Below are positions 1 to 38,226 of a stretch of DNA of 38,226 nt, one piece after another. The position numbers and the translations under genes were made by a program. The number at the start of each line of letters is the position of its first letter. The first letter of the stretch is position 1. Under the pieces are notes generated by a model. That model had not been told where the DNA came from. It did not search any database and saw only the letters and a list, made by a program, of their open reading frames with translations. The stretch is from Candidatus Gastranaerophilales bacterium (GTDB taxonomy: Bacteria; Cyanobacteriota; Vampirovibrionia; Gastranaerophilales; Gastranaerophilaceae): contig CANPZB010000014.1 in assembly GCA_947588755.1 (NCBI GenBank), forward strand, positions 1 to 38,226, written 5' to 3'.

Positions 1-660
1 TCCGGTAACGAGCTGATGTTCGTACCGCTCAAATCCAAATAACCCCCGACAGTGAGGTTGTCCGGTAACGAGCTGATATTCGTACCTCTCAAATCCAAAC
101 CACCCCCAACAGTGAGGTTGTCCGGTAACGAGCTGATATTCGTACCGCTCAAATACAAACCACCCCCAACAGTGAGGTTGTCCGGTAACGAGCTGATGTT
201 CGTACCGCTCAAATCCAAATCACCCCCAACAGTGAGGTTGTCCGGTAACGAGCTGATATTCGTACCGCTCAAATCCAAATAACCCCCGACAGTGAGGTTG
301 TCCGGTAACGAGCTGATATTCGTACCGCTCAAATCCAAATCACCCCCAACAGTGAGGTTGTCCGGTAACGAGCTGATATTCGTACCGCTCAAATCCAAAT
401 AACCCCCGACAGTGAGGTTGTCCGGTAACGAGCTGATGTTCGTACCGCTCAAATCCAAATAACCCCCGACAGTGAGGTTGTCCGGTAACGAGCTGATGTT
501 CGTACCGCTCAAATACAAATCACCCCCGACGGTGAGGTTGTCCGGTAACGAGCTGATATTCGTACCGCTCAAATCCAAATAACCCCCGACGGTGAGGTTG
601 TCCGGTAACGAGCTGATGTTCGTACCTCTCAAATCCAAACCACCCCCAACAGTGAGGTTG
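1..660 (-). repeat. 60-bp tandem repeats, 11 units (LRR coding)
   Basis: Eleven head-to-tail 60-bp units, each beginning tccggtaacg on the plus strand and nearly identical. Differences fall at a few fixed columns: atg/ata (silent), ctctc/cgctc (Arg/Ser), atcc/atac (Asp/Tyr) and the codon after Gly-Gly (Tyr, Gly, Asp). The same unit makes up 37939-38226. This is protein-coding tandem repetition, not a CRISPR array: there are no unique spacers. Confidence 0.97.
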
Positions 661-731
661 TCGTTATCGATTACATAATCAATTTTGTACGCATCTAAAT
701 AAGTTTTTAAATCAAAATATTTTGTTTTCAT
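1..731 (-). CDS. Leucine-rich-repeat protein, N-terminal part (runs off window start)
   Basis: Starts at the ATG at 731-729 behind GAGGTG. A unique head of about 24 residues (beginning MKTKYFDLKTYLDAYK) is followed by eleven 20-residue repeats of the type NLTVGG-x-L-x-L-x-GTNISSLPD. The frame stays open to base 1. It continues into the LRR gene at the other end (37454-38226) if the ends are joined and one T of the junction is counted once. The repeat is LRR-like: Leu and Ile at regular spacing, with LPD turns. There is no signal peptide, so it probably acts in the cell. It is the downstream part of the minus-strand early operon, 33 bp after the HNH-like gene. LRR folds usually bind proteins, but the target here is unknown. 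True repeat number is uncertain because the assembly breaks here. Confidence 0.8.
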   Translation of the reverse strand, partial: MKTKYFDLKTYLDAYKIDYVIDNDNLTVGGGLDLRGTNISSLPDNLTVGGYLDLSGTNISSLPDNLTVGGDLYLSGTNISSLPDNLTVGGYLDLSGTNISSLPDNLTVGGYLDLSGTNISSLPDNLTVGGDLDLSGTNISSLPDNLTVGGYLDLSGTNISSLPDNLTVGGDLDLSGTNISSLPDNLTVGGGLYLSGTNISSLPDNLTVGGGLDLRGTNISSLPDNLTVGGYLDLSGTNISSLP

Positions 732-764
732 CTTTTCACCTCTATTTTAAAATTACTAATTCCT

Positions 765-1094
765 TTAAACATTGTCATAGTACCCCTCTCGCCATTTTAA
801 GCGGCTAAATACTAAGTCATTCTTATTTACTCCGTACTTTTCAAAAAACTTTACTTCACCCATGGTCTCTAAGTCGTAATTTGTTATCGGAGCCATGAAT
901 ATAATCTTTTGTAAGTGTTCAATTCTTTTATAAAACTCGGGCGAGTTTTTTCTTATCGATTTTCGGACAAAATGATGCGCTTGCATTCCATGCCACGATA
1001 CCGGCACGTCTTTAAGACGTCTTAACTTCCCGTTACGGAAAATAAACGACGGATATTTATTTAAATCGTCAGCTATACTAGGCTGTCTTTTCAT
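765..1094 (-). CDS. Possible HNH-like phage protein, 109 aa
   Basis: Small basic protein whose centre contains WHGMQAHHF, then a basic stretch, then IIFMAPITNYDLETM, and a C-terminal block ending KWREGYYDNV. The His-His pair followed by a second, usually Asn/His-bearing motif recalls degenerate HNH-type phage proteins, but the second motif lacks the expected His, so nuclease activity is uncertain. It overlaps the upstream HTH gene by 17 nt and precedes the LRR gene by 33 nt, so it is co-transcribed with the replication and recombination genes. A diverged recombination or resolution accessory is a reasonable guess. Confidence 0.5.
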   Translation of the reverse strand: MKRQPSIADDLNKYPSFIFRNGKLRRLKDVPVSWHGMQAHHFVRKSIRKNSPEFYKRIEHLQKIIFMAPITNYDLETMGEVKFFEKYGVNKNDLVFSRLKWREGYYDNV

Positions 1095-1326
1095 TCCAAA
1101 AATACCTTTTGTAGCGTATTGTTTTCTTAAATTTTTTGCCGCCTATCTCTGATTCGGTCGTTTTACTTTCCCAAGTATCCGCTATCGAATTATAGCCGTA
1201 TTTTGCTCTTAAATCGCGGATAATTCCGTGCGGACAAGTACACCAAACTAATTGTTGAATTTCAAGTGTACTCAGCGTTTTGTATTTTTTCAAGTAATTT
1301 TCAACCTGTTCGATTTTACTTGGCAT
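1078..1326 (-). CDS. Small HTH-domain phage protein, 82 aa
   Basis: Start chosen at the ATG 1326-1324, which has a strong AGGGGGAG just upstream. A longer reading from 1350 adds eight residues without a ribosome site. Residues 1-50 (MPSKIEQVENYLKKY...) look like a compact winged-helix domain of the kind found beside phage replication genes, with LSTLEIQQLV and IIRDLRAKYG as helical blocks. The C-terminus is basic and aromatic. It overlaps the 3' end of the initiator gene (stop at 1316), so it is translationally coupled. Probably DNA binding; the exact role is unknown. Confidence 0.6.
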   Translation of the reverse strand: MPSKIEQVENYLKKYKTLSTLEIQQLVWCTCPHGIIRDLRAKYGYNSIADTWESKTTESEIGGKKFKKTIRYKRYFWNEKTA

Positions 1327-2185
1327 ACTCCCCCTTCCTTGCCTGTTCACGAACTTTTTGGAAAAAGTCCGGCGGCAATTTTACTTCGTTTTCAATCGTT
1401 TCTATTTGCTTAATTTCTGTGTTTTGTTTGGCTTTTAAACGCTCTGTGCGCTCTTTTTCTTCATCGAGTATCGTTTGATAATCGCCGCTATTGATGATTG
1501 TACGCATATAAGCGTTGAAGTTTCGCACATTGTTGCGTTTACAGAAAGATTTAAAAATCTCTCTCTCTCTTTTTCCAATTCGCACCACCGGTTCATTCGG
1601 ATTTACGTGCGTGCGCACGTTATAGAGAGAGAGATTTATCTCTCTCTCTTTCTTTACTTCTTGTTTGTTGTCGTTTTCATGACAAGTTGCGTGTCGTTTG
1701 CATGTCGCTACTTCAGTTGTATCACTGTTAGAGCTTGCGTTTTCGCTTGTCGTTTGTGTGCCATTTTGCGTGTCGTTTGCATGTCGCTCGTTTGTCGCTA
1801 CTTCGGTTCTATTACTGTCAGAGTTTGTGTTTCCGTTTGTCGCTGACTTTCTGTTTTCGTTAGTTTCTGACTTCCCGTTTTCTTGCCATTTAGACCAATT
1901 CAAAATCGTAATCAAAGTAAATTGATTATTTGTTTTAATTTCAATTTCGCCGGATGCGCTTAATCTTTCTATTGAAGTTCGAACTTGTCTGACAGTCAGA
2001 TTAGTCTCTTGCGCAAGTCTATTGTATGAAGTTATAAGCTGACCGGCTTTTATCACTTGCCCACGCCATTTTTTCTCGTCGTGATTTGCGATTAACAGCA
2101 AGTGTATAAAGGTTACTTTAGTTGGTATATCTTTGTACCATTCCCATTCTAAAGTTTGTCTATAAAGTTTGATGTACCCCTTCAT
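1316..2185 (-). CDS. Phage replication initiator / replisome organizer-like protein, 289 aa
   Basis: Start set at MKGYIKLYRQT (2185); the reading from 2272 only adds shadow sequence of the upstream gene. N-terminal residues 1-100 match the winged-helix initiator type: WEWYKDIPTKVTFIHLLL, then IKAGQLITSYNRLAQETNLTVRQVRTSI, and ILNWSKWQ at the end of the domain. A low-complexity Asn/Thr/Ser/Glu linker follows (about 100-190). The C-terminal module has FNAYMRTIINSGDY and ends in a basic tail. The same C-terminal module occurs in the second initiator-like protein at 33873. The linker DNA holds repeats and palindromes, as in lambda O where the origin lies inside the initiator gene. It likely opens the origin and loads host helicase. 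Confidence 0.75.
   Translation of the reverse strand: MKGYIKLYRQTLEWEWYKDIPTKVTFIHLLLIANHDEKKWRGQVIKAGQLITSYNRLAQETNLTVRQVRTSIERLSASGEIEIKTNNQFTLITILNWSKWQENGKSETNENRKSATNGNTNSDSNRTEVATNERHANDTQNGTQTTSENASSNSDTTEVATCKRHATCHENDNKQEVKKEREINLSLYNVRTHVNPNEPVVRIGKREREIFKSFCKRNNVRNFNAYMRTIINSGDYQTILDEEKERTERLKAKQNTEIKQIETIENEVKLPPDFFQKVREQARKGEYAK
1558..1788. other. Candidate replication origin within the initiator gene
   Basis: The linker-coding part of the initiator gene contains a CT-dinucleotide tract (from about 1558), a near-palindrome acgtgcgtgcgcacgt (1605-1620) and a perfect 12-bp inverted repeat of GA/TC dinucleotides (1624-1635 and 1638-1649, 2-nt loop). It also holds a perfect 23-bp direct repeat (1687-1709 and 1766-1788; it begins ttgcgtgtcg), around which the flanking sequence is also duplicated at about 79 bp spacing. 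Iterons inside an initiator gene are known for lambda O. That these are bound by this protein is an inference. Confidence 0.4.
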
Positions 2186-2405
2186 CTGTCGTCTTTTCCT
2201 TTTCCTTTGGAATAAAAGCCTCAATATAAAAATCGGGTGCTTTTTCATTGTCTTTTTTGTTTTTGTTTTCAACCATTACAAACCGCTTCAATTTGTCAAT
2301 TTGAAACGGCATTATTGCTTCATCAAAAAGTAATGAATAACCGTACTCTACATTCCCTGCATCTGATTCTTTTTTCTTTATCCATGCCGCACCAATTCTT
2401 GTCAT
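2160..2405 (-). CDS. Small DUF736-like phage protein, 81 aa
   Basis: Begins MTRIGAAWIKKK, the opening seen in many small phage proteins of DUF736 type, and later has APDFYIEAFIPKEKE, consistent with the short beta-rich fold of that group. It lies between the annealing protein (start overlaps its stop by 4 nt) and the initiator (overlap of 26 nt), so it belongs to the replication/recombination module. Function is not established. Confidence 0.5.
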   Translation of the reverse strand: MTRIGAAWIKKKESDAGNVEYGYSLLFDEAIMPFQIDKLKRFVMVENKNKKDNEKAPDFYIEAFIPKEKEKTTDEGVHQTL

Positions 2406-3139
2406 AGTTCCATTTCCTCCAATTTCTGTGATAACTCTTTGTTTTTCTTTACTTTGTGATAGTTATAAAAAACATCCTCTTTCTTTTCGCCGTTTCTCAG
2501 TCGTTTATATAACAACCTGAATTGTTCAATATCCTCACTATTGAAAGCGAAAGCCTCATTATGAACATAATTCTCTAAATCAGCTTGAGTAATACCAAAG
2601 GGCTTGAATTTTGCTATAATATCTTTTATCTCTTGCGGAATAGATATTATCGGCTCTGATTCAAATTGTTTGGATGTTTCTTTTCGATATTCTTTAGGTA
2701 AAGCCCAGTTTGGCAACTCCGGTGGTTTACCTTTGATTTTATAAGATTTTCCGTAGCCTTCAATATCTACCCATTGAGTGGGGATTTTATATAAATATCT
2801 GCCTATCCCCCATTGTGTGGCGCATCTTTTCATTGCACCGGATAAACCGCCTTTTGTGGCATCCATATTGCTATCATCTGCGCCATCCCACTTTGTAATC
2901 CATTCCCCTTCGTGAAGAATAGAGATGCCGCATAATTGCTTGCTTGTTTTCCATTCTCTAAACTCATTACGCCAGCCGAATATTCCGAATATATCATCGA
3001 GCCTTTGTTGTATAGCTCGTGCCGTTATATACGGCAGGGCGATACCTTTTGTTTTTGCCGTATTTGTCGCCCCTATTCGCCATTCAATCTCATTCGGCTT
3101 AAAGGGAGCGTTTAATTTTTCCATAATTTCATCATTCAT
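2402..3139 (-). CDS. Rad52/Sak-like single-strand annealing protein, 245 aa
   Basis: Residues 1-130 have the Rad52/22-family pattern: PFKPNEIEWRIG, then a run of basic and small residues, RLDDIFGIFGWRNEF, and DATKGGLSGAMKRCATQWGIGRYLY, the most conserved part of Sak-type annealing proteins. The C-terminal 100 residues are linker and helical. The usual role is annealing of complementary single strands for phage recombination. The RecE-like nuclease gene directly upstream (stop and start 2 nt apart) is the expected partner that makes the single strands. Such a pair could also promote recombination among the repeats elsewhere in this genome. Confidence 0.88.
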   Translation of the reverse strand: MNDEIMEKLNAPFKPNEIEWRIGATNTAKTKGIALPYITARAIQQRLDDIFGIFGWRNEFREWKTSKQLCGISILHEGEWITKWDGADDSNMDATKGGLSGAMKRCATQWGIGRYLYKIPTQWVDIEGYGKSYKIKGKPPELPNWALPKEYRKETSKQFESEPIISIPQEIKDIIAKFKPFGITQADLENYVHNEAFAFNSEDIEQFRLLYKRLRNGEKKEDVFYNYHKVKKNKELSQKLEEMEL

Positions 3140-3141
3140 AA

Positions 3142-4143
3142 TTAAACCTCATATTTTAAAATTTCTTTATCCACCCAGTACGGGGCATAACATACACCGT
3201 TTTCTTTGTCAAAATTACTTAATAAATCATCGGGTTTAGGTGCAAGGCTCATTTCGATAACATCATTTGAGTATGTACCCCATAGCCCTTTATCTTTACA
3301 ATCAACAAATTTTTCGATTGCCAATCGGACTGCCTTATCCCCGTATAGGATAATATCCGAATCGGGCATGTAAATTTGTGTGATGTATGGCGGTTCTTTT
3401 TCTTGTGCGACAAAAAAGAACGTATCGACATCATCATCGAAAACGGCTTTAATGCCTTTAGTGTACATCGCCGCTTGTATGTGATACCCGTACTTGATAA
3501 ACTCACCGTAAAAGATTTCGGGGTTTACGCTTGTGCAGGTTTTGTAATCGGGTACCAGTTTATGGTCAGCCGGTAAATAATCGGGTCGGCATTTTAACCA
3601 TACTCCGGTTTCTTCATCTTGCCAAAACAGACTTATTTCACTTTCACCTTTTTGATGAAATGCGCTATATGCCTTTTTATTAGCTTTAATAGCTCGTGCC
3701 GTTCCGATTACTTGATTTAATTCGTTTTTGTTTAAATGTATGTCTTTGGGTTCGATTCCCTCGTTATCTAAAAGTAACTGCATTAAGTCAAATACCGGAT
3801 ATTTTGAAATCGAACAGTCATACCCAAATTTATCTTGAAGTAATCTGACCAGCTCGATTTTTGTCAACTCCGAATAAGGATTGTGCCAATATTCTTGGCA
3901 AAAGGCTTTTTCACCTTCAAGGATGTATTTATGGCATGCTTTACCGATTTTAAAACTCGGTTTTTCCTTCGCTTCATATTCGCCCGAAAGATATTTGTAA
4001 TAATATCTTGCAGGGCAATCTAATAAAATTTTAAGCCCACTTTCGGATAATGCAGGGTGTGCGTGATACACATCTATTGGCATATTCCGAATTGCGCAAG
4101 GTTTTTTAATCTTCATGCCTTCTTTGTAGTTTATAATTCCCAT
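3142..4143 (-). CDS. RecE-like PD-(D/E)XK exonuclease (DUF3799 type), 333 aa
   Basis: The N-terminus carries MPIDVYHAHPALSESGLKIL and CPARYYYKYLSGEY, then FKIGKACHKYILEG, the standard opening of RecE/ExoVIII-type phage nucleases. Further on are WLKCRPDYLP and VPDYKTCTSVNPEIF, the D...D-Y-K motif of the PD-(D/E)XK core, then YHIQAAMYTKGI with the conserved Gln. It would degrade one strand of duplex DNA ends and hand the overhang to the Sak-like protein downstream. The start at 4143 has GAGG eight bases upstream and overlaps the preceding stop. MKIKKPC at 4116 (AAGG close by) is a possible alternative. Confidence 0.88.
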   Translation of the reverse strand: MGIINYKEGMKIKKPCAIRNMPIDVYHAHPALSESGLKILLDCPARYYYKYLSGEYEAKEKPSFKIGKACHKYILEGEKAFCQEYWHNPYSELTKIELVRLLQDKFGYDCSISKYPVFDLMQLLLDNEGIEPKDIHLNKNELNQVIGTARAIKANKKAYSAFHQKGESEISLFWQDEETGVWLKCRPDYLPADHKLVPDYKTCTSVNPEIFYGEFIKYGYHIQAAMYTKGIKAVFDDDVDTFFFVAQEKEPPYITQIYMPDSDIILYGDKAVRLAIEKFVDCKDKGLWGTYSNDVIEMSLAPKPDDLLSNFDKENGVCYAPYWVDKEILKYEV

Positions 4144-4385
4144 AACAAAGCCTCATCCATTTCCGCTTGTAATTCGACGTCGTTATAATCAGCCCAATAT
4201 TCACAATCGGTAGTATTGCATCTTTCACAACTGTAAATATTTTCTGTGTAAATTTCGCCGTCTTGCGGCTCAGAGTGTGTACCTATAACGTGTGGATTGC
4301 ATCCTTCGGTTTCTCTTTGTGCTAAAAGTCTGAGATATTTGTCATATTCTCGCATAACTTGTTCTTCGGTTATCATATTTTTCAC
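4131..4385 (-). CDS. Acidic Cys-containing small protein, 84 aa, unknown
   Basis: No family recognised. The N-terminal half is helical (TEEQVMREYDKYLRLLAQRE). The second half has Cys at CNPH, YSCERCNTTDCEYW, suggesting a small metal site, and an acidic end. It has a good GAGGTG site (ATTTCTCACCT on the other strand). It is the first gene after two tandem terminator-like hairpins, so its expression depends on readthrough. It overlaps the RecE-like gene by 13 nt. Confidence 0.6.
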   Translation of the reverse strand: MKNMITEEQVMREYDKYLRLLAQRETEGCNPHVIGTHSEPQDGEIYTENIYSCERCNTTDCEYWADYNDVELQAEMDEALLWEL

Positions 4386-4396
4386 CTCACATTTCT

Positions 4397-4423
4397 AAAA
4401 AAAAGGGAGCTTGTTAAGCCCCC
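4397..4423 (-). terminator. Rho-independent terminator-like hairpin 2 of tandem pair
   Basis: On the minus strand GGGGGCTT pairs with AAGCTCCC (one G-T pair) around a three-base loop, followed by eight Ts (plus strand 4397-4404). It stands only a few bases before the ribosome site of the gene at 4385, so it lies inside the operon, not at its end. Confidence 0.75.
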
Positions 4424-4452
4424 CGGGATCTAATTAAGTTAAAAAGAAGTCT

Positions 4453-4507
4453 AAAAAAAAGGGGGAGTTAGCATGATTAAGATAAATTAACGGGAGTCCG
4501 TCCCCCT
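4453..4507 (-). terminator. Terminator-like hairpin 1 of tandem pair
   Basis: On the minus strand GGGGGA (4506-4501) pairs with TCCCCC (4466-4461) and is followed by eight Ts (4460-4453). The 34-base loop can form a smaller inner hairpin. With the hairpin at 4397 it makes a double barrier between the first early genes and the nuclease/annealing genes. Confidence 0.6.
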
Positions 4508-4531
4508 AATAATATGGTTTATCTAAGGATA

Positions 4532-4780
4532 TTAGTCTAAACTTGGTGCTAAATCGGCGTAAGCCAATTCATATAACCTGTTAAATTCTTTGAAGTTATC
4601 CTTTTTGGAAGCAAGCCGCCTTAATTCGATATCGGCTTTTTGTTCCGGATTGTTTCTCATAAAAACAGGAATATCCACTTGATTAGCCTCTAAATCGATG
4701 AAATATTGCATAATCCTTGCTTTTAATATTGCGTATTTATGCAACGCTTTGTACTGTTCAAATTCTTGTTCAAGCTCCAT
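4532..4780 (-). CDS. Helical small protein, 82 aa, unknown
   Basis: Starts at MELEQEFEQYK (ATG 4780) behind GGGGGTG; the in-frame GTG at 4786 is probably only part of that site. The product is mostly alpha-helical with many charged residues (YAILKARIMQYFIDLEANQ; PEQKADIELRRLASKKDNF) and has no cysteines or membrane segment. The stop of the 39-aa membrane gene overlaps its ribosome site, so the two are coupled. Many phage early operons carry such small host-interaction or nuclease-modulating proteins. No function can be assigned. Confidence 0.6.
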   Translation of the reverse strand: MELEQEFEQYKALHKYAILKARIMQYFIDLEANQVDIPVFMRNNPEQKADIELRRLASKKDNFKEFNRLYELAYADLAPSLD

Positions 4781-4782
4781 AA

Positions 4783-4902
4783 TCACCCCCGAAATCTCAA
4801 ATATTCTACAAAAATAATCGCTAATATAATCAGATAAGTGAAAATATTAGCTAAACGGTTTACAAGATACAATTTGTATCTTAGTTTCAAATGTTCATTC
4901 AT
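4783..4902 (-). CDS. Small single-span membrane protein, 39 aa
   Basis: A short ORF with an excellent ribosome site (GGGAGG, seven bases before the ATG at 4902). The product begins MNEHLKLRYKLYLVNRL and continues with a hydrophobic stretch of about 15 residues (IFTYLIILAIIFVEYL) before a basic end, so it is probably an inner-membrane peptide. The TGA (4785-4783) lies two bases before the next ATG (4780). The strong site and coupling argue it is real. The role is unknown; superinfection exclusion or membrane remodelling are possibilities. Confidence 0.6.
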   Translation of the reverse strand: MNEHLKLRYKLYLVNRLANIFTYLIILAIIFVEYLRFRG

Positions 4903-4916
4903 AGTTTTTTCCTCCC

Positions 4917-4974
4917 AAAAAGGGCGGGGATAGATATAAAATATCTATCAGTACGAAAGGAGGTATCCCGCCCC
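4917..4974 (-). terminator. Large hairpin with T-run in early leader (attenuator candidate)
   Basis: On the minus strand a GGGCGGGAT arm pairs with ATCCCCGCCC (one bulge), enclosing a second perfect hairpin GATAGATAT/ATATCTATC, and is followed by TTTTT just before the ribosome site of the 39-aa gene. A further perfect 8-bp hairpin (CAGTAATG/CATTACTG, 4991-5017) lies upstream. Together 4905-5020 looks like a structured RNA leader. Confidence 0.65.
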
Positions 4975-5097
4975 TGTTAAAGTCTTATGGCAGTAATGCA
5001 CGTTTTGTACATTACTGACTAAAACTTCTATATAACCGTTCAACGTGTCGGGTGGTAAATCTCTATCGCCTTGCTCCCTCGAGAGGATAATTACCAT
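4948..5097 (-). CDS. Possible 49-aa ORF in structured leader
   Basis: An open frame beginning MVIILSREQGDRDLPP and ending GAGYLLSY with TGA at 4950-4948. No convincing ribosome site precedes the ATG, and its 3' part overlaps the large hairpin, so it may be chance. If translated, ribosomes crossing the hairpin arm would affect folding, as in leader-peptide attenuation. No family recognised. If it is not a gene, 4903-5145 is a non-coding structured leader. Confidence 0.25.
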   Translation of the reverse strand: MVIILSREQGDRDLPPDTLNGYIEVLVSNVQNVHYCHKTLTGAGYLLSY

Positions 5098-5145
5098 TCA
5101 TCGGCGTACGTTGGTCGTAACCCTTTGCTATTAAATTTAAAAGAT

Positions 5146-5286
5146 TTATTTTTTTAAACTTTGCTCTAGCCTGTATTCAATTTCTTTTGCTATTGAGCGC
5201 TTGTTTAATTCTGCTTTTTCTTTTATTTTGGCAAAGATGTCATAATCAATGCGCAAAGTAAATCTTCTTTTGTTGTCGTCGTTCAT
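5146..5286 (-). CDS. Arc-like ribbon-helix-helix protein A, 46 aa
   Basis: MNDDNKRRFTLRIDYDIFAK, then IKEKAELNKRSIAKEIEYRL: the RHH pattern with a beta strand (RRFTLRID) followed by two helices and the NKRS turn. First gene of the leftward early operon, with GAGG before the ATG and a strong promoter 37 bp upstream. It is closely related to the divergent gene at 5411 (both have RFTLRI...DIF and NKRS). Arc-type proteins are dimeric repressors that pair strands over an operator. Self-repression of the early promoter or control of its divergent neighbour is likely. Confidence 0.85.
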   Translation of the reverse strand: MNDDNKRRFTLRIDYDIFAKIKEKAELNKRSIAKEIEYRLEQSLKK

Positions 5287-5322
5287 AATACCTCTTATAT
5301 TTTTTTTGACATCAACATAAAT

Positions 5323-5351
5323 ATATTATCATATATTATTTATGGAGTCAA
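5323..5351 (-). promoter_or_regulatory. Strong leftward early promoter
   Basis: Reading the minus strand: TTGACT (5351-5346), a 17-base spacer, TAATAT (5328-5323). This is a near-consensus sigma-70 promoter leading to RHH protein A and the whole early operon. It lies back to back with the rightward promoter at 5360-5388; the two -35 boxes are 8 bp apart. Confidence 0.8.
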
Positions 5352-5359
5352 GTGTCTTA

Positions 5360-5388
5360 TTGCATTTTATTTAATCTTATTTTATAAT
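5360..5388 (+). promoter_or_regulatory. Rightward promoter for RHH protein B
   Basis: TTGCAT (5360-5365), a 17-base spacer, perfect TATAAT (5383-5388). The expected start is about 5395 and the gene begins at 5411 with aaaagga as ribosome site. Divergent from the early promoter, so one bound regulator could control both. Confidence 0.8.
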
Positions 5389-5410
5389 CCTTGTATAAAA
5401 GGATTTTTAT

Positions 5411-5581
5411 ATGGAAAACACAACAGATAAATACACTCGTGAAGAGGATAAACGCTTTACTTTGCGTATTAACAACGATATTTTTAACCAAGTTGTGGAA
5501 TTGGCAAAGACTAATAAGCGTTCTGTTGGTCGTCAAATTGAGTGGATTATAGAAAACTATCTCACTAATAAGATTAAATAA
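5411..5581 (+). CDS. Arc-like ribbon-helix-helix protein B, 56 aa
   Basis: MENTTDKYTREEDKRFTLRI continues with NNDIFNQVVELAKTNKRSVG and a helix ending in LTNKIK. It has the same RHH core as protein A (KRFTLRI, DIF, NKRS, QIE against KEIE) but a longer, acidic N-terminus. It is transcribed away from A over a 124-bp shared control region. A long hairpin after it ends the transcript and separates it from the convergent RHH protein C. Two related RHH repressors facing apart is the arrangement expected of a bistable switch or antirepressor pair. Confidence 0.82.
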   Translation: MENTTDKYTREEDKRFTLRINNDIFNQVVELAKTNKRSVGRQIEWIIENYLTNKIK

Positions 5582-5676
5582 AATTGTCAATGTTCGATGT
5601 TAAGTTTCCGTAACAAACTAACCCCTAAAAGTTGTCTTATGGGTTTGTTTGTCTTATTATTCTATTGAGAAACTTG

Positions 5677-5712
5677 GAGAGGGGCTTAAAAATTTTTTTT
5701 AAGCAACCTCTC
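5677..5712 (+). terminator. Bidirectional terminator between convergent RHH genes
   Basis: GAGAGG (5677-5682) pairs with CCTCTC (5707-5712), and CTTAAAAA (5685-5692) with TTTTTAAG (5696-5703), with a small mismatch between the two helices. A T-rich stretch follows on the plus strand. The stop codon of RHH protein C lies inside the hairpin. A weaker hairpin (aacaaac/gtttgtt, about 5612-5650) lies between it and gene B. Confidence 0.65.
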
Positions 5713-5869
5713 TATTTTTCTTAGCGAAGTATTCTTCCACAATATCACCTACAAACTTTGACATTGATTTACGTTCATTTATAGCTTGTATTCTGATTTT
5801 GTGCTTTAGCTCCGCCGGAAACCTGAATAAAGTTGGTTCGTTAGGTTCAGACCTTCTTAAATCTGACAT
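5699..5869 (-). CDS. Ribbon-helix-helix protein C, 56 aa
   Basis: MSDLRRSEPNEPTLFRFPAE, then LKHKIRIQAINERKSMSKFV: strand (PTLFRFP), first helix (AELKHKIRIQAINER), turn, second helix (SMSKFVGDIVEEYF). This core differs from proteins A and B, so it is a separate RHH type. ATG at 5869 with AGGAG before it. It is divergent from the S24 repressor gene, 108 bp away, and its promoter is overlapped by two ATCACAA repeats. It may be a Cro-like partner of the repressor. Confidence 0.8.
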   Translation of the reverse strand: MSDLRRSEPNEPTLFRFPAELKHKIRIQAINERKSMSKFVGDIVEEYFAKKNREVA

Positions 5870-5902
5870 TTGTATTTCTCCTGTAAAAATTATTACTATA
5901 TC

Positions 5903-5931
5903 AAGATATCACAAAATAATCACAATGTCAA
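5903..5931 (-). promoter_or_regulatory. Promoter of RHH protein C with operator-like repeats
   Basis: Minus strand TTGACA (5931-5926), 17-base spacer, TATCTT (5908-5903). The spacer is filled by two direct repeats ATCACAA at 5908-5914 and 5919-5925, spaced by 11 bp (one helical turn). A third ATCACAA lies at 5960-5966, close to the start of the repressor gene. A repressor bound here would block this promoter, and the third copy could give autoregulation. Confidence 0.65.
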
Positions 5932-5977
5932 CAAATAAATCAAAATTATAAAAATTAAAATCACAATAGGTGGAATT

Positions 5978-6601
5978 ATGAAATATAATGAGGTTTTATG
6001 CCGTTTACAAAACTTAATAAATCGTGTACCACTCCAATCGGAATTGATACAAATTTTGGGTTTGAAACAATCTACAATGTCTGAACGAGCAAAACGAAAC
6101 TCTAAATTTACGCCCAATGAAATTTTGTTATTAAACAAACACTATGGCATCAATTTATATTCCACAATCACAAATGTATCACAATCCGAAAACACACTAA
6201 CACTCACCTATTACCCTGATGTTTACCTCTCGGCAGGTTACGGTGTTGAAGTTTACGATGAAACACCTGAAAAAATAACATTGGATGCCCGATTACTTGT
6301 TACTGAAAGAGGGAATATGATTAACCCTGCAAATTGTGAGATTGTAAAAGTGAGCGGTAATTCTATGTCTCCGGAATACAGGCATGGTGATAGGGTTATA
6401 ATAGACCGTAGCGATATCGAACTTATGGACGGTCAAATATACGCTTTTCGATATAAAAAGCAATGTTATGTTAAAGAAATAAATCTTCTTGGAAATAGAA
6501 TTAAATGTATTTCTTTAAATAAAGAGTATGACCCTTTTTATATTGAAAGTGATGAAGATTTTATTGTCTTAGGCAGAATATTACCCCGTATTCGTTTATA
6601 G
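5978..6601 (+). CDS. LexA/CI-like repressor with S24 self-cleavage domain, 207 aa
   Basis: An N-terminal DNA-binding segment (about 1-65, with LKQSTMSERAKRNSKFT as the likely HTH) is joined to a peptidase S24 domain. The cleavage site fits Ala86-Gly87 (LSAGYG). The catalytic Ser is Ser129 in KVSGNSMSPEY and the Lys is Lys166 in CYVKEI. The length fits CI/LexA-type phage repressors. AGGTGG precedes the ATG. It is divergent from RHH protein C. Its presence indicates a temperate phage whose repressor is inactivated by RecA-stimulated self-cleavage after DNA damage. Confidence 0.92.
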   Translation: MKYNEVLCRLQNLINRVPLQSELIQILGLKQSTMSERAKRNSKFTPNEILLLNKHYGINLYSTITNVSQSENTLTLTYYPDVYLSAGYGVEVYDETPEKITLDARLLVTERGNMINPANCEIVKVSGNSMSPEYRHGDRVIIDRSDIELMDGQIYAFRYKKQCYVKEINLLGNRIKCISLNKEYDPFYIESDEDFIVLGRILPRIRL

Positions 6602-6609
6602 GTTTAGTG

Positions 6610-6615
6610 TATAAT
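6610..6615 (+). promoter_or_regulatory. -10 box of a probable leaderless moron transcript
   Basis: A perfect TATAAT ends seven bases before the ATG at 6623, so transcription would begin at or next to the A of the start codon. No Shine-Dalgarno sequence precedes that ATG. No clear -35 box is visible. This would let the gene be expressed in the lysogen independently of its neighbours. Confidence 0.45.
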
Positions 6616-6622
6616 ATTTGTA

Positions 6623-7018
6623 ATGAAAACATTTATAACAATAGTATCATTAATTTTAATCACATTACCGGCGCATGCAAAGCACCTTCACACTGAACGA
6701 GAGTACCAAGTAAAATGGTGTAACGCACGGGGCGGTATAATGGAATATAAACTCAAAGACGGCACAAAGGTTGATTGTTTAACCGATACCCTCGCTGTTG
6801 AATTTGACTTTGCTAATAAATGGGCTGAATGTATCGGGCAAGCCCTTAATTACGGCAAACGTACCGGCAAAACTCCGGCTTGTGTGCTTATCACCGAAAA
6901 CCCCGAAAAAGATATCAGGTATGTCAAACGTCTGCGCTACGCAGTTTATGCGAAAAGGAAAATATATGCTTTTCGCACGTTTACTATAAAGCCCGATAGT
7001 CTTAATCAAGGTCTTTAA
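6623..7018 (+). CDS. Secreted PD-(D/E)XK-like protein (lysogenic moron candidate), 131 aa
   Basis: A signal peptide is clear: MKTFITIVSLILITLPAHA, then KHLH as the mature start. The mature part has VDCLTDTLAVEFDFANKWAE followed by CIGQALNYGKRTGKTPACVL. Its order Asp, Glu-x-Asp, Gln-x-x-x-Tyr resembles the RecB-like nuclease fold, and I recall similar exported proteins in proteobacterial genomes and prophages. The usual Lys of the motif is not obvious, so activity is uncertain. It lies alone after the repressor with its own -10 box. A periplasmic protein attacking or blocking incoming DNA would fit superinfection immunity, but that is inference. Confidence 0.6.
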   Translation: MKTFITIVSLILITLPAHAKHLHTEREYQVKWCNARGGIMEYKLKDGTKVDCLTDTLAVEFDFANKWAECIGQALNYGKRTGKTPACVLITENPEKDIRYVKRLRYAVYAKRKIYAFRTFTIKPDSLNQGL

Positions 7019-7166
7019 ATTCGGGTAATTGTTTCGGTATAAAAATTAACCGTATATTTTGAATCAGGGTTTATAAAAAATCCGTCTTGAGTACAGTTAT
7101 ATTTTTTACAAAAATATTTTATGATAATAGTGCCTAGGCAAATTGAAGCAATAGCACATATTCCCG

Positions 7167-7195
7167 TTGACGGTCAGAGTTGACCTAACTATTGT
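7167..7195 (+). promoter_or_regulatory. Candidate late promoter upstream of packaging/head operon
   Basis: TTGACG (7167-7172), 17-base spacer, TATTGT (7190-7195). It is the best match in the 237-bp gap (7019-7255) before the rightward structural operon. GTTGAC occurs twice, 14 bp apart (7166 and 7180), which could be a regulator site. An inverted repeat cttaa...ttaag lies downstream (about 7210-7224). The gap could also hold the packaging start site, which I cannot identify. Confidence 0.45.
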
Positions 7196-7255
7196 AGGAG
7201 AGGCGCCCACTTAATTTATTTAAGCGTAAAATAGGCATAGTTGAGGTGCGATGAA

Positions 7256-7624
7256 GTGGAAAAAGGGACTTTGTATTGTTGCGGGTTAGACCATATATGC
7301 AAAGTTTATAATTTACCATTTCGAGGGAATAAACGCTGGAAACGGCTTTATTTCCTTGATGAATGCCCTTTTTGCGGTCAAACAGTTGCATCATTACAAG
7401 AATGCGATAGTAACGGGATGTTACGAATACTTGCACGCAAAACCGGTGATGAAGCTGTCAGATTAAGGGATAAATTAACGAAGTTATCTTGTTTAAAATT
7501 TAAAGCCTTATCCGGTACGTATGAGAGAGAAATAGTATTATTCAATAACAAAGGGATAATCTATAATTTGAACAATCGTAGAGTATGTACAAACGATGAA
7601 ATGTTAAAGAGGTGTTGTAAATGA
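7256..7624 (+). CDS. Zinc-finger-like Cys-rich protein, 122 aa
   Basis: Starts at GTG 7256, seven bases after GAGGTG. TTG at 7241 is possible, and ATG 7251 is out of frame and stops after 12 codons. Motifs are LYCCGLDHICKVYNLPF and ECPFCGQTVASLQECD, giving two Cys pairs, then a helical ARKTGDEAVRLRDKLTK. Similar Cys-rich proteins precede the terminase in phages of this type. It overlaps the next gene by 4 nt. A DNA-binding or packaging accessory role is plausible but unproven. Confidence 0.6.
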   Translation: MEKGTLYCCGLDHICKVYNLPFRGNKRWKRLYFLDECPFCGQTVASLQECDSNGMLRILARKTGDEAVRLRDKLTKLSCLKFKALSGTYEREIVLFNNKGIIYNLNNRRVCTNDEMLKRCCK

Positions 7625-8079
7625 CAAATATCGAGGGATTAAATCAACTGATAGATTATTTACTTGCTATTGCTAATTTTGCAAAAGACATACATTATAC
7701 TGCACATGGTGAAGCATTTTATTCTAAACACGAGCTTGCAGACAGAGTAGAAAAAAATCTATATGATTATATTGACCGGATTAAAGAGGTATGTTTATTG
7801 GCAAATGATGTAATTCCTTTGCCTTCGGGTGAATATTTGGTAAGGGCAACGAGTTTAATTCCTACCCGAGATACAGAAAATGATGCCGGCAATTTTGAAA
7901 GATTAAAATTTTTGATAACCAAAGCACTTAATTTAATGGAACAGATGAGCGATTTAGGCAGGGGCGAAAATAATTTGATAGATGAAATCGCACACGATTT
8001 ACAAAGCAATTTAGGTTTAATAAACTTGCAGGTGAAAGATGTTACCAGCGAAAAGAGAAAAGTTTTGTCAAGAGTTTAA
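7621..8079 (+). CDS. DUF5856-like (Dps/ferritin-fold) phage protein, 152 aa
   Basis: NQLIDYLLAIANFAKDIHYT, then AHGEAFYSKHELADRV, and EYLVRATSLIPTR are typical of the DUF5856 group, a four-helix Dps/ferritin-like fold seen in gut phages. The His and Glu residues at HYTAHGEAFYSKHE match the positions that would form the helical metal or surface site. It overlaps the small terminase by 41 nt in another frame, so it is part of the packaging operon. Function unknown. DNA binding or protection, as for Dps, is only an analogy. Confidence 0.6.
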   Translation: MTNIEGLNQLIDYLLAIANFAKDIHYTAHGEAFYSKHELADRVEKNLYDYIDRIKEVCLLANDVIPLPSGEYLVRATSLIPTRDTENDAGNFERLKFLITKALNLMEQMSDLGRGENNLIDEIAHDLQSNLGLINLQVKDVTSEKRKVLSRV

Positions 8080-8479
8080 GAAAACAGGCAATCAAACCGA
8101 AGCATATCGTAAGGCTTATAAGTGTAAAAACATGAAGCCTGAGACAATACACAGCCGAGCATACGAACTTATGCAAAAGAGTGAGATTAAGGCTAGGATA
8201 CAGGAACTGCAAGACAAAATCGATAAAAAAAATATTTTAAGTGCTCAGGAACTTCAAGAAGAATTAACCCGATATATTCTCGATGAAAAAGAGGAAGAAT
8301 GTATAGTTGTTGAGGCGAACAGTGATAAATCTTCAACGGCAAAGCGGATGTCAAAGAAGGTTCAACCTAAAGACAAACTCAAAGCAATAGAGCTTTTATG
8401 TAAACTTGCCGGCTACAATATTGAAAAAGAGGGCGTAACCGCCCCAATTACCATAAATTTTACACGTAATTATGATTGA
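8039..8479 (+). CDS. Terminase small subunit, 146 aa
   Basis: Opens with LPAKREKFCQEFKKTGNQTE followed by AYRKAYKCKNM, the HTH-containing start of the Terminase_2 family, then a helical oligomerisation region (RIQELQDKI, ILSAQELQEEL) and a DKLKAIELLCKLAGY block. It recognises the packaging site on phage DNA and recruits the large subunit encoded directly after it (overlap 8 nt). Length is normal for the family. Confidence 0.88.
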   Translation: MLPAKREKFCQEFKKTGNQTEAYRKAYKCKNMKPETIHSRAYELMQKSEIKARIQELQDKIDKKNILSAQELQEELTRYILDEKEEECIVVEANSDKSSTAKRMSKKVQPKDKLKAIELLCKLAGYNIEKEGVTAPITINFTRNYD

Positions 8480-9776
8480 AGTCGTAAACCAAGAGATTGG
8501 ATTTAACAAAGTTTTCAAGGATTTTAACGAAACTAAATGCCGTTACAGAGTGGCAAAGGGTTCGGCAGGTTCGGGCAAAAGCGTAAACGTGGCAATGGAT
8601 TATATCCTAAAATTGTCTGACCCGTATTACAAAGGTGCTAATTTGCTTGTCTTACGCAAAACAGAGGATACAAACAGAGATAGCACGTTTGCCGAACTGG
8701 AAGCGGCAATAATAAAAATCTTTGGTGCATCTTATTACCAAAATATTTGGCTGATACGTCGTAACCCTTTAATGATGGAGTGCCGTACAACCGGCTCTAG
8801 GATTATATTTCGGGGTATGTACGATGAGCGCCAAAGAGAAAAAATAAAATCAATAACGGTTAAAGTCGGTAAGCTCGTTTGGATATGGCTTGAAGAAGCC
8901 ACCGAGTTTGAAGAAAGCGATATCGACATACTGGACGACCGTTTAAGGGGTGATTTGAACGAAATCAACCCCAATTTATATTATCAAATGACGTTTACGT
9001 TTAACCCCGTAAGCGCATCTCATTGGATAAAAGCCAAATTTTTTGATGTGGAAGATGAAGATTATTTTACACATCATAGTACATACTTGGATAACAGATT
9101 TATCGATGATGCGTACCATAAGCGGATGATGAGAAGAAAAGAGCGTGACCCTGACGGTTACAGGGTCTATGGCTTGGGCGATTGGGGCGAATTAGGTGGC
9201 TTAATTCTAACAAATGGAGAGATTAAAAATTTTAATATTACCCCCGATAACTTCGATTCAATGACAATCGGTCAAGATTTCGGTTATAACCACGCTGATG
9301 CAATACTAACACTGGGCTTTAAAGACGGTGATGTGTATGTTTGCAATGAGATTTATGTTTATGAAAAAGATACATCAGAGATAATCTCATTAGCTGAGGG
9401 CAAACTTGATAAAAATTTAATAATGTGGTGTGATAGCGCCGAACCTGACAGAATACAGATGTGGAAGCGTGCAGGATATTACCGAGCGCAAGGGGTAACA
9501 AAGACACCGTTTCAACAAGCCAAACCTATGGCAGGGGCTAATAAAAAAAGTTACATCAATTCACAAATTGATTGGTTAAAGCAGCGAAAAATATATATTC
9601 ATCCTTCTTGCATTAACACTATAAAAGAGATTCAGCAGTGGAAATGGAAAAAGGACAAAGAAACTAATCAATACATAGATGAGCCGGTCGATATATTCGA
9701 TGATGCTATGGCGGCGCTTCGTTACGGCTGTACATCACAAATGCAACAGCGGACAAGTATTTTAGAAGTTTTATAA
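8472..9776 (+). CDS. terL: Terminase large subunit (ATPase/nuclease), 434 aa
   Basis: The ATPase domain has Walker A GSAGSGKS at residues 30-37 and Walker B LVWIWLEEA around 135-144, with the catalytic Glu pair. The C-terminal RNase H-like nuclease has acidic residues at IGQDFGYNHAD (about 265), WCDSAEPDR (about 318) and DIFDDAMAALRYG (about 406). This is the PBSX/Terminase_3 type. It drives DNA into the prohead through the portal encoded next (4-nt gap) and cuts the concatemer. Confidence 0.95.
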   Translation: MIEVVNQEIGFNKVFKDFNETKCRYRVAKGSAGSGKSVNVAMDYILKLSDPYYKGANLLVLRKTEDTNRDSTFAELEAAIIKIFGASYYQNIWLIRRNPLMMECRTTGSRIIFRGMYDERQREKIKSITVKVGKLVWIWLEEATEFEESDIDILDDRLRGDLNEINPNLYYQMTFTFNPVSASHWIKAKFFDVEDEDYFTHHSTYLDNRFIDDAYHKRMMRRKERDPDGYRVYGLGDWGELGGLILTNGEIKNFNITPDNFDSMTIGQDFGYNHADAILTLGFKDGDVYVCNEIYVYEKDTSEIISLAEGKLDKNLIMWCDSAEPDRIQMWKRAGYYRAQGVTKTPFQQAKPMAGANKKSYINSQIDWLKQRKIYIHPSCINTIKEIQQWKWKKDKETNQYIDEPVDIFDDAMAALRYGCTSQMQQRTSILEVL

Positions 9777-9780
9777 AAAT

Positions 9781-11151
9781 ATGGCAAAAAATCGTAATAA
9801 ACAAAAAAACACCGTCGATAATTCACAAAATACGGTTAATAACGGATTGCAGAGTGCGTTGGGAATATACGGTAATCATTATGTCGATAATCCGTTGACC
9901 AGTCCGATGAGTTTATACTATAATTCATCGCCATATTTATTAACGCTTAATTGGGTTCCGTTGACGTATGCGTATAAATCAAACGGATTTATACAAACGG
10001 CAATCAATCAAATAGTTGACGATGCTTTCCGAAATGACGGTTTAATAATCGATACGAAGGCACTTGACACAAACGAGTTATCGAGGCTAAAGCAAGCGCT
10101 TGAAGATGAAGGCGATATTGAGGCAATAAAAGACGTCATACGCTGGGGGCAATTATACGGCGGCGGTGTTCTTATTGCTAATACTGACCAAAACCCCGAG
10201 TTACCTTTGGATGAAAAACAGTTGAAGGGTAAGCGGTTAAAATTTTTATCCTCTGACAGGTGGCAGTGTATTGCCAATGGTATAAGCCCCGAAATAGCAA
10301 AGTCTTTTACTTTGACAGATACCTTAACTAATCCCGATAACGGCGGTCAAAAGATAGACCGTAGCCGTATTGGCATATTTACAGGGGTTAAAGCCCCATA
10401 TATGCTGAGAGCTATGCTGCAAGGCTGGGGGTTGAGTATCTTTGAAGCAATAATTCCGCCATTAACACAGTATTTAAAAGCTATGGGTGTAACCTTAGAG
10501 CTTTTAGATGAGGCAAAAATCGACGTTATTAAGATATTCAATTTAGCATCGTTGCTAATGTCGCCGAATGGGGAACAACAGGTAACAAAGCGTTTGCAAC
10601 TTGTAACGGATAATAAAAATTATAAATCATCAATCGCTATGGACAGTGAAGATGATTATGCACAAAAGCAGATAACTTTTTCGGGTTTGCCCGAAATGAT
10701 TGTACAGATTGAACATTTAGTCTGTGCGGCGCTTAAACGACCTTATTCAAAGTTATTTGGTAAAGGTTCAAGTGGGTTTTCAAGCGGTGAGGATGATTTA
10801 GAAAACTATAATACTATTGTAGATAGTGAGATTAGAACCCCTGCAACGGCACTTATAAAGTGGGTCGTAAATTTAAGATGTCTGCAATTATTTGGTATAG
10901 AATTACCTGATTTTATACCAAAGTGGAAACCGTTAAGGGTAATGTCTGAAAAAGACGAGGCAGAGATAAAAAGCCGAAAACTGGCTGATTATTTGCAATT
11001 AGCAGACAGACAGATTATGACTAAAAAACAGGTTGCACAAAAATTGACGGAAGAAGGTATTGTATTATTTTCGGATGAAGAAATAGCCGCTATTGATGAT
11101 ACTTTCGAACCCGAAAATTACAATAACCCTGATGATTTATTGGTGGATTAA
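9781..11151 (+). CDS. Portal protein (DUF1073 type), 456 aa
   Basis: After a short polar N-terminus the protein has NPLTSPMSLYYNSSPYLLT and NGFIQTAINQIVDDAFRNDG, then WGQLYGGGVLIANTD, all characteristic of DUF1073 portals. Later come LLDEAKIDVIKIF, KLFGKGSSGFSSGEDDLENY and a long C-terminal helix. Twelve copies would form the ring at the capsid vertex for packaging and tail attachment. The stop overlaps the start of the MuF gene by one base. Confidence 0.93.
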   Translation: MAKNRNKQKNTVDNSQNTVNNGLQSALGIYGNHYVDNPLTSPMSLYYNSSPYLLTLNWVPLTYAYKSNGFIQTAINQIVDDAFRNDGLIIDTKALDTNELSRLKQALEDEGDIEAIKDVIRWGQLYGGGVLIANTDQNPELPLDEKQLKGKRLKFLSSDRWQCIANGISPEIAKSFTLTDTLTNPDNGGQKIDRSRIGIFTGVKAPYMLRAMLQGWGLSIFEAIIPPLTQYLKAMGVTLELLDEAKIDVIKIFNLASLLMSPNGEQQVTKRLQLVTDNKNYKSSIAMDSEDDYAQKQITFSGLPEMIVQIEHLVCAALKRPYSKLFGKGSSGFSSGEDDLENYNTIVDSEIRTPATALIKWVVNLRCLQLFGIELPDFIPKWKPLRVMSEKDEAEIKSRKLADYLQLADRQIMTKKQVAQKLTEEGIVLFSDEEIAAIDDTFEPENYNNPDDLLVD

Positions 11152-12338
11152 TGGAAACACTCAAACCGGTTGAAGTAAGCGAATTTTACATAAAAAGAAT
11201 TTCAAGCGGATTAACTCGATATTTTTGGGAAAATATATTTAATCCAATTTTTAAAATATTAAAAGATGATGCCGTATATAACGATAAATCAGCGGTTATA
11301 GAGGCAATCAACAGCGGCAAAATATATTATGAACATGGCGCTTTTAGGACAAAAAGTACCTTTAACAGTGAAATCTCAAAAGAATTACAAGAGTTAGGCG
11401 CAGTTTATCGGAATTACGCTTATTATATCGAACGGTCAATGTTACCGGCACGATATGAGCAGGCAATATCTTTTGTCTTGGCAAAAGAAGCGGCAAAGGT
11501 AACCGCAATAAACAATCTTTTGATAAATCTTTCAAAAAACTTAGAGCCTGTAACGGTCGGTGAGTTTATTGAAAAAGCCGTTGAAGTGGCTTTTAAAAAA
11601 CTTGAAAAGGATATAATATCATCGGCATTGGAAAAAAGAATTCCTGTAATTGAGTTAGGAATAGTTAAGCCACAGGCAAAAATCCCAAAGGCGCAAGTAA
11701 AAAAAATAGAAGATTATTGGAAAAACGCAGGGAAAAAGACTGACAGATATATAAATGCTCCCGAAATTGAAATCGATTTACCCGCATTGGATGAACAAAG
11801 CGCCAAGATTGCAAAAGATTATGTTTATAATATGCAATACTGGGTTAAAAAGTGGGAAGTTAAGAATATCGCCAAGATGCGCCAAGATGTTTTGAAAATG
11901 GTTCAAGACGGGGCAAGAGTTCCGACAATTCAAAACTATTTTGAGCAACGCTGGGGGATTGCAAAGCGTAAAGCTAATTTCCTTGCGTTGAATGAATCAC
12001 ATCTTGCGGCATCGGTAATAAAGGCTACAAGATACCAACAAATGGGATGTAAGCGGTTTCGCTGGGGTAGGTCAACATCCAAAGAAAAAAGAAAACTTCA
12101 CGAAACCTATTATGGTCAGGTCTTTGAATACGCTAATCCGCCTATTATAGATGAAAAATTAAATATACGAGGGTTACCAAGGCAGATATGGAATTGCAGA
12201 TGTTCGCAAGAGCCTGTAATCGACCGTATCAATATTAATGAGGTCATAAATGCTAAAAGAAATATCTTTAACAAATTATTCAACCATAAACAATGCGATA
12301 ATTACCCTTACAGATACCGAAAGTTCGGGGAAGGGTAA
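11151..12338 (+). CDS. MuF-like head morphogenesis protein, 395 aa
   Basis: The N-terminal half is helical and portal-associated in type. Residues about 250-355 form the MuF domain: RVPTIQNYFEQRWGIAKRKA, then FLALNESHLAASVIKATRYQ, KRFRWGRSTS, and the closing PRQIWNCRCSQEPVID. It is a minor capsid protein present in few copies and probably ejected with DNA. The last 89 bases overlap the DUF2213 gene in a different frame, which has its own GAGG site. No toxin domain is fused, unlike some MuF proteins. Confidence 0.88.
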   Translation: METLKPVEVSEFYIKRISSGLTRYFWENIFNPIFKILKDDAVYNDKSAVIEAINSGKIYYEHGAFRTKSTFNSEISKELQELGAVYRNYAYYIERSMLPARYEQAISFVLAKEAAKVTAINNLLINLSKNLEPVTVGEFIEKAVEVAFKKLEKDIISSALEKRIPVIELGIVKPQAKIPKAQVKKIEDYWKNAGKKTDRYINAPEIEIDLPALDEQSAKIAKDYVYNMQYWVKKWEVKNIAKMRQDVLKMVQDGARVPTIQNYFEQRWGIAKRKANFLALNESHLAASVIKATRYQQMGCKRFRWGRSTSKEKRKLHETYYGQVFEYANPPIIDEKLNIRGLPRQIWNCRCSQEPVIDRININEVINAKRNIFNKLFNHKQCDNYPYRYRKFGEG

Positions 12339-13380
12339 ACATTTTGTATCACGTTTTTTGCAGCCGGGGCTTGCAGGATATCCGGGACAATATGGAAACG
12401 CTTTAATTCGCAAAGAAAATTTAGACAAGTTTATATATACGATGAAAAATAAACCCGTTGTAATCAATCATCAATCGGACATTACAGATGATGATAAGGT
12501 CGGGGAAGTAATGAACGTATGGTTCAATCCTAAAGACGGTTGGTATTGGTGCGACGGTGTGATTTGGGATGAAACCGCACAGAATTTAATAACTGATAAG
12601 GAATGGTCTGTTTCATGTTCATACAATTACACAAAGTACAATGATGAAGGCGGAACAGAAAATAACATACCGTATGATATAGAATTTTTAGACGGTGAGT
12701 TTACACATTTAGCGATTGTTGATAATCCACGATACGAAAGGGCAAATATTGTGTTTAACAGCAAAGTAGATAATGGGTCAGTAATACTGGATAAACCCGA
12801 TGAAGATAATATACAGACAGATGAAGATAATAACGAAGATTTCAAAGAAAAGCATAACGCTAACCAAGATGTAGATAATGAAAGGGAACAAAATATGGCA
12901 CTTTTAGAAGAATTGAAAAAACTTATTAGTAATGTAGAAAACGACAAAGGAGCAAGCATGGATGAAGGAAAAAAAGTCAACAATAAAGACGTTGACAAAA
13001 GGGAATTACTCCGTGAAGCTGATGCAATAGCAATGAAGCCTGTATCAGATTTCAAAGGGGGGGAAGAAGAAAAGTTTAGGACATTGACTAAACTTATGGA
13101 AGAAATCGGCTATAATAAATCATCTCGTGGAACGGCTGACAATGAAGTCAAATCCGATGAAGAAGGAAAAGAAAAGAAAGATGAAAAAAAAGCCGATGAA
13201 CTAAAAAAAGACGTTAAAGAAGATGTCGAAAACAAATGCAAGGATAAGGTGGATAATTCAAAACCTTCATTCTTTGACAGACTAAACGAGGTCTATAATT
13301 CGGCTATTGATGCACCGGTTGAAACAGGTTATGTTTCACGTGAGGAGCAATTAAATTTGGCAAAAGAATATTTCTCATAA
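12250..13380 (+). CDS. Prohead protease/scaffold precursor (DUF2213), 376 aa
   Basis: Residues 1-180 match DUF2213: FVSRFLQPGLAGYPGQYG, NKPVVINHQSDITDDDKVGE, GWYWCDGVIWDE, DKEWSVSCSYNYTKY and LDGEFTHLAIVDNPRYERAN, the last being the block next to the protease active site. Residues about 190-376 are highly charged (Lys/Glu/Asp) and look like scaffold. The start at ATG 12250 has GAGG six bases upstream, inside the end of the MuF gene. It would cleave itself and head proteins during capsid maturation. Two in-frame internal starts have good ribosome sites (12895 and 12958). Confidence 0.85.
   Translation: MLKEISLTNYSTINNAIITLTDTESSGKGKHFVSRFLQPGLAGYPGQYGNALIRKENLDKFIYTMKNKPVVINHQSDITDDDKVGEVMNVWFNPKDGWYWCDGVIWDETAQNLITDKEWSVSCSYNYTKYNDEGGTENNIPYDIEFLDGEFTHLAIVDNPRYERANIVFNSKVDNGSVILDKPDEDNIQTDEDNNEDFKEKHNANQDVDNEREQNMALLEELKKLISNVENDKGASMDEGKKVNNKDVDKRELLREADAIAMKPVSDFKGGEEEKFRTLTKLMEEIGYNKSSRGTADNEVKSDEEGKEKKDEKKADELKKDVKEDVENKCKDKVDNSKPSFFDRLNEVYNSAIDAPVETGYVSREEQLNLAKEYFS
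12958..13380 (+). CDS. Nested scaffold protein by internal start, 140 aa (predicted)
   Basis: In frame with the DUF2213 gene, ATG 12958 (MDEGKKVNNKDVDKRE) is preceded by AAAGGAG with a five-base gap, stronger than the site of the full gene. Another in-frame ATG at 12895 follows AAAGGG. The product would be only the charged C-terminal region. Lambda C/Nu3 is the classical case of scaffold made from an internal start in the protease gene. Here it is predicted from the ribosome sites only. Confidence 0.5.
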   Translation: MDEGKKVNNKDVDKRELLREADAIAMKPVSDFKGGEEEKFRTLTKLMEEIGYNKSSRGTADNEVKSDEEGKEKKDEKKADELKKDVKEDVENKCKDKVDNSKPSFFDRLNEVYNSAIDAPVETGYVSREEQLNLAKEYFS

Positions 13381-13416
13381 TTAAAGCTCAATTATTATTT
13401 ACTTGAAACCAACTAT

Positions 13417-13440
13417 GCGAGGGTTAATCCCTCGCTTTTT
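13417..13440 (+). terminator. Rho-independent terminator after protease gene
   Basis: GCGAGGG (13417-13423), loop TTAAT, CCCTCGC (13429-13435), then five Ts. It lies between the protease/scaffold gene and the cement/capsid genes, so the abundant capsid genes may have a separate promoter or depend on partial readthrough. Confidence 0.88.
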
Positions 13441-13468
13441 ATTGCACAAAACAAAAGGAGTATAAAAT

Positions 13469-13948
13469 ATGGCAAGCAACATTTCATTAAACCAATTTGC
13501 CCCTAATAGCATTGTAGCGGGTCTCTATGTCTATATGGCAAATTTACCGCAATTACATAACGTAATTGTATCAAACAATCAAGAAACCGCATTGACAGCA
13601 GGTTCTGTTGTAACTATTGACACTGCATCAACAAATATAGATGCGGCGGTAGTAAAGCAAGCAGCAGTAACAGACAATATTTTTGGGGTAGTAACATTTA
13701 ACCCGATTCAAAGCCAATTTGTAAAAGGCGAAAGGGTATCAGTAGCGAGAGAGAACGACGTTGTATGGCTACCGGCGGCGGCGGCTATAACCGCAGGCGC
13801 AGTTCTTTACTTTACGGCTGAAAACCAAGTTACATCAACTGAAACCCCAGGAAATTCAATTATCGGTAAAGCGTTGACACCTGCATCAGCTCAAGGTGAT
13901 TTCGTTCAAGTACAATTAGGCTTTGCAACCACAGAAGCAGGCGAATAA
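13469..13948 (+). CDS. Capsid cement/decoration protein, 159 aa
   Basis: A small beta-rich Ala/Val/Thr-rich protein (QETALTAGSVVTIDTAS, DNIFGVVTFNP, GERVSVARENDVVWLPAAAA, ITAGAVLYFTAEN) of the DUF2190/structural-cement type usual just before the major capsid gene. It would sit on the capsid surface and stabilise the expanded shell. AAAGGAG precedes the ATG. There are 18 bases between its stop and the capsid start. Confidence 0.75.
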   Translation: MASNISLNQFAPNSIVAGLYVYMANLPQLHNVIVSNNQETALTAGSVVTIDTASTNIDAAVVKQAAVTDNIFGVVTFNPIQSQFVKGERVSVARENDVVWLPAAAAITAGAVLYFTAENQVTSTETPGNSIIGKALTPASAQGDFVQVQLGFATTEAGE

Positions 13949-13966
13949 AAGATAGGAGTATAAAAA

Positions 13967-14983
13967 ATGGATAAAATCGGAATTTTAACTCAAGAGCAAT
14001 ATAAAAATAAGTTTAGAGTAGATAATGCCGTTGCATTTGCTAACCCCACAAATTACGGCTTAGAAAAGGTTATTACAACTTTAACACAGATTGTAGCTGG
14101 GGTATTAAGACAAAAATTTTATACCGTACAAGGCAGTTTAACTGATTATGTGCCAATTCAAATGGGAACAGGCGCATATTCAAAACAATTATTCCAGTAC
14201 GCAGTGGCTCAAGTCGGTGATTCGTTTGAATCGGGTATTGTTCAACCCGGAAACGGTATAAATAAAGATGCCAATGTTGATATCACTATTGACGGCATTT
14301 CGATTAGAAATAATTTCTGGCGAATGAAATATGAAGCAACAAAAGAAATTATCGAAATGGGCAGAGTAAACGCTGAAACATTCTCATACATTGAAGAGCA
14401 GGAAAGGGCAAGACTTAAAACATTCCAATTAGGTATTCAAAAAGTTGCGTTCTTAGGAACATCAGACGGCTTGAATTACGGTTTATTAAATCAACCCGAT
14501 GTTACGGTTAATACTTCATTATTACCCGCAAGCGTAGCGGCTATGACTATTGAACAGTTATCAAACTTTGCCAAAACGGCAATTTCAACTTATTTTGCAA
14601 ATACTAATTCAACAGTATTTCCGAATACATGGCTAATGCCTACCGCTGAATATATGAGTTTGGGTGTACCTGTTAACCCCGAATTTCCTATCGGCACAGT
14701 AAGAGAATATTTGGAAAAAGCGTTTGTTTACGCAGGCGCACCTGCTGATTTCAAAATCTTACATACTGTTTACAACAACACCGCAGGCACAGGTCAAAAA
14801 GGCAGACACGTACTTTACAACCGTGACGCTGATACTTTGACAATGTACTTACCGAAACCTTATACACCGTACCCGTTGTTCCCGACAGGTGCATTAGATA
14901 TGATTTCGGATGCCGAAGCGCAATTTACGGGTGTTTGGGCTAAACGACCGAATGAATTGTTATACATGGATGTACAAGCATAA
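13967..14983 (+). CDS. Major capsid protein (DUF2184, HK97 fold), 338 aa
   Basis: Motifs of DUF2184 capsids are present: a helical start, SLTDYVPIQMGTGAYSKQL, then IRNNFWRMKYEATKEIIEMG, ERARLKTFQLGIQKVAFLG and ERARLKT-type helix, VFPNTWLMPTAEYMSLGVPV, and an end MDMI/AKRPNELLYMD-like (DMISDAEAQFTGVWAKRPNE). The length is normal. A strong terminator follows directly, as expected for the most abundant product. Confidence 0.88.
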   Translation: MDKIGILTQEQYKNKFRVDNAVAFANPTNYGLEKVITTLTQIVAGVLRQKFYTVQGSLTDYVPIQMGTGAYSKQLFQYAVAQVGDSFESGIVQPGNGINKDANVDITIDGISIRNNFWRMKYEATKEIIEMGRVNAETFSYIEEQERARLKTFQLGIQKVAFLGTSDGLNYGLLNQPDVTVNTSLLPASVAAMTIEQLSNFAKTAISTYFANTNSTVFPNTWLMPTAEYMSLGVPVNPEFPIGTVREYLEKAFVYAGAPADFKILHTVYNNTAGTGQKGRHVLYNRDADTLTMYLPKPYTPYPLFPTGALDMISDAEAQFTGVWAKRPNELLYMDVQA

Positions 14984-14988
14984 TAATT

Positions 14989-15014
14989 GCCCCTCTTTTT
15001 TGAGGGGCTTTTTT
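14989..15014 (+). terminator. Rho-independent terminator after major capsid gene
   Basis: GCCCCTC (14989-14995), a six-T loop, GAGGGGC (15002-15008), then six Ts. It ends the capsid transcript and would lower expression of the downstream connector and tail genes. Confidence 0.92.
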
Positions 15015-15031
15015 AAGAAAGAGGTTTAAAT

Positions 15032-15274
15032 ATGTTATTAGAAAACAGAGGTACACGTGCATTTCAACATGGAGAATATATTTTATTACCTAATATGCAC
15101 ATAGATGTACCCGATAAAATCGCAAAGATTTGGTTAAATTATAAAGAAATTATCGAATATGCCGACCCGACAGAGGTCAAAAAAGCGCAAGAAAAACTTG
15201 AAAGCGAAAATAAGAAACTCAAAGAAGAACTTACGAAATTAAAAGACACACCCAAAAACAAAAAAGGCAAATAG
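15032..15274 (+). CDS. Small head-region protein with coiled coil, 80 aa
   Basis: The first half has an unrecognised beta-like motif (NRGTRAFQHGEYILLP, DVPDKIAKIWLNYKE). The second half is a Lys/Glu coiled coil (EKLESENKKLKEELTKLKD). AAGAGG site before ATG. Its position between capsid and adaptor genes suggests a head-tail joining or capsid accessory role. Similar short proteins with a surface-loop start followed by a charged helix are common here, but I cannot name the family. Confidence 0.6.
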   Translation: MLLENRGTRAFQHGEYILLPNMHIDVPDKIAKIWLNYKEIIEYADPTEVKKAQEKLESENKKLKEELTKLKDTPKNKKGK

Positions 15275-15285
15275 GATTTGTATTA

Positions 15286-15855
15286 ATGTCAATTCTTGAT
15301 GAAATAACCGTTGAAGATTTTAAAAATTTATTCACGAGGGATTTCCCTTATTTACCCGTTTACGTAGCGGGTCAAGCGTATTTTGAAGGGGATGTGGTCT
15401 ATTACGAACCTAATTTTTTCACCTCATTAATTGATGCAAACACCACATCCCCTGAGAATACGGATAACTGGGAATTGTACAATGATAGCGTTAATAATTA
15501 TATTCAAGACAGTGACATTGAGCGAGCTTTTACAGAGGCGAAAGTTAATTTTAATCCTACGTTGTTTATAGATGATGAAACTACAAAAATGGTATTTTGC
15601 TATTTAGCGGCTCATTATTTAGTAATAGACTTGAACAATGCAAACAACCCTTTGGGCTTAGGGATTATGGGATATACAAGGTCAAAGACGGTAGGGTCGG
15701 TATCGGAAAGTTACGATATCCCCGAATGGTTGTTAAAAAATCCGATGTTAAGTTCGTTTGCAGCAACCGGGTATGGTAGAAAGTATTTGAGCTTAATCCA
15801 ACCTTACTTAGTCGGAAACATAATACTTTCAAGAGGTCGTACGACTTATGGTTAA
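15286..15855 (+). CDS. Head-tail adaptor (DUF4054) with carbohydrate-binding-like insert, 189 aa
   Basis: ITVEDFKNLFTRDFPYLP, SDIERAFTEAKVNFNPTLF, KMVFCYLAAHYLVIDL and GSVSESYDIPEWLL identify a DUF4054 head-tail adaptor. Between the first helix and the rest, residues about 26-66 contain an extra piece: YVAGQAYFEGDVVYYEPNFF, then the SPENTDNWEL end, resembling a CBM5/12-type module (aromatic, GDVVxY, terminal Trp). The adaptor should form a ring between portal and tail; the insert would project outward. Overlaps the next gene by 8 nt. Confidence 0.75.
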   Translation: MSILDEITVEDFKNLFTRDFPYLPVYVAGQAYFEGDVVYYEPNFFTSLIDANTTSPENTDNWELYNDSVNNYIQDSDIERAFTEAKVNFNPTLFIDDETTKMVFCYLAAHYLVIDLNNANNPLGLGIMGYTRSKTVGSVSESYDIPEWLLKNPMLSSFAATGYGRKYLSLIQPYLVGNIILSRGRTTYG

Positions 15856-16462
15856 ACGGCACATCCCACGCGGTCAAGTCAATCAAACTAATTCAAAGAC
15901 ATTAAAAGCCTTGACAGACTTGATGAATGATTTAGATAAAAAATATTCAATCAAAGTCGGAATTATAGGAAATCAAGGCGCTGAGAACGTTAAAGGTACT
16001 GATTTGAGTTTTGCGGATTTGGGTGCAATCCATGAATTTGGGGCAACAATCAACGTAACAGACAAGATGAGGGCTTATTTACACTCGCAGGGTATTCATT
16101 TAAAATCTGATACAACACAAATTGTAATACCCCCAAGGTCATTTTTGCGGATGCCGTTGTTAGGGTCTGACGGCAAAAAAGAATTACAAAACATAATGGC
16201 AGAATTTTTGTCATTGGAGCAAGAGGAATTAAACAAACTCTTTGTTTCCGAACATCCCGAAATACTTAAAAAAGTATCAGAGGCATTAGCATTAGCTGGC
16301 GAAATAAGAGTAAAACAAGCATTTGAAACCGGCGGTTACGGGGAATGGACACCCATTAGCGAAATGACTCGCCAAAGAAGGCAACAAGACCCCGATAGTC
16401 CGCCGTTAACAGATACAGGAGATTTGAAAGACTCAATTACATCAGAGGTAAAGGAAGTATAA
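15848..16462 (+). CDS. Virion morphogenesis / tail-completion-like protein, 204 aa
   Basis: Contains KYSIKVGIIGNQGAE, LSFADLGAIHEFGATI and IVIPPRSFLRMPLLG, the typical set of the phage virion morphogenesis (gpS/HK97 gp10-like) family, and the C-terminal MTRQRRQQDPDSPPLTDTGD motif. It usually caps or joins the tail end at the head. The region after RSFLRM contains a longer helical insertion than gp10 of HK97. It is in the head-tail connector cluster. Confidence 0.82.
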   Translation: MVKRHIPRGQVNQTNSKTLKALTDLMNDLDKKYSIKVGIIGNQGAENVKGTDLSFADLGAIHEFGATINVTDKMRAYLHSQGIHLKSDTTQIVIPPRSFLRMPLLGSDGKKELQNIMAEFLSLEQEELNKLFVSEHPEILKKVSEALALAGEIRVKQAFETGGYGEWTPISEMTRQRRQQDPDSPPLTDTGDLKDSITSEVKEV

Positions 16463-16465
16463 ATT

Positions 16466-16642
16466 ATGGCGAAAAAAAAAGAAGTTAAATGCTGCAAATG
16501 TAAAAATTTTGACGGTACAAACTGTCATAAAAACGGTAATATAGGCATCGTTATTAAGTATCGGCAGGAAAAACAGGTATTTTTAAAGAAACCGGAAGAA
16601 ATAAACCAAGACGGAGCTTGTGAAAGTTATGCCGGGGCTTAA
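16466..16642 (+). CDS. Very small Cys-rich protein, 58 aa
   Basis: Starts three bases after the preceding stop with AGGAAG as ribosome site. MAKKKEVKCCKCKNFDGTNC is followed by a basic stretch, and the end is NQDGACESYAGA. Cys-Cys-Lys-Cys plus later Cys residues suggest one zinc site (C-x-C...C...C). It overlaps the next gene by 23 nt. Such zinc-knuckle proteins within head-tail clusters are common; no role is known. Confidence 0.6.
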   Translation: MAKKKEVKCCKCKNFDGTNCHKNGNIGIVIKYRQEKQVFLKKPEEINQDGACESYAGA

Positions 16643-17033
16643 TTTTCGTAAAGCAAGCAATCTGACTGCTTTATCGGGAATGCCTCAAATGTCCTCTACC
16701 TTAAGCGGTTGGGAAGTACCACTTGAGCTGGTTAAAATAACTCAAAGTATGGATGAAGGGGATGTAATCCACACCGAAGAAAAAATAAAGTTTAAAGGGG
16801 TATGGCAACCGCTTAAAAATGAAGAATTGGCTTTAAAACCCGAAGGGCAACGGTCGTGGCAGTGGATTTGGATACACGCAGTAGCAGGTACATTGAATTT
16901 AAGCACTGCCGATAAGGTTATATTTAACAATAGAAGATATAAAGTTGTCCAAACAAAGGATTATAGCCTTAACGGGTTTATTGAATATCAACTGGTAGAG
17001 GATTTTGTCAGTAATCCCACCAAAAAAATTTAA
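16620..17033 (+). CDS. Head-tail/tail connector protein, 137 aa
   Basis: GTG 16620 or ATG 16629 may be the start; GGAG lies at 16613-16616. The product is beta-rich (WEVPLELVKITQSMDEGDVI, KIKFKGVWQPL, DKVIFNNRRYKVVQTKDYSL). Position and composition fit the small connector conserved in phages with DUF3383-type sheaths, and GVWQPL with Trp-rich QRSWQWIWIHA resembles head-closure-type proteins. Family assignment is by context only. Confidence 0.6.
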   Translation: MKVMPGLNFRKASNLTALSGMPQMSSTLSGWEVPLELVKITQSMDEGDVIHTEEKIKFKGVWQPLKNEELALKPEGQRSWQWIWIHAVAGTLNLSTADKVIFNNRRYKVVQTKDYSLNGFIEYQLVEDFVSNPTKKI

Positions 17034-17101
17034 ATTCTTTGTAGGTCTTTTTTAGAAGCCTATATAATTTTTTTAAAAATTTAGTCATATCGGATTTTAC
17101 C

Positions 17102-17689
17102 ATGAAAAAAGAAATTGAAAAAATAATTGCCGATATAATCCAACATGAAATGGATTTACCCGATGATTACGGTAAAACTTTTAAAGGCGATATTATCCCT
17201 TGTATATTGATTTACGGGCAAAACGCAAAATTATTCAACACTGATAAACTGCAAATAACCATTAAAAATATATCAAGCAAAGTTTATTCAAGTAGGACAG
17301 AATATAAGACTAATCCTAATCCGACTGAATCAGATGGCTCAGATGCTTTTATTGAGGAACAAAATATAAATCTAGGGCAGATGTTCCAAGTTGACATTTA
17401 TTCAAGGAATAACGAAGCACGACAGCGTTATTGGGAAGTGTCAACGGCTTTAAAATCCACTTATGCCGAACAACAAATGGATTTATACAATTTTAAAATT
17501 GGTACGATAACAAATGCTGTCAATATTTCGGGAGCTGACGGCGGAAGTGTTATAAACCGATTTACAGTTACTTTTAACGTTATTACGCATCAGCAAAAAA
17601 TAAAGTTTATTAACTATTACGATAAATTCCCTGCAACGTTACAAGACGAAAGAGGACTTATCGGCAACTTTTTAAATACAGAACAATGA
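17102..17689 (+). CDS. Neck/tail terminator-like protein, 195 aa
   Basis: A helix at the N-terminus (EIEKIIADIIQHEMDL) is followed by beta-rich sequence with QMFQVDIYSRNNEARQRYWE and STALKSTYAEQQMDLYNF, then NRFTVTFNVITHQQKIKFIN, the pattern of phage neck terminator proteins placed directly before the sheath gene. It would stop tube growth and join tail to neck. The preceding 68 bp (17034-17101) are AT-rich without a clear signal. Confidence 0.65.
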   Translation: MKKEIEKIIADIIQHEMDLPDDYGKTFKGDIIPCILIYGQNAKLFNTDKLQITIKNISSKVYSSRTEYKTNPNPTESDGSDAFIEEQNINLGQMFQVDIYSRNNEARQRYWEVSTALKSTYAEQQMDLYNFKIGTITNAVNISGADGGSVINRFTVTFNVITHQQKIKFINYYDKFPATLQDERGLIGNFLNTEQ

Positions 17690-17702
17690 AGGAGATTACA
17701 CC

Positions 17703-19184
17703 ATGGCTTATTCTTACGAAGTACCCTTGAGCTATACGGTTAATGTGTCTTTAGCTGCTCAACCGTCAGGATTGGCAGATTTCAACACAAACAGCATAGC
17801 GATTTTTACAAACGAACCGGCAGGATTTTCGGAAAATTACCAAGCATATTTGCAACCTTCGGGCGTTGAAACTAATTTTGGCACTGATTCCCTGACATAC
17901 GAAATGGCAAATGCTTTATTTACCCCTGTTCCAAATTTTAGAACAGGCGGTGGGATATTATATGTATTTCCTTTTAAGGGTGTTAATGCTACATCAGGCA
18001 CATTAACAACAGCTGATTTATCCGCAAAATTAGAGGGGTTTAAAACCGTTAATAACGGGTCGTTAAATTTAACAATAGACGGAACACCGACATTAATAAC
18101 GGGGCTAGATTTTACTTCTGTTCAACGAGTTGAGGATATTGCGCTTGTTATTCAAGGTCAAAATCCGGATGTTAATATTTCGGTTGATGAAAATAAACTT
18201 GTATTCACATCGCGCAGATTTGGAACATCAAGCGGTGTAACAATTTCAACAGTAGCAGAGCCAAACGGCGCAACAGATATTTACGAAGCTGATTACTTAG
18301 ACGGCGCAAGCGCACAGACAACAGACGGCGTAAACGCAAGCGGACAAAAATTATCCGACGCGGTTAAATCAGCGTTACAACAGGTTTATTTCGGCGGTGT
18401 TCTGACTACTCAATATATGGATGATGAAACTGTGCAAGCTAATGCAGCGGCTATTCAATCGGAAGATGTAACATTCTTTAATGATATGAGTTCGTTGAAA
18501 GATATCGCAAGTTTAGGTGCTCAAATTAAAACGGCTGGACTGGGCAAAACAAGAACATTGGCATACTCTGTCAGCCCACGTGATGCTAAGATTGCAGCAG
18601 CCACATACGCTACGATTGCAAAATCTGTTAATTACAATGGTTCAGATACCGCAAATACATTGAACTTGAAAACTTTAACAGGTTTAGCAGGCGACCCGAA
18701 TTTATCTGATACATATTTGTTATCGGCACAGACAAACGGTGTTGATATCTACGGAGTTACAGGCGGTTTATCCGTTGTTTATTCAAACGACAATAACGGC
18801 TATACGGACGATATCGAAGCTAACTTGTGGCAGAAAAAAGCAACCGAAGTAGCAGGGTTTAACTATTTAAGACAGACAAACACAAAAATCCCACAAACAG
18901 AAAGCGGTTTACTCGGATTGAAAAACGCTTACGCTCAAGTTTGTGAAAAAGCTATCCAAAACGGTACGTCTGCCCCCGGAACGTGGAACGGTTCGATTCC
19001 ATTTGGCGACCCTGAGGATTTTGTAAGAAATATTGAAGAAAAAGGATATTACATATATTCAGTGCCAATTGCGCAGCAATCACAGACCGAGCGTGAAGCT
19101 AGAAAAGCGCCCGTTATACAAATTGCTATTAAGCGCTCCGGTGCATTCCATTTTTCAGAAGTGATAATAACAGTTCAACGATAA
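17703..19184 (+). CDS. Contractile tail sheath protein (DUF3383), 493 aa
   Basis: Starts YEVPLSYTVNVSLAAQPSGL and has NSIAIFTNEPAGF, RTGGGILYVFPF, DVTFFNDMSSL, the central Ala/Thr-rich domain, and NLWQKKATEVAGFNYL near the end, all typical of DUF3383 sheaths. Two central beta domains give the length. It forms the contracting outer layer, so the virion is a myovirus. GAAGGAG precedes the ATG. The tube gene follows after 11 bases. Confidence 0.88.
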   Translation: MAYSYEVPLSYTVNVSLAAQPSGLADFNTNSIAIFTNEPAGFSENYQAYLQPSGVETNFGTDSLTYEMANALFTPVPNFRTGGGILYVFPFKGVNATSGTLTTADLSAKLEGFKTVNNGSLNLTIDGTPTLITGLDFTSVQRVEDIALVIQGQNPDVNISVDENKLVFTSRRFGTSSGVTISTVAEPNGATDIYEADYLDGASAQTTDGVNASGQKLSDAVKSALQQVYFGGVLTTQYMDDETVQANAAAIQSEDVTFFNDMSSLKDIASLGAQIKTAGLGKTRTLAYSVSPRDAKIAAATYATIAKSVNYNGSDTANTLNLKTLTGLAGDPNLSDTYLLSAQTNGVDIYGVTGGLSVVYSNDNNGYTDDIEANLWQKKATEVAGFNYLRQTNTKIPQTESGLLGLKNAYAQVCEKAIQNGTSAPGTWNGSIPFGDPEDFVRNIEEKGYYIYSVPIAQQSQTEREARKAPVIQIAIKRSGAFHFSEVIITVQR

Positions 19185-19195
19185 GGAGTAAATAA

Positions 19196-19651
19196 ATGAC
19201 AATTTACGCATTGACAGGTAATGACAGTCTGATAATAAACGACCGTGTCATTACGGAGTTTTCAGACGGTTCAACAATTGAATTAGCTTATCAAAACGAC
19301 CGTGTGGGTGTTTCAACCGGAAAAAATAATAATACCGTTTTTTCTGATAATAGACAGGGATCAAATGCCGTCTTAACATTGAGGATTATTAAAGCCGGAA
19401 AAGATGATAAATTTTTCAACGGTTTAAGCATCTTGCAAGATAAAGATTTGCCCGGTTTTCCTTTAATGAATGGCTCTTTTACCAAAAGAGTAGGCGACGG
19501 CTCGGGTAAGGTAACTTTTGATAATTACGTCTTATTGGGCGGAGCATTCCAAAGATTTCCCGATATACAAGAAAACTTAAACGGTGAAACCGAGCAAGGT
19601 ACAACCGTTTACACTATTATTTTTGCAAAAGCTGAAAGAGCATTAGGCTAA
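19196..19651 (+). CDS. Tail tube protein (DUF3277-like), 151 aa
   Basis: Single beta-rich domain: YALTGNDSLIINDRVITEFS, FSDNRQGSNAVLTLRIIKAG, SFTKRVGDGSGKVTFDNYVL and GTTVYTIIFAKAERALG. This is the tube protein usual after DUF3383 sheaths. It makes the inner tail tube through which DNA passes. AAGGAG site. A hairpin lies after its stop. Confidence 0.82.
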   Translation: MTIYALTGNDSLIINDRVITEFSDGSTIELAYQNDRVGVSTGKNNNTVFSDNRQGSNAVLTLRIIKAGKDDKFFNGLSILQDKDLPGFPLMNGSFTKRVGDGSGKVTFDNYVLLGGAFQRFPDIQENLNGETEQGTTVYTIIFAKAERALG

Positions 19652-19662
19652 TATACTGTAAC

Positions 19663-19685
19663 CCCCTGTCTAATCAAGACAGGGG
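19663..19685 (+). terminator. Hairpin after tail tube gene (weak terminator)
   Basis: CCCCTGTC (19663-19670) pairs perfectly with GACAGGGG (19678-19685), but only a mixed AT-rich stretch follows, not a T-run. It may reduce transcription between the abundant tube gene and the low-abundance chaperone and tape genes, or mark an mRNA processing end. Confidence 0.5.
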
Positions 19686-19714
19686 AATTATTAAAATTTT
19701 AAGGAGGATACTAT

Positions 19715-20152
19715 ATGGAATTTACAACAGCAAACGGACAAAAAACAGTTTTAATCAATGCGGCACCTTTTAAGAGGATAAGCAGTTTAAGACGTGAAGT
19801 TATGTATGCCTTTAAGGAAGCAGGAATCACAAAGGAGCTAAACGATTTCCACAACCTTAAAATTACTGATATCATAGACAAGTTATTTGATTTAATACTT
19901 AATTTAGGGATATCGGAAGGGTTTGAGTTAGCTGTCATGGATTGTTTAGAAGGCTGTATATATGATTACCGAAATAAAAATATAAAAATAACACCCCAGC
20001 TTTTCGATGATTTACCCGATGCAAGGGAGGATTATTACGAGATAATAACCAAGTGTTGTGAGGTAAATTTGCGCCCTTTTTTGAAAAGTCTGGGTATTGT
20101 GTTCTCAACCCAATTACAGCAGTTGGCAAACGCAAGCCCGAAATTAGAATAA
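19715..20152 (+). CDS. Tail assembly chaperone (frame 0 product), 145 aa
   Basis: Placed between tube and tape-measure genes, as lambda G. It begins MEFTTANGQKTVLINAAPFK, with helical RREVMYAFKEAGITKELND and IIDKLFDLILNLG regions. A heptamer T TTT TTG at codons 121-123 allows a -1 shift into the frame that runs to 20331. Without the shift the protein ends LANASPKLE. AAGGAGG before the ATG. The chaperone binds the tape-measure protein and recruits tube subunits. Confidence 0.85.
   Translation: MEFTTANGQKTVLINAAPFKRISSLRREVMYAFKEAGITKELNDFHNLKITDIIDKLFDLILNLGISEGFELAVMDCLEGCIYDYRNKNIKITPQLFDDLPDAREDYYEIITKCCEVNLRPFLKSLGIVFSTQLQQLANASPKLE
20077..20083 (+). promoter_or_regulatory. Programmed -1 ribosomal frameshift site TTTTTTG
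   Basis: T TTT TTG in phase (TTT codon 20078-20080, TTG 20081-20083), a canonical X XXY YYZ heptamer. Seven bases later a hairpin starts: TGGGT (20091-20095) with ACCCA (20108-20112). Its loop bases TTGTG (20097-20101) could pair with CGCAA (20131-20135) to make a pseudoknot. The -1 frame is open from 20062, so the site lies inside the allowed overlap. Confidence 0.85.
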
Positions 20153-20331
20153 CAGCGGATTATTACTTAACTGTGGCGCTTAGCCTTGCAAAATCGGGGT
20201 GGTTTGACAGCAACCCCGAAATAATAATGAATACTCCCGTAGATATTGTTATGCAGGCTTATAACTATGAGTTTTTTACTCAACAATACGAAGAAACTTA
20301 TATGGAATTAAACACAAAAAAAGGAAAATGA
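20083..20331 (+). CDS. C-terminal extension of tail chaperone (-1 frame), 82 codons
   Basis: After the shift the -1 frame gives EKSGYCVLNPITAVGKRKPE, then ITADYYLTVALSLAKSGWFD and ends ELNTKKGK at TGA 20329-20331, one base before the tape-measure ATG. The fusion would be 205 residues (123 + 82). It has no start codon of its own with a ribosome site. This corresponds to the T part of lambda G/GT. Confidence 0.82.
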   Translation, partial: EKSGYCVLNPITAVGKRKPEIRITADYYLTVALSLAKSGWFDSNPEIIMNTPVDIVMQAYNYEFFTQQYEETYMELNTKKGK

Positions 20332-20332
20332 T

Positions 20333-22063
20333 ATGCCTTCATTAGGTGAATTATTCGTACAGCTTGGAGTAGTGGGAGATGTACAACCACTACAAGAGGC
20401 TATTGACAAGACAAAAGAACAAATATCACTTGCGGAAAAGCAATTAAAACTTGATAAATTAAGAGCTAAAGCCCTTGAGGATATCCGAAAAGCGCAGACA
20501 AAAAGCGAAAAACAGGGCGTGGCAAAAAGATATAATCAAGAAAAAACTCTTATATTGCAAAAGGCAGAATTATCGGGGATGCAAAAACAACTTGCAGCAG
20601 GCAAAGCCTTAGCAGGGAATTTAGGCGCTATGGTTAGGGGGTTTATCGGCGTAGCAGGGGCTATTGCGGCGGCTGGGATTGCGTTAAATAAATTAGCCGA
20701 TAATCTAACAAGCAGTAATCAAGCGTGGATTGATTTTAAGAGGACAACGGAATTAGGGCTTGAAAATTTACAAAAATATGCGGGGGTAGCCTCTGTTTTA
20801 GATAAATCACTCGGTATGGAAGGTGCAGCAGGTTCTATTGCTCAGCTTAACGACAGATTATTTGAACTGAGACTAACCGGTGAAGGTGCAAGAGGTTTTC
20901 AGCTTGCAGGGATTGACCCGCGGGGTTTAGATGCCTTTGGAGTGCTTGAACGATTAAGAGATAGAGTGGCGGGGATGAATAATACCGCGGCTAGTTATCT
21001 GCTCCGACAAATGGGGCTTGACCCAAAACTATTGCCCTTGTTGAGAATGAGCAGGGATGAGTTTGAAGAATTAGGTGAAACAATTAACCGCTATCAGCTG
21101 ACTGATGAACAGCGCGAAAAAATCCAGCAATTGAATACGCAATTATCTATTGCGGATATGAAACTTAAATATTTAAAAGATAGAATTAGTTTATCTTTAA
21201 CCCCGCTTGCAGTGACAATGAAAGAGAGTTTTGTCCGCATCGCTGAAATGTTCGTTAAATTTGCGGCGGGGATAAAAAATATGTCTGTGAGTTGGCACGC
21301 GTTTACTGTCGCGTTAACACTTGGATTAGCAAGGCTTGAGAGGGTTCAAATATTCTTCAAAGGTCTATTAACCGGATTAAACGGGTTAATAAGAGGTTTA
21401 CCTATTGTCGGTAGGTATTTTGGAGAATTTGGCAGTATTGTTGCAAGAGCATTATTACCATTAACAGCGTTATATTTATTACTTGATGATTTAGCGGTCT
21501 ACTTTGAGGGCGGCGACAGCCTTATTGGTAGAGTAATCGACTGGGGAAATGAAAAAGGCGCTGAACTTGGTGACGCTTTTAAAACAATGTTTGGCGGAAA
21601 CATAGCAGGGGGCGCTCTAAATCTAACAGATACCGCGCTAGGCGGGTTAAATGATATTCTCAATACGATTGCGATTTTGCTTGAAAAGCTTGTGAATTTT
21701 TTAACTTTTGGATTAATCGGAAAAGCCAAAGAAAACGGAATTTGGCAAAAATTATTTCCGTCCGTTGACGATGCCGCCAAAAATATGGGTATTGATTTGA
21801 ATAAAAAAGCTGATTTATCCACATCGGATAATTGGATTTATAAAATGGCGACAATGCCCGAAATGCCGCAATTGACAGCGGAAGTAGCAACAGAAGGACT
21901 TATAAATCCGGGGGTTAATCAAGCAATCAATAATACTAATAACTCTGTAACGACAGATAACAAAACGACAATTGCAATGACAAATTATATTCAAACCGAC
22001 CAGCCGGCAGAGAATATTCAAAATCAGCTTGATTTTATTAATCAACGGTACGCATACGGATAA
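20333..22063 (+). CDS. Tape measure protein, 576 aa
   Basis: Long helical protein: coiled coil at about 20-90 (AIDKTKEQISLAEKQLKLDK), hydrophobic stretch GFIGVAGAIAAAGIALNKLA at about 105-125, second hydrophobic segment ALLPLTALYLLLDDLAVYF at about 365-390, and an Asn/Thr-rich end. It sets tail length and probably crosses the membrane on ejection. 576 residues predicts a short tail for a myovirus. Follows the chaperone gene, with AAGGA before the ATG. Confidence 0.88.
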   Translation: MPSLGELFVQLGVVGDVQPLQEAIDKTKEQISLAEKQLKLDKLRAKALEDIRKAQTKSEKQGVAKRYNQEKTLILQKAELSGMQKQLAAGKALAGNLGAMVRGFIGVAGAIAAAGIALNKLADNLTSSNQAWIDFKRTTELGLENLQKYAGVASVLDKSLGMEGAAGSIAQLNDRLFELRLTGEGARGFQLAGIDPRGLDAFGVLERLRDRVAGMNNTAASYLLRQMGLDPKLLPLLRMSRDEFEELGETINRYQLTDEQREKIQQLNTQLSIADMKLKYLKDRISLSLTPLAVTMKESFVRIAEMFVKFAAGIKNMSVSWHAFTVALTLGLARLERVQIFFKGLLTGLNGLIRGLPIVGRYFGEFGSIVARALLPLTALYLLLDDLAVYFEGGDSLIGRVIDWGNEKGAELGDAFKTMFGGNIAGGALNLTDTALGGLNDILNTIAILLEKLVNFLTFGLIGKAKENGIWQKLFPSVDDAAKNMGIDLNKKADLSTSDNWIYKMATMPEMPQLTAEVATEGLINPGVNQAINNTNNSVTTDNKTTIAMTNYIQTDQPAENIQNQLDFINQRYAYG

Positions 22064-22068
22064 TAATT

Positions 22069-22935
22069 ATGGCAGACACATTACAAGGCGCAGTAGTAAC
22101 CACACAACGATATGATAATAGTATATTGATTGACAATGCAAACTATTTTTTTGACATAGTCAATCAAATAGGAGTACAGCTACAAAGCAATATTACTGAT
22201 AATTGGGTGGAAAATAACACTGCAATTCAAGACCATATAGCTTTAAACCCTTTAACATTGAATTTACGCGGGATATCGGGGGAAAAGGTCTATAAATATG
22301 ACCCTGCGGAAGCTGAAAGGTTACTTGCTCAAGCAAGAATTGAAGCAGTAAAAGCCGGAAACAGTCTTATTACGAATATGTTAGGGCAACTTGGATTAAG
22401 CCGCGCGGCAGATTTATACAATAAACTAGCGCCCTTGGCGATATTATATCCGTCAGTGAGCAATATATCTCAATTAGCCCGTAATGCTTACGATTACGTT
22501 GAAAGTTCATACAACCGTTATAGTACTTTAGTAAATAATTTTTTAGGCAAATCAAACCCCGTAGATAGTTTTCTAGGCACTGAAACAAATATCCCGAGCC
22601 AAACAAGGCTAAGAGAAATCTTTGAACAGTTATCCGCGTTAAGAGCCAGCCGTACTGCATTGGTGGTATCTACACCATACAGCGTATTTTCAAATATGTA
22701 TATTACCTCTTTGGAACTTGTTCAAAATGAGGAAAATTACATCACTGATATCGCTTTAAATCTTAAAAAAATTGAGTTCGCAGAAACAAAAACCGACAAA
22801 GCAGATAACAACGTTTTAGCGCAATATTGCGCTTACGGCAGGGCTCAAGAAAGTAACAACGGTAAGGCGCAAGGGGTCGCAAGTAAAAGTATTGCCGCAA
22901 AGATAATGGACGGCGACAAGACGATTTTTAATTAA
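22069..22935 (+). CDS. Baseplate/Dit-like tail protein, 288 aa
   Basis: The end has VVSTPYSVFSNMYITSLELV and ENYITDIALNLKKIEFAETK, the pattern of Dit-like N-terminal-domain proteins in small contractile baseplates: a conserved FxNMxITSL strand and a last strand with IEFAET. The first 190 residues are mostly helical. It lies directly after the tape measure and before the plug and hub. Probably links tube and baseplate centre. Confidence 0.65.
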   Translation: MADTLQGAVVTTQRYDNSILIDNANYFFDIVNQIGVQLQSNITDNWVENNTAIQDHIALNPLTLNLRGISGEKVYKYDPAEAERLLAQARIEAVKAGNSLITNMLGQLGLSRAADLYNKLAPLAILYPSVSNISQLARNAYDYVESSYNRYSTLVNNFLGKSNPVDSFLGTETNIPSQTRLREIFEQLSALRASRTALVVSTPYSVFSNMYITSLELVQNEENYITDIALNLKKIEFAETKTDKADNNVLAQYCAYGRAQESNNGKAQGVASKSIAAKIMDGDKTIFN

Positions 22936-22949
22936 GAAATTTTATAACC

Positions 22950-23294
22950 ATGCAAATAATAACATCTTTAACAAATGAGCCAAAGCAACGATGTCAATTA
23001 GTTTTAGAAAATAACGAAACTGTTGATTTCCGGCTATATTATTTAAGTCGAATGCAAAGTTGGTATTACGACTTTACTTATCGCGATTTGACGGTTAAGT
23101 GTTCAAAAGTCGTTTTAACTCCGAACTCCATACGTCAATATCGTAGAATATTACCTTTTGGGCTTGCATTTATTGCAGACAGTGAAGTACAACCCTTTTC
23201 AATAACAGATTTTTCAGACGGCAGAGTGCAATTAGCAATTTTGAATTTTCAAGAAGTTCAAGATGTTGAAGAAACGATTTTTAACACATTATGA
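22950..23294 (+). CDS. Baseplate plug-like protein (Pam3 gp18 type), 114 aa
   Basis: Small beta-rich domain: RCQLVLENNETVDFRLYYLS, QSWYYDFTYRDLTVKCSKV, IRQYRRILPFGLAFIAD and the acidic end. The strand pair FRLYYLSRMQSWYYDF matches the plug family of Pam3-like baseplates in my recollection. It overlaps the hub by 4 nt. It would close the lower end of the tube until contraction. Confidence 0.6.
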   Translation: MQIITSLTNEPKQRCQLVLENNETVDFRLYYLSRMQSWYYDFTYRDLTVKCSKVVLTPNSIRQYRRILPFGLAFIADSEVQPFSITDFSDGRVQLAILNFQEVQDVEETIFNTL

Positions 23295-24664
23295 TTAAAT
23301 TTCAAGCAACATATAGGGTCACAATATATACACAAAATGAAACTATAACTGTGGGTTATCCTTTAACTTGCAAATTTAACGTTACAAGAGGGGTATTTTC
23401 AGAAGCTAGCAAAGCAACCATCCAATTATATAACTTAGCCCCCGCAACGCGCGAAAAAATCTTTCAAGACTGTTTTACTTTAGACGAGAGCCAATGGAAA
23501 TATGTACATCTGGAAGCAGGGTATAATAATAGTCTTTCGCTAATATTCAAAGGCAGGATTTTACAAGCATATTCAAACCGGTCAGGCGGTCAAACAGATG
23601 TTATAACTGAAATACAAGCGCAAGCCTTGGATGTGTTCGATTGTCAAAGTTCATATTACTTTGCCGCCGGCACAACTTACAAAGATGCTTATAATATCAT
23701 GGCATCGGATATGCCAAATGTAACGATTGGCAATACCGGTAATATTGAGGGTAGTTTTCTTACTGCCACAACTTTTGACGGAAATACACATGAGCAGTTA
23801 AATAAACTCACCGGCGGACATACCTTTGTTGACAACGGGGTATTAAATACAATCATGGACAATGAGGCAATTGATGTTCCCGTACCGGTGATTGACGATA
23901 CAAACGGGTTATTAGAAACTCCGCGCCGTCGTGATGCAAATTTGGAAATTTCAATGCTGTTTGAACCTACATTAATCGTAGGTCAATTGTTAGAGATAAA
24001 ATCGACAGTATCGCCAAATTTTAACGGTCAATATAAAGTAATCGGGTTTACGCACGACTGTTTAATATCGGCATCGCAAGCAGGAACAAGACGAACAAAT
24101 GTAAGTTTATGGATTGGAGCACTTTTACCGGGGGCGGATGTAGCATTATCTCAAAATCCGGATGCCGGATTTAACAAAGTTAAAGGCGATAAAATAGCGA
24201 TTGTAAACGAGCAACAACCCTCAGCGGTAAGGGAAGTTTACAGATATTTGCAAAAAAATGCCGGAAAAATTCCGGATACTCAAATTACAAAAAGTATTTC
24301 ATGGAAACAAATGATAGGCAATAATAATACTGATGCCGAGCGAGTGTCACAATGCACGTTATCAGTATTAACGAACGTTTATAACACTGCGCAAACAATG
24401 CAAAATGTTATAAATAAGTATTATCCCGGAAAAAAAATCACTATAAATAGCGGGTGGCGCTCAACGCGAAATAATTCATCTTGCAACGGAAAGCCGACAT
24501 CAAGGCACTTGCAAGGGCTTGCTATTGATTTTACGATTGGCGGAGTTACTCCATATAGCGTATATAAACTTATGAGCCAAATATGGAATGGCTGGGTTGG
24601 CAGATATGCGACCTTTACGCACGTACAGATTAATAGCAGCAAAGGAAAAGCAAACGACAGATAA
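23291..24664 (+). CDS. Baseplate hub fused to M15 peptidase, 457 aa
   Basis: Residues 1-270 look like a hub of the E217 gp41/Pam3 type (FNVTRGVFSEASKATIQLYN, FKGRILQAYSNRSGGQTDVI, VGQLLEIKSTVSPNFNGQYK, VIGFTHDCLIS). The C-terminus (about 350-457) is an M15-type D-Ala-D-Ala carboxypeptidase/endopeptidase domain: INSGWRSTRNN, then SRHLQGLAIDF (His at about 405, Asp at about 412) and TFTHVQI (His at about 442), the three zinc ligands. It would open peptidoglycan at the injection site. The middle (about 300-350) is a linker. Confidence 0.82.
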   Translation: MIKFQATYRVTIYTQNETITVGYPLTCKFNVTRGVFSEASKATIQLYNLAPATREKIFQDCFTLDESQWKYVHLEAGYNNSLSLIFKGRILQAYSNRSGGQTDVITEIQAQALDVFDCQSSYYFAAGTTYKDAYNIMASDMPNVTIGNTGNIEGSFLTATTFDGNTHEQLNKLTGGHTFVDNGVLNTIMDNEAIDVPVPVIDDTNGLLETPRRRDANLEISMLFEPTLIVGQLLEIKSTVSPNFNGQYKVIGFTHDCLISASQAGTRRTNVSLWIGALLPGADVALSQNPDAGFNKVKGDKIAIVNEQQPSAVREVYRYLQKNAGKIPDTQITKSISWKQMIGNNNTDAERVSQCTLSVLTNVYNTAQTMQNVINKYYPGKKITINSGWRSTRNNSSCNGKPTSRHLQGLAIDFTIGGVTPYSVYKLMSQIWNGWVGRYATFTHVQINSSKGKANDR

Positions 24665-24666
24665 TA

Positions 24667-25287
24667 ATGAATATATCGAACAAGTTTAATCAAATAAGCA
24701 GTCCGGCGGATTTAGGCACGACGTTAAAAATGCAGGGTCAAAATACGGCAGAGCAGTTAAATTGTATGCGAATTGGTATAATTCAAAGTTTTGATGCGGA
24801 AAGTTTAACTGTCGAAGTTTTATTGACTGATAAAAAATTGCTTGGATTAAACAAAGACGGTAGTCAAAATGTACGAAATTACGCGCTTATAAATGCAAAA
24901 GTCTGTTATTGTAGCCCTTTCATGAGTTTTCCGATAAACAGAGGGGATGAATGTGTTGTATTATTTTCCGACAGGGAACTGGAAAGCTGGTTTACAACCG
25001 GCGAACCGTCAGCACCGAAATATTCAAGAATGCACGATTTAACCGATGCGGTAGCTATTATAGGGATAAGGTCATTACCTAAAGTAATACAGATTTTAGC
25101 GGATTGTTTAAACTTATTTTACGGTCAATCGAATATAGCCTTGAGTGAATCAAATATTAATATAACTTCTCCGCTTGTACAAGTAGCAAATTTAGAAGCT
25201 ATGAACGGAGCAAGCGGCAGTATTATTGACAGTCAAGGTAAAACGCTTGCGACAGTTAAAGCAGGGATTGTGACAGAGATTTTATAA
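24667..25287 (+). CDS. Baseplate spike/puncturing protein (Gp138-N type), 206 aa
   Basis: CMRIGIIQSFDAESLTVEVL and PFMSFPINRGDECVVLFSDR match the OB-fold start of Gp138-type spike proteins. The end (NIALSESNINITSPLVQVAN and following) has the repeated beta pattern of a spike needle. ESWFTTGEPSAPKYSRMHDL is the usual link between the two. It forms the trimeric tip below the hub and pierces the outer membrane, which supports a Gram-negative-type host envelope. Confidence 0.8.
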   Translation: MNISNKFNQISSPADLGTTLKMQGQNTAEQLNCMRIGIIQSFDAESLTVEVLLTDKKLLGLNKDGSQNVRNYALINAKVCYCSPFMSFPINRGDECVVLFSDRELESWFTTGEPSAPKYSRMHDLTDAVAIIGIRSLPKVIQILADCLNLFYGQSNIALSESNINITSPLVQVANLEAMNGASGSIIDSQGKTLATVKAGIVTEIL

Positions 25288-25656
25288 ATGAAAGTACGAA
25301 ATTTAGATAAAAACGGCGACTGGACTTTTGGACAGTCGACCTCAAATTATGCGCGTAATGCTTACGCAGTGGCGCTGGATATTAAAATGAAACTCCGCGA
25401 ATGGTACGGCGATTGTTTTTTTGCATTACAAAACGGTATACCTTATCCGATTCGATTGGGGTCACACAATCAGAAAAATTTAATGGATACAGATATATAT
25501 AATATAGCCGCGAGCGTGACCGGAGTAATTCGTATTTTTAATTTTAAAAGCAGCTTAATTGGCAGGGTGTATCAGTGTTCGTTTAATGTTTATCAACAGT
25601 ATTCAACGGAAACATTAAATATAGAGTTTGACGCACAAGATATAAATAATTTTTAG
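25288..25656 (+). CDS. Baseplate wedge protein (gpW/gp25-like), 122 aa
   Basis: WTFGQSTSNYARNAYAVALD, then IKMKLREWYGDCFFALQNGI and DIYNIAASVTGVIRIFNFKS, with a final strand ending NIEFDAQDINNF. This matches the small gp25/GpW-like wedge group, shaped differently from T4 gp25 but in the same place before gpJ. Start is one base after the spike stop. It joins the sheath end to the J protein. Confidence 0.75.
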   Translation: MKVRNLDKNGDWTFGQSTSNYARNAYAVALDIKMKLREWYGDCFFALQNGIPYPIRLGSHNQKNLMDTDIYNIAASVTGVIRIFNFKSSLIGRVYQCSFNVYQQYSTETLNIEFDAQDINNF

Positions 25657-25665
25657 GGGGTACGA

Positions 25666-26877
25666 ATGCCGGAAGGTATAACAGACATAGGACTTGAGCT
25701 TGACGATTATAATACATTATTAAGCAATATCCAAAATAATTTTACAAATATTTATGCCCAAGACGGAGATGAGATAAATTTTGGGTCGGAAACACCCGAC
25801 GGACAGCTGACAAATATAATTGCCCAAATGGGTAATGATATCAGAGAATTGTATCAAGATGTTTACAATTCTTTTGACCCCGAAAAATGCACGGGTGTTG
25901 TACAAGATAGCCGATATGCACTCAATTATTTAACTCGTGAAGGCGGCACATATACTATTCAAAATATAGATATTACCGTAAATAGAACGGTAACCCTTGA
26001 AGGCTTAGACAGTGCCTATAACGACCCTAGTGCAGCATCCTATACTGTTTCAGATAACGCAGGGAATTTATGGTATCTAATTGATACCGTAACTTTAGAA
26101 AACGGAACAAGGTCATTGCCTTTTCGTTCGCAGAATTTGGGGTTAGTACAGCCTGTAATCGGAACAATAACAAACCAAGTAACAAAAAAATTAGGGGTTT
26201 TATCTGTCAATAATTCGGTAGCTCCTACAACTTTAGGGGTAACGCAAGAATCAGATTTGAATTTTTATTTAAGACGGAATCGGTCAACAGCCAAAAAAGG
26301 TCAGAACAATTTAGATGCGATGCTGGGGCAGATTTTAGACTTAGACGGGGTCAGCGATGCTACTTGCTGGGTTAATGACAGTCCGACAGATACAGACGAA
26401 ACGGGCACCCCACCTTTGACAGTTTGGATAATAGTTGAGGGTGGTGCTAACTCGGATATTGCCGATGTTATTTATGCAAACGCATCGGGATTACCGACAA
26501 GAGGTGATGTAAGCGTGGATGTTCCTGCGGTATCAGGTCAAGTATTCCCGGTTAATTTTGACCGTGCAAACCCTGTACCGTTATACATAAAGTTTAATTT
26601 CAAGCTAACGGCAGAATTATCAGCAGTCAATTTTGACGGCATAAAATCTGATATGGTTGAAAACTTAGTTTATAAACTGAATGAAACGGCAGAAACATCA
26701 AAGATAACAGAAATAGCAAGCCAAGCGATATTAGCAAACGGTGGAGGGGGATATGCCTTAGATGTTCAAATTTCATTGGATAATCAGACTTGGACTGATT
26801 ATATACCCAGCTCATCTTTAAAGAATAAATTTGTTGTCGATAATACCCGAATAACTATAACAACCGAAGAAGAATAA
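25666..26877 (+). CDS. Baseplate J-like protein, 403 aa
   Basis: Opening GIELDDYNTLLSNIQNNFTN-type sequence, SETPDGQLTNIIAQMGNDIR and RYALNYLTREGGTYT, then the SDLNFYLRRNRSTAKKGQNN segment (Rx(S/T) helix) and LPTRGDVSVDVPAVSGQVFP, all typical of baseplate J proteins of medium length. AGGGGG precedes the ATG. It forms the wedges around the hub and transmits the contraction signal from the fibres. Confidence 0.9.
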   Translation: MPEGITDIGLELDDYNTLLSNIQNNFTNIYAQDGDEINFGSETPDGQLTNIIAQMGNDIRELYQDVYNSFDPEKCTGVVQDSRYALNYLTREGGTYTIQNIDITVNRTVTLEGLDSAYNDPSAASYTVSDNAGNLWYLIDTVTLENGTRSLPFRSQNLGLVQPVIGTITNQVTKKLGVLSVNNSVAPTTLGVTQESDLNFYLRRNRSTAKKGQNNLDAMLGQILDLDGVSDATCWVNDSPTDTDETGTPPLTVWIIVEGGANSDIADVIYANASGLPTRGDVSVDVPAVSGQVFPVNFDRANPVPLYIKFNFKLTAELSAVNFDGIKSDMVENLVYKLNETAETSKITEIASQAILANGGGGYALDVQISLDNQTWTDYIPSSSLKNKFVVDNTRITITTEEE

Positions 26878-27516
26878 ATGGAAAATTATATACAGATTTT
26901 ATTAGATTTTGAAAAATATTACGCAAACTTGCTGATTGTGCAATATAACGGAAAACCAAAGGCTATGGCAACGATAAAATTATTTGTTGATTTACTTTGG
27001 TGCAATATGGTTTTATTGCAAATACGAGACGGTTTCGATTGGAAAACTGCCGTCGGTAATCAGCTGGATATTATCGGGGCATGGTTAGGTGTAGATAGAT
27101 TTTACAACGGTCAATTATTCGATTTTCACCCGTGGTTTGCACTTATCGACTGGAACAAAGAGCCTGACAATTTGCAAGGAGGATTTTCAACTTTTGAAAC
27201 TTTTGAGAGTGTAGAGGGCGGTTTTTTAGGTTACGAAGTAGTTTTACCGACAAAAAATAAAATGGTTGATACTGCTTTTAGGATGATGATTGGTTTAAAA
27301 ATAATTAAAAACAATCTGAATATGACCGCCAAAAATATAGATAATGCAATTTGGAATTACTTTAGCGGACAAGTTTATACAGTATGGGAACCCCACAAAC
27401 TGATTTATTACTATTCTTCAACACTAACCGAGGTAATGCAAGTAGCATTAAGTAAAGATGTTTTACCCGTACCGACAGGGTGTCAAATTGAATTAAGGGA
27501 GATTATAAATGACTGA
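26878..27516 (+). CDS. Baseplate wedge/fibre-network protein (DUF2612), 212 aa
   Basis: FEKYYANLLIVQYNGKPKAM, then ATIKLFVDLLWCNMVLLQIR and AVGNQLDIIGAWLGVDRFY, followed by FRMMIGLKIIKNNLNMTAKN, are hallmarks of DUF2612, which takes the place of P2 gpI. It joins baseplate wedge to tail fibre. It begins directly after gene J and its stop overlaps the fibre start by 8 nt. Confidence 0.88.
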   Translation: MENYIQILLDFEKYYANLLIVQYNGKPKAMATIKLFVDLLWCNMVLLQIRDGFDWKTAVGNQLDIIGAWLGVDRFYNGQLFDFHPWFALIDWNKEPDNLQGGFSTFETFESVEGGFLGYEVVLPTKNKMVDTAFRMMIGLKIIKNNLNMTAKNIDNAIWNYFSGQVYTVWEPHKLIYYYSSTLTEVMQVALSKDVLPVPTGCQIELREIIND

Positions 27517-30500
27517 GAATTTACAACGTGTAACGGCTGAGATTTTCGCCGGCAATGCAGATAAAACAAAAGTGGGACAATTTGGCTCGGCTTTGATTGG
27601 CTCAAAAGTAGAAACAACCGACGTATCAGAAATACAGAGTTTACCTGCATATACTTTGGGTTGGTCACAAGCGGTTTTAACATCGAGAAATTATCCGACG
27701 TATCAAGAAATGAACGGCGTTATGAAAGTCATGTCATATCAAACCGCTTACACGATGCAAAAGGGGATGCCCGAATATGACCCGAATACCACATATTATA
27801 CAGGCGATATGTGTAAAGGGATTAAAACAAATATAATTTATTATTCAAGGACGGATAATAATCTTGGTAACGATCCTACAACAAGCCCAACCTTTTGGGG
27901 TGAATTTAAGGGAACGGTTAATATTCCTGCTACAAATTATATATCTGAAATGAGCGCAGATATAACATATGGCGGAAATCAAATAAATATACCCGTAATG
28001 ACTTTATACGCCCCAAATGGCAGAAATGCGGATAATACTTTAATCAATCAGATAGTTACGACTTCGGCGAATACGTTTGAGGTTACGGGTCAAGGCAAAT
28101 ACACGTTATTTTATAACGGTGAAGCCAACAACCTTTTATTATCCATAAACTATGCAAAAAGAACGGATAAAGAACCGCCTATCGTATTTCAAAACGATGT
28201 TTGGTATAAAACTGATAATTTCATGTATTATAACGCAACTATCTTCCCTAATTACACTGCATCTGATGATGTTAATGTAACGGAAGCGGGTATTGTATCA
28301 AATTTAGGCACATTAGCGTTAGATGTAGCTTGGAATGTAGGAAAAACACCGACTTTTAATATAGATTTTACAACGGGTAACGATGTTTTTACAACTCAAT
28401 CTTTGTTTAGTTTACCCTTTGCAGATGCTATAATTGAAAACTTACAGCTTAATGTATCTTTATACGGAAATTCATATACCGTTAGTTATTATCCGACTGT
28501 TTACAGCGGTTCTTACAGCTTAACCAATACAAAGACTACATATAGCTATACCATAAATGGTGAAGATACAATATATTCATCACAGCCTATTACAAATGGT
28601 TTAACCGTATATAATGACACTGATTTAACACAGAATGCCGGAGTAGTAACTCAACTTTCAGAAAGTGAAGTAACTATCAGTGTGATTCAAACCGTATATG
28701 ACGGAGAATTTTCGTTATCATCATCGGGTAATTATTATACTTATACTTTTGGTGATGAAGGTACTTTTTACACTTCCGCCCCACTTGCACAAGATGTAGT
28801 TGTATATACAAATACGGGCTTAAGTGAAGTTTACGGAACGGTGGCAAGTGTCTCAGGTTCAACTGTTCTTGTACAAACAGAAAATACTGTTTATTCGGGT
28901 AATTTTGTTCAAAATCAGAATATATCATTATACACATATACTTTCGGAGGTACAACCGTTTATACAAATGCCTCTTTGTCTAATAATCTTAAAGTTTATT
29001 CAGATGAGGGACTGGACGATTTATACGGTGTAGTAAAAGAAGTAACAGTTACAAATATAATAGTACAAAGTGCAGGAACATCAACGGGTTACGTAGGGCA
29101 AGGAGGAAGCCAATTTGTTGCACCGGATGTAACAATATATTCGGATGTAGATTTAAAACAAAACGCAGGAACATCAACGGGTGATAATGCAACTTACACA
29201 GGGGTTTATCAACGGAGTAAGATTGGTAATTTAAACTACGATGTAGCCGCAGGAACAAAATACACAGGAAGTTTGAGCTATAACGGCACATCTTATAGTT
29301 TAAATCTCAATAGCACAGGAACAAGTTTAATAACGACCAATGAGCCGTATTCATATACTATAACAGTAACTTTAGGGGGTAGTAGTGCCTTTTTAGGTAG
29401 TTTTGATTTGACAGGGGTAACAATCCCCTCGGTTTGGACATGGAATAACTTTAACAATCCTAAGCCAAACTGGCTAAAAGCGCCTTTGGTTGAGCTTGGG
29501 GATATAACCATAACCAATGGTCGAATTACGGAGCTTAATATAAATGAGCCGATTGAACTTGCTAAAATCACCGATATAAAAGACTTGGCAGACAAAGACT
29601 TAATAAATACTCATAGAATATCTGATTGTGTTTTAAGTTATATAGAACCAATGAGCTTTCAAAACTCTGCTTCAAGTGCGGAAATAACTTTACCCACAGA
29701 AACACGAGTACTTTTTGCCGACGGCAGAAACACTGATAATACGGTTAAAAGCATACCTATCACAACCGTAGAGCCTTTGACATTAACGATAGACAAATAT
29801 TCACAAAGCAATAATATCATATATTTACAATACATAAACAAGACATTAAGTTTACAATATACAGATGCCGCATATTACTTCGAGCAAGACGACGAGCCGG
29901 AGGATGCAACAAACACGAATATCCAATATATATGGCGTTCTTTGGCGAAAAACCAATGGTTTACAGGGAATGTGAACGGCTGGAAACAAATTTATGCGGT
30001 AAAAGTAGGCGAGTTCACGGGTTCTTTAGAAAATTACATCACCGGCTTAACAGTTGAAAGTCCTATTAGAATCGACGGGGGGAATTTTGTCAAAAAGACC
30101 GGCGATACTATGACTGGGACTTTAATAATTACAAAAAATGAATTTCATTCAAGCAATATTATATTAGCAAATCCTGCAATAGATTGGTCAACTACAACAA
30201 ATGCAACCGAATGGATAAATATGACATTTAAAGATAATATTGATGAAGAATATGATATAGGTCATTTTTCAGTAGGACATCTACCAGATGGCGGTAGACA
30301 AATCCACATGAATCTGGCTAATCCAACTAATAATACACAATATCAGGCAACTCTTGGAGTAGGATATCATCCGGACGGAACTACATATACAGTAAGTCCG
30401 ACACCGATAGCGACATCAAACGGGAATGAAATAGCGACAACTAAATGGGTTAGAACCTACGGAACAGCTAATGGTGGTTTCACCTCTTTTAATAAAAATA

Positions 30501-30769
30501 CAAATGGATATATAAAATTTGCAAATGGTATTATTATTCAGTGGGGTTATGCTAAATTTCTTAAAACAGGAACGAAAATAACTTTACCAACTGCATATAC
30601 AAATGCAAATTATTCTATTGTTTTTGGTGGAGAGGGTGGATCAACCGCTTGGGTTGTAGGTGCTATGTTAACATCAGGAACAAGAACAAACACTACATTT
30701 ACCGCACACGGTTGGCAAGAAGGTTCTACTGTTGATAAGTGGTGTTATTGGATAACTATTGGGTATTAA
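27509..30769 (+). CDS. Tail fibre with invertible C-terminal tip, 1086 aa
   Basis: The N-terminus attaches to the baseplate; residues about 90-130 include a CBM5/12-like piece (YDPNTTYYTGDMCKGI ... WGEF). Residues about 330-530 contain three repeats of about 62 residues (TVYSGSYSL, TVYDGEFSL, TVYSGNFVQ starts, each with YTYTF/YSYTI and VYxDxxL parts). Residues 956-986 are encoded by a 92-bp inverted repeat (VSPTPIATSNGNEIATTKWV core, a common fibre joint). The last 100 residues, the present tip, have the gp53-like end: ANGIIIQWGYAKF, ITLPTAYTNANYSIVFGG and WCYWITIGY. A different tip lies reversed downstream. Confidence 0.92.
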   Translation: MTENLQRVTAEIFAGNADKTKVGQFGSALIGSKVETTDVSEIQSLPAYTLGWSQAVLTSRNYPTYQEMNGVMKVMSYQTAYTMQKGMPEYDPNTTYYTGDMCKGIKTNIIYYSRTDNNLGNDPTTSPTFWGEFKGTVNIPATNYISEMSADITYGGNQINIPVMTLYAPNGRNADNTLINQIVTTSANTFEVTGQGKYTLFYNGEANNLLLSINYAKRTDKEPPIVFQNDVWYKTDNFMYYNATIFPNYTASDDVNVTEAGIVSNLGTLALDVAWNVGKTPTFNIDFTTGNDVFTTQSLFSLPFADAIIENLQLNVSLYGNSYTVSYYPTVYSGSYSLTNTKTTYSYTINGEDTIYSSQPITNGLTVYNDTDLTQNAGVVTQLSESEVTISVIQTVYDGEFSLSSSGNYYTYTFGDEGTFYTSAPLAQDVVVYTNTGLSEVYGTVASVSGSTVLVQTENTVYSGNFVQNQNISLYTYTFGGTTVYTNASLSNNLKVYSDEGLDDLYGVVKEVTVTNIIVQSAGTSTGYVGQGGSQFVAPDVTIYSDVDLKQNAGTSTGDNATYTGVYQRSKIGNLNYDVAAGTKYTGSLSYNGTSYSLNLNSTGTSLITTNEPYSYTITVTLGGSSAFLGSFDLTGVTIPSVWTWNNFNNPKPNWLKAPLVELGDITITNGRITELNINEPIELAKITDIKDLADKDLINTHRISDCVLSYIEPMSFQNSASSAEITLPTETRVLFADGRNTDNTVKSIPITTVEPLTLTIDKYSQSNNIIYLQYINKTLSLQYTDAAYYFEQDDEPEDATNTNIQYIWRSLAKNQWFTGNVNGWKQIYAVKVGEFTGSLENYITGLTVESPIRIDGGNFVKKTGDTMTGTLIITKNEFHSSNIILANPAIDWSTTTNATEWINMTFKDNIDEEYDIGHFSVGHLPDGGRQIHMNLANPTNNTQYQATLGVGYHPDGTTYTVSPTPIATSNGNEIATTKWVRTYGTANGGFTSFNKNTNGYIKFANGIIIQWGYAKFLKTGTKITLPTAYTNANYSIVFGGEGGSTAWVVGAMLTSGTRTNTTFTAHGWQEGSTVDKWCYWITIGY
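30375..30466 (+). repeat. Left arm of perfect 92-bp inverted repeat
   Basis: Identical base for base to the reverse complement of 31509-31600. It codes for the conserved joint of the fibre before the tip and ends exactly at a codon boundary. The arm begins with acggaac and ends with acggaaca, and contains a 9-bp direct repeat (atagcgaca, 15 bp apart). Confidence 0.97.
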
Positions 30770-31508
30770 GTCTAATCACTTTCTTTACTTTCGCCATAAA
30801 AATCATTTAATAATTGATTATCACATTCATTAATAAATTCTTGTGTTACTGTAACACCAGTATTTTGTGTTGGTAATTCCTCTGTACCAAAATCAGGTAT
30901 ATTGTAAGTAATTATGGGTACTCCTACCCGTAATCTTGGCAATATATCTGATAAAAAATCTCTAGTTGTTTCATCTTTCATTTTTACTATTCTTTTTATC
31001 CACCCTAAGGAAGTTTCAAAAAATTCAGCTTTAAACTCTTTTTCACGAAATTCAGTATGTTCTTTTTGCCATGCTTCATCTTTTAATACATATTCCGAAC
31101 AGTCATCACGAAGTACATATTCTTTATCTGTGTATTCCGATTTGTCAATATTATATGTTAGTGGGTCTAATTCTTTCTCTGTATAAAATACTATTTTCTC
31201 ATTTTGATATCCTAAATACATTATTTGCTCCCTTCTGCATATACAAAATAAAACAAGAATTGACTTTGAGCATTATAAGATACAGCAACTGTATCGCCTT
31301 GTTTTGCTGGTATCCATACACTAACTCTGCCAGTAATTCCTATAAAATTATCAAATGCTAAACCACTTGTTCTATTATCTAACATTACATAGTTATGCTG
31401 TTGAGCATTCATTCTTAGATAATAATATCCGTTGGCAGGCGCAACGTATGTCGTTCCGCTAGCACCTACTGTTAAATTTTGCCTCTTGCTACTACCGAAT
31501 GGGAACGT
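30467..31508. mobile_element. Invertible fibre-tip segment, 1042 bp
   Basis: Between the inverted arms lie, on plus, the current fibre tip (30467-30769). On minus lie the alternative tip (31508-31221) and its chaperone-like gene (31221-30772), tail to tail with the first. Both tips join the arm at the same codon phase, so inversion gives a clean 986 + 95 residue fibre followed by the chaperone gene. The same logic is known from the Mu G and P1 C segments. No recombinase gene lies next to it or elsewhere in the window. Confidence 0.88.
30772..31221 (-). CDS. Tail-fibre chaperone-like protein B (in silent cassette), 149 aa
   Basis: Has EFREKEFKAEFFETSLGWIK, then RIVKMKDETTRDFLSDILPR and VPIITYNIPDF. 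This aligns with NTFFKIGDYGYYRKIPKGYS and GTFIFYKEPDF in the 202-aa protein at 31642, so the two are distant homologues. The ATG shares its A with the TAA of the alternative tip (TAATG), showing translational coupling. In the present orientation it has no visible promoter. On inversion it would follow the fibre. The assumed role is assembly of the tip B fibre. Confidence 0.7.
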   Translation of the reverse strand: MYLGYQNEKIVFYTEKELDPLTYNIDKSEYTDKEYVLRDDCSEYVLKDEAWQKEHTEFREKEFKAEFFETSLGWIKRIVKMKDETTRDFLSDILPRLRVGVPIITYNIPDFGTEELPTQNTGVTVTQEFINECDNQLLNDFYGESKESD

Positions 31509-31600
31509 TGTTCCGTAGGTTCTAACCCATTTAGTTGTCGCTATTTCATTCCCGTTTGATGTCGCTATCGGTGTCGGACTTACTGTATATGTAGTTCCGT
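31221..31600 (-). other. Silent alternative tail-fibre tip B (no start codon)
   Basis: Reading the minus strand, the arm (31600-31509) is followed in frame by 95 different residues: TFPFGSSKRQNLTVGASGTT, then YVAPANGYYYLRMNAQQHNY, VSVWIPAKQGDTVAVSYNAQ and a last strand ending in EGSK. It looks like a C1q/TNF-like or other jelly-roll tip, unlike the gp53-like tip A. The open frame extends upstream beyond the arm to 31715, but that part is antisense to gene 31642 and has no ribosome site. It is expressed only after inversion. Confidence 0.85.
31509..31600 (-). repeat. Right arm of perfect 92-bp inverted repeat
   Basis: Reverse complement of 30375-30466 with no mismatch. Perfect identity at all third codon positions, while flanking tips share nothing, points to active conversion or inversion, not ancient duplication. 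Confidence 0.97.
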
Positions 31601-31641
31601 TAAAATTAAAGTTATAATAATATAAAGAAAGGATATATTTT

Positions 31642-32250
31642 ATGTTTGATTTTGAAAATCTTGAAGGAATGTCAGTTGAACCACCCGAATTTTTCGGGTT
31701 TGGTAAAATTGACAATAGCTATGGTTTTGTAGAAAATACAGACCCTAGGTACGACGAAAACACATTTATTAAGGTAACACCCGAAGAACACCAGCAACTA
31801 TTTGAAGAACAGTCCGAAGGTAAACAAATTGTTTGCTATGAAGGCAAAGTGTTTACTGCCGAACCCGACAGATACTATCTTGACGACAACGGTGAATATT
31901 TGAAACGTACTGATGAAGAACTTGCTAAATTGAAAGCAAATCAGCGCAAAACACAGTTTTTAAACACGTTTTTCAAAATCGGTGATTACGGCTATTATCG
32001 CAAAATTCCAAAAGGCTATTCAACCGCTATGGATAGTTTGAACTGTGCTATGAACGCACTTAATGCAGAAATAACGGAGTTTCCGGCAGGTACATTTATA
32101 TTCTACAAAGAACCGGATTTCACGCAACCGGAACAATGCACGGAAGATTGGCTCATAGCCAATCAAATAAAATCAGACGTAATGAGCGCTGATGAGTTCA
32201 AAAAACTCTACACTACCGCCGTAATAGCTTGGAACACAACGGAACATTAG
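31642..32250 (+). CDS. Tail-fibre chaperone-like protein A, 202 aa
   Basis: FLNTFFKIGDYGYYRKIPKG, then YSTAMDSLNCAMNALN and FPAGTFIFYKEPDF resemble fibre-assembly proteins found after fibre genes in gut phages. The N-terminal part (FDFENLEGMSVEPPEFFGFG, YDENTFIKVTPEEHQQLFEE) is typical of tail-fibre assembly domains with variable end. GAAAGGA precedes the ATG. It lies just outside the invertible segment, so it stays in place whichever tip is active. Confidence 0.65.
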   Translation: MFDFENLEGMSVEPPEFFGFGKIDNSYGFVENTDPRYDENTFIKVTPEEHQQLFEEQSEGKQIVCYEGKVFTAEPDRYYLDDNGEYLKRTDEELAKLKANQRKTQFLNTFFKIGDYGYYRKIPKGYSTAMDSLNCAMNALNAEITEFPAGTFIFYKEPDFTQPEQCTEDWLIANQIKSDVMSADEFKKLYTTAVIAWNTTEH

Positions 32251-32262
32251 GAGGGAAAATAT

Positions 32263-32508
32263 ATGAAAAAGATTATTTGTATTTTATTCATCGCCCTTTT
32301 GGGGATGCCGATTTTTGCGCAAGAGGAAACAAAGGACAATGAGCAGCTAATTGATGTTGAAAACGCAGGCGGACTGTTACTTTTCCAAAAACAACCGGCT
32401 TACGAAAAACAATGTCAGGTAATCCGTATTAAAAAAAGCGGTGGGATTACCATTATTCAAATCAACGGCAAAAGCCCGAAAGTAAAGGAAAATAAGGAAA
32501 ATGACTAA
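32263..32508 (+). CDS. Small secreted protein, 81 aa
   Basis: A signal peptide (MKKIICILFIALLGMPIFA, cut before QEET) is followed by 60 mostly polar residues (NEQLIDVENAGGLLLFQKQP; CQVIRIKKSGGITIIQING). There is no lipobox Cys. AGGAGGG precedes the ATG. It overlaps the next gene by 8 nt at the start of the lysis region. It may be an outer spanin-like or envelope protein, but no family is recognised. Confidence 0.6.
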   Translation: MKKIICILFIALLGMPIFAQEETKDNEQLIDVENAGGLLLFQKQPAYEKQCQVIRIKKSGGITIIQINGKSPKVKENKEND

Positions 32509-33004
32509 GTTTATCACTTGTGCAAGCAGAACGGAACAACTTCCCGAAAAGGGTATGTATAAACTGTTAGACAACGAATTATACCTCGATGATGATTATT
32601 TGATTTACCTTGCATGGCGAGGTTATCGCACCGATAATTTCACGTGGATAAAAAACAGCAACTGGGATATCAGATGTTCGCATGGACACGATGTCGGATG
32701 TCAATATCATCAGGTGGTCAGAGTTAATCTGACTGAATCAGAGTTATGGTCAAGCGGTTTGTTGCATTATCACAAAGGTAAAATCGTTTGCGAGGATATT
32801 CCAAAGGAATTTTTAAGCGTAATCGACATATCGGGGCATTGGATAAATAATTTATTTTACCGAATGCTACGGGATGCTGATTGCCCGAAAACTCCGAAAC
32901 ATATACAAAAATTATATCGAGCAGGAGTATCGTTTAATCTGAACTGGTTTACAACCGGTAAAGAAAAAATCGACTTAGATAATTTGTATGAGGGTGTGGC
33001 ATAA
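32501..33004 (+). CDS. Phage protein of unknown function (DUF1353-like context), 167 aa
   Basis: DDDYLIYLAWRGYRTDNFTW, CSHGHDVGCQYHQVVRVNL, DISGHWINNLFYRMLRDADC and FNLNWFTTGKEKIDLDNLYE are distinctive. The His/Asp/Cys cluster (HGHDVGCQYHQ) could bind metal, as in the short DUF1353 proteins common near phage lysis genes, but the match is not close. It overlaps its neighbours on both sides by a few bases. Confidence 0.5.
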   Translation: MTKFITCASRTEQLPEKGMYKLLDNELYLDDDYLIYLAWRGYRTDNFTWIKNSNWDIRCSHGHDVGCQYHQVVRVNLTESELWSSGLLHYHKGKIVCEDIPKEFLSVIDISGHWINNLFYRMLRDADCPKTPKHIQKLYRAGVSFNLNWFTTGKEKIDLDNLYEGVA

Positions 33005-33366
33005 TGGAAATAGGTACAAAAATTGCCCTTGTTGCACTGGGAATAACAGTTTTAAGCAATATCATCTCTATTGTAATGTATTCATCGAAACAAACAACTG
33101 CTCTTGAAGTTTTAAAGATTTCTTTTGAGGATTTCAAAAAGGGCATGGAAAAGAACTTTGAGGATTTTAAAACAGAAATAAAGGAAAAAATCAAGGAAAG
33201 CAGATTGCACACGGACGAACACATCAAACGTCTTGAAGAAAAACAAGACAAACACAATTCAGTTATTGAACGTATGGCAATTGTCGAACAATCCGTTAAA
33301 TCCGCCCACCACCGAAATGATGATGTCATTATAAGATTGCAAAATTTAGAAAGGAAAGTTCATTGA
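33004..33366 (+). CDS. Membrane-anchored coiled-coil protein (holin/spanin-like), 120 aa
   Basis: One N-terminal transmembrane segment (IALVALGITVLSNIISIVMY, about residues 7-26) followed by a long charged coiled coil (SFEDFKKGMEKNFEDFKTEI, then HIKRLEEKQDKHNSVIERMA). The topology and the position directly before the amidase fit an inner-membrane lysis protein, either spanin-like or XhlA-like. It is not a typical holin with two or three membrane segments. Its TGA overlaps the TTG start of the amidase. Confidence 0.6.
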   Translation: MEIGTKIALVALGITVLSNIISIVMYSSKQTTALEVLKISFEDFKKGMEKNFEDFKTEIKEKIKESRLHTDEHIKRLEEKQDKHNSVIERMAIVEQSVKSAHHRNDDVIIRLQNLERKVH

Positions 33367-33830
33367 TAAAATATGTTATTGGACACTGGACAGGTGGAAT
33401 GCACCGTCCTAACAAGATAGACTTATCCAGCTACCAGCTCTTAATCGATTCAGACGGTAAACGTTATAACGGATTAGCTCCCGGCACAACATCGTCAACA
33501 GGCGGCATGAACTCAATTACATACAATATTTCTTGTTGCGGCGGTCTTTCAACTTCACCTATTACTAAAATACAGATTGAAGCGTTTTACAAAGCCTGCG
33601 CCGAAATTCTAAAAAAATATAATTTGACTCCGGATAAATTTTATACACACGCAGAGATAGGACAAATGTGCACAGACGGAACTATAACAAAGTTATTACC
33701 ATACAACCAGTGGTTATACCAAAACAAAGGCAAAATTGACTTGACTAAGTTACCTGATATAAACGGCACACCTGCTACTACTGGTAATTTTATCAGACAT
33801 AAAATTTTATGGTATTATGAGCGTCTTTAG
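33363..33830 (+). CDS. Endolysin: N-acetylmuramoyl-L-alanine amidase (Amidase_2), 155 aa
   Basis: TTG start with GAAAGG eight bases before. Amidase_2/PGRP motifs: VIGHWTGG with the first zinc His (His8), YNISCCGG, and KFYTHAEIG with the second His (His96). The third ligand is probably Cys103 (QMCTDGT), as in T7 lysozyme-type enzymes. No signal peptide, so it needs a membrane partner for release. It cuts the bond between muramic acid and the stem peptide. Confidence 0.88.
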   Translation: MIKYVIGHWTGGMHRPNKIDLSSYQLLIDSDGKRYNGLAPGTTSSTGGMNSITYNISCCGGLSTSPITKIQIEAFYKACAEILKKYNLTPDKFYTHAEIGQMCTDGTITKLLPYNQWLYQNKGKIDLTKLPDINGTPATTGNFIRHKILWYYERL

Positions 33831-33856
33831 CTTTTTTCATATAGAAACTCTTTTAT

Positions 33857-33892
33857 AACCTTGCAGTAATCTTTATTGCAAGGTTTTTTTTT
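33857..33892 (+). terminator. Terminator at end of late operon
   Basis: AACCTTGCA (33857-33865) pairs with TGCAAGGTT (33877-33885) and a T-run follows to 33892. It closes the rightward structural and lysis operon. The stop codon of the convergent gene (33875-33873) lies in its loop. Confidence 0.88.
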
Positions 33893-34580
33893 GCCCTGAA
33901 ATCATTTTTCTGACATCATCCCAGTAACTTTTAGGTACATTTTTTACACAATTTTCGAGCGATTCCTTCATCTCTCTTTGTACTCTTTCATTTTCCTTTT
34001 CATAAAAAATCCTTCTAGCCTCAATCTGTTTGTATTCTTTGATGATTTGCGCCGCACCTCCATTACGAATTATTGCGTTTATATAAGCATTCTTATTTTG
34101 AACATTTTTACTTTTTGCATATTCAATTAAATATTTTCTATCCTCTGGGTTAATTTTTTGTTCTTTTTTAGGTTCTATACATGTATTATGACTTTTTGTC
34201 ATATCTAAAATGTCATTTTGGCTTTTATAATCTGACAAATTTTCAGGCTCAAAATTTTTTAAATCTTGAGTCGGTTTTTGAACGATTTTAGACGTGAATT
34301 TGTATCTGTTTGATGATTTACATTCGACAATAATTAAACCAGCCTTAACGAGCTCCTGAACGGCTCTAATTACAGACCGCTCTGAAATCCCCGTTTTATC
34401 GGCAATTGTTTTTTGTCGAGGGAATACATCGGCTTTTGCAGGATTGTAACAACCCGATAAATACAATAATACCAATTTTGCGGTTGGTGTAACATCGAAT
34501 TGTGAAAGATTGTTAAGCAAATTGTTAGTTAACCTAAATTGCGAAAAGGCATGCCCGGCATGCTTTTTGAGTTTTTTCAT
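33873..34580 (-). CDS. Second replication initiator-like wHTH protein, 235 aa
   Basis: Start chosen at MKKLKKHAG (34580) behind AAGGGGGAG; a reading from 34604 has no ribosome site. Residues about 20-100 form a winged helix: FDVTPTAKLVLLYLSGCYNP, VFPRQKTIADKTGISERSVI, then RAVQELVKAGLIIV, as in RepA/DnaD-type plasmid and phage initiators. The C-terminal part has NAYINAIIRNGGAAQIIKEY, like the module in the initiator at 1316. The upstream region contains a possible counter-transcript RNA. It could serve plasmid-like maintenance of the prophage, while the other initiator serves lytic replication. Confidence 0.7.
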   Translation of the reverse strand: MKKLKKHAGHAFSQFRLTNNLLNNLSQFDVTPTAKLVLLYLSGCYNPAKADVFPRQKTIADKTGISERSVIRAVQELVKAGLIIVECKSSNRYKFTSKIVQKPTQDLKNFEPENLSDYKSQNDILDMTKSHNTCIEPKKEQKINPEDRKYLIEYAKSKNVQNKNAYINAIIRNGGAAQIIKEYKQIEARRIFYEKENERVQREMKESLENCVKNVPKSYWDDVRKMISGQKKTLQ

Positions 34581-34612
34581 ACGCTCCCCCTTAATTTTTT
34601 GCATACTAACCG

Positions 34613-34641
34613 TTGCCTTTTGCAGTCCTGCGTGTTATACT
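34613..34641 (+). promoter_or_regulatory. Rightward promoter opposite the leader of initiator 2
   Basis: TTGCCT (34613-34618), 17-base spacer, TATACT (34636-34641). It points away from initiator 2 and begins within its leader region. The expected start is near 34648, giving a short RNA that ends at the terminator 34673-34704. Confidence 0.5.
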
Positions 34642-34647
34642 AATTAT

Positions 34648-34704
34648 GTTTTAATAAAGTATTTATAGTATTATGACTTTTGAACTGCAAAAGTCATTTT
34701 TTTT
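34648..34704 (+). ncRNA. Candidate counter-transcript / attenuator RNA, about 57 nt
   Basis: From the predicted start to the T-run there is only an AT-rich stretch and the perfect hairpin ATGACTTTTG/CAAAAGTCAT. No ORF is present. The part 34684-34693 (ACTGCAAAAG) is also perfectly complementary to 34617-34626 (CTTTTGCAGT), so longer transcripts could fold two exclusive ways. Plasmid initiators are often controlled by such antisense RNAs; this assignment is inferred. Confidence 0.45.
34673..34704 (+). terminator. Strong terminator in the initiator 2 / HTH gene interval
   Basis: ATGACTTTTG (34673-34682), loop AACTG, CAAAAGTCAT (34688-34697), eight Ts. No gene lies upstream on the plus strand, so it must end a non-coding RNA or act as an attenuator before the gene at 34822. 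Confidence 0.8.
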
Positions 34705-34757
34705 ATTTTATTTTTACTTGATTAATAATAGCAAGCATGCTAAATTAAAGTCAAGCC

Positions 34758-35160
34758 TTATTAATAACGGTTATCATCCTTGTTATTAAAGGTTTATAAA
34801 CATTATAAAGGGGTTAAAATTATGGAAAAAGAATTAAAAATCGCAGAATTAGCAAGCATTTTGGGAGTATCAATACCGACAACTTGGAATCGGATACGTA
34901 AAGACGGGTTAAAAACCGTTAAGAAACTTGATGAAAACCGCAAAGAAATAACTTATGTAATAGTTTCGGATGATTACGCAGAAAAGTATATTAACAACGT
35001 TATTAATAACGTTAATAATGTTGTTAATAACGGTAATTATGAAGATTTATTAACCGTTAATAACGATAATAATGTTAATAATAACCCCTTAAACACTCAA
35101 ATGCAGGGTCTTTCAGCCGTTGAAGTGTTCGACCGTTTAACAAATATTAATAACCGTTAT
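34758..35160. repeat. Iteron-like TTAATAAC-(C/G)GTTA repeats
   Basis: A partly palindromic element recurs: ttattaataacggttat (34758-34774, non-coding), gttattaataacgttaat (34999-35016), gttaataacggtaatta (35023-35039), ttattaaccgttaataac (35048-35065) and attaataaccgttat (35146-35160). Four copies lie in the gene and code for Asn/Val runs, but the first is in the promoter region. This suggests binding sites for the HTH protein or for an initiator. Confidence 0.55.
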
Positions 35161-35427
35161 AATGAAGAATTAAAAACTCTTAATAAAGACTTAGTGGATG
35201 CCAAAAGTAAATTACTGCTTTTAGAGGATAAAGCTAATCGTGAAGGATTTTATGTGAACGAAATAAACGAATTGAAAAAAGATAATAAAAAACTTTCAAC
35301 TTGCATGACAATTTTAATAATTTTTGTAATATTTTTATTAATAGTAATTTTATTTTTGAGCTTTAATTTTTCCAATTCGGATTTAAAAACAGATAAAACC
35401 CCTTCGATTCAAATCGAAAATAACTAA
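34822..35427 (+). CDS. HTH protein with Asn-rich linker, coiled coil and C-terminal membrane anchor, 201 aa
   Basis: Start at MEKELKIAELASILGVSIPT behind AAAGGGG; a reading from 34780 is only upstream sequence. Residues 1-60 are a winged or MerR-like HTH (ELASILGVSIPTTWNRIRKD), then an Asn-rich repeat region (NNVINNVNNVVNN), a coiled coil (NEELKTLNKDLVDAKSKLLL, LEDKANREGFYVNEINELKK) and a membrane segment (MTILIIFVIFLLIVILFLSF) near the end. DNA binding plus membrane anchoring would fit partition, segregation or membrane tethering of an episome. The function is unknown. I recall similar proteins from gut Gastranaerophilales, not verified. Confidence 0.6.
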   Translation: MEKELKIAELASILGVSIPTTWNRIRKDGLKTVKKLDENRKEITYVIVSDDYAEKYINNVINNVNNVVNNGNYEDLLTVNNDNNVNNNPLNTQMQGLSAVEVFDRLTNINNRYNEELKTLNKDLVDAKSKLLLLEDKANREGFYVNEINELKKDNKKLSTCMTILIIFVIFLLIVILFLSFNFSNSDLKTDKTPSIQIENN

Positions 35428-35482
35428 GTGAATTTTCATCAAATTTTTTAGGGTCTGTAAAGACAATAATTTCGACCCGATT

Positions 35483-35510
35483 TTGTAACAATTCGTTACA
35501 TACCTATAAT
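35483..35510 (+). promoter_or_regulatory. Rightward promoter with inverted-repeat operator
   Basis: TTGTAA (35483-35488), 16-base spacer, perfect TATAAT (35505-35510). The spacer carries an inverted repeat TGTAAC-aattc-GTTACA (35484-35500). It points into the antisense of the GerE-type gene (35528-35740); no plus-strand gene follows. It may make an antisense RNA. The gap 35428-35482 holds a GGGTC/GACCC hairpin only. Confidence 0.5.
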
Positions 35511-35527
35511 AATAATTATGTAAAAAG

Positions 35528-35740
35528 TTAGCAAGGAAACTCCACATCATCAAATGTTATAATTCCTTTTTTTAACCCTATTAAAATTGCTTGTAATCTT
35601 GTGCCACATTTTAATTTATCGCAAATGTGATGTACATGGTCTTTTACCGTTCTCGGTGATATAATCAGTTTATTTGCGATTTGCTCATTTGTTAAGCATA
35701 ATAAAGGCAACACTTCACGTTCACGTTTAGTCAATAACAT
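35528..35740 (-). CDS. LuxR/GerE-type single-domain regulator, 70 aa
   Basis: MLLTKREREVLPLLCLTNEQ, then IANKLIISPRTVKDHVHHIC, DKLKCGTRLQAILIGLKKG: the full GerE HTH with the TxREREVL start, the IAxKLxISxRTVKxHV recognition helix and the KLKxxxRxQA end. There is no receiver or ligand domain, so it acts as a free DNA-binding protein. GGGAGC precedes the ATG. It is the last gene of a leftward group after the methyltransferase. It may control late or host genes. Confidence 0.88.
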   Translation of the reverse strand: MLLTKREREVLPLLCLTNEQIANKLIISPRTVKDHVHHICDKLKCGTRLQAILIGLKKGIITFDDVEFPC

Positions 35741-35769
35741 ACTTTTTGCTCCCTCTCTGTCTGAAATGT

Positions 35770-35793
35770 TTAAAATAAGCTGATTCCGCTCAT
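35770..35793 (-). CDS. Possible 7-residue leader peptide
   Basis: GAAAGG five bases before ATG (35793-35791), then SGISLF and TAA. It lies between the methyltransferase tail and the GerE gene. The ribosome site is as good as those of real genes here, so it could be a leader peptide, but seven codons may be chance. Confidence 0.2.
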   Translation of the reverse strand: MSGISLF

Positions 35794-35803
35794 TTTATCC
35801 TTT

Positions 35804-36649
35804 CTACCTTTCTAAAAAACTAAATATATATGTAATCACATCCACAGTCCAACCATTACCAATAACTCCGGCAGCTATGTTACGGTTTAAAATTTTCGTA
35901 TATCCTTCGGGCAAAGTTTGAAGTCGCTCAAGCTCCGTTTAATTAAGATGTCGGCAAGAATAACGGTCGTTTAAATCCTCAAAAACAAGCGTGAACATCC
36001 CCGTCGTTTCGTATCGGCGAAGCATTTTAATTTTATTGCTATAAGGACGGCTCTCGCTTTCCTTGATACAACGAGCTTTTAATCTATCGGCATAACCGCT
36101 TGTTAAAATATCTTGTAAATAAATTTTTTTATCTTTTGGTTGTGGAATTGCACAAGTCGGAAAACCAAAAAGATTATAATTTTTTTCGCCAATATTCGTC
36201 CAATAAAAACGATTCCGTAATTGAGCCGAAACAAGATCCGAATTGATATTCACGGGATAAATTCCAAGAGCTTGGGAAATTATTTCATAATCAGCAGGCG
36301 GCATTTCAACATTTTCAAATAAAAAATATTTTGGTTTTAATTCCTTCAACGCCCGGACGTATTCCCAAAACAAAGAACTTTTTGACCCTTTTAAACCGGG
36401 GCGTTTGGAATGTGCCTGCGATAAATCTTGACAAGGACTTCCACCGATTAGCAAGTCAATTTCTTCAAACTGCTTGAAATCTATATCTTTTACATCCCCT
36501 AATTGTATAGTATTAGGAAAGTTATGTTGAGTTACTTTTATTGCATATTTATCAATTTCACTTGAATAATATTTGTCAACTTTTATTCCAGCTCTTTTTA
36601 AAGCAAGTTGTCCACAACTTATTCCGTCAAATAAACTTAGTATATTCAT
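35804..36649 (-). pseudogene. C5-cytosine DNA methyltransferase interrupted by in-frame TAA
   Basis: The ORF 36649-35939 (236 aa) has motif I (SLFDGISCGQLALKRAG), motif IV with the catalytic Cys (IGGSPCQDLS), motif VI (YFLFENVEMP) and motif VIII (QLRNRFYWTNIG), and ends SCRHLN. Right after the TAA (35941-35939) the same frame continues for 44 codons: TELERLQTLPEGYTKILNRN, then IAAGVIGNGWTVDVI, which are motifs IX and X. In intact enzymes the break point reads LNQTELERLQ, so one C-to-T change (CAA to TAA) explains it. Motif X is needed for cofactor binding, so the short form is probably inactive unless readthrough occurs. Confidence 0.85.
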
Positions 36650-36729
36650 TATTTCCCTCTTGTTTCATGTTATAATATTAATAGCTCGTTTACCATTCGT
36701 AAGATATTAGTATAGAAAGAGCGTCGAAT

Positions 36730-36757
36730 CCGCCTTTTTTAAGGCGGTTTCTGCTTT
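36730..36757 (+). terminator. Plus-strand terminator-like hairpin opposite the minus operon
   Basis: CCGCCTT (36730-36736) pairs with AAGGCGG (36741-36747) around TTTT, followed by a T-rich stretch. It lies between the 29-aa gene and the methyltransferase, but functions on the plus strand, where no gene precedes. TATAAT at 36671-36676 could start a small RNA of about 75 nt. On the minus strand no T-run follows. Confidence 0.5.
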
Positions 36758-36765
36758 TATATAAT

Positions 36766-36855
36766 TCATTCTCCCCCTACCATTTTGTTAGCGTCAACAA
36801 AATGGTCTTTACTTCTATAAGGCATTTTAGATATTAAATACTCAATACTAGCCAT
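36766..36855 (-). CDS. Very small protein, 29 aa
   Basis: MASIEYLISKMPYRSKDHFV and a short end ANKMVGGE. GGAG lies four bases before the ATG, and the start overlaps the preceding stop by 8 nt, so it is coupled to the 61-aa gene. A longer frame to 36972 is a shadow of that gene. No family known. Confidence 0.45.
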   Translation of the reverse strand: MASIEYLISKMPYRSKDHFVDANKMVGGE

Positions 36856-37033
36856 TTTTCTCCTCGCTTTTAAGGTATTCAATAATACCGCTGATGCAAT
36901 TATCATCGCAATTATCTTCAATGTGTCTTTGACAAATTGCACAAGCCCCTCGGCATTCGCCGTCATTATCAATTGCTACCACATAAGCAAAATCCTCTAT
37001 CGATAAAGATTTTAATATGTCAAACCGATTCAT
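36848..37033 (-). CDS. Small Cys-rich protein, 61 aa
   Basis: MNRFDILKSLSIEDFAYVVA, then CRGACAICQRHIEDNCDDNC and a helix. Five Cys and one His suggest a zinc site. GAGGTG before the ATG. It overlaps the upstream 116-aa gene by 14 nt. Similar short proteins starting MNRFxLLKSLS are common in gut phages, from memory; their function is unknown. Confidence 0.6.
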   Translation of the reverse strand: MNRFDILKSLSIEDFAYVVAIDNDGECRGACAICQRHIEDNCDDNCISGIIEYLKSEEKNG

Positions 37034-37370
37034 TTCCCACCTCGTTTATTATTTGTTTTATTTTTATCAAACTTTCGCAAACATAATCTTCATCAAGGTC
37101 GCAACCATCTGTATTATACCAACCACAATTATCACATAAATCATTGAGTAAATCTTTATTAATAATTTTTATATCATTTATGCACGCTTCATACTTCTCA
37201 CATTTCTGCTCTTTTCTTTTAAGCTGCTTATAGTGACAGTTTGGACTTATATTACATTTGGCTTCACTAAAAGGTATATTTGTAAAAAGATAATTTGCTA
37301 TACAAGTTTGGTTCTTATAGTGAATACACCCGCTCACATCAACGCCGTTTATTATTATTGGTTCTGCCAT
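37020..37370 (-). CDS. Cys-rich phage protein, 116 aa
   Basis: GVDVSGCIHYKNQTCIANYL, then FSEAKCNISPNCHYKQLKRK, KCEKYEACIND and DLCDNCGWYNTDGCDLDEDY. The N-terminal block C..Y...C......C.....C.YKQL(K/A)RKEQxCE is a recurring gut-phage motif in my memory, with a likely metal site or disulfides. The rest is a coiled coil plus a second Cys cluster. The 83 bp upstream (37371-37453) before the LRR gene show no clear signal. Confidence 0.6.
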   Translation of the reverse strand: MAEPIIINGVDVSGCIHYKNQTCIANYLFTNIPFSEAKCNISPNCHYKQLKRKEQKCEKYEACINDIKIINKDLLNDLCDNCGWYNTDGCDLDEDYVCESLIKIKQIINEVGNESV

Positions 37371-37453
37371 TCCTCTACCTCGCTTTCTAGCAATTGTTTG
37401 CCTCTCTGATTGATTGTTTGATTTCTTCCATCTAAAACTCCATTCTTTTATGT

Positions 37454-38226
37454 TTATTCACGTTCAAAAAAGTTTTTAAAAGTATTGTAACCGTATTGAC
37501 CCTCCGTTGCTTTAAGCACTTCCGTCAAGGTCATTTTATCTTTGTATTTATCTTTGTTATTTTCAAGGTAATTATTTGTGCCAAAACTGCACGCGCCTGT
37601 GATTGTTCTGTAAGCAATTACCCAATAACTGAGGTCGTGGACTTCATCAGAGTTTAAACCTCTATATTGGCTTACATCTCTTTCGGATGTTTTAAACAAC
37701 CAGTCAAAATATGCTTGTCTTACAGTGTTTCCGTGAGCATAAACATTATCTTTGAAAAATATATATGCTGTTTTTAACCCCGTTTTAATTTTTAGGATAT
37801 TACCTTTTGAAGAAATTATTTCACAGAAAATGCCGTCAATTTTTCGATATTTCCCGTTCTGCCAACAAAGATTACTTTCAACCTCATTAGTAAAATTTCT
37901 CATAAATTTTTTTGAGGGTTTGTTGATTTTTTTACTTTTGATGTTCGTATCGCTCAAATACAAACTACCCCCAACAGTGAGGTTGTCCGGTAACGAGCTG
38001 ATGTTCGTACCGCTCAAATACAAATAACCCCCGACAGTGAGATTGTCGGGTAATGCGCTGATGTTCGTACCGCTCAAATACAAATAACCCCCGACAGTGA
38101 GGTTGTCCGGTAACGAGCTGATATTCGTATCGCTCAAATACAAATCACCCCCAACAGTGAGGTTGTCCGGTAACGAGCTGATATTCGTACCGCTCAAATC
38201 CAAACCACCCCCGACAGTGAGGTTGT
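37454..38226 (-). CDS. LRR protein, C-terminal part (runs off window end)
   Basis: Open from base 38226. About five LRR repeats (NLTVGGYLYLSGTNISSLPD type) are followed by a basic linker (KSKKINKPSKKF) and a domain of about 130 residues: NLCWQNGKYRKIDGIFCEII, KTAYIFFKDNVYAHGNTVRQ, AYFDWLFKTSERDVSQYRGL, YWVIAYRTITGACSFGTNNY and EVLKATEGQYGYNTFKNFFE. I recall this end domain from other LRR proteins of gut phages and bacteria, without a known function. It continues from the N-terminal part at 731-1; the ATG at 38203 is internal to a repeat and is not the real start. Confidence 0.8.
   Translation of the reverse strand, partial: NLTVGGGLDLSGTNISSLPDNLTVGGDLYLSDTNISSLPDNLTVGGYLYLSGTNISALPDNLTVGGYLYLSGTNISSLPDNLTVGGSLYLSDTNIKSKKINKPSKKFMRNFTNEVESNLCWQNGKYRKIDGIFCEIISSKGNILKIKTGLKTAYIFFKDNVYAHGNTVRQAYFDWLFKTSERDVSQYRGLNSDEVHDLSYWVIAYRTITGACSFGTNNYLENNKDKYKDKMTLTEVLKATEGQYGYNTFKNFFERE
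37939..38226 (-). repeat. 60-bp tandem repeats, about 4.8 units (LRR coding)
   Basis: Same unit as 1-660. Here Tyr is more frequent in the variable column (aaatacaaa), one unit has silent and Ala changes (gagattgtcggg...aatgcg), and two units have Asp in place of Gly (gtatcgctc). The last base is one T beyond the repeat phase of base 1. Confidence 0.95.

Follow-up and report, generated by a model that had tools for sequence, protein, structure and literature searches.

The window, by which we mean the whole stretch of 38,226 nt analysed here and which is the entire contig C14 of its assembly, carries a two-tip tail-fibre cassette, in which a constant shaft is in frame with one of two opposed tips and the DNA coding for the joint is present twice, as a pair of inverted 92-nt arms. 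A two-tip cassette of this kind had been proposed from the DNA before any database search, and the proposal is now supported by the comparisons described below, including the presence of the same layout in four other prophages. We consider it an even bet that the cassette is a two-state switch of a temperate myophage, inverted by homology through the phage's own Rad52/Erf protein and exonuclease or through host RecA.

Arms, reading frames and the phage genome

The two arms are complementary at 92 of 92 positions, as had been claimed, and enclose 1042 nt. Their likeness ends abruptly at either side, and they form the sole exact inverted repeat of at least 24 nt in the window. The segment as a whole (30375-31600) had no second match elsewhere in the 1.83-Mb genome. 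The features of the cassette, in order along the window, are the following.

27509-30466, plus strand: constant part of the fibre gene, 986 aa with the left arm included, from in-silico inversion and N-terminal comparison
30375-30466, plus strand: left arm, 92 nt, coding for GTTYTVSPTPIATSNGNEIATTKWVRTYGT, from arm comparison
30467-30769, plus strand: active tip A, 100 aa, with a Gp53-like C-terminal domain (Pfam PF21882, Gp53-like_C, E 3e-9)
30772-31221, minus strand: 149-aa accessory gene that would move with tip B, a probable fibre assembly factor, from homologues and composite relatives
31221-31508, minus strand: silent tip B, 95 codons plus TAA, reversed and without a start codon of its own, from the frames and homologous active tips
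31509-31600, minus strand: right arm, exact reverse complement of the left arm, from arm comparison
31642-32250, plus strand: 202-aa accessory gene, fixed outside the segment, from bridging proteins and a match in G083:C26

The current fibre gene (27509-30769) encodes 1086 aa, comprising the 986 that end with the left arm and the 100 of tip A. When the segment was inverted in silico, an intact fibre of 1081 aa (986 common and 95) was obtained, with the 149-aa open reading frame directly downstream and on the same strand as the fibre. The codon phase is the same at both joints and the third positions in the arms are identical. This is the layout of an invertible tip cassette, with a constant fibre part, two opposed tips, and inverted repeats in the same codon phase. 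In-silico inversion and arm comparison therefore upheld the coordinates, phases and lengths of the sequence-only reading, together with its claims of a complete alternative fibre after inversion and of identical silent positions in the arms. The N-terminal ~130 aa of the fibre are common to the fibres of G190, G039, G028, G206, and G288.

The remainder of the contig encodes the terminase, portal, major head protein, tail sheath, tape measure and baseplate of a myophage, and a CI-like repressor. The contig ends (1-731 and 37454-38226) lie in one leucine-rich-repeat gene and could be joined in frame with a one-base overlap; because both ends read through this gene in frame, the phage genome is probably circular. 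The contig break itself falls in a tandem repeat of the same gene. A replication-initiator-like winged-helix protein stands after the lysis genes (33873-34604 on the minus strand and 34780-35427) and shares 53% identity with a protein of Dulem virus 31 (PP511318.1, L284), a circular 35.8-kb genome that has genes for baseplate and tail although it is filed under Microviridae. No integrase is present on the contig, its relatives have one, and the phage may live as a plasmid. A DNA cytosine methylase (35939-36649, minus strand) has just 236 aa, matches the first third of its family profile, and is possibly truncated. No reverse transcriptase of the diversity-generating retroelement type was seen among the window proteins scanned for families.

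The two tips and the accessory genes

Comparison of the sequence with its own opposite strand matched the arm only, indicating that tips A and B are unrelated by sequence, in agreement with the earlier claim. Dinucleotide shuffling left the 95-codon frame of tip B open in just 4 of 20,000 cases, and its stop codon overlaps the start codon of the 149-aa gene (TAATG). The protein formed by the arm and tip B gave no Pfam match. By tblastn, three other phage elements (L182, L183, and L188) have fibre-like proteins that end in a tip B homologue (33-41% identity), and in each of them a homologue of the 149-aa gene comes next. Because such tips end other fibre genes in this company, tip B is, judged by its homologues, a genuine module. 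Another tip B-like end was present in L220, and one distant match among phage records. The tip B profile matched nothing significant among solved structures; its predicted model, of low confidence (mean pLDDT 60), gave weak matches to C1q/TNF-like beta-sandwiches, which is a hint only of a beta-sandwich or C1q-like fold.

Of 288 genomes in the bacterial family, 41 encode homologues of the 149-aa protein, which make up a mosaic family. In L182 and L183 the gene follows the homologous tip directly, with the same one-base overlap with the fibre stop as in the window, and in L188 a gap of ~100 nt separates the two. The 149-aa protein itself had no direct match to any family, tail-fibre-assembly included, and its single-sequence structure prediction was uninformative (pLDDT 39). 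The composite relative L231 joins a PHROG 105 (tail fiber assembly) N-terminus to a C-terminal domain of the 149-aa type, and on this account we regard the gene as a probable fibre assembly factor. The sequence-only reading had described it as chaperone-like; the case for this is indirect, coming from relatives in which its C-terminal domain is joined to a tail-fibre-assembly domain and not from a family match of its own. That one accessory gene would travel with its tip agrees with the present results, since the segment includes an accessory gene for tip B alone and such pairs are active elsewhere.

Bridging proteins (L274 and L224) connect the product of the fixed 202-aa gene weakly to the 149-aa family, and we propose that this gene serves whichever tip stands upstream. 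A DNA search of the bacterial family matched a piece of this gene in G083:C26, a contig that belongs to a bacterium of another genus: ~300 nt of its 5′ part (window 31621-31924 and G083:C26:7065-7367) are 99% identical, and both flanks differ. The match suggests a recent swap of accessory-gene pieces between phages. We also considered G083:C26 as the same phage in the inverted state and rejected it, since the two have in common only part of the 202-aa gene, and the tip that precedes it is another one.

The same layout in other prophages

Four prophages from the same family of bacteria (G039, G206, G100, and G083) also have a reversed silent tip between arms at the fibre joint. The first three came from an inverted-repeat screen of 87 loci (1.06 Mb), and G083 turned up afterwards, outside that screen, when the G206 segment was used as a query. 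In all five cases the arms code for the conserved joint just ahead of the tip and the tips meet tail to tail, while the window alone has an accessory gene inside the segment. Compared to the 92 nt of the window, the exact arms of the four relatives measure 25-53 nt.

L030:7989-8013 and 8489-8513, inverted: arms of G039:C8, 25 nt exact within ~53 nt; behind the active tip, a reversed silent tip
L032:7691-7743 and 8090-8142, inverted: arms of G206:C1, 53 nt
L221:7637-7665 and 8083-8111, inverted: arms of G100:C1, 29 nt, coding for GNGIILQWG before two Gp53-like tips
L308:1280-1309 and 1784-1813, inverted: arms of G083:C18, 30 nt, coding for LWGSNGFGY

The G039:C8 prophage is the nearest relative, with a terminase 87% identical, and its fibre end differs (collar type). 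Its arms have four mismatches, all synonymous, suggesting that the silent arm is constrained as protein. The active and silent tips of G206 are ~50% identical over a stretch of 78 aa, and in G083 the canonical continuation GFGYLSAGLPN is present in the silent copy and absent from the active one. The silent frames were open in 114 (G039), 588 (G206) and 197 (G100) of 20,000 dinucleotide shuffles each. The 87-locus screen also returned other inverted repeat pairs of 32-37 nt, at L266:575-611 and 1300-1336 and in L256 (290-322 and 696-728; 7461-7492 and 7867-7898), and none of these has a link to fibre tips as far as seen.

The recurrence of the layout in four other, independently assembled genomes makes an assembly artefact, in the right arm or in the way the core is oriented, very improbable. 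The assembly is indeed a draft of 89 contigs, but the core holds distinct coding DNA with homologues elsewhere, and should the orientation be arbitrary because the population was mixed, this would in itself argue for switching.

It had been suggested that related phages be compared for both orientations, and here a single orientation was all that we found: the opposite one was absent from the genomes, virus contigs and phage records searched. Back-translated peptides recovered no relatives of the fibre in virus and genome contigs, the phage records held no fibre match, and the exact arm patterns of four phages had no match in virus contigs, so that these searches gave no further copy whose orientation could be compared. 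This result would be expected of a frozen or one-way arrangement, with the silent tip a relic or, now and then, a donor in exchange with other phages, and no switching in the life of the phage; the divergence of the G039 arms at four sites and the exchange of accessory genes between phages seen in G083 (the nearly identical ~300 nt in different surroundings) point the same way. However, the silent frames are open in all cases, the changes in the G039 arms are synonymous only, the window arms are fully identical, and the layout recurs in five phages with different tip families, and we therefore regard a frozen arrangement as improbable. From the sequence we infer that the segment really inverts; given the known role of fibre tips, inversion may well change the host range.

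Comparison with known switches and means of inversion

That phages can switch host range by inversion is established in textbooks, where it is linked to dedicated invertases, and to our knowledge every well-studied tail switch has such an enzyme encoded next to it. Like the window, the Mu G segment (Gin) and the P1 C segment (Cin) hold a constant fibre part in frame with one of two opposed tips plus accessory genes, and P1 also has long inverted arms. In contrast to these segments of 3-4.2 kb, that of the window spans ~1.2 kb with its arms, has an accessory gene with one tip only, and is accompanied by neither a serine invertase on phage or host nor a hix/gix-like site. The Mu and P1 switches change adsorption (PMC12529663). 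The e14 P segment (PinE/PinQ) resembles the window in its tail-fibre genes placed tail to tail, its crossover in the coding region and the accessory tfa genes nearby, but it uses 16-bp recombinase sites and serine recombinases, whereas the window and its relatives have arms of 25-92 nt and no common site; the P segment can be inverted by recombinases from other prophages (PMC12529663). The bifidophage Rin shufflon and a second, orphan inversion locus without a flanking recombinase likewise swap receptor-binding protein C-termini of 95-100 aa by inversion, but with a tyrosine invertase and 11-bp sites in Rin and 8-bp crossover sequences in the orphan locus, against the 25-92 nt arms here (PMC6109161).

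Membership of the Gin/Cin/Pin/Min group was examined by profile and site searches. A serine invertase beside the segment was absent, with no PF00239 match in the whole host genome (99.83% complete) and no serine or tyrosine recombinase in a profile search of the window, and 26-bp hix/gix-like crossover sites gave 0 matches at up to 3 mismatches. Nor was there the linked tyrosine recombinase of an Rci/Rin shufflon, the host's five matches to PF00589 being all on contigs other than C14. The G039, G206 and G100 prophages likewise showed no dedicated flipping enzyme (only one integrase each, at the prophage end), and no linked invertase was seen in the 12 kb searched around the G083 fibre. In layout the cassette resembles the Mu, P1 and e14 switches, yet by these tests it belongs to neither the serine- nor the tyrosine-invertase systems. 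The likeness to the Mu G segment that had been drawn from the sequence stands for the layout and fails for the enzyme and its sites, so that the mechanism is probably unlike that of Mu.

The main rival is inversion by a site-specific recombinase supplied in trans, from the host or another prophage, at a short site within the arms. Three of the host tyrosine recombinases, of ~180 aa (on C1, C12 and C48; L180, L179, and L178), are weakly similar to tyrosine-type DNA invertases, and each adjoins inverted repeats of 23-26 nt, which are probable host invertible promoters. The published orphan locus of bifidophages is thought to be served in trans (PMC6109161). However, the repeat motif beside the host enzymes is no commoner than chance in the window and absent from the arms, nothing beyond chance is common to the arm sequences of the five phages, and the lack of hix/gix-like sites and of any host serine recombinase weighs in the same direction; a recombinase acting in trans is in our view rather unlikely.

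Recombination by homology fits arms that differ from phage to phage, coincide with the coding joints and are long in the window, and five arms without a common site are expected if homology alone matters. The candidate factors lie side by side on the contig.

2402-3139, minus strand: Rad52/Erf-like single-strand annealing protein, candidate recombination factor (PHROG 1097, E 7e-59; Pfam Rad52_Rad22, E 1e-20)
3142-4143, minus strand: exonuclease VIII-like nuclease, partner of the annealing protein (PHROG 412, E 1e-68)

Under this homology-driven reading, recombination between the 92-nt arms would invert the 1.04-kb core without a dedicated invertase, through the phage Rad52/Erf protein and exonuclease VIII during replication or through host RecA. 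The 986-aa shaft would then be fused in frame to tip B, with the coupled 149-aa assembly gene expressed behind it and tip A silent; the same exchange would also hold the arms identical. We know of no tail-fibre switch driven by Rad52/Erf/RecT proteins and an exonuclease. Annealing proteins are common in temperate phages, and their presence is for this reason weak evidence for the homology model. Among the relatives, G039 encodes an ERF protein and G100 a RecT annealing protein with an exonuclease. Recombination by a phage annealing protein with an exonuclease is known for exchange between phages and prophages, and such pairs, among them Erf/Exo of phage D3, were 20- to 100-fold more efficient than the RecA pathway at recombining sequences that were identical or had diverged (PMC3945230). 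Several points count against the homology model. The opposite orientation was seen in no genome, virus contig or phage record, inversion by homology at 25-30 nt would be rare, the divergence of the G039 arms implies that exchange there is not frequent, and a recombinase could come in trans. G206 has just a PHROG 3657 protein of unknown function beside its exonuclease; the C-terminal part of the window annealing protein also matches PHROG 3657. The more general proposal, that phage annealing recombinases (Rad52/Erf/RecT with an exonuclease) invert tips through duplicated joint-coding arms and define a class of switches needing no invertase, is put forward tentatively, as one that may well prove wrong.

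Together, five related phages with the same layout, different arms, and no linked invertase in those searched would mean a switch that arises from ordinary homologous recombination or from an enzyme borrowed from the host. Such switches would escape genome scans centred on invertases and, if this is true, any conserved joint motif could become a switch by duplication of the DNA that codes for the joint. The two-tip layout offers a marker for alternative receptor-binding tips in the phages of an uncultured bacterial family.

Follow-up and report, generated by a model that had tools for sequence, protein, structure and literature searches.

Gastranaerophilales are non-photosynthetic relatives of cyanobacteria. 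A phage genome assembled from this order raises the question of how a temperate phage in which no integrase is recognised would be kept in its lysogen. The window analysed here is the whole stretch of 38,226 bp, that is, the complete contig G000:C14 from a host assembly that comprises 89 contigs and 1.83 Mb. A preliminary description of this DNA had read positions 33873-35427 as probably serving to replicate and segregate an episomal prophage, and we examined this proposal by sequence analysis and by comparison with related contigs.

Circular genome of a temperate phage

The contig carries the genes of a contractile-tailed phage (terminase, portal, capsid, sheath, tape measure, and baseplate) together with Erf and exonuclease genes, and virion genes (terminase, portal, capsid, sheath) share one molecule with a plasmid-type Rep. 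The genes that frame the locus or bear on the life style of the phage are as follows.

1316..2272, minus strand: main replisome organiser, a DnaD-like helicase loader (PHROG DnaD-like loader, 2e-24)
5978..6601, plus strand: S24-type repressor (PF00717, 2.5e-21), indicating a temperate phage
33363..33830, plus strand: lysis amidase (Amidase_2, 6e-12), last gene of the late operon and convergent with rep
35528..35740, minus strand: LuxR/GerE-type regulator (GerE, 4.5e-14), last gene of the leftward early operon and the other border of the module
1..731, minus strand: 5' part of a gene of LRR-like 60-bp repeats, broken by the contig ends
37454..38226, minus strand: 3' part, the other piece of the broken gene

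When the contig ends were joined with a 1-nt overlap, the two gene pieces (1-731 and 37454-38226) formed one uninterrupted frame of 505 codons, and the 60-bp repeat was absent from every other contig of the host assembly. Because both ends lie in one repeat gene, the join restores the reading frame and the repeat is unique to this contig, the contig is, in the simplest reading of its sequence, a circle broken at its own repeat. The gene at the ends, of about 500 amino acids, consists of 20-residue LRR-like repeats, the number of which may have been collapsed in the assembly; repeat proteins were also seen in relatives (33% in Dulem virus 31, 50% in G039:C8). The GerE-type regulator had matches in G406 (49%), G404 (41%), and G405 and G408 (32% each).

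An integrase-bearing relative without the module

When 383 genomes of the order were searched with the terminase, two matches were obtained besides the own genome. The closer of these relatives, G039:C8, has genes collinear with the region from 7.6 to 38 kb of the present phage. It is a prophage in tRNA-Ser(GGA), flanked by direct repeats of 34 bp (at 1871 and 46114), and encodes a tyrosine integrase with an adjacent small HTH gene; no Rep or Par match was found in it by tblastn. On G000:C14, in turn, no tyrosine or serine recombinase was detected with PF00589 and PF00239, the G039 integrase being found with PF00589 as the positive control, and there was no tRNA and no copy of the G039:C8 att core. 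Of two phages with similar virions, one has an integrase plus att and the other rep plus par. Since the module sits where the close relative carries its integrase and attachment site, this genome comparison indicates that the module probably replaces integration as the means of staying in the lysogen.

Accordingly, two statements of the preliminary description, the presence of an S24 repressor and the lack of an integrase, held within these searches. That description had also named integrated copies with precise att sites as a finding that would speak against an episome. The related prophage does integrate in this manner, but its integrase takes the place of the module.

The second initiator gene

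The module is bordered by the amidase gene, with which the late operon ends, and by the GerE-type gene, with which the early operon ends; its two genes, rep and par, are divergent.

33873..34604, minus strand: rep, a second, plasmid-type winged-helix initiator (P0001; Pfam HTH_36, 8e-14; PHROG 'replication initiation', 1e-14)
34725..34754, minus strand: predicted rep promoter, TTGACT-18-TATTAT (10/12 matches, TG before the -10 element)

The rep gene starts at ATG 34604 or at ATG 34580, the latter with the SD sequence GGGGGAG. In the Pfam scan, Rep matched HTH_36, Phage_rep_O, DnaD_N, RP-C, and others, and neither Rep_3 nor RepA_N. The AlphaFold model, which is of low confidence, has a winged helix at the N terminus, followed by a disordered linker and by helices in the C-terminal part; fold searches with the Rep and Par models (pLDDT 66 and 69, low confidence) returned generic winged helices only. 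With P0001 alone as the query, no match was obtained in the viral-contig and genome-contig collections, and there was no match in the plasmid collection. A Rep homologue (53%) is encoded by Dulem virus 31, and more are found on phage and plasmid-like contigs. The claim of a second initiator-like gene is borne out by the two domain matches, and this gene is distinct from the initiator at 2272..1316 on the minus strand. We infer that the latter, DnaD-like protein is the main initiator and serves lytic growth.

At 34580-34604, a start resembling ATGCAAA.ATT lies upstream of the rep SD sequence and is in frame in this phage. In L028, the same upstream start would encode MQIF and stop at the SD sequence, which suggests a leader peptide.

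A predicted antisense RNA over the rep leader

An antisense RNA over the leader of the second initiator gene had been called probable, and its elements were recovered by sequence prediction as listed below.

34613..34641, plus strand: predicted antisense RNA promoter, TTGCCT-17-TATACT
34617-34626, plus strand: element B, CTTTTGCAGT, in the spacer region of this promoter
34648..34703, plus strand: predicted antisense RNA of about 55 nt, covering the rep leader and ending in a hairpin
34673-34697, plus strand: predicted terminator hairpin with T-run
34684-34693, plus strand: element A, ACTGCAAAAG, in the hairpin and perfectly complementary to element B

The same arrangement was observed in oriented rep-par leaders of other loci: a promoter points away from rep and is followed by a terminator hairpin at 5-43 nt, the distance being 16-43 nt except in L012 and L032. 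In most loci, the promoter spacer and the hairpin of the same locus are complementary even though the sequences differ. We picked promoter and terminator by a fixed rule, blind to complementarity, which yielded a pair in 13 of 17 loci. Summed over these 13 loci, the own pairs had a duplex energy of -198.6 kcal/mol; permuted pairs averaged -116.7 (sd 12.6), and none of 20,000 permutations reached the own-pair value. When close relatives were removed (11 loci), the values were -159.5 and -94.7, respectively, again with 0/20,000. Loci found later, a set that also took in L071, a near copy of L067, yielded a pair in 10 of 12 cases and gave -157.8 against -88.6 (sd 10.6; 0/20,000). The loci without a pair under the fixed rule (L060, L029, L013, and L010; in the later set L084 and L088) were left out of the permutations, and similar elements are visible by eye in several of them. 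Own-pair complementarity was weak in L012, L032, and L014, and in L085 of the later set. When six whole phage genomes were scanned blind, 27 promoter-terminator pairs were found, of which exactly the 6 rep/par ones had values of -15 or lower. Taken together, these findings indicate a predicted antisense RNA over rep that covaries with its target, the complementarity being conserved.

Folding with the antisense target masked lowered the predicted accessibility of the SD sequence in 11 of 12 loci (in L011 just from 0.19 to 0.17); in this phage, the same masking gave 0.59 to 0.62, that is, no drop. For the folding, hairpins and SD sequences were assigned by hand, L015 having no assigned SD, and promoters comparable to that of rep were assigned in the relatives used. 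Rfam contained no family for the antisense RNA, the sole match being at chance level (E 0.85).

A DNA-binding protein with a predicted membrane anchor

34822..35427, plus strand: par-like gene; wHTH (residues 1-50), linker, and a long coiled coil running into one TM segment (about 161-180)

The start of par is better placed at ATG 34822 than at TTG 34780. The hydropathy of the protein (KD19) peaks at 3.5 at residue 161, and in the predicted model a linker connects a winged HTH to a long helix with a hydrophobic end; the DNA-binding, membrane-anchored protein of the preliminary description was thus confirmed at the level of sequence, with HTH, coiled coil, and TM segment. A TM anchor was present in all 17 phage Pars tested, each with a hydropathy peak of at least 2.14. 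None of ten plasmid-type Pars had a TM peak (0.91 or lower); they end instead in an amphipathic-looking tail, aromatic and basic in sequence, e.g., KSFFGLKFGK and KKWWQVKLM, and the end of pSK1 Par is KKGFWSRLFGG.

A PDB sequence search with the Par profile found nothing convincing (best 0.003; RacA 0.3). DUF536 (PF04394) was matched by none of nine relatives, this phage's Par included, and by pSK1 Par at 3e-6. In hhalign, a 12-member profile aligned with pSK1 Par at a probability of 1% and over the HTH only, and homology to pSK1 Par, not being detectable in these tests, was rejected. Pfam and PHROG scans of 35 ORFs of the phage contig revealed no ParA or ParB; the neighbours of Rep are the Par-like, amidase, and GerE-type genes, with no ParA-like gene beside it.

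Chromosomal-looking homologues with HTH, coiled coil, and tail were observed in L128 (G066:C81, 5530-6183) and L123 (G060:C240, 1501-2157). MnmE adjoins the Par homologue in both, as does YidC in L128. The yidC/mnmE neighbourhood usually lies near the replication origin together with parAB, and the proteins of L128 and L123 may be RocS-like chromosome partition proteins.

Repeats in par and its promoter

34758..34777, plus strand: repeat copy TTATTAATAACGGTTATCAT (family D2), between the rep promoter and par
34989..35085, plus strand: repeat cluster with half sites of the GTTAATAAC type, inside par between HTH and coiled coil
35144..35163, plus strand: further repeat copy (family D2) in par

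Iteron-like repeats had been noted at this locus. They are indeed dense: the commonest 9-mer, with one mismatch or fewer, occurs in 13 copies, against a mean of 6.75 and a maximum of 10 in 200 shuffles. The shuffles preserved codons or dinucleotides, protein and codon use being kept. Among 244 windows of 600 bp of the phage, scanned with the repeat gene at the contig ends left out, this region had the highest repeat density, and the next non-overlapping window had 7. The proposed iteron role is unsupported by the location of the repeats, which lie in par and its promoter, with none in rep. Because of this location, a Par site, by analogy with self-regulating partition systems, is more likely than initiator iterons, and we regard the repeats as a candidate for such a site.

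In the TM-type loci, tested without L085 and L071, repeats exceeded every shuffle in 9 of 16 and reached 1/100 to 2/60 in three; they were not above the shuffles in L060, L083, L088, and L093. Ten relatives of the amphipathic type showed no clear repeat excess in leader plus gene (lowest 4/100), and the repeats as a general trait of the wider family were therefore rejected. In one of this type, L010, the leader alone gave 0/100 shuffles.

Distribution of the rep/par pair

A Rep search of 99 relatives, from family to class and with the own genome included, gave matches in 14, and in these a divergent HTH/coiled-coil neighbour was frequent beside the Rep-like gene. TM-type Pars were found in IMG/VR contigs and genomes, and one more lay beside a Rep match. 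Opposite the TM-type Par, 13 of 18 loci had a divergent Rep of the same family, four a shorter rep-like gene, and one (L083) none by BLAST. G363:C168, found later, holds both genes and enters none of the counts. The short rep-like genes of L067 (9185-9778) and L071 (8893-9486) are without a recognisable winged helix and stand opposite a TM-type Par, under the same kind of antisense element. In L060, a Rep_3 plasmid initiator (10840-11619; PF01051, 2e-32) was observed beside the rep/par pair of a phage contig.

In other phages, too, the divergent pair was seen next to lysis genes. Since Dulem virus 31, G407, and G404 have little else in common with this phage, the cassette seems, as judged from these sequences, to move between unrelated virion types. 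Five relatives are circular: G407, G408, G416, and G409:C24, with terminal overlaps of 111, 127, 113, and 55 bp, respectively, and Dulem virus 31, which is circular as deposited. No PF00589 match was obtained in Dulem virus 31 or in any of the 13 viral records tested, which include fragments. G409:C24, a contig from a bacterial bin, encodes in its early region (26412-26951) a catalytic-only tyrosine recombinase of 179 amino acids, which may resolve dimers rather than integrate. The record of Dulem virus 31 (PP511318.1, L003) is labelled Microviridae, a label that looks wrong for a tailed-phage genome of 35.8 kb that encodes a sheath and a terminase.

The pair was also present on a 4,104-bp contig with an exact terminal overlap of 36 bp, together with GIY-YIG and Abi_2 genes. 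On this plasmid-like circle, rep and par are the sole recognised replication genes, and no phage genes were recognised. Two further contigs were considered as circles. The circularity of G071:C62, in which rep is split over the ends, is suggestive only, because the ends overlap by 4 bp on C55 and resemble the sequences on either side of a single insertion in rep. G067:C112, whose ends share a repeat, was not accepted.

Comparison with known systems

P1 and N15 are extrachromosomal prophages with replicons of their own, and the locus had been likened to them. The likeness holds for the life style and not for the proteins: initiators and partition proteins differ, with no ParA/ParB or RepA seen, and there was no sign of N15-like linearity. 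A closer parallel in gene organisation exists in cluster A mycobacteriophages. According to PMC7157519, parABS occurs in 110 of 621 of these phages, colinear with integration cassettes; in RedRock and Miko the integration cassette is exchanged in place for replication and partition genes, the prophage is extrachromosomal, and repA is transcribed opposite to parABS, comparable to the divergent rep and par here. RedRock and Miko have ParA, ParB, and parS in that account, whereas the present phage has a single HTH-coiled coil-TM protein. It also differs in that its presumed host belongs to a different phylum and in that rep is accompanied by a covarying antisense element.

The staphylococcal plasmid pSK1 (NC_014369) likewise has a divergent rep and a single HTH/coiled-coil par, and its Par ends in a short aromatic and basic tail, as in the plasmid-type relatives found here. 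However, there was no significant sequence match, the Rep of pSK1 is annotated as replication initiator protein A, and the phage Pars have a TM segment where pSK1 Par has its tail. RocS of Streptococcus pneumoniae, as described in PMC11500499, has an N-terminal DNA-binding domain, a coiled coil, and a C-terminal membrane anchor; the likeness is one of layout, RocS being chromosomal and having DUF536 and an amphipathic helix. In that account, RocS, and possibly pSK1 Par, would tether DNA to the membrane, which for RocS is the proposed means of segregation, and RocS with another kind of anchor was reportedly not drastically impaired. In layout, the putative segregation gene of the phage resembles these single-protein systems (pSK1 Par, RocS) and not ParABS.

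No description of the module itself was found in the open-licence PMC literature, judged mostly by titles and abstract openings. The swap of integrase for partition genes is already known from mycobacteriophages. New is the combination, in phages of Gastranaerophilales, of this swap with a winged-helix Rep under predicted antisense control and a single Par that carries a predicted membrane anchor.

Proposed function and alternative explanations

We consider it probable that this temperate phage with a contractile tail is kept as a low-copy circular plasmid and that 33873-35427 is the replicon of the prophage, a judgement that extends to the mechanism below. From these sequences we infer that the module provides replication, copy control, and segregation. 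Rep would start replication of the resident prophage, and the DnaD-like initiator of the early operon would serve lytic growth. In the free rep mRNA, the antisense target A is expected to pair with B next to the rep start, consistent with their complementarity and covariation; binding of the antisense RNA would break the A:B pairing and may thereby lower the amount of Rep and set the copy number, although folding of this phage's own leader predicts no such drop. Par would bind the repeats in its own promoter and gene, acting as a repressor of its own synthesis and perhaps of that of Rep; the coiled coil with the TM segment would tether the circle to the membrane, so that each daughter cell receives a copy. 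The episomal reading of the preliminary description is supported by circularity, by the lack of an integrase and the tRNA-integrated, integrase-bearing relative without the module, by the occurrence of the module in other phages as well as on a small, plasmid-like circle, and by the covarying antisense RNA.

The pair might instead serve lytic replication, with Rep as an auxiliary initiator and the HTH-coiled coil-TM protein docking replicating DNA at the membrane. Protein p16.7 of phi29 docks replicating phage DNA in this way; the DNA-binding, coiled-coil, and TM parts would suit such an organiser, and the genes do sit in phages. Nevertheless, rep and par are not part of the early operon but are located between the end of that operon and the lysis genes, a related pair is on a circle of about 4.1 kb without recognised phage genes, an antisense brake on rep would be ill suited to burst replication, and the integrating relative with similar virion genes manages without the pair. 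We consequently hold this explanation to be improbable.

The prophage replicon has also to be weighed against two explanations in which the circle is not an episome. Integrase-free phages that use XerCD exist, and the phage could integrate via host XerCD at dif or by an unrecognised recombinase, the module being cargo for, e.g., incompatibility or superinfection exclusion; the recombinase search of the whole contig covered PF00589 and PF00239 only, and many small ORFs lay outside the scans. Yet the contig is circular and has no host flanks, there are five circular relatives, and a related pair is on a plasmid-like circle, which makes this somewhat less probable still than a lytic role. The least probable explanation, in our judgement, is that packaged or lytically replicating phage DNA was caught in the assembly and that rep and par are decaying remnants of recombination with a plasmid. 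A circular assembly alone is compatible with an episome, with virion DNA that is circularly permuted, or with a form that replicates lytically, but Rep and Par, like the antisense element, are intact and have been conserved among diverged phages, and the S24 repressor is present.

Implications

With about even chances, these observations extend to a widespread, undescribed lineage of phage-plasmids in Gastranaerophilales, in which segregation would depend on one ATPase-free, repeat-binding protein that tethers DNA by a TM segment. Plasmids of the same order would use a version with an amphipathic tail, and some chromosomes would carry it by yidC-mnmE; a class like RocS and pSK1 Par would then have been reached independently, or very anciently, outside Firmicutes. 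Outside mycobacteriophages, the locus offers a clean natural swap, related phages having either an integrase or a plasmid module in the same place. The use of two kinds of membrane anchor with one protein layout amounts to a natural experiment on membrane-tether partition. To our knowledge, no vectors exist for Gastranaerophilales, and the module is a compact candidate replicon with copy control for these gut bacteria.
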